Origin: Pseudobacteriovorax antillogorgiicola
GTDB taxonomy: Bacteria > Bdellovibrionota_B > Oligoflexia > Oligoflexales > Oligoflexaceae
Direction of reading: 5' to 3'
DNA: 64,000 bases
Assembly (NCBI RefSeq): GCF_900177345.1
Contig: NZ_FWZT01000002.1
Location: forward strand, 372,001-436,000
Positions within the stretch are counted from its first letter, which is position 1. Each line of letters starts with the position of its first letter. Below, piece after piece: positions 1 through 64,000 of the stretch. A model generated the notes under the pieces. That model did not search any database. It worked only from the letters and a program-made list of their open reading frames with translations, and had not been told where the DNA came from. A program made the position numbers and the translations under genes.

Positions 1-776
1 ATGCGCTTGATTTCAGTTACCTGAGAGCCAATATGGAAATGCAGCATTTGCAAGCGGTCTTCCATGCCCGCGCTCTTAAGTAGCGACATACAATGCAAAA
101 CCTCTACTGTGGTCAGGCCAAACTTAGAAGACTCCCCGGAGGACTTCGCCCATTTGCCAGAGCCTCGGCTGTAGAGTTTCGCGCGAATACCAATATCTGG
201 ACAGAGCGCAGGGTTTTCCTTGGCTAGATCGATGATATGGGAAAGCTCGTCAGGACCTTCAACCACAAGAACCACATTTTTACCCATGGCTTTGGCAATG
301 AAGCCCGTTTCGATAAATTCACGGTCTTTAAAACCATTACAAATAAACAGAGCTTTCTCGGATAGATTATAACTCATTGCTGCCAGTAGCTCGGGCTTGC
401 TACCCACTTCAAGGCCATAGTGGTAATCGGAGCCACAGCGAACGATGTGGTCGATAAACTCTCGCCTTTGGTTCACTTTGAAAGGGAAAACGGCTCGGTG
501 ACCCCCTTCATAGCTATATTCCCAGACGGCCTCTTTGAAGGCATGATGAAGCCTCGCTATCTGGTTCTCAATGATCTGTGGAAAGCGCAGAATCATAGGG
601 GCTGAAATGCCGTTCTCTTTTGCCTGTTCCACGAGGTCTGGCAAATCGATCGAAAGGTGCTCTTCACCGGTGGGGTGGCAGACAACATTACCATTGTCAT
701 CAATGCCAAAATAGCCGGAGCCCCAGCCTTCGATTCCGTATTGCTCTCTAGCCTCTTGAATTTGTTGTATATTCAT
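1..776 (-). CDS. speA: Biosynthetic arginine decarboxylase, N-terminal part (runs off left edge)
   Basis: PLP-dependent decarboxylase that converts arginine to agmatine, the first step of one polyamine route. The minus strand is open from an ATG at 774-776 to the window edge, giving about 258 residues of a family usually near 630. Visible are the N-terminal EQYGIEGWGSGYFGID segment typical of SpeA, the cofactor-lysine motif FPFKVNQRREF, and GLEVGSKPEL of the TIM barrel. An AGAGG about 8 bases upstream supports the start. It is divergent from rsmD. The C-terminal domain lies outside the window. The family is clear; whether the gene is intact cannot be seen. Confidence 0.93.
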   Translation of the reverse strand, partial: MNIQQIQEAREQYGIEGWGSGYFGIDDNGNVVCHPTGEEHLSIDLPDLVEQAKENGISAPMILRFPQIIENQIARLHHAFKEAVWEYSYEGGHRAVFPFKVNQRREFIDHIVRCGSDYHYGLEVGSKPELLAAMSYNLSEKALFICNGFKDREFIETGFIAKAMGKNVVLVVEGPDELSHIIDLAKENPALCPDIGIRAKLYSRGSGKWAKSSGESSKFGLTTVEVLHCMSLLKSAGMEDRLQMLHFHIGSQVTEIKR

Positions 777-897
777 GTCACGACCTCTATTGGAAACAGG
801 AATTCAAAATGTTAATGAAAAATGAATTCTAAAGAACTATTGTCTAGGCCCTTGGCTTAACGTTGCGACCGATCTCTATTAGACGAGGAAGTCTCCG

Positions 898-1491
898 ATG
901 GCAATCAAATTAAATTCGGGCTGGTGTCGCGGCCTCACCCTCAAAAGTCCTCCAGCATTACATACTCGTCCTACTGCGTCAAGAACAAGAGAAGCGGTCT
1001 GGAACTCGCTCCAGTTTGATCTTCACAACGCGAGAGTGATTGACGTTTTCAGTGGCTCGGGGGCTATAGGTTTCGAAGCCTTAAGCCGAGGTTGCCGTTC
1101 CAGCCTGTTCATCGACCAATCGCTGGCAGCAGTTAAGTGCCTCCGCGAAAATAAAGCCTTGATGGAAACTCGTGCCCTGGCCAATCAAAGGCACATCACT
1201 ATGAAGATTATTCAAGGCGATGCTGTGAAGGTTCTGACAGCCCAGGGCTCCGATGCGGCTGATATCTTGTGGATCGATCCCCCCTACGATCAGGTTGTTG
1301 ATCTCTTGCCAGGCTTGGCAAAGGAAGCCGCTCGGGTTCTAGTCCCCGGAGGTAAGATGATCGTCGAGTGTGATCAAAGAGGGTTACCAGTCATCGAAGA
1401 TCTTAGGTCCCTGGCGATCTGGAGCGAATCAAAACATAAACGATATGGAAGAACTTTCATCACGATCTTTGAAAGGCTTGGAGAGGAATAA
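898..1491 (+). CDS. rsmD: 16S rRNA (guanine966-N2)-methyltransferase RsmD
   Basis: SAM-dependent methyltransferase of 197 residues that modifies G966 of 16S rRNA in the small subunit. The SAM-binding loop VIDVFSGSGAIGFEALSRG lies near residues 48-66 and the N6/N2 methylase catalytic motif WIDPPYD near 125. The N-terminal RTPTASRTREAVWN-like stretch is characteristic of RsmD, and the length is normal. The start has a GAGGAAG ribosome site 6-7 bases upstream. The stop codon is one base before the coaD ATG, so the two genes are almost certainly co-translated; rsmD-coaD is a widespread pair. Confidence 0.95.
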   Translation: MAIKLNSGWCRGLTLKSPPALHTRPTASRTREAVWNSLQFDLHNARVIDVFSGSGAIGFEALSRGCRSSLFIDQSLAAVKCLRENKALMETRALANQRHITMKIIQGDAVKVLTAQGSDAADILWIDPPYDQVVDLLPGLAKEAARVLVPGGKMIVECDQRGLPVIEDLRSLAIWSESKHKRYGRTFITIFERLGEE

Positions 1492-1492
1492 T

Positions 1493-1969
1493 ATGAAGGT
1501 TGCAGTTTTTGCCGGTAGCTTTGACCCTTTTACCTTAGGGCATGAGGATATCGTCGAGCAAGCCCTGCACGTTTTTGATCGCCTCGTTATTGGGGTTGGT
1601 CAAAGCAGTAGCAAGCGCCCTTTGTTTAGCGACGAGGAGCGGGTTGAGATCATTCAAGATATCTATAAGGATCGCCCCGAAATTTCGGTCAAGGCTTTCG
1701 CCGGTTTGGTAGTCGACTTCGCTCGTAAGGAAAATGCTACCTGCTTGGTCCGGGGGCTTAGAACTGAGGCTGACTTTTCCTATGAGATGCCGATGGCCAT
1801 GACCAACCATAAGATCTCTCCCGAGATTCAGACTGTCTTTTTCCCTACCAAGTCTCAATTTGCCTATGTTTCATCAAGCTTGGTGAAGGAATTGAGCGTC
1901 CATGGCGGTGATGTCAGCTCGTTTGTTCCGCCAATGGTGGTGGCTCGGATGAGCCAGAAAAACTCTTAA
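1493..1969 (+). CDS. coaD: Phosphopantetheine adenylyltransferase CoaD
   Basis: Transfers AMP from ATP to 4'-phosphopantetheine, making dephospho-CoA, the penultimate step of CoA synthesis. The nucleotidyltransferase signature AGSFDPFTLGHEDI opens the protein, with RGLRTEADFSYE in the middle and SQFAYVSSSLVKEL near the end. With the ATG at 1493 the product is 158 residues, the family norm. A longer open frame starts at 1370 inside rsmD, but its extra 41 residues resemble nothing in CoaD. The AGAGGAATA just upstream, inside the rsmD end, acts as ribosome site. CoaX (34.6 kb) and PanP (24.3 kb) belong to the same pathway. Confidence 0.96.
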   Translation: MKVAVFAGSFDPFTLGHEDIVEQALHVFDRLVIGVGQSSSKRPLFSDEERVEIIQDIYKDRPEISVKAFAGLVVDFARKENATCLVRGLRTEADFSYEMPMAMTNHKISPEIQTVFFPTKSQFAYVSSSLVKELSVHGGDVSSFVPPMVVARMSQKNS

Positions 1970-2066
1970 GATAACAGCTGTCTTAGGCCTATCTGCTGCG
2001 TATCGCTTATGGTTTCGATAGCCGCTCCGAGAAGTGACTCAGGTCAAAGTACATCGGCGGGGATCT

Positions 2067-2543
2067 ATGTTTTCCTACAGGCACAAGAAACATGGCAACT
2101 TAGATATCATTGCCTTCGATGGCACCATGAACGAATCTGTGAAGGAGTGCTGTCAGGGTCTCGGTCAGTCGATGGGCAATAACGTTAGGTTTAATTTCAA
2201 GGAAGTTGACTGTGTCACTAGCCTCGGTGCCCGCTTTTGGCTAGCTTTTTTGAGTAGCTTCGAAACTGGTCGCAAGATAGAGTACGAAGAATGCAGCCAC
2301 GAAGTGATCCAACAGATCAATATTTTTCCACGCTTTATTGGCCATGGCCATATCCTATCATTTTACGGAGCCTTCACTTGTCCCCACTGCGGTCATGAGG
2401 AGTCCATCTTATTCTCAGGGGATCGAGATCCCGAAGAGTTGATTGACTCATCCACAGATCAACTTTGCTCGGAGTGTCAGCAACCCACCGAACTGGATGA
2501 GGACGAACGGGCGTTTTTCCGCTTTTTAGATCAAACTAGCTAA
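2067..2543 (+). CDS. STAS-like protein with C-terminal zinc ribbon
   Basis: About 158 residues. The first 100 resemble a STAS/anti-anti-sigma fold (strand-helix pattern around VRFNFKEVDCVTSLGARFWL, the place where STAS proteins carry the phospho-serine loop). The C-terminal part carries CPHC and CSEC about 26 residues apart, a probable four-cysteine zinc site. An in-frame GTG at 2034 would add 11 residues; I prefer the ATG at 2067 because GGGGA sits 3-4 bases upstream. No partner kinase or phosphatase is adjacent, so the signalling role is unknown. The fold assignment comes from pattern and is tentative. Confidence 0.6.
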   Translation: MFSYRHKKHGNLDIIAFDGTMNESVKECCQGLGQSMGNNVRFNFKEVDCVTSLGARFWLAFLSSFETGRKIEYEECSHEVIQQINIFPRFIGHGHILSFYGAFTCPHCGHEESILFSGDRDPEELIDSSTDQLCSECQQPTELDEDERAFFRFLDQTS

Positions 2544-2648
2544 GAGTTTCTCGCGGCATACTAGGCACAATCAGCCTTCTGAGGACTTTGAGTGATGCTG
2601 CCTAGTGTCCGATCTCTATCGTGATGGATTTTATGATGGAGAACCTTT

Positions 2649-5006
2649 TTGCGCTTCCTGACTCTAATAGTTCTAGCGTGGATTAGTTTAGAACTGAGGG
2701 CCGAATCACCGGGCTTGCCTCAGATTCTAGGTCATTCCCAAACAAGAGTCGTTGTGAATCGTGGTGACATCGTCTCATTGCGCTTGAAGAGTTCTTCGGA
2801 GAATGATCTGATTCAGTGGTGGCTGAGCAAGGAAAAGCTTTGTGATGGGATTGATTGTCGGGTGGACACCGGCTCCTGGCAGGCTGGCGCTTACAAAATC
2901 ATAACTATTGTTTCCAACGATAAGGGGTCGGAGTTTGTAAGTTTCTATCTTCTGGTTAAGGAGAAGCTCAATACCTCGCCCCCAGCCTTGATTACACCGG
3001 ATTTTCAGGAGTTGGAACAGCAGTCATCGAGCTTCTCTGAAGAGGAGCCTTATGCCTTAGCTGTTCAGGGTAGTGCATTTTCGTGGCGTGATGACAAATT
3101 ATATGTATTGAAAACCTTAGCAAGAAACCTAGACTGGGACGAAAAGCTGAAGTCGTCCGGTGGCACCATTCAGCTGGGCCGTTTAAAGCAGGATGAGCAT
3201 TTTCTATTACCTGGTTCACAAGCAAGATTGGTGCAAGCCGAGAAACGACGTTTGATCCTTTTGCAAGAGGGAATGCTGAGAAGCCGGCAACTCGATCGAG
3301 GCAATATACCCAACTGGACCGTAATTGTGGGAGACTGGCTTCAGCTTGATGGCAGTAATGCTGCAGATTTTGCCGTGGAGTATCACCCTAGGGCTCCAGA
3401 CCAGGCGATGCTCTATGTGTTTAGTGGCCAGGTGAGAATTATCAAGGATCCAGTGCTCAGCGAGGCGGTTCCCCCGGTTCATTGGCAGGTGGCAGGAACC
3501 AAGCTGCTCGTACGCAAGAGTAAGAAACCATTTCTACAAAAAATTCTACCCCGAAAGAAGGTGCGATATATCTTTCGTCGAACGACCCCAGAATTACTCT
3601 TTCCCGTTCTTGAGGGCAAGCCGCGGCGTTACCCTGGTGAGGTCCTTGGCTTAGACGTTAAAAACCCCATGAAAGCCAGCCAGGCTCTGCTTCAGGGGCG
3701 AGACTACAGCCAAGCCTTGTGGTTGTTGCAACAGGCTGGTGAAGAGTTTAAAACGTCTTCCCGCTGGCGTTGGCTGCAAGGTGATGCGCTCGGCGGAATC
3801 AATCTTGGCAAGCTTGCCATCCAGCAGCTCAAAGCGAGCTACGAAAGCGTTCAAGGTGGGGCTGTGGCTTACTCCATTGGCTTGCGATATTTTGAAAACA
3901 ACAATTGGGATAAGGCTCGGGATTGGTTTATCAAAGCTGCTGATGGCAAGCACTTTGGGGATCGACAGGTGCTATATTACTACTTGGGGGTGATTGCCTT
4001 TCGTAACAAAGATTTTCCACTTGCTGATCGATACTTTAAAGAGTCTAATTGGTATGCAGAAGATCAGCGAATTATGGATAGTATCGATCGTTTCCGCGAC
4101 CTTATGGTTATTTTCAATCGCTGGGGTGCTAACGGATCCCTAGGTTTTGTTCTTGATACTAACTTGTTCCAGACATCGGACAAAGAAAACCTATCCTTCC
4201 AAGACGATATCACTGGTTTGTCTGGGTTTGGCTACCAGGCTTCGGCCAAAATATGGCGGTACGTGATGCAAGGCCGTGCATCTGGACTAAGCTTTGGCTA
4301 CGATGTCCGTCGCTTGGGGTGGATTAAAAAGGCTCTGCATGAGGTGGATCAGGTCGATCAAAAAATCTATTCTGAATATTATTTTGGTAGGCGCAAGTGG
4401 TTGCGAGGCCGAGCCTATATCCAGACCTTGGTTTTAGGATCCGAACGGGCACTAGATGGTTTGATATTAGAAAATAATTACCGCTACCAAGACCTGTCTT
4501 GGCAACCTGAATTAATTTTCGATCTTGGGGTTTATAAAGATCCCGTTCCTAGCAGGGCAGACATAATTGATCCCTTAAGTGGTGATTTGCAAGGAGTTGC
4601 TTCAGATCGCTCGTCGCGCTTACTCAGGTTCGGCTTCGGGGGGCGAGCATGGCAGCAACCTCGGCAAGAATTTAATGTTCGGCTGATCTATCTAAGCCGA
4701 ACTTTCACCAATGATCTCGTGGCCGCAGACTCCTATTCTTCAACCAGCTTAGAGCTTGAGTATCTGTTAAGATTTTGGGGTTTGTCAGTGATCGACCTTG
4801 ACTTGTCCCTAGGGCAGAAGGTCTTCCCTGATGCTACCACAAGCAGAACTGACATTGACACCAAATTCGGCGTTCACTATCGCTTTGATATGGAGCATGA
4901 TGGTAACTTTAAAATTGGAATTTCGCAGGAAAGTCGTGACTCAGATGACCCACTTCAAAAGTTTTCTAAGTATCACATTGTAACAGCGATACAGCTTGAG
5001 ATCTGA
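2649..5006 (+). CDS. Secreted FecR-domain / TPR / outer-membrane barrel protein
   Basis: Large exported protein of 785 residues. It starts with a signal peptide (MRFLTLIVLAWISLELRAES). Residues around 190-275 look like a FecR domain, with the QEGMLRSRQLD and FSGQVRIIK strands framing a short sheet. A TPR-like helical section follows at about 340-450 (ALLQGRDYSQALWLL, FENNNWDKARDWFIKAA, FRNKDFPLADRYFKESN). The last 300 residues alternate polar and aromatic residues like an outer-membrane beta-barrel and end in the strand HIVTAIQLEI. The start is TTG with GGAGA 7 bases upstream; no in-frame ATG fits. Probably an envelope protein; the ligand is unknown. Confidence 0.65.
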   Translation: MRFLTLIVLAWISLELRAESPGLPQILGHSQTRVVVNRGDIVSLRLKSSSENDLIQWWLSKEKLCDGIDCRVDTGSWQAGAYKIITIVSNDKGSEFVSFYLLVKEKLNTSPPALITPDFQELEQQSSSFSEEEPYALAVQGSAFSWRDDKLYVLKTLARNLDWDEKLKSSGGTIQLGRLKQDEHFLLPGSQARLVQAEKRRLILLQEGMLRSRQLDRGNIPNWTVIVGDWLQLDGSNAADFAVEYHPRAPDQAMLYVFSGQVRIIKDPVLSEAVPPVHWQVAGTKLLVRKSKKPFLQKILPRKKVRYIFRRTTPELLFPVLEGKPRRYPGEVLGLDVKNPMKASQALLQGRDYSQALWLLQQAGEEFKTSSRWRWLQGDALGGINLGKLAIQQLKASYESVQGGAVAYSIGLRYFENNNWDKARDWFIKAADGKHFGDRQVLYYYLGVIAFRNKDFPLADRYFKESNWYAEDQRIMDSIDRFRDLMVIFNRWGANGSLGFVLDTNLFQTSDKENLSFQDDITGLSGFGYQASAKIWRYVMQGRASGLSFGYDVRRLGWIKKALHEVDQVDQKIYSEYYFGRRKWLRGRAYIQTLVLGSERALDGLILENNYRYQDLSWQPELIFDLGVYKDPVPSRADIIDPLSGDLQGVASDRSSRLLRFGFGGRAWQQPRQEFNVRLIYLSRTFTNDLVAADSYSSTSLELEYLLRFWGLSVIDLDLSLGQKVFPDATTSRTDIDTKFGVHYRFDMEHDGNFKIGISQESRDSDDPLQKFSKYHIVTAIQLEI

Positions 5007-5140
5007 TCAAAAACACGCCAAGATTTATGGGGCATCGGCTTGACCCTAAGAAAAAAATTGTTTCTAATTGTATAAGAAAAAAACCAAACTACCTTTGTAT
5101 GTTCCAAGGCTGGAATGATACGACAAAACTGGGAGCGACC

Positions 5141-6043
5141 ATGAAAAAGGTTGAAGCAAATCGGTATCCCCACTCAGCAACCCTGTTTCGTTTCTGCAAA
5201 GAGGCACTTGAGATTCGATATGAAGGAAACGTCAAGGTCATTGACCAAGATGTTGGGGCGATTTTAGGCTACGATCCCGCTGATTGTAGTCATTGGAAAA
5301 AAGGCAAAAAGAATATCCGAGCCCTAGCAACCCTTAAAAGCATTGCTGATCATCTCAATATCGACGAGCGATTGCTAATCGATATTGCTAGTGGCAAGGT
5401 TGGCCTAGAAGAAGCTGTTTTTGAGTTCAAAGGCTATGGAAGCTTTTCTCTTGGTGGCAAATCCCTAGAAAACTTGAAGAAGGAATATTTTAAAAATCCA
5501 GATAAATGGCAGATCGAGGGCCAGCTAAAAACATTTGAAGAGCTTTTTGATATCAACCGACCAGAGGTTGCAAAAATCGCAAATCATGTTTTAACGGTTG
5601 GCAAGTTTCACGAAGCTCCTATTTATATTCCTGAGGTTTTCCAGCTCTACTCCAATATCTCGCTGCAAGCTGATGAAAGCCTTGAAGATCCTATTGCTGT
5701 CGATCAAGAGGGGCAGGATGAGGCGCTACAGGTCAATATTAGGTACAAGGGCGGTGAGATGCGCCCCTACGTTCGTTTTCTGATTGCCAAAGAACTTTAT
5801 AAGTATCTCTGTCGCTCAGGGCAAGCAGTTGCCCATATGATGAAGAAAGCCCCTGATGAGGTATTGGAGATTCAGTCCAATATCTTCGCTGGCATGCTGC
5901 TGATTCCCGCTGATATCTTGCGAACAGAAGTGGAAAAAATCGACAGTAGTCTCGACATTGTTATGCAATTGGCAGAAACTTTCTGGGTGTCCAAGGCTCT
6001 CATGAATCAGAGACTTCGTGACTACCTTGAAAACTTAAACTAG
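5141..6043 (+). CDS. XRE/ImmA-IrrE-like protein with a degenerate zinc-peptidase motif
   Basis: About 300 residues from the ATG at 5141, which has GGGAG upstream; an upstream in-frame start at 5027 adds 38 residues through AT-rich leader and is unlikely. The N-terminal part (residues 15-90) resembles a short helix-turn-helix region (DVGAILGYDPADCSHWKKG, then LKSIADHLNIDERLL). The C-terminal half has the layout of M78/ImmA-IrrE proteins: the RFLIAKELYKYL helix followed by NIFAGMLLIPADILR. In that family the helix normally reads HExxH; here both histidines are lysines (KELYK), so it is probably not an active peptidase. Role unknown, perhaps a regulatory or sensor protein. Confidence 0.6.
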   Translation: MKKVEANRYPHSATLFRFCKEALEIRYEGNVKVIDQDVGAILGYDPADCSHWKKGKKNIRALATLKSIADHLNIDERLLIDIASGKVGLEEAVFEFKGYGSFSLGGKSLENLKKEYFKNPDKWQIEGQLKTFEELFDINRPEVAKIANHVLTVGKFHEAPIYIPEVFQLYSNISLQADESLEDPIAVDQEGQDEALQVNIRYKGGEMRPYVRFLIAKELYKYLCRSGQAVAHMMKKAPDEVLEIQSNIFAGMLLIPADILRTEVEKIDSSLDIVMQLAETFWVSKALMNQRLRDYLENLN

Positions 6044-6071
6044 CTAGCGAATAAGCAGCTAAACGTATTAC

Positions 6072-6093
6072 AGGAGGGATACCCCTCCTTTTT
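6072..6093 (+). terminator. Rho-independent terminator
   Basis: Perfect 7-bp stem AGGAGGG/CCCTCCT with a 4-base loop, running straight into TTTTT. It ends the transcript of the ImmA-like gene 29 bases upstream. Confidence 0.85.
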
Positions 6094-6165
6094 AAATCCC
6101 TCATAATTACAATAATTTACCTGAACGAATCCCCATCGCTTAAAGTCTTTCTTCAACCATCCGAC

Positions 6166-8649
6166 ATGACTAGTAATCCCTGTCCTAACACATTGAGGCG
6201 GAAGGTGAGCGAAAAGCTGTTCAAATTGAAAAACGGAACACTATTTTTGTCCACGGAAGCTCCCGGAGGCATCTATAATTCCGTTCAGCTGAAAAAAGTT
6301 GCCGAGCTTTGTGCTAACGATCTTGCCATTGTCAAAGCTACAGAAGATCAGCGTCTAGGGCTATTTGTCAAAGAAGAGGAAGCTGCTCGCGTTGCCAAGG
6401 AGCTAGAGGCTTGCGGACTAGGTGTGAGGCATTATCAGCAAGGCTTACATCAAGCGGTGACATGCCTCGGGGAATTATGTAGCGATCACGAACAGGATGC
6501 ACTAGGGACAGCCATGGATCTGGCTAAGACCCTCGCAGAGTTGAGTCTTGAGTCGCCACTAAAGATTGGAATCAATGGTTGCTTCAAATGCTGCACTCCT
6601 TGCCACACATTAGATATCGCTGTCGTTGGCGAAGCCAATGGTTATCGGATTAGTCTTGGGGGCAAAAATCAGCAGGTGCCTGAACTAGCTTCATTTGTGG
6701 CGGAGGGTGTCCCTGCGGACAAGCTACCAGACCTCATAAAAAACGTCGTGACTCTCTATGCGGATAAGGTAGAAGATGATGAGTCCCTCCTTGAAGTCAT
6801 CGATCGCTGTGGCATCAGTGACTTTGTAGAAGCCTTAGCTCCCTACAGTCAGGATGCAGCGGTGCAGCATGACCCGTTCGCTGGAGGGGACGCAGAGCCT
6901 GATTTGACCGATGACCGAGGAGCCCCGGAAAGTGATCAGGGGCAAGACTCCTTAGAACAGAGTGAGGTCAGCGATGATGATTTGGACCTTGATGATGATC
7001 TTGATATCGAGGATGCAGGTGAGGTAGGTGGAAGCCAAGTCGAAGCTGAGGTGGGAGACGATGAGCTTGATGAACTTGGCGAGCTTGATGACTCAGACTT
7101 AATGGTGGAAGACAACGAATCGGCCCTAGGCGACGATAGTGAGTTATCAGAAAGTGGAGATACCATATCTGATGAAGCGGAAGGTTTAGAGCTTGATGAT
7201 GAGATCGATTTAGATGAGCAGTCTACAGCAAACAATGAAGAAGATGCTTTGTCAGCTGGCGAAGGCATGGAAGTCGATGCTGAAATCGATCAAGCTGATG
7301 CTGATCTTGTGGCAGATGATATCGATCTCGATGGAGATTTGGATGAGGTCGATCTTGGTGACGATCTCAGCCTTGACGATGTTGGAGATAGCAGTGAGAT
7401 CGAGCCCGAAAAAGCTGCCGATGAAGCTGTTGACGATGATGATCTAGCCCTTGAGGATGATCTGGATCTCGACGACGATGCCGCAGCCTCTGATCAAGCA
7501 GGGGCCCAGGAGTCTCAGGCTGATGACTCCGAAATGGAGCTTCTAAGTGAAAGTGATCATGAAATTGATGACGATGTGAGTCTTGGTGAAAACGTCGTCG
7601 ATGACGATATAGACCTCGATATTGATTTAGATGATGGCGATCTATCCGAAGATGAACCTAGCTTGGATGACGACTTAGAGCTGGACCTTGATGACACTAG
7701 CGTCGAGGTTGTTGAGGATCAGCTTGCTCAGGATGATATTCCCATCGAAGATGGAGAGGTTGACCTGGAGGCTATCGATGAAGGCGCAGACAGCATTGAT
7801 AGTGACGGCGATGAACCTGAAATAGAAGATCTTTCAGCGGATGACGTGTTTGGTGAGACTCCGGCCCAAGCCGCTCCCGCGGCGAGTTCCAGTGCTGCAA
7901 GCCCTGAGGCGGACACGGAGTTTGAGGAAATCGATGACCTATCCGATACTGATGAAGAGGACTTTGAAAATCGACTGATAGCAGATATCGATGAAGAAGC
8001 TCAAGTGTTAGCAAGCACTCCCTCTGATGTGAATGCTGACGATCGGGAATCTGCGTTGGGTATGCTAGAGTCCCACCCAGAAGTCGATCAAGAGAGCAGC
8101 CAAGAGTCGGCTACGGACGATTTGGTTGCTGATGATCTCGAAGACCTCAGCTTGGAGGAAGAGGATTTTGCAGAGGACAACCTCGATGATGATACCGAGG
8201 AGCTACTCGCTGAGAATGATATTGAAGAGGCAGAAGCTGGCTTAGACGATCTCAACGAAGACGATCTCGATGACCTTGATCTTGACGACCTGGATGAGGG
8301 CGAGCTATCTCCTATCGAAGATGATGCCGAATCAGATGATGACTTGGCAAATATGGCGGAAGAGACGATTTCGATCACTCCCATGGCCTCCAGTCCGCGA
8401 AAACCCATTAAAACGTCCGAAGTGTTTAAGTTTTCGGGCATGGATGTAATCGATACCATGCTTCATCTAAGCTTTGATTCTGGAGCTTTTGTTGATTTTG
8501 ATCTTAGTTCTCTAGCTCCGAACGTAGAAAAAAGCTTTTCTCTGGGTGGGCAAACCTTCGTTCTGATAAAGAACGCTGATGGTATCATCCTAGAGGTGGA
8601 GGGTGTTCGTTTGTTTTATCCGACCGAAGCACTCCCCCAAGCCTCCTAA
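6166..8649 (+). CDS. Siroheme/[4Fe-4S] reductase-like domain fused to a very long acidic tail
   Basis: 827 residues. Residues 1-230 resemble the ferredoxin-like half domain plus 4Fe-4S/siroheme module of nitrite and sulfite reductases. Cys100 and Cys105 (CLGELC) with Cys139 and Cys143 (NGCFKCCTPC, then DIAVVG) match the Cx4-5C...Cx3C cluster pattern. From about 240 to 735 the chain is almost only Asp, Glu, Ser, Leu and Ile, in short repeats such as DDLDLDDD. A compact hydrophobic tail of about 85 residues closes it. No electron donor or siroheme gene is adjacent. The ATG at 6166 lacks a clear ribosome site; a GTG at 6205 is an alternative. Enzymatic activity is uncertain; a redox sensor or scaffold is equally possible. 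Confidence 0.6.
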   Translation: MTSNPCPNTLRRKVSEKLFKLKNGTLFLSTEAPGGIYNSVQLKKVAELCANDLAIVKATEDQRLGLFVKEEEAARVAKELEACGLGVRHYQQGLHQAVTCLGELCSDHEQDALGTAMDLAKTLAELSLESPLKIGINGCFKCCTPCHTLDIAVVGEANGYRISLGGKNQQVPELASFVAEGVPADKLPDLIKNVVTLYADKVEDDESLLEVIDRCGISDFVEALAPYSQDAAVQHDPFAGGDAEPDLTDDRGAPESDQGQDSLEQSEVSDDDLDLDDDLDIEDAGEVGGSQVEAEVGDDELDELGELDDSDLMVEDNESALGDDSELSESGDTISDEAEGLELDDEIDLDEQSTANNEEDALSAGEGMEVDAEIDQADADLVADDIDLDGDLDEVDLGDDLSLDDVGDSSEIEPEKAADEAVDDDDLALEDDLDLDDDAAASDQAGAQESQADDSEMELLSESDHEIDDDVSLGENVVDDDIDLDIDLDDGDLSEDEPSLDDDLELDLDDTSVEVVEDQLAQDDIPIEDGEVDLEAIDEGADSIDSDGDEPEIEDLSADDVFGETPAQAAPAASSSAASPEADTEFEEIDDLSDTDEEDFENRLIADIDEEAQVLASTPSDVNADDRESALGMLESHPEVDQESSQESATDDLVADDLEDLSLEEEDFAEDNLDDDTEELLAENDIEEAEAGLDDLNEDDLDDLDLDDLDEGELSPIEDDAESDDDLANMAEETISITPMASSPRKPIKTSEVFKFSGMDVIDTMLHLSFDSGAFVDFDLSSLAPNVEKSFSLGGQTFVLIKNADGIILEVEGVRLFYPTEALPQAS

Positions 8650-8685
8650 TAGATCTAACTCAAGTGTGAATACATGAGTTGATCC

Positions 8686-9624
8686 TCAATCTCGGTGAGG
8701 TCGCTTTTTGACGACAGCCCCAGATGACGTGACCGGTAGCATCAGGAAGCTATTGTCTTCAAAAAAGGACTTCAGGTTTGGATACCGTGCTCGCGTTTGA
8801 TAGGCCCAAAAAAGCTGCCGGCGAGGGTGGCGATGATTATACAGGATTTCAAGCACGGTAATTTCCTCGTCATTGAGCTTCAATGATGACTTTTGTTTGA
8901 GTAGAAGATCCACAGAATCCCGAAGCCGGTGGTCAAGCTCATGGTGCTTGTGCCGGGCTTCCATCAGGTTTACTTTCTCGGTCTCTTCCTCGAAAATCGA
9001 CTGATAGTGCTGCCATGAGGAGGCTAGCAGGCTTAAGGTTGGGACTCGATCCCCGAAGTGCCTTAACATCAGTATCACCTGATCGACGGGGTGGGTATCA
9101 ATTAATATCTTGGCATCCCGCTCGGCTTTGTCCATGGCTTCATCCGCCAGTTCTTCGTCTCGGCCTTCAAGGTAGGCTTCCACAATCCGCTTCCAGGTTG
9201 GCAAAGGATGCTTGATGGTTGGTGTTTGGGTCTCAGTGCTAGGCAAAACAGTTAAATTTGAATCCCGACGGAAGGGAAACACAATCGCATCCTGAGAGGT
9301 GACATCCTCATCGAATGTCAGCTGCCACTCGTTGGTGTCCCACTTCATGCCGACCCTTATGGACCGTCGATCTGCGGGCTGGTGATACTCACCATATTTG
9401 ATCGATATGATATTTCGCTCCGCTAGATTTGTCATGGCGCGATCGAGGGTCTCCTCGTCATAACCGATGAGCGAAGCGAACTCTTGTTCTGTGGTAATTA
9501 GCTGGGTCAGGCCAGATACCGAGCAATTGAGTAAGTAAAGTACGACACTGTATTCGCATTGGCTGAGTCGAGCCATAGCCAGGATCTTTAACCCTGACTC
9601 GGTGACAAAGTCTTGAAATGCCAT
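8686..9624 (-). CDS. Hypothetical protein with N-terminal winged-helix-like region
   Basis: 312 residues with no family I recognise. Residues 1-80 have the helix spacing of a winged helix (SQCEYSVVLYLLN, then QEFASLIGYDEETLDRAMTNLAERNIISI), similar in outline to replication-initiator or DnaD-type DNA-binding domains. The C-terminal half is helical and charged. There is no signal peptide, so it is cytoplasmic. AGGAG 7 bases before the ATG supports the start. It is convergent with the acidic-tailed gene, 36 bases away, and is transcribed alone. A DNA-binding role is inferred only from the N-terminal pattern. Confidence 0.55.
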   Translation of the reverse strand: MAFQDFVTESGLKILAMARLSQCEYSVVLYLLNCSVSGLTQLITTEQEFASLIGYDEETLDRAMTNLAERNIISIKYGEYHQPADRRSIRVGMKWDTNEWQLTFDEDVTSQDAIVFPFRRDSNLTVLPSTETQTPTIKHPLPTWKRIVEAYLEGRDEELADEAMDKAERDAKILIDTHPVDQVILMLRHFGDRVPTLSLLASSWQHYQSIFEEETEKVNLMEARHKHHELDHRLRDSVDLLLKQKSSLKLNDEEITVLEILYNHRHPRRQLFWAYQTRARYPNLKSFFEDNSFLMLPVTSSGAVVKKRPHRD

Positions 9625-9802
9625 GATAGCTCCTAAAGGGATAATTTATCGGAGATCCCAGGGGGTGTATTGATCGGCACATGGATCAAGCACCAGGTCT
9701 AGTATCCCATTTGTCGTGGTGCCTGTAAATATGAGAGCGAGTCTCATCATGGCTTAAATACAAACTTTTCTGCCAGATCTACATATTCCGGCAGTTTACT
9801 CC

Positions 9803-9833
9803 ATGATTCTAAGCTAGCTGAATTTAGAATCAT
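9803..9833 (-). terminator. Hairpin after the barrel gene, without a T run
   Basis: Perfect 10-bp inverted repeat ATGATTCTAA/TTAGAATCAT with an 11-base loop, starting 10 bases past the stop of the minus-strand barrel gene. No T run follows, so it could be a 3' end stabiliser rather than a true terminator. Confidence 0.45.
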
Positions 9834-9843
9834 CTAAGTCGCG

Positions 9844-10818
9844 TTATTCCGATTCTGTTGGAAGGGGAGAGGGAGCCTGCAGTTGAGGTGGGTCTTCGGG
9901 CTTTGATGGAACTGTTGGGGCGGGAGCTGTAGGCTTCGGCGCCTTACGTCTCAGTCTCTTTCGCTTTTTAGGTTTCACATCAAAGAAGGTTTCTTTTGAG
10001 AATGACCAAGCAAGACTCAAATAGTATTGGGTAAGCTCAGCGTCGAAGATTGCGAGATCGATGGAGCCCAGCTGGGTGATCTGATTACCCTTGCTGAAGC
10101 CCGCGCTGACGCTCAAACCCTTGTCCATACTGTAGGTCAAGCCAATAGTATTATTGAATAGCTCATTGGGAACGTCGGCTATGGCAATCAATAAACTCGT
10201 CACTTCAGGGTCTAGGTTGTAATACCAAACCCGGGTATAGCTTATTGAGTAGTTGGCAGATAGAGATTCAAGCATGGTATAGGACCCGCCGTGGCTGATA
10301 CCCACGCTACTTGTGGGCAAAGGAGCGCCTCCCAGGCCGTCGTCGCTAAGTTCAGATTGATAGACGGAAAAATAGCCTGCGGCGTTCAAGCCATAGCTTA
10401 GGCTCAGCTGACTATCTAAGATGGAGTGGCTTCCGCTCCAGGCTGCCTTAGCAGTTGTGATTTTTTCGTTGTCTAAAGAGCTTTCCGAGATCGGTAGGCT
10501 CAGACTAAAGCTACCAGTGTGTTCCAATCCCCATATGGGTATCAGCTTGTGACTGGTTGAAACTACCGTGTCGGTTAGCCCGAATTCGTCCTCGTTGGGA
10601 AAAATATAAAACTTTTTGCTGACCGCCTGGCTCAGTCCTAGAGTCCAAACATCGGACACAGGGTAGTTAAGCGCTAAACTAAATAAGGCGCTGGGGTTTG
10701 CGCCTTCAAAGTCAGAAGAGTAGCTGGCTGCGGTGGAGCCAGACCAGTAATAGGGCTTTGCGACTACTGTGCTACCAGCAATAAAAAGGCCCAGAACAGT
10801 GATAAAGGCCTTGATCAT
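9844..10818 (-). CDS. Exported beta-barrel-like protein with proline-rich tail
   Basis: 324 residues from an ATG that overlaps the stop codon of the upstream metalloprotease (ATGA at 10815-10818), so it is translationally coupled; a TTG two codons upstream is also open. A signal peptide ending near STVVA-KPYYW is followed by about 250 residues of alternating strands typical of outer-membrane barrels (for example YYLSLAWSF). The tail is basic (KPKKRKRLRRKAPK), then rich in Pro and Glu. This is the third gene of the lipoprotein-metalloprotease-barrel operon. Function unknown; the basic, proline-rich tail is unusual for a barrel, which normally ends in an aromatic strand. Confidence 0.6.
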   Translation of the reverse strand: MIKAFITVLGLFIAGSTVVAKPYYWSGSTAASYSSDFEGANPSALFSLALNYPVSDVWTLGLSQAVSKKFYIFPNEDEFGLTDTVVSTSHKLIPIWGLEHTGSFSLSLPISESSLDNEKITTAKAAWSGSHSILDSQLSLSYGLNAAGYFSVYQSELSDDGLGGAPLPTSSVGISHGGSYTMLESLSANYSISYTRVWYYNLDPEVTSLLIAIADVPNELFNNTIGLTYSMDKGLSVSAGFSKGNQITQLGSIDLAIFDAELTQYYLSLAWSFSKETFFDVKPKKRKRLRRKAPKPTAPAPTVPSKPEDPPQLQAPSPLPTESE

Positions 10819-13649
10819 TGGCAACTTTCAACCTCGCCTCTGGTAATGTCCTTGTAGAAGCGATGGCTGTTGAGAACTCCATTGAGGTCGTTATTGAGAA
10901 AGACGCCAGCAGCATAGCGATTCTTGGTGGGGCCAGTGACGTAAACCTCGTCATTGATGACAGTGGCTAGGACTTCGGTTTCGGTCTTAAAGTAGTCGTT
11001 GGCATTGGCATCCAAGGTTGCCCAGTCTGGTGTCAGGCGATTGAAGCCTGGGTCGAGGGTAGCACTGTCGACTCCAAACTGACTGTTAAAGGTTCGGCTT
11101 GTAAAGCATTCGATTTTCATAAGGTCAACGGCACCTTGTTCTCCCTCGAAGTCGAAGAATCGTGCGGCGTTGATACCGTAGTAGAGCCTACCGAGATCAT
11201 CGAAATCAGTATAAGGTGCTTCGCCGGCGTTGACAAAGCTGTCGAATAAGATGCTGTCGACGACAGGTCCGATCTGCGTATTCGATCGGAGATTGATGTA
11301 GGAAACAGGGATGAAGCCAAAATTGGGATTCAACGGGAAGGCATCGTCAAACATCAAGAATCGTTGCGCCCATGCTTTATCAGGGTAGATTCCCACTTGC
11401 TTTAACTGGCCAGTGAACTCATCGTAGAGGTTAGAGTGGTCCCGATCGAAAGATGATTGCTTGATTACCGCAGCGAAGAAGGCCGCTGATAGCTTCACTG
11501 CTTCTGTAATGTCCTGCCGTATAAAAGCTGTGAGATTGTCTTTAAAAGTTGGACTCAGGAAATCCAATCCAGCCATCTCCTGGGCAACTTGGGAAGGTAG
11601 GAAGGTTTCCTGGTACAGTTTAACCATTAACTTAATTCTCAGCATAGTCTGAAGCATTCGGCCTTCGTAAGATCGAGTGTCCCAAATCGCTCGGTCATAG
11701 CGGAAGTTTCGCCAACGATAGCTTGAATCGTAGTTGTCGATCATGCTCATTAAGATTTCAGTGGGTGTTGCTCCCTGATCAAATGTGTTACACATCGGGT
11801 TGAAAAATTCATGGTCGTCGGTGCAGTATAGATGCACAATTCCCGTTTTTTTAGCCATATCCACTTTGCCGTCGCTGTAGGCGTAGAGCAAGGCGGCGCG
11901 ATCGTAGTCTTCCCAGTCATAAGCAAGACCAACTTCATCACTACCAGTTAGATAATCCATGACCGAGCTTGTTCGCTTCAATGAAAGATCCTCACCGCGA
12001 ATCCGGTTGATACGGGCATCCACTGAACCATAAAAGTTATGTCTTAAATTGAGATTGTGACCAAACTCGTGAACAGCCACCCGGTATAGGATGTCATTGA
12101 TGACTTGTTCTGAAGTCGCATCTTGAAAAGTATTGCCACTATTGCCAAAGATAGCTTCGTTGAATTCGAATACAGTAAAGCTATTGTTGCCATATTTTTC
12201 CGCATTTGCATATTTTTCTAGGCCTTCGCGAATGGTCTCTTCCGTTGCTTGAAGATGTGTCGGTAAGCTAGATGTTGGTCCTAGTTTGTCGACAATATAC
12301 TGATTTGTGCGCTCATAGCCCTGGAAGGGTGTGTTGTCGATCGCGCGGGTAAAATAGTTACCTGGGCTGCTGTAAGTAAATTCAGGAACTAGGTAGCGAT
12401 AGTAGAAAGATAGGTCAGCATTCTCAAGGAAGCCTGCCGTCTCGGTCCAGTTGGTAGGACCGTTGCCTAGGATATTACCCATCTCTCGATAAATACTTGA
12501 ACTAGCGTCTTGAATTTTTTCATATTCCACTTCGTCTCGATATCTTAGGGCGTAAAATTTAAGGTCGCTGATCCACATCATTGAGTTGGCCGTGATGATT
12601 TCGCCAGTGATCGGGTGAGCATCCGAAGGTCCGTAGCCTAAAGGGGCTTGTCTTTCTGGGTGATCGATGAACTTGATGAAGGAGTATCTGAGATCTCCGA
12701 ATTTCTTACTGCCATCGTTATCTTGTATTTCGAATCGGGTGGCAATGCCATTCTCTTCGAATAGTTTATTGGTCCGGGCAAAAATACCTGCTTCTGGATC
12801 ATTATAAATCCATTTGTATTCATTGGGGAAATCTTCAGCGAAGTAAAATGTGTGGGTCTTCTTCGGGTCCCAGCGATTCATGACAAAGTCATATTGAAGG
12901 CGATTATTAGCATCAACACGGGGTACGACCGTATTGAAGTATCCGTACTTCTTCATAAGTGGATCAACTTCACCAGTATAAACGTAGGGCTCGTAGTCAG
13001 TAGGCTTATCTGGAATAAAACTATACTTGTAATGAAGAGTCTGTATATCGTCTGTCCAGGCACATTTGCCATTGCCTTTGAAATCAACAGCAATCGTAAA
13101 TGTTACATGCTCACTTTCGATGGATTCAGAGTCCTTAATAAGGCGAGAGCCTGCTTTGTCGAAACATCTGCTTCCTCTTATTCCGTATCCAAAGCTGTCT
13201 TCTTCAGAAACGATGGCTGACGTCCAATCAACAATAAAGAAACTCTTTTCGTTCCATGGAATTTCGTCGTTTTCGGATTCCACGTTGCTCACTTGGCCAC
13301 CCACCACAGCACGATGGTAGTCGCTGTGGGTACCGCTCCAAGAGTTGATCACTTTAGCATTATTGGTGTCGTCACCGAAGACCTCTTCGGATGACAGGAA
13401 CTCAAGGCTGTTTTCAGTGAAACGGAATGTACCGAGACGCATATCGCTTTGAAGGCCTACGAAGCCTAGCGCGGCATTCGCAGTATTATTAACTATGGTG
13501 ACCTTATAAAGCCACTTCTGGCCATTTTCAAAGACCCCTTTTGCCCATCGACTCGCGTCGAGAGTCTGAACCTTCTCAACCGGTCGCTTTTTAGCACAGG
13601 CAAGGCTGAAAGCTAGTCCAATTGTTGTGATCAACGCCAAGTGTTTCAT
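10815..13649 (-). CDS. Secreted zinc-dependent metalloprotease lipoprotein
   Basis: 944 residues with a lipoprotein-type signal (GLAFSLACAKK). The zinc motif HEFGHNLNLRHNF lies at residues 526-538, and the HExxH plus RHNF extension resembles the DUF5117/DUF5118-type metalloproteases of Bacteroidota and other Gram-negatives. A further typical feature is the SVMDYL met-turn-like segment about 35 residues later. The protein is probably anchored in the envelope and acts outside the cytoplasm. It is the middle gene of a three-gene minus-strand operon, 30 bases after the tandem-repeat lipoprotein and overlapping the barrel gene by 4 bases. The substrate is unknown. Confidence 0.8.
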   Translation of the reverse strand: MKHLALITTIGLAFSLACAKKRPVEKVQTLDASRWAKGVFENGQKWLYKVTIVNNTANAALGFVGLQSDMRLGTFRFTENSLEFLSSEEVFGDDTNNAKVINSWSGTHSDYHRAVVGGQVSNVESENDEIPWNEKSFFIVDWTSAIVSEEDSFGYGIRGSRCFDKAGSRLIKDSESIESEHVTFTIAVDFKGNGKCAWTDDIQTLHYKYSFIPDKPTDYEPYVYTGEVDPLMKKYGYFNTVVPRVDANNRLQYDFVMNRWDPKKTHTFYFAEDFPNEYKWIYNDPEAGIFARTNKLFEENGIATRFEIQDNDGSKKFGDLRYSFIKFIDHPERQAPLGYGPSDAHPITGEIITANSMMWISDLKFYALRYRDEVEYEKIQDASSSIYREMGNILGNGPTNWTETAGFLENADLSFYYRYLVPEFTYSSPGNYFTRAIDNTPFQGYERTNQYIVDKLGPTSSLPTHLQATEETIREGLEKYANAEKYGNNSFTVFEFNEAIFGNSGNTFQDATSEQVINDILYRVAVHEFGHNLNLRHNFYGSVDARINRIRGEDLSLKRTSSVMDYLTGSDEVGLAYDWEDYDRAALLYAYSDGKVDMAKKTGIVHLYCTDDHEFFNPMCNTFDQGATPTEILMSMIDNYDSSYRWRNFRYDRAIWDTRSYEGRMLQTMLRIKLMVKLYQETFLPSQVAQEMAGLDFLSPTFKDNLTAFIRQDITEAVKLSAAFFAAVIKQSSFDRDHSNLYDEFTGQLKQVGIYPDKAWAQRFLMFDDAFPLNPNFGFIPVSYINLRSNTQIGPVVDSILFDSFVNAGEAPYTDFDDLGRLYYGINAARFFDFEGEQGAVDLMKIECFTSRTFNSQFGVDSATLDPGFNRLTPDWATLDANANDYFKTETEVLATVINDEVYVTGPTKNRYAAGVFLNNDLNGVLNSHRFYKDITRGEVESCQ

Positions 13650-13679
13650 ATATCCCGATCTCCTGAAGAGTGTAATAGC

Positions 13680-14927
13680 TTATTCTGCGGTTTCTTCTTC
13701 TTCGAATGTTCTAGGTGCAGTTAAAGACACTACATCGAGGTCCATGGTGCCCTTCCTTTGGAGAAGGAAAGCTCCTTCCGGCAAATCGAGCACCAGCTGA
13801 TCGTCGAAAATCCCAAGCTTGCAAGTTGGAGTCACATCAACGCCAGGCTCCAAGCAGTTATAATCAGCGGCCCGGTTGTGAAGAATTCGCTCCAGTTTTT
13901 GGATCAAGGCAGGAGCATGAGTTTCTACCAATTCAGCATCGCTGACGGTGGCTGGATCAGGGGGAGTGTCGAGTATATCGATCATGCTATCTCCGATTTT
14001 TTTGGTAATGCTGTCACCAATATTGATATCACCAGCAAATCGGTTCTGGGCAATGATCACAAGGGGGCTATTATCTCCACCCCACTGGATACCAATGTTA
14101 AGGCTGTCATAGAAATCAAAGAAGGCATCCTCTGAGACGGGAAAGCCTATGGCCTGCTCTGTGGTGGTACGGTTGGATGCTAGGGTGAGGCCACCAAGAG
14201 ATTGGCCGTAGACATAATCACCAGTTAGAGGCGCTGGATAGGTTTGGTCCATAAGGCTATAGATGAGTGAAATTCTATTTTGATTATCAATGCTGATCAC
14301 TCCTCGGCGGAATTCTAGCTGCTTGAATCCGTCGTTAAACTCTAGGTAGCGGCAGGTGTTCAGAGCAAAGCAGTCGTAACCGGCTCCCTGACCATCGAAG
14401 GTTCTGGCTAAGGTGCGAACAAATTCTTGATTCTGCTCGTAGCTACCAAGGAGCGAACTGAGATCACTTCCAATCTTTATATCGCCAATGGAGCCTCCCA
14501 CACTCAGGCTGCCACCATAGCCATCAAGTGCGACGATGGCAAACGGGACGTTTGGCTCGGCACCTGTCCAAGCAATTGCAACATGCTCAGAGTAGAAAAC
14601 GAAAAAGCCATTGGTGCCTACGGAATTAGAGAGGATGGAGCTAGCTTCCGAAAAAGCCGTGGTCATCGTGATCCCAGCAATGGACTCACCCCATAGGATA
14701 GGCTGAATGACATTGAGTGCCTTTCGTCGCTCGCTTTCTTCAGGGTCGAGCGGCTCAAACTTTCCTACAACATCGCCACCATTAGGATTGGTCGGCGTCA
14801 ATACGCGATTACCTACCACATCGGCCGTGGCTGGCAGGGCGGGTGCACTGTAGGGTTTATTTTTCTCATAATTTTCTTCGCAAGCGAACAGCGATAGAAA
14901 AAGTGTAGCTACAATAAATCTGAGCAT
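13680..14927 (-). CDS. Lipoprotein with two tandem copies of one domain
   Basis: 415 residues with lipobox LFAC near residue 16. The body contains two homologous units of about 150 residues. Unit 1 has GESIAGITM, GSIGDIKIGSDL and AGYDCFALNTCRYLEF; unit 2 has GQSLGGLTL, GDSITKKIGDSM and ADYNCLEPGVDVTPTCKLGIF. Each unit ends with a cysteine pair, suggesting one disulfide per unit. GAGAGGGGA just before the ATG marks the start. It is the first gene of the operon with the metalloprotease and the barrel, so it may be a partner or substrate-binding component. I do not recognise the domain. Confidence 0.6.
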   Translation of the reverse strand: MLRFIVATLFLSLFACEENYEKNKPYSAPALPATADVVGNRVLTPTNPNGGDVVGKFEPLDPEESERRKALNVIQPILWGESIAGITMTTAFSEASSILSNSVGTNGFFVFYSEHVAIAWTGAEPNVPFAIVALDGYGGSLSVGGSIGDIKIGSDLSSLLGSYEQNQEFVRTLARTFDGQGAGYDCFALNTCRYLEFNDGFKQLEFRRGVISIDNQNRISLIYSLMDQTYPAPLTGDYVYGQSLGGLTLASNRTTTEQAIGFPVSEDAFFDFYDSLNIGIQWGGDNSPLVIIAQNRFAGDINIGDSITKKIGDSMIDILDTPPDPATVSDAELVETHAPALIQKLERILHNRAADYNCLEPGVDVTPTCKLGIFDDQLVLDLPEGAFLLQRKGTMDLDVVSLTAPRTFEEEETAE

Positions 14928-15148
14928 TCCCCTCTCCCCTAAAATAACTTTTACATGGGCTGGGGTTCTTATCGGCAGGAAATACTGTGATCTGGAGTGC
15001 AGAATTCAGAGTGTTGGTGTCCCCAAGTTAAAGGCTTTACAGCAACTTTTACGCCATTTCTAAGCTAGCGATAACATGGGGAACTATTAACTGGCCGTCC
15101 AGACAATCTGCGAAAGAGGGTGTCAAAGGTCTAGACAGCTGTTTGATT

Positions 15149-16192
15149 TCAGAACTTAAAAATCATCCCCACCCCTGCGGAGGTGTAGCTCTCTTCAGCG
15201 GTGCCGCTGGCGGTTAAGTCGCTAGAGAAGGCTTTGGGTTTATACGACCCGTTCTCGTCGTTGCTCAGGTTTGAGGCCATCAAATAGTAAGAAAACTGAT
15301 CGCTAAGATGGCGCTTGACTGCAAATGTTGCCATTGTTGCCCCGTCTTTACCAGCTTCTGTTTCACTTTCACTAGCGATGAGGTATTCGAGTAGTCCTTC
15401 CCACTGGCCCACCCTATAAGTACCATTGGCACCGTAGGCCGTGCGATCGAGTTGGGTATCACCAGTTTCGTCAGCTATCATCTCGTAAACCACAGCTGCA
15501 GATGCGTCCCCAAACTTGCCTGTTACGGTGAGCTTGGTCGCTGTGAGATCATCGGCTGAAACTGATTGATCATCGTCGTCTTGGTAATCCTGTCGGGCGA
15601 TTTTTTCGTGAGCTAGCATCACTTTCAGCGGTGCTAGTTTATAGGTTAGTGAAACGCTGAAAAAGTTCTCAGAACCATCAAATCCTGGCTGAGCAGCATC
15701 CGAATACTGTGCATAAACTTGCAAGCCAGCAATCTCTGGCGACATGTAGGCTAGTGCTTGTTCGCCTCGCCGCTCGATTCCACTACTGATAATGGCATTG
15801 TGGTCGCCGAAGGTATCAGCAAAAATATCAACTTTAGCTTTTTTGTAGGGAGTGTCGCGAATACCGATGCTAAACGAACCAATATCAGTTTTGAGGCCTA
15901 AATATTGATCCCTCTTGCTCACTGTTGACGAAGCGCTCGTTAAAGAAAGGCCAAATTCAACCTTTGCGAAAACTTCATGGTTATCGTCAATTTTTTCACT
16001 GGCCTTGATTCCAAAGCGACTGCCTGAACTGCTCACCCGCGTTCCAGAAAGTTCCGCTTCCGAAGTGCTTTGCTGGGCATAAGCTCCAATTAACTTACCA
16101 TAAACCTTTACATCGGATGCTACTGCTATTTGAGGAATTCCATAGCCAATAGCTAGCGCTCCTACGCTCCATAATCCTAAGTGTCTGAACAT
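15149..16192 (-). CDS. Gram-negative general porin-like protein
   Basis: Outer-membrane porin of 347 residues. The signal peptide ends near QIAVASDVKVYGKL, the usual mature start of the Omp/porin superfamily. Other matches are the strand pattern SGSRFGIKASEKI and VFAKVEFGL, the SFSIGIRDTPYKK segment, and a terminal phenylalanine (GVGMIFKF), the assembly signal for BamA. The length suits a 16-strand trimeric porin. It stands alone, with a GGGAGA ribosome site upstream. Substrate specificity cannot be read from the sequence. Confidence 0.85.
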   Translation of the reverse strand: MFRHLGLWSVGALAIGYGIPQIAVASDVKVYGKLIGAYAQQSTSEAELSGTRVSSSGSRFGIKASEKIDDNHEVFAKVEFGLSLTSASSTVSKRDQYLGLKTDIGSFSIGIRDTPYKKAKVDIFADTFGDHNAIISSGIERRGEQALAYMSPEIAGLQVYAQYSDAAQPGFDGSENFFSVSLTYKLAPLKVMLAHEKIARQDYQDDDDQSVSADDLTATKLTVTGKFGDASAAVVYEMIADETGDTQLDRTAYGANGTYRVGQWEGLLEYLIASESETEAGKDGATMATFAVKRHLSDQFSYYLMASNLSNDENGSYKPKAFSSDLTASGTAEESYTSAGVGMIFKF

Positions 16193-16346
16193 CGAGTCTC
16201 TCCCATAATCTTTGCGTCTTTGCCTTTAGATTATATCAATCTTCCGGGCAAGTGTCGCAGTCTCCTTCATTGGGGGAAGAGTTACTATGAAGATTGTGTA
16301 AAGGAAAGAGAATAATATTCAGGTTTCGCACTTAAAAGGAAAGGCA

Positions 16347-16361
16347 GAGGCCAAAGGCCTC
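16347..16361 (-). terminator. Terminator hairpin after the carboxylase operon
   Basis: Perfect 6-bp GC-rich stem GAGGCC/GGCCTC with a 3-base loop, 16 bases past the stop of the biotin carboxylase gene on the minus strand. It is followed by a T-rich stretch broken by C (TGCCTTTCCTTTT). Likely terminator of the four-gene operon. Confidence 0.6.
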
Positions 16362-16376
16362 CGAAAGGTAAGTTGA

Positions 16377-18317
16377 CTAAGCAAGATTGATTAAAAGTTC
16401 ATCAGCATTAACTTGCTGGCCCTCTTTAACAACAACTTCTTTAATCCTTGCGTCTTTGTTGGCCTGAACTTCAAACTCCATCTTCATGGACTCCAAAATG
16501 ACCACAGTTTGCTTTGCTTTTACCTCAGCGTCATTTGAGGTTAAAACCTTTATCACTTTGCCCGGTACCGGTGCGACAATAGCGTTTTCCTGTTCTGCCG
16601 ACTTACCAACGGGGCTATCTTCTCTAGGAATTTGCCTTTGAAATCCTTGACCGTCAATCTTGCAGAAGACGAACTGCCCCTCTGGAGCAAGAGTCTTAGC
16701 ATACTGAAACCGGACAGTTTGGCTAGCTAGGATGCCTTCTCCAGTACCAATTTCTACGGATTTGGGAGGAAAGCTGGAGCAGGTAAAATGCAAGCTGGGG
16801 CTTAATTTTACTTGCTCACCGCTATGAGTTTGAAAGGCATTGCGAGTCACCTGGCAAATTTCTTGGCTTTCTAGGGGAGACTTCGCCAACTGAATCAACA
16901 CACGATCTGCTAAATCCTGTTTGCTGGCTCGTTTGCGTGCCATCAGCCCCAGTAAGTCTTCGCGCCTTTCTTCGATATAGCGAGTTCCCATAACAGTTTT
17001 CAGAAAGATCTCGTCGGCCATGATCTCTGAAATAAACTCCATGTTGTGGATTGGCCCACAAAAGACGGTCTTATCCAGAGCCATCTTCATATACCGAATT
17101 GCATCCAAGCGGGTTTCCCCGGTAGTGACAAGCTTGGCAACCATCGGGTCAAAATTGGGGCTTACTTCATCAATCGGGTCGAGGCCAATCTCCCAGCGGA
17201 CATGAGCATGTTGGAATGGTTCAAAACCATAGACTGGTCCTGGGGCTGGAAAAAAGTCGTTGCTGGGGTCTTCGGCGTAGATTCTTACCTCGATACTGTG
17301 GCCACGGGAATTTGCAGGAATCTGGCCTACAACAGTTTCTCCCATTGCTACTTTAAGCTGCCACGCGACAAGATCTGTTTGAAAAACTTCTTCGGATACA
17401 GGGTGCTCTACCTGCAAGCGAGTGTTCATCTCCAAGAAGTAAAAGCCCTGCTCACTTTCAGCGTCGGAGCCTTCTACTAAAAACTCCACCGTACCTGCAG
17501 AACTATACCCGACTTCTTTGGCAAGCCTAATGGCGGCCTCATGCATCTTACGCCTGGTTTCGGGGTGAAGAAACGGCGCTGGAGCTTCTTCGATCACCTT
17601 CTGATGGCGTCTTTGTACCGAGCAGTCGCGATCGCCGACGCTTACCACGTTGCCGTGGTGATCACCAAGAATCTGGACTTCAACATGACGGGGGTTTTCC
17701 AGGAATTTTTCAACGATCAGGCTGCCGTCACCGAAGGAGTTGAGCGCTTCTGAACTGGCCCGTTGCATAGCAGGAATAAGCTCGTCCTGAGATCGGACCA
17801 CTCGCATGCCCTTACCGCCGCCGCCGAGAGCTGCTTTAATCAGGACGGGCAGGCCGGCAGACTCCACAAACTGAACTAGGGGAGCTTCCGACTGGCTAAT
17901 ATCAATCCCCTGAATTCCTGGAACGCAGGGGACTCCAGCTTTCTGAGCTAGCTCACGAGCGGCAGACTTGGAAGCCATGGCCTCGATCGCATCTGACTTT
18001 GGCCCGATCCAAGCTAAGCCAGCTGCGCTCACCGCAGCTGCAAAACTTGCATTTTCTGATAAAAAGCCAAAGCCAGGATGAATTCCATCACAATTGTTTT
18101 CCTTGGCGATGCGAATCATCGTCTCAGCATTGAGGTATAGAGCGGAGTTCTCCTCATCTACCAAATGAAACTGATCGATCAATGGTTTGAGGAATACGGG
18201 TACCCTGTCCCGCTGAGCAATGCATACGGTTTCGATCCCGAGCTTGCGTGCCGTTTGGGCGATCCGCCTAGCGATTTCCCCACGGTTAGCGATGAATAGA
18301 CGTTTAATCTGAGTCAT
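16377..18317 (-). CDS. Acyl-CoA carboxylase alpha subunit (biotin carboxylase + biotinyl domain)
   Basis: 646 residues. The ATP-dependent biotin carboxylase domain fills residues 1-450 (IANRGEIARRI, GGGGKGMRVV, EMNTRLQVEHPVSEEV). The C-terminal biotinyl domain carries the lysine motif ESMKMEF near residue 608. It would carboxylate its own biotin, which the beta subunit (20210-21814) then uses on an acyl-CoA. Together with the AtuA-type gene between them, this fits 3-methylcrotonyl-CoA carboxylase of leucine breakdown or geranyl-CoA carboxylase of terpene breakdown; propionyl-CoA carboxylase is less likely. AAGGAC precedes the ATG, 9 bases after the AtuA stop. BirA at 34.6 kb would biotinylate it. 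Confidence 0.9.
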   Translation of the reverse strand: MTQIKRLFIANRGEIARRIAQTARKLGIETVCIAQRDRVPVFLKPLIDQFHLVDEENSALYLNAETMIRIAKENNCDGIHPGFGFLSENASFAAAVSAAGLAWIGPKSDAIEAMASKSAARELAQKAGVPCVPGIQGIDISQSEAPLVQFVESAGLPVLIKAALGGGGKGMRVVRSQDELIPAMQRASSEALNSFGDGSLIVEKFLENPRHVEVQILGDHHGNVVSVGDRDCSVQRRHQKVIEEAPAPFLHPETRRKMHEAAIRLAKEVGYSSAGTVEFLVEGSDAESEQGFYFLEMNTRLQVEHPVSEEVFQTDLVAWQLKVAMGETVVGQIPANSRGHSIEVRIYAEDPSNDFFPAPGPVYGFEPFQHAHVRWEIGLDPIDEVSPNFDPMVAKLVTTGETRLDAIRYMKMALDKTVFCGPIHNMEFISEIMADEIFLKTVMGTRYIEERREDLLGLMARKRASKQDLADRVLIQLAKSPLESQEICQVTRNAFQTHSGEQVKLSPSLHFTCSSFPPKSVEIGTGEGILASQTVRFQYAKTLAPEGQFVFCKIDGQGFQRQIPREDSPVGKSAEQENAIVAPVPGKVIKVLTSNDAEVKAKQTVVILESMKMEFEVQANKDARIKEVVVKEGQQVNADELLINLA

Positions 18318-18326
18318 AAATTGTCC

Positions 18327-20129
18327 TTAAAGCTCGTCTAAAAGTTCACGGGGAGCAGGCACTCGTTGCCTCAACAGGGCTTGGGCAAAGGTCTTGCCTT
18401 GGGCATCGATTCTTAGAGTTTTAGTACCGCCGCCGCCGAGAGATTGATCCAGCAAGAAGTTGAACCCATTCATATTCTTCAATGAATAGCGAGTTACCTT
18501 TCCAAAGCAAAGTTCTTGGAATAAGTCTTTTACCTTTTGTGCTGTGAGGTATCCATCTAAGAATTCGTAGATTTTCTCGCTTCGAGCCAGGACTCCAATA
18601 TTTGCAGAATCTCCTTTGTCGCCACTGCGAGCAAGGCAGAGCTTTCCTAGAGGAATCCAATCATCTTTTTGCTCGGCCAAGCTTTGGCCAATCGTTTGCT
18701 TGGGTGATTCTGCGACGAGGCAGTCCTCGACAGGAACGAATTCCCCTGTAGCAGTGTTGGTAACCTGCTTTTCTTCGCAAATTTGTCCGTCCTTGAGCAA
18801 GGCGATGTTGGGATGCACAATATCTTTTGGCATCAATGCAGGCCAGTAGCTAACTACCTTTTGCGCCCGTGGAACACCACCTAGCACGGCCACCCCGGGA
18901 GGTCCGGAAAGAATAAGAGATGGTACGAGTTTGCCGAAGATACGAATCGTCTTCTCATCCTTGGCCCGAACGCCTAGCCGGAGCAGGATCTCGTTGCCAT
19001 CTTCTTGTTGTACGAGGGATCGATGACAAGCGTTCCAACCAACATATTCTGTGGATCTCTCCTCGAAGTCCCCTTCTAGGCGATCCCACAGGATCTTGGC
19101 GAAGGTTTCAGCCTTAGCCCTAGCATTGGGGCCAGAGATGATAATGGAGCCAATAGCCTTAAATCCGTCTTCGTAGGCCATGGACACCTTGTAGAGAGGC
19201 GTGGGTGCCTCGCCGCGGATGCCGAAGACTTTAACCCGGTCTGGACCAGCTTGTTCGAGTTGAATGCTAGAGAAATCGGCGATCACATCGGGAGTGATAT
19301 AGGCTTTTGGGTTGCCCATCTCATAGAATAGCTGTTCGCGAACGGTATCGACTGAAACTAGACCGCCGGTGTTGCTATGCTTGGTGACAATAAAAGAACC
19401 ATCTTCAGAGGCTTCAACGATCGGAAAGCCGACTTTGTCAAAAGATGGTACCAAATGCCAATCTGTGAAGTTACCGCCAGTGGATTGGGTGCCACACTCC
19501 ATGATATGAGCGGCGACGATTCCATGGGCTAAGCGATCCCAGTCATCGAGAGCCCAGTCGAACTCATGTATCATAGCGGCCATGGTAATGCCCGTGTCGG
19601 TCACGCGACCAGTAATGATGATGTCGGGGTCCCACTTGAGAGCTTCCACCACGGGTGCTGCACCAAAATAGATATTGGCAGATTCTATGTCGTCTGCGAC
19701 TTCAGAGAAAGATTCTCCGGTTTCCATGTTGGTGAAGGCAACGCCGTCTTTGTGGAGATCGTTGATAGATGTAAGAATATCGTCGCCATAAACGATAGCT
19801 ATCTTGGGGCTTTCACCAAGCTCCTGCCCTAAAGCGTGAATGGCTTGCGCGCAGCTGAGAGGGTTGATCCCCCCCGCATTGGTGATGATTGTGGTTTTAT
19901 CTTGAAGCAGCTTCTTTAATATGGGCCTAAGCATACCGATAAAATCGCGCGCATACCCTAGGCTCTGATCTTTGGATTTTTGCTTCTGCATGATAGACAT
20001 GGTGATTTCTGCCAGGAAATCCATAGTGATATAATCGAGCTTACCGCCATTCACTTGGCGTTCTAGGGCTGTGGGGTCATCGCCCCAATAGCCGCCCGCA
20101 TTACCGATGCTAATGGTTTTACTACTCAT
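18327..20129 (-). CDS. AtuA-family (DUF1446) protein
   Basis: 600 residues. The N-terminal ISIGNAGGYWGDDPTALE and DYITMDFLAEITM, and the internal ITNAGGINPLSCA, are hallmarks of the acyclic terpene utilisation AtuA/DUF1446 family; the C-terminal part (LARSGDKGDSANIG) is also family-typical. These genes sit beside biotin-dependent carboxylases in leucine, isovalerate and citronellol operons; the molecular role is not well defined. Here it lies between the beta and alpha subunit genes of one carboxylase, supporting a role in the same pathway. No acyl-CoA dehydrogenase, hydratase or HMG-CoA lyase is in the window, so the rest of the pathway must be elsewhere. Confidence 0.88.
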   Translation of the reverse strand: MSSKTISIGNAGGYWGDDPTALERQVNGGKLDYITMDFLAEITMSIMQKQKSKDQSLGYARDFIGMLRPILKKLLQDKTTIITNAGGINPLSCAQAIHALGQELGESPKIAIVYGDDILTSINDLHKDGVAFTNMETGESFSEVADDIESANIYFGAAPVVEALKWDPDIIITGRVTDTGITMAAMIHEFDWALDDWDRLAHGIVAAHIMECGTQSTGGNFTDWHLVPSFDKVGFPIVEASEDGSFIVTKHSNTGGLVSVDTVREQLFYEMGNPKAYITPDVIADFSSIQLEQAGPDRVKVFGIRGEAPTPLYKVSMAYEDGFKAIGSIIISGPNARAKAETFAKILWDRLEGDFEERSTEYVGWNACHRSLVQQEDGNEILLRLGVRAKDEKTIRIFGKLVPSLILSGPPGVAVLGGVPRAQKVVSYWPALMPKDIVHPNIALLKDGQICEEKQVTNTATGEFVPVEDCLVAESPKQTIGQSLAEQKDDWIPLGKLCLARSGDKGDSANIGVLARSEKIYEFLDGYLTAQKVKDLFQELCFGKVTRYSLKNMNGFNFLLDQSLGGGGTKTLRIDAQGKTFAQALLRQRVPAPRELLDEL

Positions 20130-20155
20130 AATGTGTGCCCCTCTCTATTTTCAGG

Positions 20156-20180
20156 AGGAGTCCGAATCTTTCGAACTCCT
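20156..20180 (-). promoter_or_regulatory. Intercistronic hairpin before the AtuA-type gene
   Basis: AGGAGT/ACTCCT plus, after one mismatch, CGAA/TTCG: a 25-base stem-loop in the 80-base gap between the carboxylase beta gene and the AtuA-type gene. One arm lies about 27 bases before the start codon and contains a ribosome-site-like sequence. Possible processing or stability element; regulatory role unproven. Confidence 0.35.
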
Positions 20181-20209
20181 ATTTGTCGTTGAAGTGAACC
20201 GTGGTCAGT

Positions 20210-21814
20210 TTACATGCGGAAAATACCGTTTTTGGTATCTTGCCATGGATGATGTATGGTCGCGGCTAAAGCTCTTGCCAAAACTCGCCGGGTGTCCTTG
20301 GGATGAATGATGCCATCGTCCCAGAGTCTTGCGCTGGAGTAGTATGCGGAGCTTTCCTTTTCGTATTTGGCAAGGATTGGCTGGCGAATTTGATCGATAT
20401 CGTCCTCGCTCAGCTCTACACCTTTCTTGGCCATTTGTTGTTGCTTCACAGTAGCGAGAACATTGGCTGCTTGCTCTCCGCCCATCACAGAGATCTTGGC
20501 GTTGGGCCACATGAACAAGAAGTTGGGATCGTATGCGCGGCCACACATCCCATAGTTTCCTGCGCCGTAACTGCCGCCAACAATCAAGGTGATCTTAGGG
20601 ACGTTAGCGTTGGCGACTGCATGAACCAGCTTAGCGCCATCTTTGGCAATACCACCGTGCTCATACTTTTTACCTACGATGAAGCCCGTAATATTTTGTA
20701 GGAAAAGAAGAGGGATCTTTTCTTGGGTACACATCTCAATGAAGTGGGTGCCTTTCAGAGCGCTTTCTGAAAATAAGACCCCGTTGTTAGCGATGATGCC
20801 TACTGGCATCCCCTCAATATGCGCAAAGCCTGTGACCAAAGTCGTGCCGTAGTTGGGCTTAAACTCGAAAAGCTGCGAGCCATCAACAACCCGTGCAATC
20901 ACCTCACGGATGTCATAAGCCTTCTTAGGATCTTTGGGTACGACGCCCAATATTTCATCAGGGTGGTAGTGGGGTCGCTCAGGGTTCTTGATGGCAACAT
21001 GACTGGCTTTAGCCTTGCCGAAGTGAGCTACAATCTGTCGAACGATCTGCAAGGCATGTTCATCATTTTCTGCCATGTGATCGGCAACACCACTGATACT
21101 GGTGTGTACACGTGCTCCTCCTAATTCTTCGGCAGTAACATCTTCCCCTGTAGCTGCCTTTACAAGAGGTGGTCCGGCTAAAAATATTGTTCCGGTACCT
21201 TTTACAATCACACTTTGATCAGACATTGCCGGAATGTAAGCCCCTCCAGCAGTGCAAAAGCCATGGACAGCAGAGATTTGCTGTATGCCTTTGGCGCTCA
21301 TGCGGGCTTGATTATAAAAGATCCTGCCGAAGTCATCCTTATCTGGAAAAACTTCGTCTTGCATTGGCAGAAAAGCTCCACCTGAATCGACCAAGTAAAT
21401 GCAGGGCAAGTGATTCTTCTCTGCAATCTCTTGAGCTCTAAGATGCTTTTTCACAGTGATGGGAAAATAAGTCCCACCCTTGACCGAAGCGTCGTTGGCA
21501 ACGATCATGCAAGGGCGGTTATGAACGATACCGATGCCCGTGACGATTCCACCGCCGGGAACTGGCGTGTCGTACAACTCCTCTCCGGCAAGAGAAGATA
21601 AGGGGAGAAATTGACTATCAGGATCGATCAAAAGATCGATCCGTGCCTGCGCGCTGAGCTTGCCTTGTTTTTCAAGATAGTTCCGAGCTTTTTCACCACC
21701 GCCTTCGGCAGCGGTTTGAAGCTTTGTGATCAATTCTTCTGCCAGATGCTTATGGTGCTCAACGTTGTCTAAAAAGCCAGCGCTGGAGGTATCGAGTTTC
21801 GATTCAATTTTCAT
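20210..21814 (-). CDS. Acyl-CoA carboxylase beta subunit (carboxyltransferase)
   Basis: 534 residues from the ATG at 21814, which overlaps the exonuclease stop as ATGA. A start 13 codons further upstream is open but lies inside the exonuclease frame and lacks family resemblance. Both crotonase-like halves are present, with the oxyanion-hole glycines in [13 protein letters not shown] and [16 protein letters not shown]. The segment [14 protein letters not shown] is typical of methylcrotonyl- and geranyl-CoA carboxyltransferases. It moves the carboxyl group from biotin on the alpha subunit to the acyl-CoA. Choice between leucine and terpene substrates is not decided by the visible residues. Confidence 0.9.
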
Positions 21815-22503
21815 ATGTTTTGTCCTACCGCATAAGGTTCGAAGTCGTTCCAATATTCCAGGTGGGAGCCTTCGGATGAAAGGAAAGACTGCAGCACGGC
21901 ACTCGTTACCTTACAGTCACCAATGGAACGGTGACGCGCTTCGAAGCTTAGTTGGTAGTGCTGCGCTAAGGTATCGAGGTTCTTGCTTTCTAAATCTGGA
22001 AGTAGAGCCCGCGCAAGTTTCAAGGTACAAAAGGAAGGCCACTGGATTTGGTAGCCGAGCCTTTCACAGGTGTTGCGAAGGAAAGCCATATCGAATTCGG
22101 CATTGTGGGCGACTAGGATTGAGCCTTCGATGAATTTTAGAAATTTGGGTAGTTCGTCTTCGATGCTGGGTTGGTCCGCTAGCATCTCCTCTGTAATGCC
22201 AGTAATTTTAGACGCTGTTGTTGGCAGGGGAATATCTGGCTTGATGAGAGTCGAAAACTCGTCCACCGCCTTGCCATTTTCTACGACGAGGCCACCGATT
22301 TCAATGATCCGGTCTTTGTAACTGTCTAGGCCAGTGGTCTCAAAGTCGAATACCACCAGTCGGCAATCGCGAATCAGGCGATTGGTCGGAGCCCGATAGC
22401 GAAGGACCTTTTGCAAGAGCAGTTCGTGCTGACGCCCTGACGCTTCGTCGTCTTCGTTGGGAAAAAACACAGACTGAAACATCGAGTGTTGTAATAGTGA
22501 CAT
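21811..22503 (-). CDS. DEDDh 3'-5' exonuclease, DNA polymerase III epsilon type
   Basis: 230 residues. The four acidic residues and histidine of the DEDDh fold are visible: [10 protein letters not shown] (ExoI), [13 protein letters not shown] (ExoII), and [11 protein letters not shown] (ExoIII). The spacing matches epsilon/RNase T-like proofreading enzymes. It has a 45-residue N-terminal extension and no obvious polymerase-binding tail, so I do not call it dnaQ. It is the first gene of the carboxylase operon, joined by a 4-base overlap. A second exonuclease of this class lies at 61.8 kb. Confidence 0.85.
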
Positions 22504-22697
22504 AGGACCGCCATTCCTGTTAACAAAATTCAGACATTTTTTAGCTTATTCCTACCCCCTCGGCAAGCAGCCAGCCTGATTATCACGTAGGAGTGACATT
22601 TGACCTCTCCCTTGCCCAGTGAAGGTTTTGCCATGGTGGGGATTTTGCTATAACCAAAGGTAGGATAATATCCCACAACATGATCACAGGAGAGCAT

Positions 22698-23711
22698 ATG
22701 CGGCTAGTTGCATGGGTTGTTGCTGTAGAGTTGGCGCTGTCATGGAATCAAGTAGGGTTTGCAGGAACCTTAGAACAGGTGAGAAAGCGGGGACAACTGC
22801 ACTGTGGAGTGAGTCAAGGCCTACCTGGTTTTTCTAGTCCTGATGCAAAAGGGCAGTGGCGTGGAATCGATGTTGAGTTTTGTCACGCTGTCGCATCAGC
22901 TGTTCTGGGCGACTCAGCCAAAGTTGTATTTAAGCCATTGTCGTCAAAGGAGCGTTTTACGGCTCTGCAGACAGGAAAGGTAGACCTTCTTTCCCGCAAT
23001 ACCACCTGGACCTTTGCCAGGGATAGCTCTTTGGGTCTCGACTGGGTGGGAGTGACTTATTATGACGGACAAGGGTTTATGGTCCGTAAGAGTCAAGGGA
23101 TCACATCGGTGAAGCAACTCAATGAGGTCACCATTTGTGCTAATATTAGCTCCACCACCGAGCTAAATATTGAAGACTACTTTAAGGGCAAAGGAAAAAA
23201 GTACAAACTGATGACTTTTGAAAAGACCGATGAAACCCTTAAAGCCTACGAGAGTGGTCGCTGCGATGCCTATTCAACGGATCAGTCAGGTCTCTATGCT
23301 CTACGACTCCTCTTGAAAACCCCTGAAGATCACAAGATCCTGCCGGAGATTATTTCTAAGGAGCCTCTTGGGCCTGTGGTTCGTCACGGTGACAACGAGT
23401 GGTCTGATGCGGTTCGCTGGACCCTATTTGTCATGTTAAATGCCGAAGAATTAGGCATCACCTCGAAAAATATCGATAGTAAGATGAAGGCGGCTAACTC
23501 AGCCACAGCACGTATGTTAGGCTTAGATGGCAAACTGGGGAGTCAGCTCAACTTAAAAAATGACTGGGCGTACCAGGTGATTCGGCAGGTCGGCAACTAT
23601 GAGGAGGTCTTCGAACGTAACCTTGGTCAGGATAGCCCCTTAAAGATTGCTCGGGGTCTCAATCGTCTCTGGATTGATGGTGGGCTGCACTACCCCATGC
23701 CAATTCGCTAA
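22698..23711 (+). CDS. Polar amino-acid ABC transporter substrate-binding protein (orphan)
   Basis: 337 residues from the ATG at 22698, which has AGGAG 7-8 bases upstream; an upstream in-frame ATG at 22680 adds 6 residues. The signal peptide ends near VGFAG. The mature chain has the AapJ/BztA-type pattern: LEQVRKRGQLHCGVSQGLPGF, then GQWRGIDVEFCHAVA, LLSRNTTWTF and CDAYSTDQSGL. These proteins bind general L-amino acids in the periplasm. No permease or ATPase gene is next to it in the window, so its transporter is elsewhere or it has a sensory role. Confidence 0.85.
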   Translation: MRLVAWVVAVELALSWNQVGFAGTLEQVRKRGQLHCGVSQGLPGFSSPDAKGQWRGIDVEFCHAVASAVLGDSAKVVFKPLSSKERFTALQTGKVDLLSRNTTWTFARDSSLGLDWVGVTYYDGQGFMVRKSQGITSVKQLNEVTICANISSTTELNIEDYFKGKGKKYKLMTFEKTDETLKAYESGRCDAYSTDQSGLYALRLLLKTPEDHKILPEIISKEPLGPVVRHGDNEWSDAVRWTLFVMLNAEELGITSKNIDSKMKAANSATARMLGLDGKLGSQLNLKNDWAYQVIRQVGNYEEVFERNLGQDSPLKIARGLNRLWIDGGLHYPMPIR

Positions 23712-23744
23712 AAAACTGAATCCAAAAGCAAGGACAAAGAGCTT

Positions 23745-24203
23745 ATGAATGTGAACGAAATTTTAGAAGGCCTGAAGGGCCGTGCCAGCGATCTGCTCAA
23801 GCAGCCAGATCAAGCGATGTCTTTTATCTCCAGAGTTCAGAGCAAGTACAGCCGGAAGTCGTTGCCTCGGTTTGCAGACTTTCGTGAAGACATGGAACTG
23901 GCATTAGGTATGATGAAGGACGTGATCAAGCGTCGCTATACGAAAGTTCCGTGGCAATCGCTACTGATTGTGGTAGGCGCTTTTATCTACTTTCTGAACC
24001 CATTTGATATCGTGCCGGACTTTATCCCTCTAAAAGGGCTTTTGGATGATGCTACGGTTCTAGTGTATGTTTTGAAAGCAGTTCACGATGACCTTGTAGA
24101 ATACGATCTCTGGCGCAAAGATAGCCAGAGGGCTGACATCACACCTGCACCTAGTAGGGACCCCGATGCAGAGGATGCTGAATGGCAAGACAGCTCCCAA
24201 TAA
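23745..24203 (+). CDS. YkvA-family (DUF1232) membrane protein
   Basis: 152 residues with the DUF1232 core: a hydrophobic segment near residues 68-85 (SLLIVVGAFIYFLNPFDIVPDFIPLKG), where the N-P-x-D-x-x-P-D-x-x-P pattern is diagnostic, followed by GLLDDATVLVYVLKAV. The N-terminal 60 residues are helical and charged; the C-terminus is acidic. Function is not established for the family. It starts 33 bases after the binding-protein gene and may be co-transcribed with it. Confidence 0.82.
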   Translation: MNVNEILEGLKGRASDLLKQPDQAMSFISRVQSKYSRKSLPRFADFREDMELALGMMKDVIKRRYTKVPWQSLLIVVGAFIYFLNPFDIVPDFIPLKGLLDDATVLVYVLKAVHDDLVEYDLWRKDSQRADITPAPSRDPDAEDAEWQDSSQ

Positions 24204-24205
24204 GG

Positions 24206-24338
24206 CACTAGTGCCTAGTCGATTTGAAGCCTCGGCGTTGTTGACTTTGTCACGCGCTCGTCACCGTACCCAGCACGTACTGTCTCCCCGTTCGCTCCTT
24301 GTCGCCGAGCCGAGAATTCAACTTGACTGGGTACTTAG
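24206..24338. repeat. Dispersed intergenic element, copy 1
   Basis: About 130 bases between a DUF1232 gene and panP. It matches 51017-51145 at roughly 85 % by hand alignment, including CACCGTA, CCAGCACGTACTGTCTC and AGAATTCAACTTG. The ends are imperfect inverted repeats: GTGCCTAG at 24211-24218 can pair with CTGGGTAC at 24327-24334 through two G-U wobbles, and GTACCCAG at 24266-24273 is a perfect complement of the same arm. No reading frame is conserved. It fits a non-autonomous mobile element or a structured intergenic element. Confidence 0.75.
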
Positions 24339-24346
24339 CTGTAACA

Positions 24347-25966
24347 CTAGGTTCCTGTCTTTGACCAAGACTCTCCTCGCATGAGCGTTCGTGCAATCTT
24401 GCGCTGCTCGTCAAGGATTTCGAGCAGATGCTTTTCTTTGGTCAAGGGGTTGGCGAGCACCACGCGGAACACATTGATGGTTTTACGGTCATATTTGACC
24501 GGCTGCAATGCGGTTCGTGATACAAAGTTTTTGCCCTTGTCACGCTGTTCTTTCTGAATGGTGACAGTCAACCGGTTGAGATGGTCGTTGAGTCTACGTT
24601 GCTCCTCGTAAGAGGCTGTGCCGAGAACTTTTTGAACGTTTTCAGGAACGTAGCGATAGGTTAGGATATTAAGTTCAGGTTTGGTAATCAGCTCAAAATC
24701 CGGAGCTTCTTGAATCATTTTTGCAAACAGTTGAGCTTTATCGATACCCATATCGATCAACATTTCGTAGCCGCGGCGCCCAATGATTCGAAACCCTGAA
24801 TGAACCAGCATGGCCATTCCAGGCCGTGAGCCCTCCAGGCTCTTCCGGCCTAAGTCACGGGAGCCTTTTCGAATGATGTACTCGGCGTGATGCTCGATAC
24901 AGGCCAGGTCACCCTTGTCCCTGAAAACGGCAAAGGCGGCACCCATCGGCACGTAGAGCTGCTTGTGAGCATCAAACGTTACTGAATCAGCGGTTTCTAT
25001 TCCTCTTAGCTTTGAGCGATGGGTGGAGGAAAACAGGGTAGGCCCGCCCCAAGCTGCGTCCACGTGAAAATGGATATCCTCGGCTTGGCACAAATCAGCG
25101 ATCTTAGATAGTGGGTCGACACTGCCGGTTTCTGTGGTGCCGGCGATGCCTACGATGGCGATGATTGCCTTATTTTCTTGCTTAAAGCGGAGTACCTGCT
25201 CTCTGAGAACATCAACTTGGATCTTGTTGCGGTCATCGGTGGGAATCGATATGAGATTGCGTTTGCCGATGCCTAGAAGGTTGGCAGCCTTGCTTAGCGA
25301 GTAATGGCCCCGTTGCGAGACCAGAATCACAGCACCGTCTTTTTCGTACTCTTGTAGAGCTGTGTGAAGGCCGTCCTCGGAAACTCCGGCGAAGTCTTTT
25401 CGTGGTGGAAAGCACTTGTTAAGAGCGACCCATAACGAAGTGATATTGGCGATTGTGCCGTTGGAGCAGAAAGTGCCTAGAGCTACTTCATGGTCTTGGG
25501 TATGTCTCTTATAGAACATGGTGCTGTTGCCGTAGATAAGGTGATGAACCATGCCAATCACCTGGCGCTCTAAAGGAGTAAAGGATTTAGACGTTTCTAT
25601 CTTTACCAGGTTCTGATTGAGAGCAATCATCATTTTCGACAGGGGCAGCATAAAGTAGGGCAAGGCAGAGGTCATATGGCCGACAAAGCGAGGGGAGGCT
25701 GTATGAACTGACTGAGAGACCACATTGTTGAGCAAGAACTCTGCTTGCTCGGAGACGAAAACTGGGTCTTCGGGCACCTTGAATTCACGAAACATCCTCT
25801 CAAGGTTGGCTGGCGTTGTTTCAGCCGAGACGATATGCTCCTTTAAAAATCCAAGAAGGTTTTCAGAGATTTTTTTTTCTATCTGACCCAGTGTGCTATC
25901 TTCACTTTCGGGGATTGTGAAGATTTTGTGTAGCGTCTCTAGGGTTACGTCTGGCTTCTGTGACAA
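24347..25966 (-). CDS. panP: Pyridoxal-dependent aspartate 1-decarboxylase PanP
   Basis: Group II PLP decarboxylase that makes beta-alanine from aspartate, replacing PanD in many gamma-proteobacteria and relatives. Diagnostic stretches are FVGHMTSALPYFMLPLSKMM, LVKIETSKSFTPLERQV, and the cofactor-lysine motif SVTFDAHKQLYVPMG; HVDAAWGG binds the cofactor ring. I use the TTG at 25966, 7 bases after GGGAAGG, giving 539 residues with an N-terminus like other PanP. Upstream in-frame starts at 26035 (ATG) and 26050 (TTG) add AT-rich, non-family sequence. Glutamate decarboxylase is the alternative call, less likely given these motifs. Confidence 0.87.
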   Translation of the reverse strand: MSQKPDVTLETLHKIFTIPESEDSTLGQIEKKISENLLGFLKEHIVSAETTPANLERMFREFKVPEDPVFVSEQAEFLLNNVVSQSVHTASPRFVGHMTSALPYFMLPLSKMMIALNQNLVKIETSKSFTPLERQVIGMVHHLIYGNSTMFYKRHTQDHEVALGTFCSNGTIANITSLWVALNKCFPPRKDFAGVSEDGLHTALQEYEKDGAVILVSQRGHYSLSKAANLLGIGKRNLISIPTDDRNKIQVDVLREQVLRFKQENKAIIAIVGIAGTTETGSVDPLSKIADLCQAEDIHFHVDAAWGGPTLFSSTHRSKLRGIETADSVTFDAHKQLYVPMGAAFAVFRDKGDLACIEHHAEYIIRKGSRDLGRKSLEGSRPGMAMLVHSGFRIIGRRGYEMLIDMGIDKAQLFAKMIQEAPDFELITKPELNILTYRYVPENVQKVLGTASYEEQRRLNDHLNRLTVTIQKEQRDKGKNFVSRTALQPVKYDRKTINVFRVVLANPLTKEKHLLEILDEQRKIARTLMRGESWSKTGT

Positions 25967-26105
25967 GATGCTACCTTCCCCAGTTATTTGGTAAAATTGA
26001 CGTAAAATAAGGTATTTGAAATAGCAATATTTCATATCCTTAGCAATCAATTCTGCGACGATATCGAGTCCGCCACAGTATCTTGTCGGCTAATTCTCAG
26101 ATTTT

Positions 26106-26540
26106 TCAAGAAAAGTGCTTGGGTAGTTCCTGGTAGTTATGCTGGCTTTCTAATTCTGCCAAGAGTTCTTCGAGGTCCTGAGACGGTTCCAAGAAGGTAA
26201 ATTGTAGTTGTAAGCCGTTGCCCTCTACATCACGTCGGCTCAGTTCGCCGCTAATCAGCGGTGTTGGAAGATGATCGTGCTCAGGCTCCAACTGGATCCC
26301 GTAGCGGTCGTCTAGGCGAAAAATGAAGGCCAAGTCATCGAAAGTAAAGTGCTTTTCGAATGCCTTACGGTCTATCCCAGCGCGAATCCACTGCTTGTTG
26401 ATCTCAATCCCATAAAGGCTGAGTACCAGCTTCCACGGCTCACAAGGCACAATCATGCGGACCTTGCCATGAAATGGAAAGGTTTTATAGGTGCTGGGTT
26501 CTTCGCTGTACCATGGGCTATGCCTTGGTGTCGTGTCCAT
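26106..26540 (-). CDS. Hypothetical protein
   Basis: 144 residues from the ATG at 26540, with GGAA upstream; a TTG 8 codons further back is open but has no ribosome site. The chain is soluble, without signal peptide or cysteine motif, with a central basic/aromatic part (KQWIRAGIDRKAFEKHF) and an acidic C-terminus (EPSQDLEELLAELESQ). I recognise no family. It lies upstream of panP on the same strand, separated by about 140 bases. Confidence 0.5.
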   Translation of the reverse strand: MDTTPRHSPWYSEEPSTYKTFPFHGKVRMIVPCEPWKLVLSLYGIEINKQWIRAGIDRKAFEKHFTFDDLAFIFRLDDRYGIQLEPEHDHLPTPLISGELSRRDVEGNGLQLQFTFLEPSQDLEELLAELESQHNYQELPKHFS

Positions 26541-26679
26541 TAGGGTTCCGGCAGATCGAGTCAACGTAAGTGTGCCAGCATATGCCTCATGACCGGTTGA
26601 CGCAAGGCTTTTTTAGGGATTGCTTCGCAGATCCTCGGGTGTCTGCTACTATGGAGCTAGTTTCTGTAAGGGAGATATC

Positions 26680-27348
26680 ATGACACATTATTCCTCGGTT
26701 TTTCTAGTGGTAGCGTTCATGCTTCTTCCACAAAATGGCCTGTCGGGAACGAAGCTCCCTCTTCGCCAGAGCGTCCTGGAGGAAGCCGACCGCATCCTAA
26801 ATCTTGCTAATGTGTCCTATGTTTACGGCGGCAAGCAATTGGGCCACTCTTCTCATTGCGATGCTTGCACTAGCTGTTTATCTGAAAAAGTGCCTCAAAA
26901 GAACCGTCGCTTGGAAGTCTGCCCGGTTTGCCGGAGCTGTAGTTTGGATTGCTCACACTTTGTCTCACTTGTTTTTACCCAGGCAGGCTTGCGTGCTCCC
27001 TACCTTACAACCAGTCAGATGCGTGATTTACCGACGGATACCTTGCGGCGAAGGTATGGCTGGGTGAATCTTGGCAATCGCGCCTCTCGGGCATTGCCGG
27101 GGGATTTGTTAGTCTATCCTGGTCACGTGGTCATCGTGGAGAAGGTCATCAAACCTGGGACTGGTCATGTGGTCCATGCAACGTCGGGTAAGGAGGTCCG
27201 TGGCCCAGGTCAGGGAATCCAAAGGCAAACCCTCGTGACGTTTAAAACTTACAAGGGCCCTCTGCAGAAAGTGCTACGCCATGAGAGTTTGTTAAAAGAA
27301 CTTCGGCGAACACTCTCTCCGAAATACGGTGTCCGCTCGAAGCTATAG
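26680..27348 (+). CDS. Secreted NlpC/P60-like hydrolase with two CxxCxxC motifs
   Basis: 222 residues from the ATG at 26680 (GGGAGA upstream); the open frame reaches back to 26620. A signal peptide ends near NGLSG. The NlpC/P60 fold is indicated by catalytic Cys91 in LDCSHFVSLVF, the histidine in PGDLLVYPGHVVIVEKV, and HVVHATSG; it would cut peptidoglycan stem peptides or related amides in the periplasm. Just before the catalytic cysteine, residues 60-66 (CDACTSC) and 81-87 (CPVCRSC) form two CxxCxxC motifs, not a normal feature of the family, suggesting a metal or Fe-S site or a disulfide knot. Confidence 0.78.
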   Translation: MTHYSSVFLVVAFMLLPQNGLSGTKLPLRQSVLEEADRILNLANVSYVYGGKQLGHSSHCDACTSCLSEKVPQKNRRLEVCPVCRSCSLDCSHFVSLVFTQAGLRAPYLTTSQMRDLPTDTLRRRYGWVNLGNRASRALPGDLLVYPGHVVIVEKVIKPGTGHVVHATSGKEVRGPGQGIQRQTLVTFKTYKGPLQKVLRHESLLKELRRTLSPKYGVRSKL

Positions 27349-27405
27349 ATCCTGTTCACCATTGGGATAGCTCCACAGTCCTTGCCAAAATGCCGAGACA
27401 TTTCC

Positions 27406-27434
27406 TTGCGGGCTGAACTAAGATTTCGTATAAA
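27406..27434 (+). promoter_or_regulatory. Sigma-70 type promoter for efp
   Basis: TTGCGG at 27406-27411 and TATAAA at 27429-27434, separated by exactly 17 bases and lying about 50 bases before the efp start codon. Confidence 0.55.
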
Positions 27435-27481
27435 ACCCTTCTTAATACGGAACCAACTAATAGTTCTTTAGGATATGATCT

Positions 27482-28042
27482 ATGTACGTAACCACCGACT
27501 TTCGAAAAGGCCTCAAGATTGAATACAATGGCAAACCCTATGTGATTGTTGATTTTCAGCATGTCAACCCAGGGAAGGGCGCTGCCTTTGTACGCACCAA
27601 ATTAAAAAACTTGGAAACAGCTCAGGTGCTCGAGGTGACGTTCAAGTCTGGTGAGAAAGTTGCTGTACCGGATCTTGAAACCAAAGACATGCAGTATCTT
27701 TACACCGATGGCACCGCATTCACATTTATGGACATGGAACATTACGACCAGGTTGAGCTAAGTAACGACGATATTGGCACTGCCAAGAATTTTATTATTG
27801 AAAACAGCATCGTCAAGGTCACGTTCTTCCAAGGACGTCCTGTTTCTGTAGAAGTGGATAACTTCGTGGAGTTAGTAGTCAGTGAGACGCAGCCAAACAT
27901 TAAGGGTGATACGTCGTCTGGCGGTGGCAAGCCGGCGACTCTAGAAACCGGATTAACTGTCACAGTTCCATTTCATATTAGCGAAGGGGACAAGCTCAAG
28001 ATTGATACTCGTACGTCAGAGTACGTAGAAAAGGTTAAGTAG
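27482..28042 (+). CDS. efp: Translation elongation factor P
   Basis: 186 residues, the family length. EF-P enters the ribosome between P and E sites and rescues stalls at polyproline runs. Domain I holds the modification loop NPGKGAAF, with the conserved lysine that is beta-lysylated, rhamnosylated or similar in other bacteria (lysine here points to an EpmA-type modification, inference). Domains II and III follow, with the signature GLTVTVPFHISEGDKLKIDT at the end. The window contains several polyproline proteins (response regulator at 32.5 kb, barrel at 9.8 kb) that would depend on it. No modification enzyme is adjacent. Confidence 0.97.
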   Translation: MYVTTDFRKGLKIEYNGKPYVIVDFQHVNPGKGAAFVRTKLKNLETAQVLEVTFKSGEKVAVPDLETKDMQYLYTDGTAFTFMDMEHYDQVELSNDDIGTAKNFIIENSIVKVTFFQGRPVSVEVDNFVELVVSETQPNIKGDTSSGGGKPATLETGLTVTVPFHISEGDKLKIDTRTSEYVEKVK

Positions 28043-28129
28043 TAATGCTTATCTGAGTTTCCAGAAGCCTCTCAGCCTTGTTGGCCATGATACAATATCT
28101 CCGAACAGCACCCCTAGTGCGGAGGTATG

Positions 28130-30673
28130 ATGGCCAAGGGCTTAGAAGCTTTTCTCAAGAAGATCGCGGGGTCTCCCACCAACGACACCTATATTGATCG
28201 CTTTCTTTCACTTCTGATAGACGAACCAAGCCAGAAGAGGATGGGTTACTATCTTCGCATGGGGACCATACTTGTAAAGTCCAATCCCATGATTGCACTT
28301 AAAGTTTCCTATATGGCGCTTCAAGAAGCTAGAGCTATGTCTAACGGGCATTCCCAAGAGATTCAAGTTCTGGAAGTTGTCAAAGCTTGTTTTACAGCAT
28401 TGGGTAGGGATGGCAAGGCGGAGCTGATCGGTCATGAAATGGAGAAGTTGCGAGCGAAGCACTCGGAGTGGGTCAAACTCAATCGAGAGAAAAAAAAGCA
28501 AAGTTTAGTACGGAGGGTACCGAGTCAGAAGCCAGCAATCCCACAAGTAAAAGATAAATCGGCAGTGAAGCCGGAGGCTCGCGATGCCAAAAGGCGGATT
28601 CATTTTCCCAAGCAAGCAGGAAGCCAAGATTTTTCTGGTGTCTACAGACCAGGGGTGCCTGGAAAGAAAGTTCGTGATTCACGTCATGGAATCTCTAAGG
28701 CTGTCGAACAAAAACTTGGTAGCAACGTCCTTGGTGATAAGAAGAAGCGAGAGGCGGAAATCAAGCAAAACGAGCCGGAGATTGGTACTAAGGTTAATGA
28801 GATGAGCTTTGAGCAAGAGTTGGCTCGCGTGCATCAACAAAAATCTGCACCCGACCAGGCTAGTAATATTGATTTTTCAACCCTCAATAAGCGCAAAAAA
28901 GTCGAAGAGCAACGCCCCGCTGAACCCCCAAAACAAGGACAACCAACTCAACCAGCGAAAAAGCCTCCAAGGCCTGTGAGGCAGAAGCTGAAGTCGTTTC
29001 TAGATGATGCAACCTTGATCCTGCCAGGAAAAAAGAAAACTGATGGCCAAGATTTGTCAGCATCATTTGATCAAGCGACGATCATTCAAAACATGAATGA
29101 ACTCGGTGGCCATGATCAAAAAAGCAAGATTCCTATGAAGGAGGCTCCTGGGCAAGTTGCGAGAGACAAGCAAAACCCTTTAGTTCCCCCTAAGCATCAG
29201 GTTCAAGATAATCATAAAACTCCGTCGCAACCCCAAAAACCTTCGCCGACACCGAAACAGCAATTGCCACCCACAACACCTGTAGTGTCTCCAAAACCAC
29301 CGACTCCACAGCAAGATGTAAGGCAGCCTGCTCAAGTAGCACCAGATACTTCTACGCCACACTCTACTCGGCAACCATTCTTTGATAATAAGTCTGCAGA
29401 CGAGATTTGGTCTGTTCTGGGCAATGAAGGTACAAAAGCAAGCCCTGATCAAGTTAGTCCTGAGCTTAAACAGGCACAAGAAAGAGCTGCCCAAGAAGAG
29501 GTACGAAGGCAGCGACAGGAGCAAGAGGAACAACAAGTGGCTCAAAGGCGAGCTGCAGAGCAAGCTTTAGCTCAACAGCGGGCGGCCGAGGAGAGGGCTG
29601 CAGCGGAACGCCGTGCAGGTGAGGAGAGAGCCAATGCCGCTCGAAGAGAAGCCGAGGCAACGCGAGCAGCAGCAGAACTGAAGAAGCGTCAGGAGCAAGA
29701 GCAGCTTGCTAAAAAGGCTCGTGAAGAAGAGATTCGCAAGGCGAAACATGATGCGACGAATGTCACAGCCCTCAACAAGCGCCCAATTGATCTTTCGGAG
29801 ATGGGGCAGAAAGCTCAAAAACTCAAACAGACTCAACTCGCCGTAGCACCACCGTCAGATCAAACGTTCGCATTTTCATCACTGAACGAAGACACTCAGG
29901 CTGAGTCATCCCGAGAGCACTTAACAGCGCAACAAGATGCAATGGCAGAAACTGAAGAGGAATCAGGCGCACATGCCCTAGAGGAGTCATTCGATCATCG
30001 TACCCCTGGGGGGCTTATTGACACGAATGATGAACATGTTCCGATTGAACCTGATGGGGTAGAGTCTGCAGTGATTGGGGAGTTGGGCCAGGCTAGCGAC
30101 GAAGATCTGAGTAGCTTTGCCGTTGAGGATGAACTAGACGAGTCTTTTGGTCACTTTTGGTTGATTGTGATCGATAGTATCCTCACAAGCCCTGGCGATA
30201 GTACACGGAGTCGCGTCAAAAACTTTTTTGAGGGTGTTGACCTCAGCCTGTCGAGCGAAAAGCTGGAACACTTTGTTCAGTACCTTGATGATTGGCAGGA
30301 CGAGCCGGCCTTTACTCAACTCCTAGGCATTGTCTGCACTATTTTTGAGGCGATGGATCTCCATCAAACGGAGCAACTGTTTCAGTCATTAAGTTTGGAT
30401 GATTATTTCATCGAAGCGTGGGGTGACTATCTGGAAGGCTTAATGGCAGCAGGTCGCTATCGAGTAGCTTTAAAAAAAATCACCAGCAGAATTGAACCAA
30501 AGTCTAAGTTACCTTGGGTACAGGTTAGTTACGATAAGTTGCAGCGAATCTGGATGGCGCTTGGTTACCGTGGTTTTCAGTGGGAGCCTGAGGACGGAGT
30601 GAGAGTATTCTGGCAGATGCTGCGGGATCGACCGCTACCGAGTGCAGCGACGATCCTTAGCTTATCGAGTTAG
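28130..30673 (+). CDS. Large cytoplasmic low-complexity / coiled-coil protein
   Basis: 847 residues, not recognised. Residues 1-110 are helical (YLRMGTILVKSNPMIALKVSYMALQEARAM, TPR-like). The middle is Pro/Gln/Lys-rich and disordered. A coiled coil with RAAEERAAAERRAGEERA heptads covers about 440-545. The last 180 residues form a helical domain (DSILTSPGDSTRSRVKNFF, then QTEQLFQSLSLDDYF, AAGRYRVALKKI). Two short related motifs, LDDATLILP and FDQATIIQN, sit about 30 residues apart. The second ATG at 28130 lies 4 bases after GGAGG; the first at 28127 is too close. Probably a scaffold or adaptor; no function assigned. Confidence 0.55.
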   Translation: MAKGLEAFLKKIAGSPTNDTYIDRFLSLLIDEPSQKRMGYYLRMGTILVKSNPMIALKVSYMALQEARAMSNGHSQEIQVLEVVKACFTALGRDGKAELIGHEMEKLRAKHSEWVKLNREKKKQSLVRRVPSQKPAIPQVKDKSAVKPEARDAKRRIHFPKQAGSQDFSGVYRPGVPGKKVRDSRHGISKAVEQKLGSNVLGDKKKREAEIKQNEPEIGTKVNEMSFEQELARVHQQKSAPDQASNIDFSTLNKRKKVEEQRPAEPPKQGQPTQPAKKPPRPVRQKLKSFLDDATLILPGKKKTDGQDLSASFDQATIIQNMNELGGHDQKSKIPMKEAPGQVARDKQNPLVPPKHQVQDNHKTPSQPQKPSPTPKQQLPPTTPVVSPKPPTPQQDVRQPAQVAPDTSTPHSTRQPFFDNKSADEIWSVLGNEGTKASPDQVSPELKQAQERAAQEEVRRQRQEQEEQQVAQRRAAEQALAQQRAAEERAAAERRAGEERANAARREAEATRAAAELKKRQEQEQLAKKAREEEIRKAKHDATNVTALNKRPIDLSEMGQKAQKLKQTQLAVAPPSDQTFAFSSLNEDTQAESSREHLTAQQDAMAETEEESGAHALEESFDHRTPGGLIDTNDEHVPIEPDGVESAVIGELGQASDEDLSSFAVEDELDESFGHFWLIVIDSILTSPGDSTRSRVKNFFEGVDLSLSSEKLEHFVQYLDDWQDEPAFTQLLGIVCTIFEAMDLHQTEQLFQSLSLDDYFIEAWGDYLEGLMAAGRYRVALKKITSRIEPKSKLPWVQVSYDKLQRIWMALGYRGFQWEPEDGVRVFWQMLRDRPLPSAATILSLSS

Positions 30674-30693
30674 ATGTAAACTTCTAGCTCGAT
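30664..30693. terminator. Possible bidirectional terminator hairpin
   Basis: ATCGAG-x-TAGA / TCTA-x-CTCGAT, a 10-bp interrupted stem with an 8-base loop, overlapping the stop codon of the upstream gene and lying in the 29-base gap between convergent genes. There is no T run, so this is weak. Confidence 0.3.
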
Positions 30694-30702
30694 GTGAGGT
30701 CG

Positions 30703-31284
30703 TTAACTGAGGGCGATGAGAAATGCCAGCAAGGCGAAGATGGTGGTGAGGGTGCGCTTCTCACTTTTGAGTGCTGGAGAAAAATCTCTTGGCCACTCAA
30801 CCTGCTCCAGCTTGGGTAGATTCAAGGGGATGAATGCTGGAACCCTTTTTCTATAGTTGCTGTACTCATCTCCGAATTTTTGCGACAAGATCGATTCTTC
30901 ATACTGAACGATGAAGAAGTACTGAACGGCAAACATCGCTACGGTCAGTAGGGCAATCCAGGCTTCTCCGCCAAACAAAGAAAAACCGAAGGAGATAAAG
31001 AAATTGCCCAGATATAAAGGATTTCTCACCATTGAAAAGGGGCCAGTTGCAACAAGGCTCTGACCAGTGCTATCAGATCGGGTTCTCGATACCCCGCCTA
31101 TAAAACTTACACTATAGATACGGATGAGTTCCCCAAAGACTACGCACAATAAGCCCAGGCTAGCACTTGCGACTGTAGGCTTACCAAAAAACAACAGTAA
31201 GATGATAAGTGGAATAGGAGTATAGTCGCGATTTCTGAAAAACCACTGACCAATTGAGATCTTCGACTGCCGATCGATTGCCAT
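30703..31284 (-). CDS. ICMT/PEMT-like membrane methyltransferase
   Basis: 193 residues with about four membrane segments (IPLIILLLFF, LGLLCVVFGELIRIY, AWIALLTVAMFAVQYFFIV, TTIFALLAFLIAL). The signature GPFSMVRNPLYLGNF with the downstream QYEESILSQKFGDEYSNYRKRVP is that of isoprenylcysteine/phospholipid methyltransferase-like proteins, which methylate lipid-linked substrates with SAM at the inner membrane. GAGAGGA precedes the ATG. It is followed on the same strand, upstream, by rdgC, 25 bases apart. Substrate unknown. Confidence 0.8.
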   Translation of the reverse strand: MAIDRQSKISIGQWFFRNRDYTPIPLIILLLFFGKPTVASASLGLLCVVFGELIRIYSVSFIGGVSRTRSDSTGQSLVATGPFSMVRNPLYLGNFFISFGFSLFGGEAWIALLTVAMFAVQYFFIVQYEESILSQKFGDEYSNYRKRVPAFIPLNLPKLEQVEWPRDFSPALKSEKRTLTTIFALLAFLIALS

Positions 31285-31309
31285 TGCTTTGTCCTCTCTG
31301 CCCGTTCAA

Positions 31310-31975
31310 CTATGAAATGCTTGTGGAAACTAATTCACTAGGTAGCGCATGGCTAACTCTGTCTATGGTCTTCGCACCCGACTGCCATTCATCCTGACTC
31401 ATGCCTAGTAGAGGCGGAAGAACCTTAACCAAGCTTAGATTCAGATGCTCGCAAAAAGTTTTCTTGAACAGCTCTTCAAAGATGATCTGAATACTTTTGC
31501 TTGTGGAAAACAAAAATACCTCGTGCCGCTCTTCATGCCAGTACACATCAGCGAAGCTAACATTGGGGAGACACTGCTCAAATAGCTCTAAGCGAGACTC
31601 CTCAAGCAAATCTTTACGCTGCTTGCGGGAAACGGGCTTGCCTTCGTTGCGCTCACTAAGTTCCTCGATCTTACGTTTAAAAACGATCTGGAGCAGGGCG
31701 CTCGGGACTTTTCGCTTCTCGATCCGGATACGCATCAAGTAGCCTTCGTCAAACTGACAGTCTGACATATCCCAGTGGGCTGTTTCGGCGTTAGCTTCAG
31801 GGTCAATGACCGAAGGGCGCTCCCAGCCAAAGCTAAGCTCTTTGGAGCTTTTAAGCTGGAGTGGTCTAGCCTGATAGGTTTTTAACTTTTGGTTTAATTC
31901 AGCTAATTTAAACTGTGATTTCCGGCCGATAATATGATACCGACTGGCCGAAAAACTGCCGCTGAAGATCGTCAC
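31310..31975 (-). CDS. rdgC: RdgC-like recombination-associated protein, short form
   Basis: 221 residues; E. coli RdgC, a DNA-ring protein that limits RecA loading, has about 303. Similarity is strongest in the central helical part (KVPSALLQIVFKRKIEELSE, then GKPVSRKQRKDLLEE) and in YWHEERHEVFLFSTSK. The shorter length suggests either a compact subfamily or loss of the C-terminal gate. The start is GTG, 7 bases after AAGGAG. It is probably co-transcribed with the methyltransferase downstream. Confidence 0.72.
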   Translation of the reverse strand: MTIFSGSFSASRYHIIGRKSQFKLAELNQKLKTYQARPLQLKSSKELSFGWERPSVIDPEANAETAHWDMSDCQFDEGYLMRIRIEKRKVPSALLQIVFKRKIEELSERNEGKPVSRKQRKDLLEESRLELFEQCLPNVSFADVYWHEERHEVFLFSTSKSIQIIFEELFKKTFCEHLNLSLVKVLPPLLGMSQDEWQSGAKTIDRVSHALPSELVSTSIS

Positions 31976-32155
31976 TCAAAAACTCCTTTTTTCTTTATAG
32001 GACGTAAGTATATCTCAAGGACTTTCATTTACAATCTCTTTATTTTTGTAACTTGACCTAGCTGTGCGTCACCTTAACCGTTAAAGTTTTGGCGCCTGAC
32101 ACCGAAGACTCACGTATTAGGATTGACATTGATCGCAGGATGCGAGGTGGTCTCC

Positions 32156-32455
32156 ATGGGAGATTTTGCAACGGACTACGAAACTTATCAGGAAATCATG
32201 GGTGAGTTGTTGAAACCGATCATCGCCGATGGCGTCGACCATGATACCCTTAAAAGGCTTTACGAAAGCAAGGCTGTTTATTTGGAAAACCTAAGAATCA
32301 AGTGCTTCATGGAGATGAATGGTAAACAGGATAGCCATTTCTCGAAGGACGACTATCAGCTTATCTTGCGAGCTATTGAAGAAAATCGAAAACACGTTAG
32401 ATCTTTAATTCTCTGCGTCTTCAATGAGAAGTTGAGTAAGTCCAAAATCGTCTAA
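32156..32455 (+). CDS. Small hypothetical protein
   Basis: 99 residues from the ATG at 32156, 5 bases after GAGGTGG; an in-frame start at 32123 adds 11 residues. The protein is helical, charged and without signal peptide or motif I recognise (KRLYESKAVYLENLRIKCFMEM in the middle). It precedes the response regulator gene by about 60 bases on the same strand, so it could belong to the same transcript. Confidence 0.5.
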   Translation: MGDFATDYETYQEIMGELLKPIIADGVDHDTLKRLYESKAVYLENLRIKCFMEMNGKQDSHFSKDDYQLILRAIEENRKHVRSLILCVFNEKLSKSKIV

Positions 32456-32513
32456 GCCTACCAAGCCTTAAGCCAAGTCCCATTTTTTTGTTAAACTAGG
32501 GGAGGAGGTGAAT

Positions 32514-33689
32514 ATGTCTGAGCGATTCCTAGTCATTGATGATTCGTCGACGATCCAGAAAGTGGTGCAACTTGCGTTTGCTCCCTTCGACGTTGAAATA
32601 TCTGTTGCCAATAGCTACATCGAAGCCATCAACGAATCGAACAATCAGTCCCCTTCATTGATATTTGCTGATGCGTCTTTACCAGGGATCAAAGGGGCAG
32701 ACGATTACCGCAACCTGCAGGATAAGCTCAATCACGTGCCTTTTGTGATTCTCATCGGCAGTTACGATGGTATCGATCGGAGTGCTTTCGAGGACTGCGG
32801 CTTTGAGTATTTTCTACAAAAACCTTTTGAGGCATCAGAGTTGATTCGCTCAGCCTGGGATGCATTGGGGCGAGAGCTGTCGCGGCAGGTGGATGAAAAA
32901 CACGGAGTTCCTCCACCGCCCCCGGCTCTCGCACAGACTTCCGTTCCACCTAACAGAGTGGCAATGAATTTAGATGACACGCTACCGCCCCCGCCACCTG
33001 TTTCAGATTCGTCAGTGCCCCCGTCGACAATGTCAGCGCCTCCTCCCCCTCCTATCTCACAAAACCCGGAGACAGATGGGCCAAGGTTCACCACACAAAT
33101 CGACTTGGATGACGATGAATCCTTTGGTGATTTTGCCGAGCCTGCGGAAACTGCGAGTCGCGACTTAGAATCCACAGAGCAAGACTACGAATATACCAAC
33201 GATGACGCTATGGAGTCAGAAGGTGAGTATGAGACTCACCCCAATAGCCCCGATGATGGTGATGACTACCCTGAAACCAACGCCACTAGCCGAAGGTTTG
33301 AGGAATCAGGAGGCGAATTTGATGATCAACCCGAATCGAGTTTTAATCCCCTTGCAATGGAAGGAAGTTTCAGCCCTCCACCACCGCCTCCAGAAGAGTT
33401 TGGCGGCTCCGCTCCATCTTCCGCGTCAATGGGAATGATGCCAGAAGAGGGGAGCTACGGCATCGACCCTTCTTACCGAGGAGGGTCTAGCGACTCCGAT
33501 GAACACGAGGATCGGGAGCGAATTCAAGGTCTCATGGAGCCCTTTTGGCGAGACGAACTCGCCAAAGTCGTGCGTGAGACGGTTGAGGATTATTGCGAGC
33601 GGCACTTCGCCAAAATAGCACGGGAAGTGATCTCTGCAGAGCTCGAAAAGCTGACCTCCGAGAAATCCAGACTCTTGATTGACAATTAG
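32514..33689 (+). CDS. Response regulator with proline-rich linker
   Basis: 391 residues. The receiver domain (1-115) has the acid pair in VIDDSS, the phospho-acceptor aspartate in IFADASLPG and the lysine in FLQKPFE. A long disordered linker follows, with PPPPP runs and acidic stretches. The last 55 residues are a helical tail (GLMEPFWRDELAKVVRETV), perhaps an interaction helix. No DNA-binding or enzymatic output domain is present. The ATG at 32514 follows GGAGGAGGTG; a GTG at 32508 lies inside that ribosome site. It leads the nadC and birA-coaX genes by 50 bases. Partner kinase not in the window. Confidence 0.8.
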   Translation: MSERFLVIDDSSTIQKVVQLAFAPFDVEISVANSYIEAINESNNQSPSLIFADASLPGIKGADDYRNLQDKLNHVPFVILIGSYDGIDRSAFEDCGFEYFLQKPFEASELIRSAWDALGRELSRQVDEKHGVPPPPPALAQTSVPPNRVAMNLDDTLPPPPPVSDSSVPPSTMSAPPPPPISQNPETDGPRFTTQIDLDDDESFGDFAEPAETASRDLESTEQDYEYTNDDAMESEGEYETHPNSPDDGDDYPETNATSRRFEESGGEFDDQPESSFNPLAMEGSFSPPPPPPEEFGGSAPSSASMGMMPEEGSYGIDPSYRGGSSDSDEHEDRERIQGLMEPFWRDELAKVVRETVEDYCERHFAKIAREVISAELEKLTSEKSRLLIDN

Positions 33690-33738
33690 TAGCAATTCCC
33701 GCAGAGTCCCTTTGTAGAACGCTTTTAGGAGGGGGCAA

Positions 33739-34584
33739 ATGCACGAATTACACGCCATACAACTCGATCCTATTATCTCAAGAGCCTTGGAAGAGGATTG
33801 GGGATACGGTGATTGGACTACAGATATCTGTGTGGGATCGGATAAATTTTCCAGCGCAAAAATTATTGCCAAAGAAGAGTGCATCGCCTGCGGGATGGAT
33901 GTGGCTCGCGCTGTATTTCTCAAAGTCGATCCGAGCCTCGATGTGCAGATCAAAGTCGAAAACGGCCAAGCCTTGAGCAACCGCCAGACAATGATGGAAA
34001 TCAGTGGTCGTGCCCGATCGATCCTGAAAGGCGAACGTGTGGCTCTAAACCTGATGGGGCGCATGTGCGGTATTGCTAGCATCACCCGCGAGTTTGTTAG
34101 CCAACTAGAAGGTACCCGTACTCAGCTTCTCGATACCCGAAAAACCACTCCTGGCCTGAGGATTCTTGAGAAGTTTGCCACTGTTGTAGGCGGTGCGCGC
34201 AACCACCGTTTTGGTTTGTGCGACGGGGTGATTGTTAAAGAAAATCACATTAGAGCTGCCGGTGGCATCAAGGCCGCAGTTTCCAGTTTGCTCGAAAGCC
34301 TTCCCCCAACGATCAAGGTTGAAGTGGAAACCACCAACCAAGATGAAGTTCAAGAGGCTATCGAAGCTGGTGCTGACATTATCATGCTCGATAATATGAG
34401 TCCTGAAGCAATGAAGCAGGCTGTTGCCTTCGTTAATGGCCGGGCGCTGCTGGAAGCTTCAGGTAACGTTCGCATTAGCAACATTAAAGAAGTAGCCTCC
34501 ACAGGTGTGGACTTTGTTTCCACCAGTGCTATCATCCACAGTGCTCGCTGGTCTGATCTCAGCCTTTTGTTCGACCTGCAGTAG
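33739..34584 (+). CDS. nadC: Nicotinate-nucleotide pyrophosphorylase (quinolinate phosphoribosyltransferase)
   Basis: Joins quinolinate and PRPP to make nicotinate mononucleotide for de novo NAD. 281 residues, the usual length. Key segments are EDWGYGDWTTDICV at the N-terminus, LLDTRKTTPGLRILEKFA (substrate-binding arginine and lysine), HRFGLCDGVIVKENH, KVEVETTNQDE, ADIIMLDNMSP, and GVDFVSTSAIIHSA at the end. GGAGGGGGC precedes the ATG. The gene ends 8 bases before birA-coaX, so the two cofactor genes are co-transcribed. Confidence 0.96.
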   Translation: MHELHAIQLDPIISRALEEDWGYGDWTTDICVGSDKFSSAKIIAKEECIACGMDVARAVFLKVDPSLDVQIKVENGQALSNRQTMMEISGRARSILKGERVALNLMGRMCGIASITREFVSQLEGTRTQLLDTRKTTPGLRILEKFATVVGGARNHRFGLCDGVIVKENHIRAAGGIKAAVSSLLESLPPTIKVEVETTNQDEVQEAIEAGADIIMLDNMSPEAMKQAVAFVNGRALLEASGNVRISNIKEVASTGVDFVSTSAIIHSARWSDLSLLFDLQ

Positions 34585-34592
34585 GCAGTCTT

Positions 34593-36068
34593 ATGGCGCC
34601 GATTGAGCATATTCATATTCCAGAAATTGACTCCACCTCAACTGAGGTGAAGCGCCAACTTGATCAGGGAAAAATGCCGCCATTTCTGGTGAGTTCCACA
34701 TCCCAAAGTGCCGGACGTGGGCGTACGGGGCGAACGTGGACCAGCCCTGCTGGCAACATCTACCTTAGTCTGGCCCTTAGCCAAGAGCGGATTCCCAAGC
34801 AAGACCACGGCTTACTTCCCCTAAAAACAGCGTACTTGGTGGCTGCTTGGGTGTGGCAAACCTTTCAGCTTCGACTCACGATCAAATGGCCCAACGACCT
34901 TCTATTCGGTGCAAGGAAACTTGGCGGCATTCTTTGTGAAAGCCAATCGGATGGCACCTCTTGGGGGCCATTTATTGTTGGAGTTGGCTTAAATCTAGAA
35001 ACTCCACCTGTGGTGGACCAAGGAACCACAAGCCTAGGTGAACACTGCACTCTAGACGGAATCGTTGTGGGTGATGCCGCGAGGCGCTTGGGGCAGTATC
35101 TTCTCGATGGCTTATGCCAGCCTTTTTCTCTCTTTGACTTGGATGCCTACCTTATTGAGTATCAGCAAATTTGGTGTGATGACCGAGGACAGTGGGGGCA
35201 ACAAGAGCAGCTTAGCGACGATGGCTTTCTGGTTCTAAGAGACTTGAAGACAAGTCACCTGCAAACCATCAATCATAGTCACCACAGCTATCGTTGGCTC
35301 TACCAGGATGAAAATGCTTCTTGCTGCATTGGTGATGCCGGTAATACCAGCCTGAAACTTGCAATTCTACACCATGGGCAAGCTACAAAAATCTGGTATC
35401 TTGATTACCTACAAAGCCCTTCAGCAGAGCAGATAGCTGATATCCAAAGCTATTTGCCCCAAACGCCCTGGCCCATTCATCTTGGGGCTGTCACCAAGAT
35501 AAGTGATGGGCTGAAGTCTTGGCTTCTCAAGCTAGGTTTGATCATGGTTCCATTGAAAAAGCGACCGGTTCGGGTGAACTTTGATGCCTATGCCTTTGAT
35601 GATATCGGCGTTGATCGTGTGGCTATTGCCGAATCTTTGGCAGCTCGCGATAGGACTTTGGGAGTGGGCCACATCGCGTTTAGTATGGGGACTGCCAGCA
35701 CAGTTGAAGTTTTGGATGATAGCAAACGCTATCTGGGTGGCTGGATATTATCGGGGCTTCAAACCTCTTTGACAGCGCTTCATCAGAATACTGCGAAACT
35801 ACCAATGATTCAATCCTATGGGGATAAAGCTTGGCGCAGCGATCGAATCCTTGGTACGAACACCAGAGAAGCCATGAAATTGGGGGCAATTTGGGCCGCA
35901 GTATACACGATTCAAGGTCTCATCGAGGCTCTAAGAGAACGTTACGATCTTGACTGGAATCTGATCGTCACCGGCGGGGAAGGTCAGCGTGTGGCAGAGC
36001 TGTTGCAAGTTCCTTATGACGAGACCTTGATTGTTGAAGGTATGGGGATCTTAGCCCGAGGTGGCTAA
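34593..36068 (+). CDS. Bifunctional biotin-protein ligase / type III pantothenate kinase
   Basis: 491 residues joining two enzymes. Residues 1-235 are a BirA catalytic domain without a DNA-binding N-terminus: SAGRGRTGRTW (biotinyl-AMP), IKWPNDLLF, and KLGGILCES. From about residue 247 a CoaX-type pantothenate kinase follows: IGDAGNTSLKLAIL (phosphate loop), DDIGVDRVAIAES, FSMGTASTVEVL and YLGGWILSGLQTSL. BirA-CoaX fusions are known in some beta-proteobacteria. Some CoaX residues differ from the usual DxGTA and PGL, so kinase activity should not be assumed. A biotin client (alpha carboxylase) and CoaD are in the same window. Confidence 0.88.
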   Translation: MAPIEHIHIPEIDSTSTEVKRQLDQGKMPPFLVSSTSQSAGRGRTGRTWTSPAGNIYLSLALSQERIPKQDHGLLPLKTAYLVAAWVWQTFQLRLTIKWPNDLLFGARKLGGILCESQSDGTSWGPFIVGVGLNLETPPVVDQGTTSLGEHCTLDGIVVGDAARRLGQYLLDGLCQPFSLFDLDAYLIEYQQIWCDDRGQWGQQEQLSDDGFLVLRDLKTSHLQTINHSHHSYRWLYQDENASCCIGDAGNTSLKLAILHHGQATKIWYLDYLQSPSAEQIADIQSYLPQTPWPIHLGAVTKISDGLKSWLLKLGLIMVPLKKRPVRVNFDAYAFDDIGVDRVAIAESLAARDRTLGVGHIAFSMGTASTVEVLDDSKRYLGGWILSGLQTSLTALHQNTAKLPMIQSYGDKAWRSDRILGTNTREAMKLGAIWAAVYTIQGLIEALRERYDLDWNLIVTGGEGQRVAELLQVPYDETLIVEGMGILARGG

Positions 36069-36085
36069 GGGTTCCAGTCATCATG

Positions 36086-36598
36086 TCAGAATAAGTTGAC
36101 GAAGCTCCTGGGGTCGTGAAAATCTGGCTGTGAACTAGGGTGACTGAGAGCGAAGTACTCAGTGGTGGTGCCATGCCTCAAGACGCTGCTGATGCCAAGA
36201 CGGTGGCAGAGTTTGACAGGCAGTGTAGGGCATAGCTTGATAGCGATTTGCCAACGATCTCTGACCTTCTGGATTTGAAGGCGCGGGTGCTCTATGTCTC
36301 TTAAGTCGCCAGTTTTCGTGCGGTAGGATGAAAAGCTAAAGCATGCCCATGCTCCGTGTGGGGCAATATTCCACTCCCAGTAGCGACCGTCTTCGGCTTG
36401 AAAAAAGAGTTCAAAACAGGTTCCTCGCCAGAGGTCGGTGATGAAAGCTTGCCTACGATCGTCTGGTCGCTCCCAGTCTAGTGTGGCTACTGGTCCTCTG
36501 ATGTCAAGATTCAGGAGGCACTCCGAGTCTTGCAGCTCGACAGCACCCCCTACTCGAAACTGACTAGGGGTATGAAATGCCTGAAGATCAAATTTCAT
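36086..36598 (-). CDS. DOMON-like domain protein
   Basis: 170 residues from the ATG at 36598, 6 bases after GAGGG; a start 13 codons upstream is open. The chain is a beta-sandwich-like pattern with LWRGTCFELFFQ, RYWEWNIAPHGAWACFSF and YR, matching the DOMON_murB-like family, found next to murB or other genes in many Gram-negatives. No signal peptide is seen from this start. It is convergent with birA-coaX (17 bases apart). Ligand unknown. Confidence 0.65.
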   Translation of the reverse strand: MKFDLQAFHTPSQFRVGGAVELQDSECLLNLDIRGPVATLDWERPDDRRQAFITDLWRGTCFELFFQAEDGRYWEWNIAPHGAWACFSFSSYRTKTGDLRDIEHPRLQIQKVRDRWQIAIKLCPTLPVKLCHRLGISSVLRHGTTTEYFALSHPSSQPDFHDPRSFVNLF

Positions 36599-36788
36599 CG
36601 CTGCCCTCATGAGAAAATAAAGCAAGCTCGCTAGCATCCCTGCTAGGTAATTAGCTGAAAATACTTGAGTTCCTTCAAGGATGCCAGGAATCGTACAGAT
36701 TTTCCTATATTTTCCCGACCATATGCTTCAAATCTGCCAGTTCCTGTGGCATATTGCCAGCCTTTCGAGCGCAGAAGGAGGAAGACCG

Positions 36789-38240
36789 TTGCTCAAGGTG
36801 CTAGTCCGTGTGGCCCCAGAAATCAACATCAAGACGCCCAAGATCAAAGCCCGGTTCCTTCGGACCTTGATTCGTAACATTGAAGACGCTCTCGAAGCCG
36901 CGAGCATTCAACACCACATCGACGAGCGTTGGAGCCGCCTGATGGTAGAGCTTGACTCTGAAGAAGGAGTGGCGATATTGACTCGGATCTTTGGTGTGGG
37001 ATCTGTCTCACCCATTGAACATGAGTGCGAAAGCCAAGTGGATGTCATTGGGGATTTGGTTCTAAGCCACTATACAGAAGCTGTTGCTGGCAAGACGTTT
37101 TGTGTTCGCGTGAAGCGGTCTGGAGCTGTGAAGGGTATTACATCCCACGAAGCTGAGCGTTTGATTGGAGCCCGCCTCGCGCCCCATGCTCTAAAAGTGA
37201 ACCTTACGAAACCTGAGTTTAAGGTGGAAGTAGAGATGACCCAGCACGGTAGCTACATCTTTACCAACCGCCTGCCAGGCCCTGGTGGTCTGCCATTAGG
37301 CTCCCAAGGTAAAGCTCTGTGTCTGATCTCTGGTGGATTTGATTCCGCTGTCGCCGCCTGGCGCATGATGAAACGGGGCGTGTCCCTAGACTATGTGTTT
37401 TGCAACCTTGCTGGCGGTGCCTACGAGCGATCCGTGCTTGCAGTGGTTAAAGGCCTTTGTGAGAGATGGTCTCATGGCACAAGGCCTAAGGTTCATGTGC
37501 TCGATTTTTCTCCTGTGGTCAAGGCTATTGATGAACATGTGAGTCCTCACTATTCTCAGGTTGTTTTAAAGCGCTTGTTTTATCGTTGCTGTAGCCGGGT
37601 GGCGGATCATGCCAAAGCCCATGCTCTTGTTACAGGTGAAGCAGTGGGTCAGGTGTCATCACAGACTTTGTCAAATCTAGCTGCCATTGACGCCGTTTCC
37701 AACAAGTTAATACTGAGGCCATTGATCAGCTTTGATAAGGAAGAGATTCTAGACATCGCCCGAGACATTGGTACCTATCTCCTTTGTGAGCATATTCAAG
37801 AATACTGCGCTTTGAATAATAAGAAACCTGTGACGGCCACCTCGGTAGCACAACTTGATGAGCAGGAAAGCAAACTGCCGGAAGGTTTGGTGGATGAGGT
37901 TCTCGATCGCTTTAATACTATCCGGGTTGCTGAGCTAAGCAATAAAGAGCTCATGACTCAGTACCTTTTCACCGAGGAAATTGATAGCGATACAGTGATT
38001 ATCGATACCAGGGATAAGATGGAGTATCGTGCTTGGCATTATCCTGGTGCCTTACACTTGCCTCTTGCCACAGCTGCCGTAGCCTATAAGCAGTTCGATA
38101 AAACTAAAAGATATGTTCTGGTTTGTCCATTTGGGTTGCAGACGGCGGTTCTTGCTGAGCTGATGCAAAAGTCGGGGTTTGAAGCCTATAGCTTTGAAAA
38201 AGGCGCTCGTGGCTTGATGAAGTATGAGAAAAAAGCCTAG
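36789..38240 (+). CDS. thiI: tRNA 4-thiouridine synthetase / thiamine sulfur transferase ThiI
   Basis: 483 residues from a TTG at 36789 placed 7 bases after AGGAGG, matching the ~482 residues of E. coli ThiI; an ATG at 36681 would add 36 residues with no family resemblance. Domains: NFLD/THUMP (LVRVAPEINIKTPKIKARF), PP-loop ATPase with SGGFDSAVA, the cysteine segment EYCALNN, and a C-terminal rhodanese domain with the persulfide cysteine in YVLVCPFGLQT. It adds sulfur to tRNA U8 and, via rhodanese, supplies sulfur for thiamine. It is divergent from the DOMON gene. Confidence 0.93.
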   Translation: MLKVLVRVAPEINIKTPKIKARFLRTLIRNIEDALEAASIQHHIDERWSRLMVELDSEEGVAILTRIFGVGSVSPIEHECESQVDVIGDLVLSHYTEAVAGKTFCVRVKRSGAVKGITSHEAERLIGARLAPHALKVNLTKPEFKVEVEMTQHGSYIFTNRLPGPGGLPLGSQGKALCLISGGFDSAVAAWRMMKRGVSLDYVFCNLAGGAYERSVLAVVKGLCERWSHGTRPKVHVLDFSPVVKAIDEHVSPHYSQVVLKRLFYRCCSRVADHAKAHALVTGEAVGQVSSQTLSNLAAIDAVSNKLILRPLISFDKEEILDIARDIGTYLLCEHIQEYCALNNKKPVTATSVAQLDEQESKLPEGLVDEVLDRFNTIRVAELSNKELMTQYLFTEEIDSDTVIIDTRDKMEYRAWHYPGALHLPLATAAVAYKQFDKTKRYVLVCPFGLQTAVLAELMQKSGFEAYSFEKGARGLMKYEKKA

Positions 38241-38244
38241 GCAG

Positions 38245-38409
38245 CTATCGCGGAGCGGTGGGTATGGTGTATTCGCCATCCTGAGTGAGGACCCAAGCAG
38301 TATCGTTATCAAAGCGTGTGATGGCGACGACAAGCTCGGGCCCCTTGCCAAAGTCAAACCAGTCACGTTCCTCTAGCTTTTCGATATCTGTTTGTACTTT
38401 ACTTGTCAT
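38245..38409 (-). CDS. Small protein of 54 residues
   Basis: Minus-strand frame from ATG 38409 with GAGGAGG 5 bases upstream, one of the strongest ribosome sites in the window. The 54 residues begin MTSKVQTDIEKLEERDWFDF and end in DGEYTIPTAPR, with a balanced composition. It is convergent with thiI (4 bases between stops) and upstream of mtaB's 3' end. No known family recognised. Coding status rests on the ribosome site and composition. Confidence 0.5.
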   Translation of the reverse strand: MTSKVQTDIEKLEERDWFDFGKGPELVVAITRFDNDTAWVLTQDGEYTIPTAPR

Positions 38410-38537
38410 GGAGCCTCCTCTTTGCCTTGATCATAGCAAGGACGGAGGCTTGATAGGTCAGCATATTCTGCCTAATACTAACCATAACCAAGTTGAACTC
38501 AGAATCTATCAGACATCACAGGCCACTATGGCTGTGA

Positions 38538-39887
38538 TTATTGAGGAAGCCCTAAGACGCGGTGGTTTTCGACAAAACCTTTAATTTTCACCTGATCGAT
38601 GGTTCCTGGAATCGCTTCATAGCCCGCAGGAGCGACGACATCCAAATAGTTGAGACTGTGCCCAACTCGGCGGCCAGAGCGGTCCAGATCTTTCTCCCAA
38701 AGGACCGAGACAGTCTCATTGAAGAAACCTCGGACGTAAGATTCTTTTAGCTCTTCTGAGAGACTTCGGAGAGTCCTTGAGCGTTCCTTCACAACGCTGC
38801 CATCAAGATGATCAGGCATCTTTGCTGCTGCTGTATTGGGGCGTTTTGAATAGGGGAAGACGTGAAGATAGTTCAAGCCTGTTTTGCGGATGAAGTCCAC
38901 TGTTGCTTGAAACTCCTCGTCACTTTCTCCTGGGAAACCGGGAATCACATCAGCACCAAAGTTGGCGCGCGGGAAGTATTCTCGGGCCATGGCAACCGTC
39001 TCTGCATACTGAGCGCTGGTATAGGTTCGCCTCATATGTTTCAGAATGCGATCGTGGCCGGCTTGTAGTGGTAGATGAAAGTGGTCGCAGAAGAGCTCAG
39101 GGCGCTGGGCGAGTACTTTTAAGAGTTCCTCTGGAAGTTCTCGGGGTTCCAAGGACGAAATTCGTAACCGAACCATGTCTGGCCACGAAAATAATTCAGC
39201 GATGAGTTGAGTTAGAGTAGGAGCCTGGTCAAAATCTGCGCCGTAGTCACCGATGTGGATGCCAGTAAAAACGATTTCCTTGACACCTTGGTCAATCAAG
39301 CGGCGGACCTCCGTTTTCACTTCATCAGCACGTACGCTACGGGAAGCACCCCGGGCATAGGGAATCAGGCAATAGCTGCAAAAGCCATTGCAGCCATCTT
39401 GGATTTTTAAAAATGCGCGGGTCTTATTTGAGTCGGCGGCTAGCATTTTTAAAGATGATTTGAAGTGACCTTGACGGTTATTGCTTACAGGCTTCACATC
39501 CTCAGGTATCCTAGGAGCGGTGAGTGCTTGTCCTTGCTTTTTTATTTGAAGCTGTTGGTCAGCGACATCAGCGACGCGATCTTTTACCTGGTTGGGGAAG
39601 ACTAAGTCGACATCGTCCATGCCGAGTAGTTTTTGGGAATCAGTTTGGGCATAGCATCCCGTGGCTACGATGAGGGCTTCTGGGTTCTCTCGCTTGAACC
39701 GCCGTAGAAGGTAGCGGGCTTCTTTATCGGCATTTTCGGTAACACTGCAGGTGTTGAGGATCGAGATATCAGCATCTTTGGGGTCATGAACGACATGGTA
39801 GCCCTTCTCACGGAATTGGGTTTCCAGAGAGTCCGAATCATATGTGTTAACTTTGCAACCCAACGTTTTCACGTAGACTCTTTGCAT
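38538..39887 (-). CDS. mtaB: tRNA t6A37 methylthiotransferase MtaB
   Basis: 449 residues of the radical-SAM methylthiotransferase family that turns t6A37 into ms2t6A37 in ANN-decoding tRNAs. The N-terminal cluster cysteines are in KTLGCKVN, LNTCSVT and ATGCYAQ; the radical-SAM triad is KIQDGCNGFCSYCLIPYARG. The MtaB-like features are GIHIGDYG and the HLPLQAGHDRIL stretch; a TRAM-like tail ends the chain. RimO and MiaB are excluded by the GIHIG segment and by the N-terminal sequence. Divergent from ccmF. Confidence 0.9.
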   Translation of the reverse strand: MQRVYVKTLGCKVNTYDSDSLETQFREKGYHVVHDPKDADISILNTCSVTENADKEARYLLRRFKRENPEALIVATGCYAQTDSQKLLGMDDVDLVFPNQVKDRVADVADQQLQIKKQGQALTAPRIPEDVKPVSNNRQGHFKSSLKMLAADSNKTRAFLKIQDGCNGFCSYCLIPYARGASRSVRADEVKTEVRRLIDQGVKEIVFTGIHIGDYGADFDQAPTLTQLIAELFSWPDMVRLRISSLEPRELPEELLKVLAQRPELFCDHFHLPLQAGHDRILKHMRRTYTSAQYAETVAMAREYFPRANFGADVIPGFPGESDEEFQATVDFIRKTGLNYLHVFPYSKRPNTAAAKMPDHLDGSVVKERSRTLRSLSEELKESYVRGFFNETVSVLWEKDLDRSGRRVGHSLNYLDVVAPAGYEAIPGTIDQVKIKGFVENHRVLGLPQ

Positions 39888-40053
39888 AGAGTGAAATCCT
39901 TTGTGGCAGTCACTTTGGGGTTTTGGGCCCGAATCCGATACGGCATCGGGGTTACCGAGATTTCTGAGTTTTACGGAAAAATGGCTTATTTTGCAAGATA
40001 AGTCTTTTAGAAATTAAATCAATGATTTAAACCTGATGCCATCAGGAGCTTTC

Positions 40054-40082
40054 TTGGTAATCACCGCGGGCTAGGTTACAAT
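40054..40082 (+). promoter_or_regulatory. Sigma-70 type promoter for ccmF
   Basis: TTGGTA at 40054-40059 and TACAAT at 40077-40082 with a 17-base spacer, ending 43 bases before the ccmF ATG. Confidence 0.5.
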
Positions 40083-40125
40083 AGGGTCATCAAATCCCTT
40101 AGATTTAAAGGGCTTGGGAGATTTT

Positions 40126-42123
40126 ATGTTAGCGAATTACGGTTTCTTTTTCATTTTTCTTTGCTGTATCACAAGTATTTACGGCACCTTATCGGCAATC
40201 GTGGCAGCCTACTGGCGGCATCGAGGCCTGTACCTCTCTTCAAAGTTTGCTCTGACAGCCACGTCAGTGCTGGTGACCATCGCGGGCTGTATGCTTTTCT
40301 ATGCGTTTCAGCAAAGAGATTACAGCCTTCTCTACGTGATGAAAAATTCGAGCAATGATCTCCCCGCTATCTACACGATCACCGCGTTCTGGTCTTCGCT
40401 AGAGGGGTCGCACTTGATCTGGACTTGGATGCTTGCGCTAGTCGGACTCGTCGCAATCTGGACTCATTCCAAAGACAACGAGCATATCATGCCATGGGTC
40501 TCAGCGTCTCTACAGGCTGTCCTTGCTTGGATGTTCTATCTTGCGATCACTCACTCCGATCCTTTCGCCCAGCAGCTACCAGCACCGCCCAATGGGCGAG
40601 GAATGAACGAGCTTCTGCAGAACCCTTACATGGCCATTCACCCCCCTATGCTCTTTCTGGGATACGTTGGCCTGGCTATTCCCTTTGCCTACGCCATGGC
40701 TGCTCTTGGCTATGGGGATATTACACAGGGCTGGAACAAGACAGTTCGGCGATGGACGCTGTTCTCCTGGATTCTTTTGACGGCAGCGATCACGCTCGGT
40801 GGCCGCTGGGCCTACGTTGAGTTAGGCTGGGCTGGTTACTGGGCATGGGACCCTGTTGAAAACTCAAGCTTCATGCCTTGGCTGATGGCGACCGCCCTTC
40901 TGCACTCTCTCCTCGTTCAGGATAAACTAGGGCATCTCAAGCGTTTGAGTATCATCCTGGCCATCCTTGGCTTTTTTATGTGCTACTTCGGAACCTTCAT
41001 CACGCGGTCTGGGATTATCTCGTCTGTCCACTCCTTTGCTGAGTCACCGATTGGTGAAAATTATCTTATCTACCTTTCAGGGGTCATGTTTATATGTATC
41101 TCAGTTTTTGTCTGGCGTGCGCCATCGATTCTGCCAGCAGAAACAGACAAGGTTTGGGGATTCTCCAAAGAGTCGGCACTTGTGATTACACAGTTCTTGC
41201 TGCTATCCTTTGCAGCCATTGTATTTATTGGAACCATGTTCCCCATTGTTTCAGAATGGATGACAGGGCAAAGAATCTCTGTACAGGCACCTTACTTTAA
41301 TGCTTTCGCGCCTTGGATAGGTTTAGGGTTCGTTGTCATGATAGCTGTGGGGAACCTGATGCGTTTCCAGAGTGGAAAGATTCCATATGGCAAGAAAATT
41401 ATCTTCGGCTCAGTGGTCTTTGCTATTCCTCTGACCGCCTTCTTTGTGTACATGGGTGATGTCATGGCCACCCGCTCCAACTGGAATCTTTGGGCCCAGC
41501 TGATAGGATTCTATCTGACGTCTTGGGCCATAGGCTGCCTGTGTGGAGACTTCTATGTGAAGTTGAAAGACCTCAGATTTAATATGAAGCTATTCTTCGA
41601 CCGAAACCTTGCCTATCTAGGTGCCTTCGTAGCTCACATGGGCCTCATGATTGCTATTATGGGCTTCCTCGGCAACTACCGTGGTCTTGAGAAAAAAGTT
41701 ACCTTGAATGAAGGTGAAACTACAGCGCTCTTTGGCTACGAGTTTACTTTGGATCAGGGCGTCCAGATCAAAAAAGATGAAAATGCCACCTTGTTCTGGA
41801 CTCCGGTGACAGTGAAAAAAGATGGCCAACTCATAGGAACTGTGGAGCCGGCACAGAGTCGTTATCCAACCAAGCCAGACCAAACATTTAATGAAATTGG
41901 CATCGAGGGAGACTTCTGGAACGATGTCTATCTTGTTCTTGTGGATTTCGATCGAGCTTCAGGCAAGCAAGTGACCTTTGCAATCAACATCAATCCTACT
42001 GTTCGCATGGTGTGGTGGGCGATTACGATCATGTGCGTGGGAGGTTTCATCGGCCTATTCGATCTATATCGAGGTAACAAATCCCGAGATGTTGTTGCTG
42101 GTAACTGGGAGGTAAAGGCATGA
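40126..42123 (+). CDS. ccmF: Cytochrome c maturation protein CcmF
   Basis: 665 residues with about 14 membrane segments. CcmF is the heme-lyase component of the System I machinery that attaches heme to apocytochromes c. The WWD domain is visible as WAGYWAWDPVENSSFMPW, and the other hallmarks HPPMLFLGYVG, FWSSLEGSHLIWTW and GTFITRSGIISSVHSFA are present. The ATG at 40126 follows GGGAG; an upstream TTG at 40114 is open but has no such site. The stop overlaps the ccmH start (ATGA). ccmA, B, C, E and G are not in the window. Confidence 0.95.
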   Translation: MLANYGFFFIFLCCITSIYGTLSAIVAAYWRHRGLYLSSKFALTATSVLVTIAGCMLFYAFQQRDYSLLYVMKNSSNDLPAIYTITAFWSSLEGSHLIWTWMLALVGLVAIWTHSKDNEHIMPWVSASLQAVLAWMFYLAITHSDPFAQQLPAPPNGRGMNELLQNPYMAIHPPMLFLGYVGLAIPFAYAMAALGYGDITQGWNKTVRRWTLFSWILLTAAITLGGRWAYVELGWAGYWAWDPVENSSFMPWLMATALLHSLLVQDKLGHLKRLSIILAILGFFMCYFGTFITRSGIISSVHSFAESPIGENYLIYLSGVMFICISVFVWRAPSILPAETDKVWGFSKESALVITQFLLLSFAAIVFIGTMFPIVSEWMTGQRISVQAPYFNAFAPWIGLGFVVMIAVGNLMRFQSGKIPYGKKIIFGSVVFAIPLTAFFVYMGDVMATRSNWNLWAQLIGFYLTSWAIGCLCGDFYVKLKDLRFNMKLFFDRNLAYLGAFVAHMGLMIAIMGFLGNYRGLEKKVTLNEGETTALFGYEFTLDQGVQIKKDENATLFWTPVTVKKDGQLIGTVEPAQSRYPTKPDQTFNEIGIEGDFWNDVYLVLVDFDRASGKQVTFAININPTVRMVWWAITIMCVGGFIGLFDLYRGNKSRDVVAGNWEVKA

Positions 42124-42572
42124 AGAAACTGCTTCTTAGTGTGTGGTTCGTGGCGTCTCTCGCTTTCGGACAAGAGTCTCAATTAAGTGACAATGACTTG
42201 AACTTTAAAGATGTTGCTGGTGAACTTCGCTGCCCTACTTGTACTGGCCTCAGTGTTCTGGATTCAGATGCAAAATTTTCGGTGCAGATCAAGGACCAGG
42301 TCAAAGAGCAGATGGAGAAGGGCCGATCGAAGGATGAGATCCTTGAGTTCTTCGTCGAGCGCTATGGGCCTTGGATCTTGCGCGAGCCTCCCAAAGAAGG
42401 TTTCAACATAGTGGCTTGGATTGTACCTATCGCTATGTTGTTTCTTGGTCCCATCATAATCTGGGCCAGTGTATGGCGGAAAAAGGTGACGGTTGACACT
42501 TTCGGCGTGCGATCGGATGAGAAGATTGTGGAAGAAATGAAGTCGGCTCTGGAACGGATGAGTAAGGGGTAA
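42120..42572 (+). CDS. ccmH: Cytochrome c maturation protein CcmH (NrfF-like)
   Basis: 150 residues, with a signal peptide ending near LAFGQ, the redox motif LRCPTC at residues 36-41, and a C-terminal membrane helix (IVAWIVPIAMLFLGPIII). CcmH reduces or relays the apocytochrome CxxCH thiols to CcmF for heme attachment in the periplasm. The FVERYGPWILREPP segment is family-typical. It overlaps ccmF by 4 bases, implying coupled translation, and is followed 2 bases later by another small membrane protein. Confidence 0.92.
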   Translation: MKKLLLSVWFVASLAFGQESQLSDNDLNFKDVAGELRCPTCTGLSVLDSDAKFSVQIKDQVKEQMEKGRSKDEILEFFVERYGPWILREPPKEGFNIVAWIVPIAMLFLGPIIIWASVWRKKVTVDTFGVRSDEKIVEEMKSALERMSKG

Positions 42573-42574
42573 TC

Positions 42575-42877
42575 ATGGGACTCGCAATTATTGTTGTCGT
42601 CATTTTGGTAGCATTCTTGATTTTGCCCTTTTTTATAGCTAGGGGACAAAGACTGCAAGATGCTTCATCGGTGAACTCCATTGAAAAACTGGAGGCTATC
42701 AAGCAGTCATTGCTGAAGCGCTATCTTGAAGATGAAGAGGCGCATCGTAAGAAGCTTATCAGCGAGGGAGTGTGGCAAAGTCGAAAGCGGTTCTTGACCA
42801 CTCGCTATATCGATGCTGCTAGACGCCTCGACTACCTCAAACACCTTCAGACTCTCCAATCAGAAAAAGGGGCCTAA
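42575..42877 (+). CDS. Small membrane protein, possibly a CcmI N-terminal-like fragment
   Basis: 100 residues: an N-terminal membrane helix (IIVVVILVAFLILPFFI), then charged helix (EKLEAIKQSLLKRYLEDEEAHRKKLIS). The position right after ccmH is that of ccmI, and the one-helix plus charged region resembles the membrane end of CcmI; the TPR part is absent. A separate protein at 55.2 kb resembles the other end of CcmI. The assignment is contextual. It starts 2 bases after the ccmH stop. Confidence 0.5.
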   Translation: MGLAIIVVVILVAFLILPFFIARGQRLQDASSVNSIEKLEAIKQSLLKRYLEDEEAHRKKLISEGVWQSRKRFLTTRYIDAARRLDYLKHLQTLQSEKGA

Positions 42878-42880
42878 TCA

Positions 42881-43513
42881 ATGCGATTGTTGCAAGCTTT
42901 CATCATTTGGGCCCTCAGCGGCCTGGCGATGGCAGACGTAGCCGTTGTTCCCAAGTTCATCTACGTGCTTCATGGTGGCGTTGATGCGGTTTGGGGCCAG
43001 TATATGTTTATGGTGAGAAATGACAATGAAGACGAAACTACTGCCAATTTCAAAGTAGCTCTCCCAGAAGAAACTGTTGATTGGCAGGCTCAAGAAGGCT
43101 TTCAAGGGATTCAGTTCAGCCTTGGCGAGAAGGGTGGTGTGGAATTCACCAAAGCCTTTAAACCAGGTGATAACGTCCACACCATCGGTTTTAAGACGCC
43201 TGCTAGCAGTGGTAGCGGTAAGCTTACACTGACGATGCCGATGGATGTTGGTGAGCTTTCCTTAATGACTTCTGGTGATGTGACCGTCGTTGGTGAGGGG
43301 ATGGTCACCAATAAGCGAACCTCCGGCGAGCGCTATGACAAGTATCACTTCTACGACCTTAAAGCCGGGGATACGATTAGCGTCGAAGTCCAAGGGGTGC
43401 ATGTCGGCCGCTCTCAGTTTTGGATGTATGGTTGGGTAGCAGCTCTGGTCATGTTGCTTGCATGTTTTGGCCTTGCTTACGTGACCCGTCCGCAACAAAC
43501 AAGCGAGGTTTAG
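42881..43513 (+). CDS. Exported membrane-anchored protein of the ccm cluster
   Basis: 210 residues: a signal peptide (WALSGLAMADVAVV), a beta-rich domain of about 150 residues, and a C-terminal membrane helix (YGWVAALVMLLACFGLAYV) with a short cytoplasmic end. It follows ccmH and the CcmI-like gene with 3 bases between stop and start, so it is in the same transcript. I recognise no family. The periplasmic domain and context suggest a role in cytochrome c or envelope assembly. Confidence 0.55.
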   Translation: MRLLQAFIIWALSGLAMADVAVVPKFIYVLHGGVDAVWGQYMFMVRNDNEDETTANFKVALPEETVDWQAQEGFQGIQFSLGEKGGVEFTKAFKPGDNVHTIGFKTPASSGSGKLTLTMPMDVGELSLMTSGDVTVVGEGMVTNKRTSGERYDKYHFYDLKAGDTISVEVQGVHVGRSQFWMYGWVAALVMLLACFGLAYVTRPQQTSEV

Positions 43514-43516
43514 ATT

Positions 43517-43810
43517 TTGAATTGGTGGGTAACGGCTGCTCTTGCCGCATTTTTGGTCTTCTTTGCATCTCGCGGCGGCCTGCCAGCCATTCTTTCAGTA
43601 GCCAAGGTCTTAGCGCCATTTGTGCTCTTTTACTTTGCGGTGAAGCACATCACTCTCTTCCTTTTTCCAGATAAGAAAGAAAAGAAGAGCTTTCCAAAAG
43701 ACTCTGAACGGGACGCATCTGATCCCAATGTGATCCGCATCTGTCCAAGCTGCGGACGCGAGGAAAACTCGTGTCTGAAGTGTAAGATGGGATTTAAGCC
43801 GCGATCCTAA
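43517..43810 (+). CDS. Small membrane protein with C-terminal zinc ribbon
   Basis: 97 residues: two hydrophobic segments (VTAALAAFLVFFAS and VAKVLAPFVLFYFAVKHI) followed by a cytoplasmic tail ending in a CPSC...CLKC four-cysteine zinc-ribbon-like motif. The start is TTG, 8 bases after GAGG at the end of the previous gene. It is the last gene of the ccm transcript. Function unknown. Confidence 0.55.
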   Translation: MNWWVTAALAAFLVFFASRGGLPAILSVAKVLAPFVLFYFAVKHITLFLFPDKKEKKSFPKDSERDASDPNVIRICPSCGREENSCLKCKMGFKPRS

Positions 43811-43819
43811 TCAATCTTA

Positions 43820-43842
43820 AAACCGGGTCTTTCGCGGGGTTT
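43820..43842 (-). terminator. Possible bidirectional terminator
   Basis: AAACC/GGTTT with inner GC pairing lies between the ends of two convergent genes. The minus-strand copy runs into TTTTAAG. Short stem, weak. Confidence 0.3.
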
Positions 43843-43849
43843 CCTTAAG

Positions 43850-44065
43850 CTAACGCCTCTGACTCAAATCATAGACAAACAACAAACCTAAGGCAGTTAA
43901 AGCGCAGTGGCTCGGGTCTAGTTCATATTCCATGAGATTCATGGGGTAGCTCAGGTGGGTAGAAAGTTTGTCCTGGGTAATAAGCAATAAAAATACTGCC
44001 AGAAAACCACCATACTTCATGACCTTCGGCAAGGGACTTGGAGCAGACTTAGACTGTTTTTTCAC
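43850..44065 (-). CDS. Small single-helix membrane protein
   Basis: 71 residues from a GTG at 44065, about 9 bases after AGGAG. One hydrophobic segment (GGFLAVFLLLITQ) is followed by LSYPMNLMEYELDPSHCALTALGLLFVYDL, a second partial one. It is convergent with the ccm-cluster zinc-ribbon gene. No family recognised; the start and composition are acceptable. Confidence 0.45.
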   Translation of the reverse strand: MKKQSKSAPSPLPKVMKYGGFLAVFLLLITQDKLSTHLSYPMNLMEYELDPSHCALTALGLLFVYDLSQRR

Positions 44066-44406
44066 CCGAGTTCTCCTGCATGAGAGTTTGCTTTAAGACT
44101 TATGTATTGTGACCCCGGATTTGTCAATTTATTGCGACTATTTCGATAAAGTGCGTCAAAAAGAGTTTTTAAAGGTCCTGTGAGTGAACAAAGTAGGTGG
44201 CTGTACTTTCGCGATTCCAGGGGGGAAGGCATGCAGCTGAGAGTTTAGGCAACCTGCTAAAAACATGCCTTTGTCCTGCAATAGCCCTTAAATTTATTGA
44301 AAAAACTTCCGATTAGACCAACTAAAAAATATCCCAAAGGTATCGATACGATTGTTTTCTGAGCTTGGATAGGGGATATTGCTATATTTACTGGGGAATT
44401 AGTTCT
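44066..44406. other. Noncoding gap with one inverted repeat
   Basis: No coding frame is convincing here. The stretch is AT-rich and includes AAGGCATG (44226-44233) and its perfect complement CATGCCTT (44264-44271), enclosing 30 bases. It may be an RNA hairpin or protein-binding site; I see no known riboswitch pattern. Confidence 0.4.
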
Positions 44407-44835
44407 ATGATTCGTCTTACTCTTGGTATGATTGCTCTTCTATTTCAAACCTCTTGCTGGACTTGGTACACAGGAAATCCGACTTATAAAAAGCAAATCA
44501 CTGATCCCTATAAAGAAGCTCCTTCTGATCAATTAGAGCATGTTGAGCAATGGGTTGGACAAATGTTCGATGCTGAGTTGACATTAGAGTTGCTTGATGC
44601 CCACTGTCAGACACCCACTATTTACTCTGATCTTGAGTTTCAGATACATAGCAAAGATAAGCAACTGTTCGCGCAACAACTGCAAAAAAAGACTTTTTCA
44701 GCCAAAGTATACCTCAAGAAAGATTGGTATGTTGCTAGCTTGGAATCCTTTTCCAGAGGCGAAGAAATTGGCCGCACGAGCTTCCAATTCAAAGGTGATG
44801 ATCGAAAAGTCTCAATCAAGGTGAAATGTCGGTAG
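44407..44835 (+). CDS. Small exported protein, possibly a lipoprotein
   Basis: 142 residues from the ATG at 44407; an in-frame TTG at 44365 adds 14. The signal MIALLFQTSCWTW has a lipobox-like TSC. The rest is soluble with two further cysteines (DAHCQTP and the terminal KCR). No known family. It is AT-rich, like neighbouring genes to 52 kb. Convergent with the crystallin-like lipoprotein. Confidence 0.5.
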   Translation: MIRLTLGMIALLFQTSCWTWYTGNPTYKKQITDPYKEAPSDQLEHVEQWVGQMFDAELTLELLDAHCQTPTIYSDLEFQIHSKDKQLFAQQLQKKTFSAKVYLKKDWYVASLESFSRGEEIGRTSFQFKGDDRKVSIKVKCR

Positions 44836-44896
44836 AAGTAGGAAAATAATGTCCACAGGTGGAAAGATACGTCTATCGAAGCTCCGTAATCATTAG

Positions 44897-44930
44897 AAAA
44901 AAGGCCCTTAGCCAAATGGCAGGAGCCTTT
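44897..44930 (-). terminator. Rho-independent terminator of the crystallin-like lipoprotein gene
   Basis: AAAGGC/GCCTTT stem with an inner GCC-AUUU-GGC hairpin, followed on the minus strand by six T. It begins 17 bases past the stop codon of the gene at 44948-45955. On the plus strand it could also serve the convergent small exported protein. Confidence 0.75.
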
Positions 44931-44947
44931 AAATAGAATGCGGGCAT

Positions 44948-45955
44948 CTAGTTCGTTGGCCGCAAGCTAGCTTCTATCTGATCGCTTACAACATTCCAGT
45001 CGACTGTGGAGGTGCTGCTATCTTCGTTAACATAGGTTAAAGATCCACTGCAATTTGAAGTCTCTTTGAGAGTGAATAAATCCTTGTCGCCTTGCTTCAT
45101 GGTGAACGTTTCAGTGCCATCATCATCCCTATGCCACTGATATTCCAACTTTTCAAAGCTGCTGCTATAGTGAATAAAACTACCTTCCCAAAGGTGGCTA
45201 AGTCTACCCCTAAAACGTTGACTTGATTCTCTTGATTCATAGAGCAAAAAGCCGCCAGCGACTTCTACAGTCTTATCATCCGGGGATCTTAAGAAGGGAG
45301 CGGGATCAAAGTATCCCAGCTCTACCTTCTTCTCTTCTAGTAATGCTCTAGATAAATAGGGAGACAAGATATTCAGTTCATTTATTGTATCCCTAGCCCT
45401 GCGCGCTGATAATAGCATGGTATCAAAGAACCGCTGAGAATTTTCGGCTGTTTCTCCATTGATAGAAAAACTTCCCGCTGGGTAAGTTAGCAAAGAATCA
45501 AACATAACAAACTTATCTTCGTCTAGTGATCTCTTTTTACCTGCGGTGCATGACTTTGATTCGTATGTTTTCTCTTGAAACTGAATCTGATCCTCACGAG
45601 AGACGACTCGAATATAAGAAATTTTATCATCTAGATCATCTAAGTTTGCTTGGTCATCTTTGATTATCTTGCAGGCTCCCAGCTCAGTCGAGTACTCACA
45701 TACGTACGCAGTAAGATGTGGAGGGACTTTGATGGAAGAAGCTTTGTTATCACCGACCTTTGATAATTTGGCAAAAGTATACTCGCCAATTTCAAACTCT
45801 TGTGACTCGCCCTCGAAATTTGCATTTGCAAACAAAGCAACGGGTGTAGTGGGAGATTGGCCTTGATCATGATTACTGCCATCATCGCTACCGCCGCCAC
45901 AAGAAACTACAGAGACTACAAACCCCTTTAACAACAACAGATTCAAATGTTTCAT
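44948..45955 (-). CDS. Lipoprotein with a beta/gamma-crystallin-like domain
   Basis: 335 residues, with lipobox VVSC near residue 19 and a Gly/Asp-rich linker. Residues 38-120 look like a beta/gamma-crystallin pair: VALFANANFEGESQEFEIGEY, then GDNKASSIKVPPHLTAYV with the N/D-K-x-S-S calcium motif, then the second DDKISYIRVV. The remaining 200 residues are unrelated to what I know. It is likely surface- or periplasm-exposed and perhaps calcium-stabilised. AAGGTG lies upstream of the ATG. The crystallin call is by pattern. Confidence 0.6.
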   Translation of the reverse strand: MKHLNLLLLKGFVVSVVSCGGGSDDGSNHDQGQSPTTPVALFANANFEGESQEFEIGEYTFAKLSKVGDNKASSIKVPPHLTAYVCEYSTELGACKIIKDDQANLDDLDDKISYIRVVSREDQIQFQEKTYESKSCTAGKKRSLDEDKFVMFDSLLTYPAGSFSINGETAENSQRFFDTMLLSARRARDTINELNILSPYLSRALLEEKKVELGYFDPAPFLRSPDDKTVEVAGGFLLYESRESSQRFRGRLSHLWEGSFIHYSSSFEKLEYQWHRDDDGTETFTMKQGDKDLFTLKETSNCSGSLTYVNEDSSTSTVDWNVVSDQIEASLRPTN

Positions 45956-46702
45956 AGCAATTACACCTTTATGGGGATTAAAACGTGTCGCCTTCTAAAA
46001 GAAGACTTCATCTAGTGATTAGCAAAATGGGTACCATCGAGTGGTTGACTGTTTCAGTCATCTAAGCCTATTAAAATGAAGGAGAACTTAACTTGGTAGT
46101 CCTGTGCTGATTCTTCCTTCGATTTTCAAGACTTAACAGAGAAATGCTCTTTTTATTGAAAGAGGACAGCATACACCGTGTTCTCTGTATCTATTCAGAT
46201 GTCGCGTTCTTCTTCAGCATCTCGTGAATTGAAGCTGATAGCCTACAATGTCTGGTTCTCAGTATGTCCCATAAACTAACTCTTTGCACAAGGGGGTATT
46301 GGGCCACTGTTTCTATAATGAGATTCTTTTACATTTCTCAGTAATCACTCACGATCACTTTAAAAGAGTACTTGTTTTCTAGCATAACTTCCCAGTGCAT
46401 CATTTTTTTAACACGTCGAGTCGTAGAGTCACAAAATTGTGCCTCAAGTACAGGCAGGTGATCGAAGTAGCAATGATTCACGTGCGCTTGATCAAGCTAT
46501 GAAAATGAGCGTAGGGCTGATTTTTTTGCTCTAATGTTAACATTTCCATTAGAACATCCTAATAATAGATATCTTTTTGGATTGCTATCGTTGGCTTTAA
46601 TCAGTGGACTCCCTCGCTAAATCTCTGTTTTAAAAGGTCATGCTTGTGGATCAAGAATTGCTCGTCTTCACTTTGGAATAGAGTTTTGAGCGCGGAGGAG
46701 CA
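45956..46702. other. Long AT-rich intergenic region
   Basis: 747 bases without a credible reading frame between divergent genes. It is AT-rich. An inverted repeat CTAATG (46531-46536) / CATTAG (46547-46552) lies about 150 bases before the DUF1592 gene, a possible operator. I see no tRNA, known riboswitch or mobile element. The region must hold the promoters of both neighbours. Confidence 0.45.
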
Positions 46703-48298
46703 ATGAAAATACTATATGAAACATCAAGATTACTAATAGGCTTGGCCGTAGTTTTTATGATACTTGCCTGTAGTCGAAACCCTTTTAAACCACTTCCTAT
46801 ATCAAAAGGCGAAGCTACCGTAAAGGATCAGGACGAGGGCTTATCAATACCTCAACCTCATGCCCTACGTAAAGCTAGCCGGGAACAGGTTGTTTCTGCA
46901 ATTGAAGAAGTGTTTGGAATGAGGCCAGATCTACAATCTTCAGACGAAGCGAGAATAAGGGGATTGACAAGTCTTGGTACAGGGATTTCAATTTTTTCAA
47001 TTGCATCATCAACTGAACTCCATAACAAGGCGCTAAGTATTACAGCAGAATACACTGGAACACAGAGTTTTCAGTCTCAATGCGACTGTATTAAAAGTCA
47101 GTTTGATGAATGCGCGGTGCGTACGGGCAAACAGGTTGGCGAGAAGCTCTTTAGAAGGCCTTTAACTGAGGTTGAGATGAGTCGCTATAATCAGATCGTT
47201 CGGGATGTCATCGGAAAAGAGAATCAAAATCTTTGCGATGGCATCAGCCAAGGACTTGCCTACTTTTTGCAGTCACCGAAGTTTCTTTACCTTTCACCAT
47301 TAGTTGGAAATGCTAGTTATTCGGTTGCTCAGTTTCTGAGCGTATTTTTGAAAGATAAGGTAATAGACGAAGAAATTTTTGATCTAGCTAGACGCGGAAA
47401 GTTGAGTGACCGCGAATCTATCGATAGTTTTGTTGACAAGCTGATTGCATCGAAGGATTTTGAAGAGAGGTTTAAAAATATCTTTCGGGAGATCTTTGGA
47501 GTTTCGCGACTTGCAAAGCTTGCCGATAGTCAAGCATCGAGCCGAGATCTTATCGTTGCAATGGAGCGAGAAATCGATGATTTCATCAGCCTAAATATGC
47601 TTAATGGCTCGTTCTATGATATTTATCTGGGTGACCAAACAAGAATTACACAACCTCTTGAGGATTTCTACGGTAAAACGATTGCCGGTACATCAGAAGT
47701 TATCTCGTTGCCTAAGAACCAAAATAGGCTTGGTATTGCGACACTTCCTGGTTTCATGAAACTTTTGGCTCATGTAGATAAAACGTCTCCGACTTTAAGA
47801 GGTAGTTTCATATTGGAAAGCTTTATGTGTGAAACCATTCCTCCACCACCGAGTGATGAAGAGGTGGTTCTCCCTGAAGGGGACGAATTTAATACTATGA
47901 GAGATCGCCTTGAAGTTCATGGGACCCAGGAAGCATGTGCAATATGCCACAAGAAAATGGATCCAATCGGTTTGGCGTTTGAAGTTTTTGATCAGGAGGG
48001 AAGGTTTAGGAATCAAGAAAACGGATTTCCTATTATAACAAAAGATAGCTTTGATGATGTTAGCTTCGACGGGCCAGCAGATTTGATGAAGGAGCTATCC
48101 AAAAAGCCGGAATCAAGATCTTGTTTGGTTAAAAAGATGCTTGCGATAGCAACAGGACTAGAGCCTGATTCCAACTCCGATGAATGGATCAAGGCACTGA
48201 CAAAAAAATCAGAGAAATCATCCTATACTTTGAAAGACCTCATTAGCGAAATCGCAAAAGAGATTGCCAACAAAATCAATGAGGAGCAAAAATCATGA
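46703..48298 (+). CDS. DUF1592/DUF1588/DUF1585 secreted lipoprotein with one CxxCH motif
   Basis: 531 residues with lipobox ILAC near residue 23. The layout is that of the planctomycete-type DUF1592 (TEVEMSRYNQIV, FLQSPKFLYL), DUF1588 (LAHVDKTSPTLRGSFILESF, then ACAICHKKMDPIGLAFEVFD) and DUF1585 (RSCLVKKMLAIATG) proteins. CAICH is a canonical heme c site, so it may bind heme in the envelope; the ccm genes at 40 kb would mature it. These proteins usually pair with a DUF1552 protein, as here (4-base overlap). GGAGGAG precedes the ATG. Biochemical role unknown. Confidence 0.85.
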   Translation: MKILYETSRLLIGLAVVFMILACSRNPFKPLPISKGEATVKDQDEGLSIPQPHALRKASREQVVSAIEEVFGMRPDLQSSDEARIRGLTSLGTGISIFSIASSTELHNKALSITAEYTGTQSFQSQCDCIKSQFDECAVRTGKQVGEKLFRRPLTEVEMSRYNQIVRDVIGKENQNLCDGISQGLAYFLQSPKFLYLSPLVGNASYSVAQFLSVFLKDKVIDEEIFDLARRGKLSDRESIDSFVDKLIASKDFEERFKNIFREIFGVSRLAKLADSQASSRDLIVAMEREIDDFISLNMLNGSFYDIYLGDQTRITQPLEDFYGKTIAGTSEVISLPKNQNRLGIATLPGFMKLLAHVDKTSPTLRGSFILESFMCETIPPPPSDEEVVLPEGDEFNTMRDRLEVHGTQEACAICHKKMDPIGLAFEVFDQEGRFRNQENGFPIITKDSFDDVSFDGPADLMKELSKKPESRSCLVKKMLAIATGLEPDSNSDEWIKALTKKSEKSSYTLKDLISEIAKEIANKINEEQKS

Positions 48299-49596
48299 TC
48301 CTAAAAGATCTTACTAGACGCAGGTTTCTGGCTGGTACAACGAAGATGGGGGTGCAATTGACCGTTGCCCTACCATTGCTAGACATACTGTTGAATAACG
48401 ATGGAGATGCGTTGGCTAATGGAGCTAATCTACCGTATAACTTCATCTTGTGGTTCTGGGGCAATGGTATTATACCCGAAGACTTTTTCCCGCAGCAGGC
48501 AGGAGCACAGTTTCAGCTTTCCCCAAACCTTATGCCATTCGCTGCAAACCAGGAGTACTTGACAGTTCTATCTGGTATTAATGGTCGCTCGGGAAATGGA
48601 ACCCATGAGTCAGGAATCTACGCGGCCCTATCTGGTTCAGAGTTTAGTGGCCGCTCACCACATCCAAACAATACTATTGATCAGGCTATTGCGGATCATA
48701 TTGGGGGAAACTCACTTCAGAAGAGCATTCAGTTAGGGGTATCGCAGCAACATTATTTCGAGAATATTCAAATTTTCAATAATATTTCCTACCGGAACCA
48801 AGCGCCGATTCAGCCCATTTTTGATCAACAACAGGTTTTCGCAAACCTCTTCCAAGGAATAAATAAAACGGAAGAAGAGAAGAAGGCACTTATAGTTCAG
48901 AGTGAGCTATCGCTCGGAGTTATTGATGCTGTAAAAGAAGATGCCAAGCAGTTGAAGAAAATATTAGGAATGTCAGACCAAAAGAGAGTTGACGCTCACT
49001 TAGAAAATATTTTCGAGATTGAATCGAAACTGAAGAAGCAAGCTAATGGTGAATTTGGGGAATGTGAAATTGATCCTCAAATGGATCTTACTGGTGAGAC
49101 CCTCAAAGGTAAGAATGACATCATGGCGAAACTTGCGACTCTGGCTCTTTCCTGTGGCACAAGTAAAGTGATCTCATTTCAGTTTAGTGGAGGGGCGACG
49201 AATACGGTGTTTCCTGGAATAGCAGGAGATCATCACTCGACAACCCATAACCCTAATGCCCAAGGGACAGTTTCTCAAATGACTACAGCAGTCATGGAGC
49301 ACCTTAATACGCTTGCCACGGAGCTACGAAGCCAGGCTATGGGTGATGGCAACTTGCTCGACAGCACCTGTATCTATGCTACATCCGAGATGAGCCATGC
49401 TTTGAGACACTCCACGAGAGATTTTCCTATTCTATTGATAGGGAAGGCGGGCAACAAACTAAAAGGTAATTTTCACTATCAAGGTCAAAATCAGAGTACT
49501 GATAATGTTCTTGCAACGATCGCTAAGTTGTTTGAAATGGAATCTAGCCAACTGAATCTCAGAGATACGCAATCTATCGATGATGTTTTAGTATAG
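48295..49596 (+). CDS. DUF1552 twin-arginine-exported protein
   Basis: 433 residues with an N-terminal Tat-like signal (LTRRRFLAG, hydrophobic core MGVQLTVALPLLDILL). The DUF1552 signatures are FILWFWGNGIIPEDFFP, ISGINGR-like LTVLSGINGRSGNGTHE, HHSTTHNP and CIYATSEMSHALRHS. It is translated with the DUF1592 gene (ATGA overlap). This pair is frequent in Myxococcota, Planctomycetes and Bdellovibrionota; the alkaline-phosphatase-like fold suggested for DUF1552-type proteins has no proven substrate. Confidence 0.88.
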   Translation: MILKDLTRRRFLAGTTKMGVQLTVALPLLDILLNNDGDALANGANLPYNFILWFWGNGIIPEDFFPQQAGAQFQLSPNLMPFAANQEYLTVLSGINGRSGNGTHESGIYAALSGSEFSGRSPHPNNTIDQAIADHIGGNSLQKSIQLGVSQQHYFENIQIFNNISYRNQAPIQPIFDQQQVFANLFQGINKTEEEKKALIVQSELSLGVIDAVKEDAKQLKKILGMSDQKRVDAHLENIFEIESKLKKQANGEFGECEIDPQMDLTGETLKGKNDIMAKLATLALSCGTSKVISFQFSGGATNTVFPGIAGDHHSTTHNPNAQGTVSQMTTAVMEHLNTLATELRSQAMGDGNLLDSTCIYATSEMSHALRHSTRDFPILLIGKAGNKLKGNFHYQGQNQSTDNVLATIAKLFEMESSQLNLRDTQSIDDVLV

Positions 49597-49635
49597 ACCG
49601 GAATCCAATAACGAGTATTCTTGCAACCATTTTGG

Positions 49636-49666
49636 AAAAACAGCACCCTTTTGACTGAGGGTGTTG
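49636..49666 (-). terminator. Rho-independent terminator of the NUDIX gene
   Basis: Stem CAGCACCCT/AGGGTGTTG (9 pairs including one G-U) with an 8-base loop; on the minus strand it is followed by TTTTT. It lies 16 bases past the NUDIX stop and could also stop the plus-strand DUF1552 transcript. Confidence 0.8.
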
Positions 49667-49681
49667 ATCCTTCGCCTCCCC

Positions 49682-50098
49682 CTAAAGAAGATCTTTCACC
49701 ACTCGTTGTATCGTTCTATGATAGCTCAAAGCTTCATCTAGTTCACTAAGGGGAAGCCAGACACCCCCCCTGTGGTAGCTAGCATCGTCGACAGTTCGGG
49801 CTTTGGTTGATTGGAGATAGCCCCGAAAGAACCTTGTTTGACAAGTATAGATCTGATCGTTCCACTTAAAATCGTAATTTTCTACCTTCTCAGATTCCAC
49901 GTCGATTTCTATGTTATAGCCGGTTTCCTCTAGGGTCTCACGAATGGCTGCTTGAGAAGGGGTTTCACCTGCCTCAATCTTTCCGCCAGGAATAAAAAAG
50001 TAGTTTTTTCCACTATATGGGTCCTCCCCCGTGAAGCCTAGGATAGCATTATTATGGACTACGACGACGCTAGTTCGGATTCTATTTATGGCTACCAT
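49682..50098 (-). CDS. NUDIX hydrolase
   Basis: 138 residues from the ATG at 50098, which follows AGGAGA; the frame is open to 50233, adding a basic 45-residue extension unlike the family. The NUDIX box reads GKIEAGETPSQAAIRETLEETG, with the conserved Gly, Glu, Arg, Glu-Glu and Gly in place; the fold hydrolyses nucleoside diphosphates linked to other groups. Substrate is not predictable. It stands alone and has its own terminator. Confidence 0.85.
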   Translation of the reverse strand: MVAINRIRTSVVVVHNNAILGFTGEDPYSGKNYFFIPGGKIEAGETPSQAAIRETLEETGYNIEIDVESEKVENYDFKWNDQIYTCQTRFFRGYLQSTKARTVDDASYHRGGVWLPLSELDEALSYHRTIQRVVKDLL

Positions 50099-50342
50099 AA
50101 GTAATATTTCTCCTAGCTTAGTCACGGGAAACACTCCCATGTTTCTTGATCGCGAGTAAGATTTATAAAAAGAAGTCGCATACTTACATCTAGGCGTTCG
50201 AATAATAGTCACCTTTAACGCCTGGTAACTCATAGAGTAATCGTAGTAGTGTTAATAATCTAGTATCAAAAGACGAAAAGCAACAAGACCAATCGAAATT
50301 ATAGCGAGCATGCAATAAGTAACTATTTAGAGGGACCGCATT

Positions 50343-50939
50343 ATGAAACGATCGTTCATTCTTTCAAACTTGATCCTAGGTTTGATCTGCTCCTGTGGAG
50401 AAAATCAATTTCAAAGTGGCGGAAGTAACAAGGAAGCTAGTAAAGGGTCCAACTTAGAGGCCAAGCTTCCCGAAAACGGTGGGACGTCACCAGACTCAAT
50501 TCCCGCTGGTCCTGACTCAGTGATAGACTTGCCTCAAGAGGAGGTAAGGCAAGTGGAAGAGGTGAATCTTCCGATTCAAAATTCCGAATGCTCGGCTGCA
50601 GAGGGAGATGAGTACACCCAAAGTTTCAATGATAATAACGGGAACCCAGTTTTTAACGTGAGTAAGTATGAGAATATACTAGTCAATGGCAACGAGAACG
50701 AAGTGACAATCAACCTTAACTCAGCAGCGCAGATCAATAAGGTTTGTCTTTGGGTCAATGGTAATGATAACAATGTGACTGTTAATGTAACAGGGAATGT
50801 GAAAGAGCTTTATCTAGGGCTTAATGGCAATAATGGAGATTCAGTCATTCAGCTCCTACAAACTGGGGTAGTCAACCAGCTGTATCACTTCGTAGATGGT
50901 GTGCAAACGAAACCACGAGTGATCAAACCTAGCATATAG
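50343..50939 (+). CDS. Lipoprotein with NGN-repeat beta-helix-like domain
   Basis: 198 residues with a lipoprotein signal (LGLICSCGEN). After a disordered linker come three short repeats with NGNENEVTINL, NGNDNNVTVNV and NGNNGDSVIQL, similar to DUF3060-type repeats that form a small parallel beta-helix. Two cysteines (NSEC and KVCLW) may form a disulfide. AGAGGG precedes the ATG. Surface or periplasmic adhesion is conceivable but not shown. Confidence 0.6.
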   Translation: MKRSFILSNLILGLICSCGENQFQSGGSNKEASKGSNLEAKLPENGGTSPDSIPAGPDSVIDLPQEEVRQVEEVNLPIQNSECSAAEGDEYTQSFNDNNGNPVFNVSKYENILVNGNENEVTINLNSAAQINKVCLWVNGNDNNVTVNVTGNVKELYLGLNGNNGDSVIQLLQTGVVNQLYHFVDGVQTKPRVIKPSI

Positions 50940-50950
50940 GAATGCTCTTT

Positions 50951-50985
50951 AAAGGAGTTGCCAGTATCATATCGGCAACTCCTTT
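50951..50985 (+). terminator. Strong hairpin downstream of the NGN lipoprotein gene
   Basis: Perfect 12-bp inverted repeat AAAGGAGTTGCC/GGCAACTCCTTT with an 11-base loop, 11 bases past the stop. Only three T close the stem, so termination could be weak or factor-assisted. Confidence 0.6.
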
Positions 50986-51016
50986 GATGTAATGTCTTTA
51001 AGCTTCCCCTAAATCG

Positions 51017-51145
51017 AGTGCCTAGTCGATTTGAAGCCTCGCGTTGTTGACCTCGTCACTCGCTTATCACCGTAGCCAGCACGTACTGTCTCATTGCTCG
51101 CTCCTTGTTGCCTAGCCAAAAGAATTCAACTTGGCTAGGCACTAG
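51017..51145. repeat. Dispersed intergenic element, copy 2
   Basis: 129 bases matching 24206-24338. Here the ends are a perfect inverted repeat: GTGCCTAG at 51018-51025 pairs with CTAGGCAC at 51135-51142. The right part also folds on itself: GCCTAGCCAA/TTGGCTAGGC with an 11-base loop. No reading frame. It lies in the AT-richer accessory stretch, between two lipoprotein genes. Confidence 0.75.
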
Positions 51146-51472
51146 TATCCAAGACAGAACGCGAAGCATCCGTCAATCCTTTGATATTTTTCAATTAACA
51201 CAAGTACGCCGATCGCTAACCATGGTTGATGCCATTGCCGAAACACGTTGTAATTAATAGCAATCCAGCGCTAACTGCGGCAAATTACTAGAAATCGATA
51301 TCTGGGATGTTAAAGATCTAGATCAGTCTCTATGTAAGATATTTTTTTAAAAATACCAAAACCTTCGTGTTTACAACAATATATATCGCAGCCTGAAAAT
51401 CAGAATTATTGGCTTAAGAGTTGCATTTTTGTTTTTGCAGATTATCGATGGACGTAGCAAAGGAGCACAGGC
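51146..51472. other. AT-rich noncoding stretch
   Basis: 327 bases with no credible gene. It presumably holds the promoter of the coiled-coil lipoprotein; T-rich tracts near 51350 and 51428 are the only visible structure. I see nothing else in it. Confidence 0.4.
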
Positions 51473-52123
51473 ATGAAAGCAGGAAGTCTACTTGTTATTT
51501 TTTTATGTATCACTACAATGATGGGCTGTAAGAGAAGTCAGTCAAACCAAAATAGGCCCCTAGATACTACGGTCACTGATGAGAATCCTACGGATGCAGC
51601 TCAAGGTGAGGGCGACATATCCAAACTTGAGCAACGCCTAGAAGCTGCATTAGAAGCCAATGAAGCGATGAAAGCCAAAGTAGATTCCCTTCAAAATGAT
51701 CTTCTCTCCGACGAGAAAGATCTTGAAGAATCGCTAGGTAAACTAAAAGAAGAGTTAGCTGAAAGCCAAAAGGAAATCGACGAGAAATCCGATGCCATAG
51801 ATAAGATCGAAGATGAAAATAAGATCTTACAGGCTAATATTGACAACCTTAAGAACGAACTTGAGGAACCGAAGGAAGATAGTTCTAGTAATGATGCGGA
51901 GCCCAATGGCTGTACTATTGGTGATAAAAAGTATGATGCGGGCGCAAGAATTTCCTACAACGGAGAAATATTCCGCTGTTTTAGCCCAAATTTTCGATTT
52001 GTAGGGAAAGAAGGAGAAAATTGTTCTGCAAATGAGGAGACTTTTACTCCAGGGGAGATTGCCTTACTGAATGGTGACACTCTCTTAATATGCTTAGCAG
52101 GAAACTTCTATTCAGTGGAATAG
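51473..52123 (+). CDS. Coiled-coil lipoprotein with two similar C-terminal cysteine units
   Basis: 216 residues. The lipobox is TMMGC near residue 19. Residues 45-135 form a coiled coil (LEQRLEAALEANEAMKAKV, then ELAESQKEIDEKSDAIDKI). The last 75 residues hold two related units: CTIGDKKYDAGARISYNGEI with FRCFSPNFRFV, and CSANEETFTPGEIALLNGDT with LICLAGNFYSV. Each has two cysteines, probably a disulfide. The plan resembles Lpp-like or spacer lipoproteins. AAAGGAG is 8 bases before the ATG. Confidence 0.6.
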   Translation: MKAGSLLVIFLCITTMMGCKRSQSNQNRPLDTTVTDENPTDAAQGEGDISKLEQRLEAALEANEAMKAKVDSLQNDLLSDEKDLEESLGKLKEELAESQKEIDEKSDAIDKIEDENKILQANIDNLKNELEEPKEDSSSNDAEPNGCTIGDKKYDAGARISYNGEIFRCFSPNFRFVGKEGENCSANEETFTPGEIALLNGDTLLICLAGNFYSVE

Positions 52124-52164
52124 AGCTGGCTCAGGTTGCATGACTCTAGGTACGTAAGAAAAAC

Positions 52165-52563
52165 CTATCCTTCGGCTAGAAAGCTTTCTATGATACCTCT
52201 GAGCTTTCCTGAGCCGATTGGCTTTGTAAGGTATGAGTCTGCCCCTAAGGAGCTGGCTATCTCACCAATATTCTTCGATGCAGCAGCCGTTAAAAGAACA
52301 ACTTTTAAGTTCCTATTGGGATCAGATTGGGCTCTTAAATCTCTTATTACATAGAATCCATTGGTCTCATTGGCACCAAGATTGAGATCAATAAAGCAGA
52401 CCTTAATATCAGGGTTCTCTTTCACTAAACTCAGAGCTTTTTGCGCATTTTTTGCGCGATAGGCTGTATACCCCCACTTCTCTACGTGCCTTGACATCAT
52501 CTCTAAGACGGGGAGAGAATCATCGAGAAATAGAATTCCCGCCGTTTTGTTATGCTTGTTCAC
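52165..52563 (-). CDS. Single-domain response regulator
   Basis: 132 residues from a GTG at 52563 preceded by GGTGGG; the frame is open 34 codons further upstream without family resemblance. Receiver hallmarks: acid pair in LFLDDS, phospho-acceptor aspartate in VCFIDLNLG, threonine in LLTAAAS and lysine in LTKPIG. No output domain follows, so it is a CheY-like relay or a diffusible regulator. No histidine kinase is in the window. It is convergent with the coiled-coil lipoprotein. Confidence 0.83.
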   Translation of the reverse strand: MNKHNKTAGILFLDDSLPVLEMMSRHVEKWGYTAYRAKNAQKALSLVKENPDIKVCFIDLNLGANETNGFYVIRDLRAQSDPNRNLKVVLLTAAASKNIGEIASSLGADSYLTKPIGSGKLRGIIESFLAEG

Positions 52564-52795
52564 AGTTGCCCACCAGCTAGTATTTTGTTCAGATATGATT
52601 TTATGCCTTGAAAAATATTTAGCAAGTAGACACTTTCTGGGTTGGTTCGCACTGTTTGGGGACAAGCCTGTCTGACGATGAAGAGCAACGAAAGGCCAGG
52701 AACAATAGGAAGAAAACTGTTGTTATTTCCACCAATTCAAGTGCAGAAACGATAATTTCAAATTTTTTGCAATCTTTTGCAAGACGGAAAGCGCT

Positions 52796-53065
52796 ATGGA
52801 TTGGAAAGTGTTTCTCACGACATTCGGAGCAATTTTCATCGCCGAGCTTGGCGACAAAACTCAATTTGCTGCCATTGCAGCATCAGCAGGATCAAGCAGT
52901 AAACTATCTGTTCTTCTTGGCGTTGTCTTGGGTCTAGCCCTTGCGGGAACTCTAGGAGTCATTGCTGGCTCATTGCTAGGAGAGTTTATCAAGCCTTCCG
53001 TTATGAAGTGGCTTTCAGGTAGCTTATTTATTGTTGTTGGAGTGTGGATTTTACTGACGTCGTGA
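52796..53065 (+). CDS. GDT1/TMEM165-family (UPF0016) half-length transporter
   Basis: 89 residues with three membrane helices and the family motif ELGDKTQFAA near residue 17. Full-length GDT1 proteins have two such units; bacterial half-length forms exist and would work as a dimer. The family exports Mn2+ or Ca2+/H+ across membranes. The gene is convergent with the HD-GYP gene (11 bases). The absence of a second unit nearby means a homodimer or a partner elsewhere. Confidence 0.82.
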   Translation: MDWKVFLTTFGAIFIAELGDKTQFAAIAASAGSSSKLSVLLGVVLGLALAGTLGVIAGSLLGEFIKPSVMKWLSGSLFIVVGVWILLTS

Positions 53066-53076
53066 GAGCCAAAAAT

Positions 53077-54258
53077 TTAGCTCGATTTCCTGGATTTCTG
53101 AGCCTTATCTTTTTTCTTTTTCTCATCCATATCGATGATTTTGCTTTTGTCCTCAATTCGCTTTTCTAGGAGATCGTAGAACTTTAGGGATCGTTGGACA
53201 TTGTTTTCGAACATCCCCCAGATTATTGGATCGTAAGACTGTTCTGAAGCTTTCTGCATGATTGAAAGAGCTTTCTCTTGGGAAAAGGCTTCTTTGTAGA
53301 CTCGTTTCATGAGAAGGGCGGAATAAACGTCGGCAATCGTCACAATTCGAGCATATTCATGGATGCCATGATCATGCTCTTCAAGGCGACCATGCTTGTC
53401 GCATGGGTAGCCACCGCCTTTGAATTTTTCGTGATGTTCGTGGGCGACCCGAGCGACATCCTGTTCGATGGGAGCCCCTTGGTCAATTGCCTTCAGTAAC
53501 TCCTCGTAGCCCAGAGTCGTATGAGTCTTCATAATTTCAAATTCTTCTGGGGTAAAAGAGCCTGGCTTGTTTAGGATATAGCAAGGTACACAGGTTTTTC
53601 CCACGTCATGATACAGTCCTCCTAGGGCGACCTTTTCAGAAATCTCTTTCGGTTTTTTCAGAAGCTTTTGAGCAATGACACCAGCGATCATGGCCACTGA
53701 TGCTGAGTGATCGTACAAGGTCGGATCAGCGAGAACCATGCGACTTAAGGTACCAATGGCAATCTCAGATTCCATGAGGTTATCAATCACCTGGCTAGCA
53801 GTTTCCTTGGCAAAGGTCGCTACCTTTTGATCGATACCACCTTTGACAACCATTTGGCTGGCGGCAGAGAGGTTACTAAACAGCTTGAGGGTGTCAGGGT
53901 CGAGATGTGGGTCTTTTTGCAGAAGGTTATGAATTTTTTTGTTTCTGACATTGTTTATGATGCCATTGAAGTGAGGCATGTCCTTCGTTTCGAGACATAT
54001 ATCTAGATCATCGTACTCTTTATTTCGCGATTTTATGATGTTGTTGACCAACTCATGGGAGAATTCTCTCTGGGTGATATATTCGATCATGGTGTTGCCA
54101 ACGCGGAAATAGATACTGAAGTCAATGTGCTTCACTTCGAATAGGTAGTGGAAAAGCTCAAGGCTGATGATGGTGAAGCGATGCTGGTCTTCCGGTGCTA
54201 CCTCGAAAATATGACAACGGCGACGGGTCGCTTCTGATATTTTGTAATGTTTTCCCAT
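53077..54258 (-). CDS. HD-GYP domain cyclic-di-GMP phosphodiesterase
   Basis: 393 residues. N-terminal 150 residues are an uncharacterised sensory region. The HD-GYP domain has HDVGKTCVP, the helix histidines MKTHTTLGYE and the HHEKFKGGGYP motif, 66 residues apart as in the canonical fold. Such proteins hydrolyse cyclic-di-GMP to GMP. The C-terminus is Lys/Ser-rich. It stands alone; a second, larger HD-GYP protein is at 60 kb. The substitution K-F-K before GGGYP is mild. Confidence 0.87.
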   Translation of the reverse strand: MGKHYKISEATRRRCHIFEVAPEDQHRFTIISLELFHYLFEVKHIDFSIYFRVGNTMIEYITQREFSHELVNNIIKSRNKEYDDLDICLETKDMPHFNGIINNVRNKKIHNLLQKDPHLDPDTLKLFSNLSAASQMVVKGGIDQKVATFAKETASQVIDNLMESEIAIGTLSRMVLADPTLYDHSASVAMIAGVIAQKLLKKPKEISEKVALGGLYHDVGKTCVPCYILNKPGSFTPEEFEIMKTHTTLGYEELLKAIDQGAPIEQDVARVAHEHHEKFKGGGYPCDKHGRLEEHDHGIHEYARIVTIADVYSALLMKRVYKEAFSQEKALSIMQKASEQSYDPIIWGMFENNVQRSLKFYDLLEKRIEDKSKIIDMDEKKKKDKAQKSRKSS

Positions 54259-54367
54259 GGAAACCCTATTGAACTTTTTAGCCCCTTAGGAACAGAATCG
54301 GTGACATCTTAAATTCATTTAGCAGTTTCCCTAGGTCGTAATTTAAAGGTATTAATTATGAAGACTT

Positions 54368-54401
54368 AAAAATGGGCCGACTCTTGTTGAAGAGCGGCCC
54401 A
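54368..54401 (-). terminator. Rho-independent terminator
   Basis: TGGGCCG/CGGCCCA stem with an inner TCTT-AAGA pairing; on the minus strand it runs into TTTTT. It lies 45 bases past the end of the proline/glutamate lipoprotein gene. Confidence 0.85.
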
Positions 54402-54445
54402 ATAGGAATGTTCAGCATGTCATGGCTTATAAAGAACTCTGAGTA

Positions 54446-54865
54446 TTAGTACTCATCTTCGCTTTGTGAAGGGTCGTCATTCTGTGAAGGATCATCGTTC
54501 TGGCCTGGGTTGTCACAAGACTCACCATCCTCACAAGTCTCAACACAGTCTTCTTCGATGAAGTCATCACCGCTATTATCGACAGTACACTCAACCGGCG
54601 TCTCAGGTCCTGGCTCTTCAGGCTTACTTGGGCCTTCAGGAGTGTTGGGGCCTTCTACTGGGCAGTCTGCTGTATCGCAAGCTGGTGTTCCAGGGGTTTC
54701 AGTTGTTGGAGTTTCAGGGGTTTCGCAACCATCCTTGTCACTACAGACAACTTCAGGAGGAACTTCGTTACCGCTATTACCACGACCTTTTGAGCCAGTG
54801 AAAGAAGCAGAACCGCAGGCAACGTTGAATAGTACGAGTGTGGATAAGCAAAAAATCAACTTCAT
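54446..54865 (-). CDS. Pro/Glu/Thr-rich lipoprotein
   Basis: 139 residues with lipobox NVAC near residue 17. The rest is low complexity: repeats of ETPxTP, EGPxxPEEPGP and NDDPSQNDDPSQ, with eight cysteines in acidic surroundings (CSDKDGCETP, CDTADCP, CVETCEDGESC). Such chains act as envelope spacers in many bacteria; function unknown. AAGGAA precedes the ATG and a 17-base palindrome lies 48 bases upstream. Confidence 0.6.
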   Translation of the reverse strand: MKLIFCLSTLVLFNVACGSASFTGSKGRGNSGNEVPPEVVCSDKDGCETPETPTTETPGTPACDTADCPVEGPNTPEGPSKPEEPGPETPVECTVDNSGDDFIEEDCVETCEDGESCDNPGQNDDPSQNDDPSQSEDEY

Positions 54866-55193
54866 CTATTTATTCCTTAACAGCAATTTGCAGATTTATC
54901 TTCAAACTCATTAACGCCAATATGGCGTTGATAGGTTGTTTATACGTCGATATGGTATGTATGTCAATAAGAAATGATAGGATTGACAAATTTTTTTTGT
55001 ATCATGAATTATAATAGATAGTTAGCTTTTCGCAGGGAAGTCTGGGCTCAGCGAACTCTGATAAATTGCTGATCTTATTGGCATAATATCCAGAGTGGAG
55101 TATATTCTTGGTTGGCGAGTTGCGGGCACTTTGCCTAAGTGTTCGATATTTCGCACCTTGAAACAATTCAGTTGTGATTTTCGTGGGGATAGA
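54866..55193. other. AT-rich intergenic region between divergent genes
   Basis: 328 bases without a gene. It contains the palindrome at 54913-54929, a TTGACA at 54983-54988 and a TATAAT at 55010-55015 whose 21-base spacing is too long for a standard promoter. The region must drive both flanking genes. Confidence 0.45.
54913..54929. promoter_or_regulatory. 17-base palindrome, probable operator
   Basis: AACGCCA ATA TGGCGTT, seven perfect pairs around a 3-base centre, 48 bases before the start of the Pro/Glu lipoprotein. This is the size and symmetry of a dimeric repressor site; no known consensus recognised. Confidence 0.5.
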
Positions 55194-55655
55194 ATGAAGA
55201 AAATAGCGTTGATTGGCACACTGGTCGTTGGTTTTGTGGCGATTTTGTCGGTGGTGGCGGCCATGAACTTCGGTGAAAAATCGAATATTTACGTGTCTGG
55301 TGAGGTGGTCATTCCAGAGTCCTTTTCTGATAAAATTAATAGTAATATTAGTACTTTATTTGTTGTGGTTTACGATGAAGAAAGCCCGATGCCAATGCCC
55401 TATGGGGCTATGAAGCTCCGCCTGGATCAGGCGCCAGAAGCCGGTGGTAGCCTGCCATTCTTTGTGACTAAGGAGCGCCTTATGGTGATGAGAGAGAACC
55501 AACCACCTCCTTATAAGCTTAGAGTTAAAGCCCGCTTGGATCTTGATGGTAATGCTGGTCGAGATCAGCCAGGAGACCTTACCGGGGAAGCCTCTGGAGT
55601 CGCCCTTGGCACCCAAGATATTACAATCACTATCGATAAATATATCGAGAACTGA
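55194..55655 (+). CDS. Membrane-anchored protein similar to the C-terminal domain of CcmI/CcmH
   Basis: 153 residues from the ATG at 55194 (GTGGGGA upstream); an upstream start at 55095 adds 33 residues. One N-terminal helix (IALIGTLVVGFVAILSVVAAM) anchors a periplasmic beta domain that resembles the Ig/cupredoxin-like tail of CcmI: STLFVVVYDEESPMPMPYGA, then RVKARLDLDGNAGRDQPGDL. This is a separate gene, about 12 kb from the ccm genes. It may help present apocytochromes c, or be an unrelated lipoprotein-like domain. Confidence 0.6.
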   Translation: MKKIALIGTLVVGFVAILSVVAAMNFGEKSNIYVSGEVVIPESFSDKINSNISTLFVVVYDEESPMPMPYGAMKLRLDQAPEAGGSLPFFVTKERLMVMRENQPPPYKLRVKARLDLDGNAGRDQPGDLTGEASGVALGTQDITITIDKYIEN

Positions 55656-55668
55656 TGTTGGGAACTAT

Positions 55669-56343
55669 CTAAGGAGTGGCAGCTTGAGAATCGAGGGGCT
55701 CTGGATTCTCTTGGTCTATCTTTGCAATCAAATCTTCCGCCATGCCAGTAGGTTCAAGCCAGGGCTTGTAGAGGCTGCGGCTCAGCCATACGGGGCAGCG
55801 ATCGTGCCCTGCTGCTATGACCTCTGGAGGAGGGGCCCGCGTAATCACAGCAAATGAGGCGTAGCCCTCCCCACCATCAGGGGATACCCAGCGGTCGTAA
55901 ATCACTGGAACTGCCATAAATGTTTTGGAACTGGGACTTATTTGAATCACTTCTTTTTTACCCTTGCTTGTGACCCACTCAAAAAAGCTTTGTACCATCA
56001 CAATGCCGTGCTGTTTCATAATCAGGGGCCGCCAACTTTTCCGATTAAGAAGAGAGTCAATTCGAGCATTGAACATGTTGTATTTACTTGGTACTTCTGA
56101 TTGTGAGCCGCTGGGTCGAACGCGATACCTCATGGGAGTGACGATCCGTTTGCCCCGCCTCATGGTAACAATAGGAGCAAAGTAATTTGGATAGATCCGC
56201 GGATTCTCTGCGATGATCTTGTACTTCTTAGAGTCTCGTTGAGTCATAGACGCGTACCGAGAGAAGGCATCTTGATCTACTTCAGCGTCAAATTCGATTT
56301 CGAGGTTTTTAAGGTCCTGTTCGATCAACATCGAGTAGCACAT
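55669..56343 (-). CDS. SOS response-associated peptidase (SRAP/HMCES) family protein
   Basis: 224 residues starting MCYS, with the catalytic cysteine at position 2 after removal of Met, the NMFNARIDSL asparagine, the SFFEW glutamate and the AAGHDRCPVWL histidine. SRAP proteins crosslink to abasic sites in single-stranded DNA. The YedK-type features are complete. AGGAG precedes the start. It is divergent from the TldD-like gene. Confidence 0.9.
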   Translation of the reverse strand: MCYSMLIEQDLKNLEIEFDAEVDQDAFSRYASMTQRDSKKYKIIAENPRIYPNYFAPIVTMRRGKRIVTPMRYRVRPSGSQSEVPSKYNMFNARIDSLLNRKSWRPLIMKQHGIVMVQSFFEWVTSKGKKEVIQISPSSKTFMAVPVIYDRWVSPDGGEGYASFAVITRAPPPEVIAAGHDRCPVWLSRSLYKPWLEPTGMAEDLIAKIDQENPEPLDSQAATP

Positions 56344-56408
56344 GGAGTCTAGTCTCCTATTTTAAGCTATGGCTTAGTATTTTATCGTCTCACGATCAAG
56401 GAAAGTTC

Positions 56409-58091
56409 ATGAAAAAAGCTTCTGTTAACAAGGTACGTGATGCGCTGGGAAAAGAACTCAAGCGCTCGATGAGGGAGCTTAAGGCCCCAGGTCATCCTCG
56501 TCCATATTTTATCAGCTACCTGTTTCGTGATGTAGAGTCGTACGAAGTTTGGGGCCGTTATGGAGCCTTGTGTAGTGAAAAAAAAGATCACAAGCGCAAT
56601 TGCTATGCTGATGTTCGCGTTGGTAATTATCGCTACGATCACGTGACAAAGGGTGGGCTGAGCGACAATTCCACGGAAAATGAATCCTACGAGTTGATTG
56701 AAATGCCAGTCGAAGATAGCGAAGATGCGATTCGCTTTGGCCTCTGGCGCTTGACAGATGCAAAGTATCGGGAAGCTGTCTCAGCCTATCATGGACGCAA
56801 GTCCAGAGACGTGAGCTATCTAGATGAAAATAAAACCATGCCTTCGTTTGAAAAACACGCTGCAGTGGTTGATCTGAGTCATATTAAGACCCATAAAGTT
56901 GACTACGAGCATTTTCAGAACTTGGTGAAAAAGGCTAGCTTGGTATTTAAAAAATACCCAGAAATCAAAAGCTCGTTTTGCGAGTTCACGGCTGAAGTGG
57001 TCACAAAGATCTACGTTAGTTCGGAGGGGGTGGAGCGAGTATGGCAGCAGCTGGTATTCAGTCTTAGTGCCTACATGTGGTATCACACCAAAAAGGTGAA
57101 TCAGGACTATACTCTCGTGACCCACACTTGTGATATCAGTGAGCTACCAGACCTGAAAACTTTTAAGCGACAGATCGAGGAGAAAGTCGAGGCGCTCTAC
57201 CAGCTAGAATCGAGTCATGAAATGACCTCTTTTGCGGGGCCTGTTCTACTTGCGCCGAAACCTGCGGGCCTTTTTATTCACGAGGTCGTTGGTCATCGTT
57301 TAGAGGGCAACCGGCTTCTCTCCGAAAACGAAGGTCGCACGTTCAAAGATCGCGTCGGGCAGAAAATCATGCATGAGGGTCTGACGATTTATGACGATCC
57401 AGCCCTCCGTGCCTTTTCAGGAAATACTCTTGTTGGCCACTACCCGTTCGATGATGAAGGAGTAGCGCCGCAGAAGTCGCTTTTAGTGGAAAAAGGTGTG
57501 CTGAAGGGGTTTTTAACCACACGGAGTCCTATAAAAAAGACTCGGCACCGAAGTAACGGACATGCTCGCAATCACTTTCACGAGCGCCCTATTAGCAGGA
57601 TGGGAAACCTTGTGATCGAGAGTCATGATGGCAAAGATTGGGCTGAGTTAAAAGAACAACTGATTCAGCTGGTGAAGAAGAAGAAGGCTCCCTATGGGTT
57701 TATCCTGTTAGAAGTGGAAGGGGGTGAGACGGAAACAGAAGCTTATGACTTCCAGGCCTTCCTTGGTGACATCACGACAGCAGTCAAGGTGTATCCTACA
57801 GGTCGAGAAGTCCTTGTGCGGGGTGTAGACTTTGTTGGTACTCCCCTTAGCAGCCTGGCGAATATCGTTGCAGTAGGCAAGGATTATCATGTCGACAACG
57901 GGTATTGCGGCGCCGAGTCGGGAACGATTCCTGTTTCCACGATTTCACCAGCCTTGTTGCTATCAAACCTAGAGCTTCAGCTAAAAAATCCAGCAAAGGT
58001 AACCCAGTACGCGTTGCCCTTACCTTGGTTTGATCAAAAGGAAACTTCGTCGCGATCTAAACCCAAAAGGCCGAGAAAATCTTCCACGTGA
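56409..58091 (+). CDS. TldD/PmbA-family metalloprotease-like protein
   Basis: 560 residues, longer than E. coli TldD (481). The family's HExxxH zinc motif reads HEVVGHRLEGNRL near residue 290; the C-terminal half (GNLVIESHDG, FILLEVEGGET, VYPTGREVLVRGVDFVGTP) is also typical. TldD/PmbA-type proteins form complexes that degrade or mature peptides. No second member (PmbA/TldE) is in the window. AAGGAAAG precedes the ATG. The 3' end overlaps the convergent YigZ gene by 58 bases. Long N-terminal portion may be partner-specific. Confidence 0.82.
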   Translation: MKKASVNKVRDALGKELKRSMRELKAPGHPRPYFISYLFRDVESYEVWGRYGALCSEKKDHKRNCYADVRVGNYRYDHVTKGGLSDNSTENESYELIEMPVEDSEDAIRFGLWRLTDAKYREAVSAYHGRKSRDVSYLDENKTMPSFEKHAAVVDLSHIKTHKVDYEHFQNLVKKASLVFKKYPEIKSSFCEFTAEVVTKIYVSSEGVERVWQQLVFSLSAYMWYHTKKVNQDYTLVTHTCDISELPDLKTFKRQIEEKVEALYQLESSHEMTSFAGPVLLAPKPAGLFIHEVVGHRLEGNRLLSENEGRTFKDRVGQKIMHEGLTIYDDPALRAFSGNTLVGHYPFDDEGVAPQKSLLVEKGVLKGFLTTRSPIKKTRHRSNGHARNHFHERPISRMGNLVIESHDGKDWAELKEQLIQLVKKKKAPYGFILLEVEGGETETEAYDFQAFLGDITTAVKVYPTGREVLVRGVDFVGTPLSSLANIVAVGKDYHVDNGYCGAESGTIPVSTISPALLLSNLELQLKNPAKVTQYALPLPWFDQKETSSRSKPKRPRKSST

Positions 58092-58624
58092 TCTTTGGGA
58101 ATCTGTACCCAGCACTTCATGTGCTGGGTGTATTCGGTGCTGATCACAGAGCCACCGGCTCGTTCAAGGCAGTACTCCAGATGCCGCTGCTGGTCGTAAG
58201 CCAGGGAAAATGCAATAGGAACTTGTTCGATATAGGGCTCGATCTGGGCGGCTTGAATCACCTCCCGCGCACAGTTGCCGTAAGCGCGCACGAGGCCCCC
58301 TGCCCCGAGCTTGATTCCTCCGAAATAACGAACTACGACGATCGCCGTGTTAATCAGTCGATTGCCTTGAAGGTGATTCAGAATTGGCTTACCGGCTGTT
58401 CCAGATGGCTCTCCATCGTCTGAAGCTCTAATTTGGGCCGTGCCATGATCTCGAATGTGATAGGCAAAGGTGTGGTGGGAGGCGTCCCGATACTCACTTT
58501 TAAGGTCCTGTAAGAACTGATTGAATTCATCTTGGTTGGCACATGGGGAACCGAAACCAATGAAACGGGAGTTTTTTTCTACCGTCTCGATGGTGATCGG
58601 CTTCGTAAATATCTGTTCGCTCAC
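58034..58624 (-). CDS. yigZ: YigZ/IMPACT-family protein
   Basis: 196 residues from a GTG at 58624 (GGAAA upstream). The IMPACT domain is clear: HHTFAYHIRD, SDDGEPSGTAGKPIL and VVVRYFGGIKLGAGGLVRAY, followed by the small C-terminal domain. The eukaryotic relative regulates Gcn2; the bacterial role is not settled. It overlaps the convergent TldD gene by 58 bases and precedes rpsU's stop, on the same strand, by 14 bases. Confidence 0.9.
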   Translation of the reverse strand: MSEQIFTKPITIETVEKNSRFIGFGSPCANQDEFNQFLQDLKSEYRDASHHTFAYHIRDHGTAQIRASDDGEPSGTAGKPILNHLQGNRLINTAIVVVRYFGGIKLGAGGLVRAYGNCAREVIQAAQIEPYIEQVPIAFSLAYDQQRHLEYCLERAGGSVISTEYTQHMKCWVQIPKDHVEDFLGLLGLDRDEVSF

Positions 58625-58638
58625 ATAATTTCCAGAAA

Positions 58639-58836
58639 TTAGGAGTTCATCATCCGAAGCTGCTTGAGGAGCCGCTTTTTAGCTGCTGCAAGTTTTTTCT
58701 TTCGTTTCACCGATGGCTTCTCATAGTGCTGACGCTTTTTAAGTTCAGCAATAGTACCTGCCTTCTCAACTTGCTTTTTAAGAGCTTTGAGTGCTCTCTC
58801 GACGTTGTCTCCGTCTCTTAATCTTACTCCGGGCAT
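58639..58836 (-). CDS. rpsU: 30S ribosomal protein S21
   Basis: 65 residues, strongly basic, with the S21 pattern [19 protein letters not shown] and [19 protein letters not shown]. It sits at the anti-Shine-Dalgarno platform of the small subunit. AGAGGAG lies 6 bases before the ATG. The upstream leader contains a poly-T terminator hairpin ending the aat transcript, so rpsU has its own promoter. YigZ follows 14 bases downstream. Confidence 0.95.
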
Positions 58837-58943
58837 AGACTCCTCTGTAATAAAATAGTCATTTATACTTACAAAAATTCAGGCTAAGTGCCTAAAATTA
58901 ATCGACTTATGTCCGGGTTTCCCGCAACGGGATGCCCCATGGT

Positions 58944-58985
58944 AAAAAAAAACAGCGCACTAATCCAGCGAAACGTGTCACGCTG
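58944..58985 (-). terminator. Rho-independent terminator between aat and rpsU
   Basis: CAGCG/CGCTG arms (with wobble extension) followed on the minus strand by nine T. It begins 30 bases past the aat stop. Confidence 0.6.
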
Positions 58986-59014
58986 CATAAGAATCGGTAT
59001 AACTTAGCCTTTAG

Positions 59015-59671
59015 TTAAGGCTTTTCTTTCGTGAGCCAGGGAGATTGGTATCGAAACTCTGTGAAGTCGGCAGATTGGGCAATCGCGTCCTTTAGGAGTT
59101 TCTGGTATTCGCTCGCAGGAATTTCGATCGCTCCGAGCCGGGATAGATGAGGGGTTAGAAACTGAACTTCCAGAAGTTGAAAGTTCTGCATTTTTAAATG
59201 CTCTGTAAGAAAATATACAGCGGCTTTCGAGGCATCCGTGACGCGATGAAACTTTGATTCAGCAAAGAACGCGCGGCCCAGTGCAACGCCGTACAACCCC
59301 CCTACTAGATTATTATCTTGCCATACTTCCAACGAATGTGCATGGCCAGCAATATGTAGCTCATGATAGGCTGCCTCAATTTCGTTATTGATCCATGTTT
59401 CTTGCCGGGCAGCGCACTCTTGCATCACTCTAGTGAAACATTGATCGATGGTGGGTACAAATTGATATCGGCGCAAGGATCGTTTCAGTGAGCGAGAAAG
59501 GTGGAAGCGTTCTAGGGGAATGATAGCTCTAGGATCTGGATTAAACCAACAAATCTCTTCAGTTTGCGGATGGGGCATGGGGAAGAAGCCATTTGCATAT
59601 GCGAGCAGGAGAATGTCTTTATTCAAAGTCGTCATGGGCCCGATTCTAGCACGAGTAAACCGATCCAACAT
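59015..59671 (-). CDS. aat: Leucyl/phenylalanyl-tRNA-protein transferase
   Basis: Moves Leu or Phe to N-terminal Arg/Lys of proteins, marking them for ClpAP through ClpS (N-end rule). 218 residues; the start could also be the ATG at 59635, which begins MTTLNKDILLLAYANGFFPM. Family stretches: CWFNPDPRAIIPLERFHLSRS, HAHSLEVWQDNNLVGGLYGV and ESKFHRVTDASKAAVYFL. The N-terminus is shorter than in E. coli, as in other compact members. It follows the GAF/HD-GYP gene by 14 bases. Confidence 0.93.
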   Translation of the reverse strand: MLDRFTRARIGPMTTLNKDILLLAYANGFFPMPHPQTEEICWFNPDPRAIIPLERFHLSRSLKRSLRRYQFVPTIDQCFTRVMQECAARQETWINNEIEAAYHELHIAGHAHSLEVWQDNNLVGGLYGVALGRAFFAESKFHRVTDASKAAVYFLTEHLKMQNFQLLEVQFLTPHLSRLGAIEIPASEYQKLLKDAIAQSADFTEFRYQSPWLTKEKP

Positions 59672-59685
59672 CTAGAAGATGAGGC

Positions 59686-61683
59686 TCACATGGTGGAGTT
59701 GTAAACTTTTGATTCTAAAAAGATGTTAAATAGATCCGAGTCTAGTTTGCCCGCTTTGACTTCCATGTTCAAAATATCTAGGGCTCGATCAACTGGGACA
59801 GCTTTTTTATAAGGGCGATCAGACGCTGTCAGAGCATCATAGATATCAGAGATCGTCATGATCCGGGTTTGCACCGGAATCTCTCCGCCTCTCGCAGAGG
59901 TTGGATAGCCTGAACCATCGAGCTTTTCATGATGCTTGGCAGCAATCTGAGGTACATTTGAGAAAGCCCGTCCCCAAGGAATTTTTCGAAGGAACTCATA
60001 GGTATGATTCACGTGACTTTGAATCTCCGCAAACTCTTCTCTTGTTAAGGAGCCTCGTGATACAGAGAGAGCCTCTAGTTCACGGGCTTTTAAGAAGGGC
60101 TTCTGCTTTTTGTGACAATCGGTAAAGCTAAGATTTGCAATGTCTTTTAGCTTTTCGAAACCACCCTGTTCTAGAACTGTCGGCTCGTTCGATTTAAGGA
60201 TGAACTCAAGGAATTCTTGTAGCTCGTTAAGCTTTCGCTCGTAGGATCGTTTTAGATTTTCTGGTCCGAAGCCAGGAGGGAAGGCTCTTTGATCCTGAAG
60301 GTACTTGATAGTGTCTTCTAGGTATTCTATTTGATGTCGTGATCGAATATGATCAAAACGCTCAAGAACCAGCTCTAGCTCCCATGGATAAAGCTTCTTG
60401 GCTTTGGTCAATACTTGCTCTCGTACTCCCAGCTTACCAAAATCGTGTAGCAAGGAAGCGTATTCAATTTCTTTTAGCTGATTTTTATCAAAGCGAATCG
60501 ATGCGAACTTTCCATGGTCGATATCGTTTAGAAGCTGTGCCATACCAAGAGTCAATTGAGCGACGCGGTTGGAATGACCTGAAGTTGTCGGGTCCCGTTG
60601 CTCGATGGCAGTAACTGAGGCATGGACAAACCCTTCGAATAGCTCTTCCTTTTCCTGGGTTAGCAGCGCGTTTTCTAGGGCAATACCAGCCTGCTGAGCA
60701 ACAATCTCTGCATACTCTACAGAAGCTGACTCGAAAGGGAGAACAAACTCTGAAAAGTCCTTTAGGTTTTTCAAGTTCGGAATATTGTCTTTCTTCCGGT
60801 TAATCAGCTGAATGACGCCGATGACCTGATGGGAAATATCAAACATCGGTAGAGTCAGCATCGAGCGGCATTGATAGCCAATCTTTTCATCCCAAGTGCG
60901 ATCATGCTTTACTTTGAAAGGGTTCTTATCGGGGTCGGGGTCGAGATGGTACAAATCTGGAATATTGATGCTGTGCTCTTTGACCACGGCATTACCAACG
61001 ATAGAGCCTTCTGAAATGGGAATTCTAAACTCGTCAAGTGCTTGGGTGACGGTTTCATTCTGTGTCACCTTGAAAACGATTTCTCCATCATTGCTTCCAT
61101 CCTGGCGCTCCACCACATAAATCGAGCCAGCGTCAGCATTAGTCACTTCACGGGCCTTTAGGAGAATGAGTGACAAAAGCTTATTGGTATCTCGAATACC
61201 ATTGAGTTCTCGTGAAATTCTAAGGACATATTTGACGTGTTCAGAGGTTTCGGCGACCTTCTCTTTATCGGTTGTGGATGAGTGGATGGCCTGCTGTAGA
61301 CGGAAGTGATTATCGATTGTTACGGCTAATTGGATGCCTGAAACAGGGAGGCCTATACCATGTAGGTCACTATCGAGTTCAAGATCCAAAACGTCAGCAT
61401 CGTTATCAAGAAAACTGAGGCAGATGCACAGATGTGAGTCCTGGCGACGTTCGAAGAATGGTCGAAATGATTGCTTGTCATTCCAAACAGATTTTTCAAC
61501 AATAACCAAGTGGATGGGGCCAGAGCTGAGGCTCAACACTCCATCTGTGGGATACTCCACTTCATAGGCCTGAAAGTATTCGTTGCTTGAAATCGTCGCG
61601 ACAAGCGATTCAAAGGTTTGAATATCTAGGTCTTTAAGAACGTCTAAATGTTCTTGTTTAACAACTTTTTTTGCCGTACTCAT
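59686..61683 (-). CDS. GAF-HD-GYP protein with an unusual internal insert
   Basis: 665 residues. Residues 1-150 are a poorly defined N-terminal part. A GAF domain lies at about 160-345 (LLSLILLKAREVTNADAGSIYVV, CRSMLTLPMFDISHQVIGVI). The HD-GYP domain follows: SGHSNRVAQL, LLHDFGKLG near residue 412, and HHEKLDGSGYP near 588. The distance from HD to GYP is about 179 residues against 66 in the sister gene at 53 kb, so roughly 110 extra, helical residues (PPGFGPENLKRSYERKLNEL and beyond) interrupt the domain. Probably cyclic-di-GMP signalling. Confidence 0.85.
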   Translation of the reverse strand: MSTAKKVVKQEHLDVLKDLDIQTFESLVATISSNEYFQAYEVEYPTDGVLSLSSGPIHLVIVEKSVWNDKQSFRPFFERRQDSHLCICLSFLDNDADVLDLELDSDLHGIGLPVSGIQLAVTIDNHFRLQQAIHSSTTDKEKVAETSEHVKYVLRISRELNGIRDTNKLLSLILLKAREVTNADAGSIYVVERQDGSNDGEIVFKVTQNETVTQALDEFRIPISEGSIVGNAVVKEHSINIPDLYHLDPDPDKNPFKVKHDRTWDEKIGYQCRSMLTLPMFDISHQVIGVIQLINRKKDNIPNLKNLKDFSEFVLPFESASVEYAEIVAQQAGIALENALLTQEKEELFEGFVHASVTAIEQRDPTTSGHSNRVAQLTLGMAQLLNDIDHGKFASIRFDKNQLKEIEYASLLHDFGKLGVREQVLTKAKKLYPWELELVLERFDHIRSRHQIEYLEDTIKYLQDQRAFPPGFGPENLKRSYERKLNELQEFLEFILKSNEPTVLEQGGFEKLKDIANLSFTDCHKKQKPFLKARELEALSVSRGSLTREEFAEIQSHVNHTYEFLRKIPWGRAFSNVPQIAAKHHEKLDGSGYPTSARGGEIPVQTRIMTISDIYDALTASDRPYKKAVPVDRALDILNMEVKAGKLDSDLFNIFLESKVYNSTM

Positions 61684-61791
61684 GAGTACTCTTATGAAAT
61701 GGGTGCAGCTTAGAAACGTGTTTTGCTTGTAGCTACCTCTATTCTATTACAAATGCGACTTAATGCCAATATGACCTATAAAGGACAGAAT

Positions 61792-62514
61792 ATGGATACC
61801 GGACTGATCATCGACCTTGAAACCACAGGAATTGATCCAGAAACAGACAAAATTATCGAGCTCGGGCTTATCGAATTTAGGATATCAGAAGACGTACCCG
61901 TTCCTGCCATCACGAATATGTACGGTGCGGTTGAAGATCCGAAGCAGGCTTTGAGCGAAGAGATAAAAAAGATTACTGGACTCGACGACTATATGCTTCA
62001 AGGACAGAAAATAGATTGGGTCTATGTGCGAGCAGCGATCCAAAGAAGCTCTATCATCATTGCTCACAACGCTGATTTTGATCGTAGCTTCTTAGAAAAA
62101 AGGGCAGAACTTGCCGGGCTAGAGGATGCTCACTGGGCTTGTTCAATGAAACACATCGATTGGGCTAAACATGGCTTCAAGACCCGAGCCTTAAATTACC
62201 TTGCTGCCGATCATGGCTTTGTCAACTCATTTGCTCACAGAGCACTATTCGACTGTGCCACCACCTTTAGGTTGATGAGCCCTTATTTTGCAGAGCTGGT
62301 TCGGAAGTCATTTATGAAAGAATATCGGGTTTTTGCGACCGCAGCGCCATTTGAATCTAAAGATAAACTGAAGGCTAGGGCTTACCGATGGGATGGTGCA
62401 AAGAGGGTCTGGTACAAAACAGTTCTAGAAGACATGATCGAAAGTGAAAGAGTTTTCTTAGCTGAAGAAGTTTACCCCGATGCCGACCTTCACGAAGAGC
62501 TGATACTTTCATAG
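61792..62514 (+). CDS. DEDDh 3'-5' exonuclease
   Basis: 240 residues from the ATG at 61792, with AAGGAC 6 bases upstream; an earlier start at 61723 adds 23 residues. The exonuclease motifs are LIIDLETTGID, IIAHNADFDRSFL and FAHRALFDCATT. A C-terminal extension of about 60 residues (KDKLKARAYRWDGAKRVWYKTV) is seen in some phage- and bacterial-type exonucleases. It is distinct from the epsilon-like enzyme at 21.8 kb. The 3' end overlaps the next, convergent gene by 25 bases. Confidence 0.85.
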   Translation: MDTGLIIDLETTGIDPETDKIIELGLIEFRISEDVPVPAITNMYGAVEDPKQALSEEIKKITGLDDYMLQGQKIDWVYVRAAIQRSSIIIAHNADFDRSFLEKRAELAGLEDAHWACSMKHIDWAKHGFKTRALNYLAADHGFVNSFAHRALFDCATTFRLMSPYFAELVRKSFMKEYRVFATAAPFESKDKLKARAYRWDGAKRVWYKTVLEDMIESERVFLAEEVYPDADLHEELILS

Positions 62515-64000
62515 ACCTCTGCTGGTGAGCCAGATCCTGCTGGCTCATTCTTGATCCCAAGTTTAGTGCCGCCAAAGGCTTGTAGCAGGTCCACCACGTT
62601 CTTAAATTCTCTGTCCGTGGTAATCTTTGGTTGCATCACGCCGCGGAACAGCCGATTGATCGGTGTTATAATATTCTGAATGTTGCGGGCTACAATTCTA
62701 GTGATGGATACTGCCTTTAAGTACTCCTGGATGGAGATAAACGAGTTGCTCGACTCCTGGACAATAATTCCGTCGACCATCCCGGTGTCTTCGTGCAGAC
62801 TTGTAAACGCAAGGAGGCGTTGCAAGAATGGCTGCCAGAAGGCTGTGTCAGTGCCGTTGTAAGGAGCTGCCAGTTCTAGTTTGGCAACCGTTCGGATATT
62901 GTTGCTGTGAAATATTCGGTGAAGGTTGATGATCTCACTAGTCGTCAACGACGCTTCGGTTTCTAACTCTGAGCTTGAAACGACGCTTATTCCCGCGTCA
63001 CGCATCATCGGTGCAAAGTCTTCCAATTTAATCTTTAATGCTTGGCAAAAGGCCCATATTCCTCGAAAGCCAACCAGTTGTACTTGTCCTTCGCGACCTT
63101 TCAGAAAAGCCTTTAAGGATTCTAGGCCAAATGGTGAAACTGAATTTTGATCATCCATACAGCCGAAACAAATAGCAATATTGCGGTTTGTAGGAATGGC
63201 AATGGATTCTTTACCACTCAGGATTGTGTCAATACTTAGGGCGTGGAAGTCGGTAAATTCGATGTCATGGGAAGCCTGATCGACACTGACCCCCATCGCG
63301 GGGAGTGGGCTGTGGGTGATCACTTCGTTGAGGTGGTCTAAGTCGTGATTGCTACTATTTTTGAGGCGATAAAGCTTCATCGAGTTAAAGCTCTGCGCTT
63401 CTTGTTCATTTAATGCATGTTCCACAAAGTCAACAGGGATTCGGTGGGATTTTTTGATGATCGTGTCAAAGTTTTGTCGATTGAGTTGATTGTTCTCACT
63501 TAGTTCACAGGCCACGAGGTTGATGCCAAACCCAAGCTTTGCTTGAGATGAGATCGTATTTTTTGAATTGAGTACAATTTTAAAGTCGTGAATGTTCTGT
63601 ATTAGTAAACGCGCGAGTGAAATTAAGCGTAATTGCATTCTGAGGCGGCCACGATCGGGAAAGCTTATATAACTAAAGCCGCGATACTGATCCTGCAATT
63701 GGTCAATCCGATGGAATATGGCGCAAAGCGTATCATAGTCCAAATCCGGTGTGGGATAGAGACAAACTTCGGAACGTAGTCCGATACTATGAGCTAGTTC
63801 GTGAACTTCGAACCACATGGACGCCGCATTCGCAGATTTACTAACGCAATTGATAAAATCATTGCCTCCTAAATAGTCGAGACCAGCCTGTTTGTAAGAC
63901 TCTAGAAGTTCTTTGACGTTTCGATTCTCTGCCATAGCGTACTTGACAACATCTGATGCATTTAAACCCAAAGTCATGATCTTAGGGGACTTTGACTTTA
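62490..64000 (-). CDS. Two-unit MqnE/MqnC-like protein (5' end beyond the window)
   Basis: The frame is open from the right edge and reaches the stop at 62490; an internal ATG at 63977 gives 495 residues. Residues 15-130 resemble the middle and C-terminal part of the futalosine-pathway radical-SAM enzymes MqnE/MqnC: LLESYKQAGLDYLGG, MWFEVHELAHSIGLRSEV and RIDQLQDQYRGFSYISF, then LISLARLLIQNI and KLGFGINLVACE. A second similar unit starts near residue 300: MMRDAGISVVSSSELETEASL, FHSNNIRTVAKLEL, and RIVARNIQNI. No CxxxCxxC cluster motif is visible; the first unit's could lie off the edge. Function uncertain; weak family call. Confidence 0.45.
   Translation of the reverse strand, partial: KSKSPKIMTLGLNASDVVKYAMAENRNVKELLESYKQAGLDYLGGNDFINCVSKSANAASMWFEVHELAHSIGLRSEVCLYPTPDLDYDTLCAIFHRIDQLQDQYRGFSYISFPDRGRLRMQLRLISLARLLIQNIHDFKIVLNSKNTISSQAKLGFGINLVACELSENNQLNRQNFDTIIKKSHRIPVDFVEHALNEQEAQSFNSMKLYRLKNSSNHDLDHLNEVITHSPLPAMGVSVDQASHDIEFTDFHALSIDTILSGKESIAIPTNRNIAICFGCMDDQNSVSPFGLESLKAFLKGREGQVQLVGFRGIWAFCQALKIKLEDFAPMMRDAGISVVSSSELETEASLTTSEIINLHRIFHSNNIRTVAKLELAAPYNGTDTAFWQPFLQRLLAFTSLHEDTGMVDGIIVQESSNSFISIQEYLKAVSITRIVARNIQNIITPINRLFRGVMQPKITTDREFKNVVDLLQAFGGTKLGIKNEPAGSGSPAEVYESISSS

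Follow-up and report, generated by a model that had tools for sequence, protein, structure and literature searches.

Two related intergenic hairpins in the window (the whole stretch of 64,000 nucleotides that was analysed from the genome of Pseudobacteriovorax antillogorgiicola) are probably copies of a non-autonomous mobile repeat that inserts at CTAG and belongs to a superfamily with a core conserved across bacterial phyla and exchangeable arms, of which ERIC is probably another branch. The elements are about 127-131 bp long, contain no gene, and have long inverted-repeat arms with a CTAG at either end; their inner core reads GAGACAGTAC-loop-GTACGGCGAGGA. No earlier description of this core-sharing superfamily was found in the literature searched.

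The two copies in the window

The original prediction had described an intergenic stretch without a reading frame that occurs twice in the window, and had placed its boundaries correctly within 2 bases. The two copies (Table 1) are 85.9% identical and align over their whole length with small gaps, as had been stated, but with 18 computed mismatches in place of the approximately 16 that had been counted by hand; the shared block quoted at the time, CCAGCACGTACTGTCTC, is present. A whole-genome search with copy 1 recovered copy 2 with E = 8e-34. The start and end letters are CTAGTGCC...ACTTAG for copy 1 and CGAGTGCC...CACTAG for copy 2, and the element is assigned to the strand that gives the core as GAGACAGTAC..GTACGG. 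A long hairpin fold was obtained for each copy by structure prediction.

Neither copy overlaps a plausible gene among the ORF predictions for the window. Copy 1 occupies nearly all of the gap that separates two convergent genes, and copy 2 lies 75 bp downstream of an ORF whose end is at 50939. Directly past this ORF, and 30 bp ahead of copy 2, a terminator-like 17-bp inverted repeat with a 1-nt spacer was observed (50951-50985).

Table 1. Element copies, their parts and the genes beside copy 1, in window coordinates.
Feature	Position	Strand	Remarks
Hairpin element copy 1, subfamily A	24208..24338	-	CTAG to (C)TTAG
Copy 1 left arm (terminal inverted repeat)	24210..24236		27 nt, 78% complementary to right arm
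Copy 1 conserved core, approximate	24253..24291	-	+ strand CGCGCTCGTCACCGTACCCAGCACGTACTGTCTCCCCG, the reverse complement of GAGACAGTAC-loop-GTACGGTGACGAGCG
Copy 1 right arm (terminal inverted repeat)	24309..24335		
Hairpin element copy 2, subfamily A	51015..51145	-	CGAG (mutated CTAG) to CTAG
Copy 2 left arm (terminal inverted repeat)	51017..51035		19 nt, 84% complementary
Copy 2 conserved core, approximate	51058..51096	-	+ strand ACTCGCTTATCACCGTAGCCAGCACGTACTGTCTCATTG
Copy 2 right arm (terminal inverted repeat)	51125..51143		
ORF, 152 aa, upstream of copy 1	23745..24203	+	TAA stop 4 bp ahead of element
panP-like gene (pyridoxal-dependent aspartate 1-decarboxylase), convergent	24347..26050	-	3' end 8 bp past copy 1

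Copy number and subfamilies in the genome

The genome, a 7.28-Mb draft in 68 contigs of a member of the Oligoflexia (Bdellovibrionota), gave 37 matching places in a DNA search and about 58 distinct copies of subfamilies A and B in a profile search; the profile list has 61 entries, three of which are the same palindromic elements on the opposite strand. Chance or a simple two-copy duplication is ruled out by this copy number. The original prediction had held a mobile family to be unlikely if only the two window copies existed and related genomes had none; in addition to the copies in this genome, the core was found in relatives (see below).

Subfamily A, which includes both window copies, comprises about 36 copies including fragments, with a length of about 130 bp and a mean identity of 88.6% (20 copies aligned). 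Subfamily B comprises 22 copies, nearly all of exactly 127 bp, with nearly perfect arms of about 30 bp and a mean identity of 96.7% (12 copies aligned); the two subfamilies are 75% identical to each other. Subfamily A is old, and subfamily B is young and the product of a recent burst. A subfamily C in the same genome has the core as in A and B, with wholly unrelated arms. The terminal inverted repeats, the approximately 58 genome copies and the second, nearly identical young subfamily had gone unnoticed in the original prediction, whose reading as a small non-autonomous, MITE-like family is borne out by the many copies, the terminal inverted repeats, the lack of a gene, the specific target site and the recent burst. 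Its alternative, a structured intergenic element, also holds, the element being hairpin-forming as well as, by these signs, mobile.

Of 41 copies, 40 are free of overlap with a predicted ORF, and a flank-versus-flank comparison for copies nested in other repeats gave no match. One arm has been rewritten to fit the other at L005, L013, L025 and L050, as expected from hairpin template switching. Remnants that consist of arms only, with the core lost, were also found (39 bp at G000:C27:97393-97431), and core-less mini-hairpins made from the two arms only were seen in two different genomes, at this place and at L097 (about 1500-1550).

Target site and position at gene ends

The listed copies of subfamily B carry CTAG on both ends, with unrelated sequence outside. 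Among the 41 copies with readable flanks, 39 adjoin the 3' end of a neighbouring gene (ORF predictions by an in-house script), and the gap is convergent for 20 copies and divergent for one. The TAG stop codon of the neighbour is the terminal CTAG of the element in 16 of the 41 copies, compared with 5 of the 225 CTAGs in the window that lie at stop codons (p = 7e-11); when the control is restricted to the noncoding CTAGs in the window (5 of 37 at stops), the enrichment is modest (p = 0.01). At one locus (L051), each of two convergent neighbours has its stop inside one of the flanking CTAGs, and both proteins cover their Pfam profiles to the end; the simplest account is one ancestral CTAG that was shared by the overlapping stops and was then duplicated. 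From such ends we infer a putative target-site duplication of CTAG, or of the TA within it.

The ends of subfamily C read TA-AGGGGAGC..GCTCCCCT-TA, and those of the elements of genome G010 read TA-GATTCTG..CAGAATC-TA. Judged by these ends, TA is what the targets of A/B, C and the G010 elements have in common, as for published ERIC (PMC2759123). Insertion would be at TA within a preferred CTAG, most simply with duplication, and the element would be tolerated chiefly at the 3' ends of genes, in many cases precisely within a C-TAG stop codon.

Occurrence of the core in other genomes

No match was found by blastn in 37 relatives. With a profile (R1), members were found in two further families of the order, and a core profile (R2) detected the core in 12 of the 58 class genomes, mostly in several copies, the weakest of these matches being uncertain. 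The arms of the elements in these class relatives are unrelated to those of A and B; the inner motifs agree, i.e. CAAGGCG opposite CAACGCAG, and GACGAGACAGTAC-loop-GTACGGCGAGGAG. In a genome of the same family (G001), three tandem elements about 115 bp apart were observed (L108 1479-1829).

Over public genomes, the pattern GAGAYAGTACN{3,9}GTACRGYGASGA matched at least 119 stretches, with a chance expectation of about 3 matches (for uniform bases, with 18 fixed and 4 two-fold positions worth 40 bits, and a search space of 257 Gb on two strands with seven gap lengths). Most of the 80 matching stretches that were read are long hairpins, and their hosts include Pseudomonas, Stutzerimonas, Providencia, Methylophilales, Chromobacteriaceae, Rhodocyclales, Magnetococcales, Desulfobulbales and Oligoflexia. 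Nineteen matching genomes contain 1 to 19 exact copies apiece, and none of the reversed control pattern; these genomes had been picked for having a match, so the result is the copy number, not the presence. Exact-pattern copies number 13-19 in each of the Desulfoprunum, Magnetococcales and SKS1 MAGs. Related copies with extra stretches inserted within the arms were observed in Deltaproteobacteria MAGs (L152, L167, L173, L193).

No gene was found to recur beside the core in other lineages, where only ordinary genes at shared loci were seen; a group of ABC-ATPases near the core has the frequency expected from the size of the group. Several species of Pseudomonas and Stutzerimonas have a single copy at one shared locus close to carB and dapB, where the flanks are conserved (L130, L137, L149, L153, L175, L177, L192, L205); in Pseudogulbenkiania, Chromobacterium and Vogesella, one copy occupies a shared locus close to a hemW-like gene (L161, L171, L194, L203). 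The structure of these shared-locus copies in Pseudomonas and Chromobacteriaceae is kept, with a few compensatory changes. Their conservation counts against a purely selfish view, and single copies kept at shared loci suggest a host function for some copies.

In the Providencia vermicola chromosome, a canonical element lies directly upstream of the 16S rRNA gene, whose 5' end is about 40 bp away (L164 222-334). The genome has four canonical copies with identical scores (see also L276-L279), at least three of them with identical flanks, as expected of rRNA operon leaders.

Relation to ERIC

ERIC is among the best-known bacterial repeats and is the basis of ERIC-PCR typing. It is a non-coding, intergenic, imperfect palindrome of 127 bp with TA ends, whose mode of movement is not known (PMC2229807, PMC2759123), and it is known from Enterobacteriaceae and Vibrionaceae (PMC10969869).

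The elements described here resemble ERIC in length (127 bp in subfamily B, about 130 bp in A), in being intergenic and multi-copy, in the TA at the ends (here inside the terminal CTAG), and in inner blocks, AAGGCGGC..GCAGCCAACGCA, that flank a small apical hairpin. They differ from ERIC in their target, which is CTAG in place of plain TA, in their unrelated arms, and in their host, which belongs to the Bdellovibrionota. The apical hairpin of ERIC is CCCCAG..TTAC-ATAA-GTAA..CTGGGG, whereas the apical part of the element, the GAGACAGTAC-loop-GTACGGCGAGGA core, is absent from ERIC; the element is therefore regarded as a relative of ERIC and is not classed as ERIC. The earlier statement that none of the known families that could be named matches is to be corrected, as layout, length and core relate the element to ERIC. 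At the gathering thresholds of its families, Rfam gave no match in the window and, at 20 other loci, six matches (rRNA, tRNA, RNase P, ureB sRNA, P31), all away from the element. Literature searches that took in few subscription papers found no ERIC-like elements elsewhere.

Natural copies agree with the ERIC consensus used as query at 92-94% over the full length. When this consensus was compared with the 80 core loci, the alignments gave z > 3 in 24 of 80 in one orientation and in 1 of 80 in the other, and z = 7.5-9 with the Magnetococcales elements. In direct global alignments of ERIC with A and with B, 1 and 3 of 2000 shuffles, respectively, scored equally high, and ERIC and one of the elements (L196) share the colinear exact blocks AAGGCGGCAAG and CGCAGCCAACGCA. 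A structure model (R3) built from twelve non-ERIC elements detected ERIC of Klebsiella with 23.5 bits (E = 2.8e-6 in 1.5 kb) and, weakly, ERIC of E. coli (6.5 bits, E = 0.3), with place and strand correct. Applied to the whole Providencia genome, the same model returned the four canonical copies and eight weaker matches, five of which share 67-71% identity with the ERIC consensus (E 5e-4 to 7e-3).

A common descent of ERIC and these elements, with ERIC as a branch of the core-sharing superfamily, is considered quite probable. Convergence, by which the elements would be mobile and their likeness to ERIC would be that of low-complexity GA/GC-rich hairpins, could account for the failure of sequence-only profiles to detect ERIC, for the marginal BLAST result between the element family and ERIC, and for the low score of E. 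coli ERIC even with the structure model. It is nevertheless unlikely: low-complexity similarity is at odds with a likeness that is specific to one orientation, with exact blocks in colinear order, and with a genome-wide recovery of five Providencia ERIC copies by a model that contains no ERIC.

Mobilisation of the element

For TA targets, an IS630-type (DDE_3) transposase is a natural candidate; IS630/Tc1 was rejected as the mobiliser, as the DDE_3 family is absent from the genome. DDE_Tnp_1 genes and three Y1_Tnp genes are present, and no ends resembling those of A/B were found around them. Likewise, no longer element with A/B ends was found in the 68-contig draft, all strong end pairs coming from elements of at most about 131 bp. 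The transposase with matching ends that had been proposed as something to look for was thus not found in the draft genome. Insertion sequences may have collapsed at the contig ends of the draft, and two DDE fragments are located at contig ends. An IS5-family element in the genome has ends GAGCCTATCC, which are 7/10 like GTGCCTAGTC, and TTA on both sides; as a link to the mobiliser it is a lead only. At L260 (1153-1993) lies an insertion sequence of the IS5 family that has the ends GAGCCTATCCGAAAAC and is flanked by TTA on either side; the same end sequence is present in L269, an overlapping contig stretch.

By general MITE standards, the element is short, non-coding and bounded by terminal inverted repeats; an autonomous element with the same ends was not found in the 68-contig draft. 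With Correia/NEMIS, RUP and other bacterial MITEs it further shares TA ends and a presumed insertion in trans (PMC2229807). The ends of RUP resemble those of IS630-Spn1 (PMC2229807), whereas in the present genome no insertion sequence was found whose ends match, DDE_3 is missing, and what is conserved is the core, not the ends.

As an ordinary MITE, the element would be a deletion derivative of an insertion sequence, possibly of IS5/IS427 type, of which only the terminal repeats are read, with the core as a passenger or as a site for a host factor. Terminal repeats, a fixed target and mobilisation in trans belong to the usual MITE picture (PMC2229807), and the IS5-family element above would fit into it. 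We consider this origin rather unlikely, given that the ends of A/B and of C differ completely within one genome in which the core is retained, and given the results of the searches for longer elements, for A/B-like ends and for DDE_3. A transposase that reads the ends predicts conserved ends and a free middle; the opposite is seen, from which we infer that the mobilising enzyme recognises the core or the folded element.

The mobile CTAG repeat would be moved by transposition at the DNA level, by an enzyme that acts in trans and that would read the core or the whole folded element, not one fixed terminal sequence. The arms may stay complementary through a requirement for the paired form in movement and through arm-to-arm copying, and effects on neighbouring mRNA would be a by-product. 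That a single ancient, multi-phylum superfamily including ERIC is mobilised via the internal core or a folded single strand, and not via terminal repeats, is put forward tentatively, as a possibility short of a probable one.

The hairpin might instead act in transcripts, for instance by stabilising 3' ends, as a site of processing or as a weak terminator, with copies retained for this function. Such a role would agree with the position of nearly all copies at gene 3' ends, with the structure kept by the shared-locus copies, and with the effect of ERIC on mRNA stability in Yersinia (PMC2229807, PMC10969869). The location at gene 3' ends is, however, explained by the CTAG target, and the young copies are scattered and nearly identical. 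In the stems, G-U is not in excess of A-C (79 versus 89); the lack of preference favours pairing at the DNA level, or none that is strand-specific. With respect to the upstream gene, the two orientations of the element are in balance (11 to 8), which speaks against selection for an RNA signal in most copies. On these two balances, we rejected selection for RNA structure in the arms, and a structured RNA is judged improbable as the explanation for the family. RNAalifold gave almost no pairs for A and B together.

Movement of a REP-like element by a REP-associated tyrosine transposase (RAYT/Y1), to which the three Y1_Tnp genes and the non-autonomous, extragenic, palindromic character at gene 3' ends that is shared with REP/REPIN might point, is very improbable and was rejected: the element, with about 130 bp, symmetrical CTAG ends and a cross-phylum internal core, is far longer than REPs, which are palindromes of 20-40 bp with a GTAG or CGTC tag (PMC3733652), it has no such tag, and the Y1 genes are without A/B-like ends nearby.

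Implications

The C-TAG stop-codon target provides a simple reason why the elements gather at gene 3' ends and leave the genes unbroken. If recognition of the core or of the fold is true, this would be MITE-like DNA that is moved in a way unlike the model in which a transposase reads the ends. If ERIC is a branch of the superfamily, its mobility would become testable by comparison, i.e. for a co-occurring gene, for the parts that stay constant, and for a protein that binds the core. The genome described here is a good model for such work, with three subfamilies that have different arms, and with 22 nearly identical copies that stem from a recent burst.
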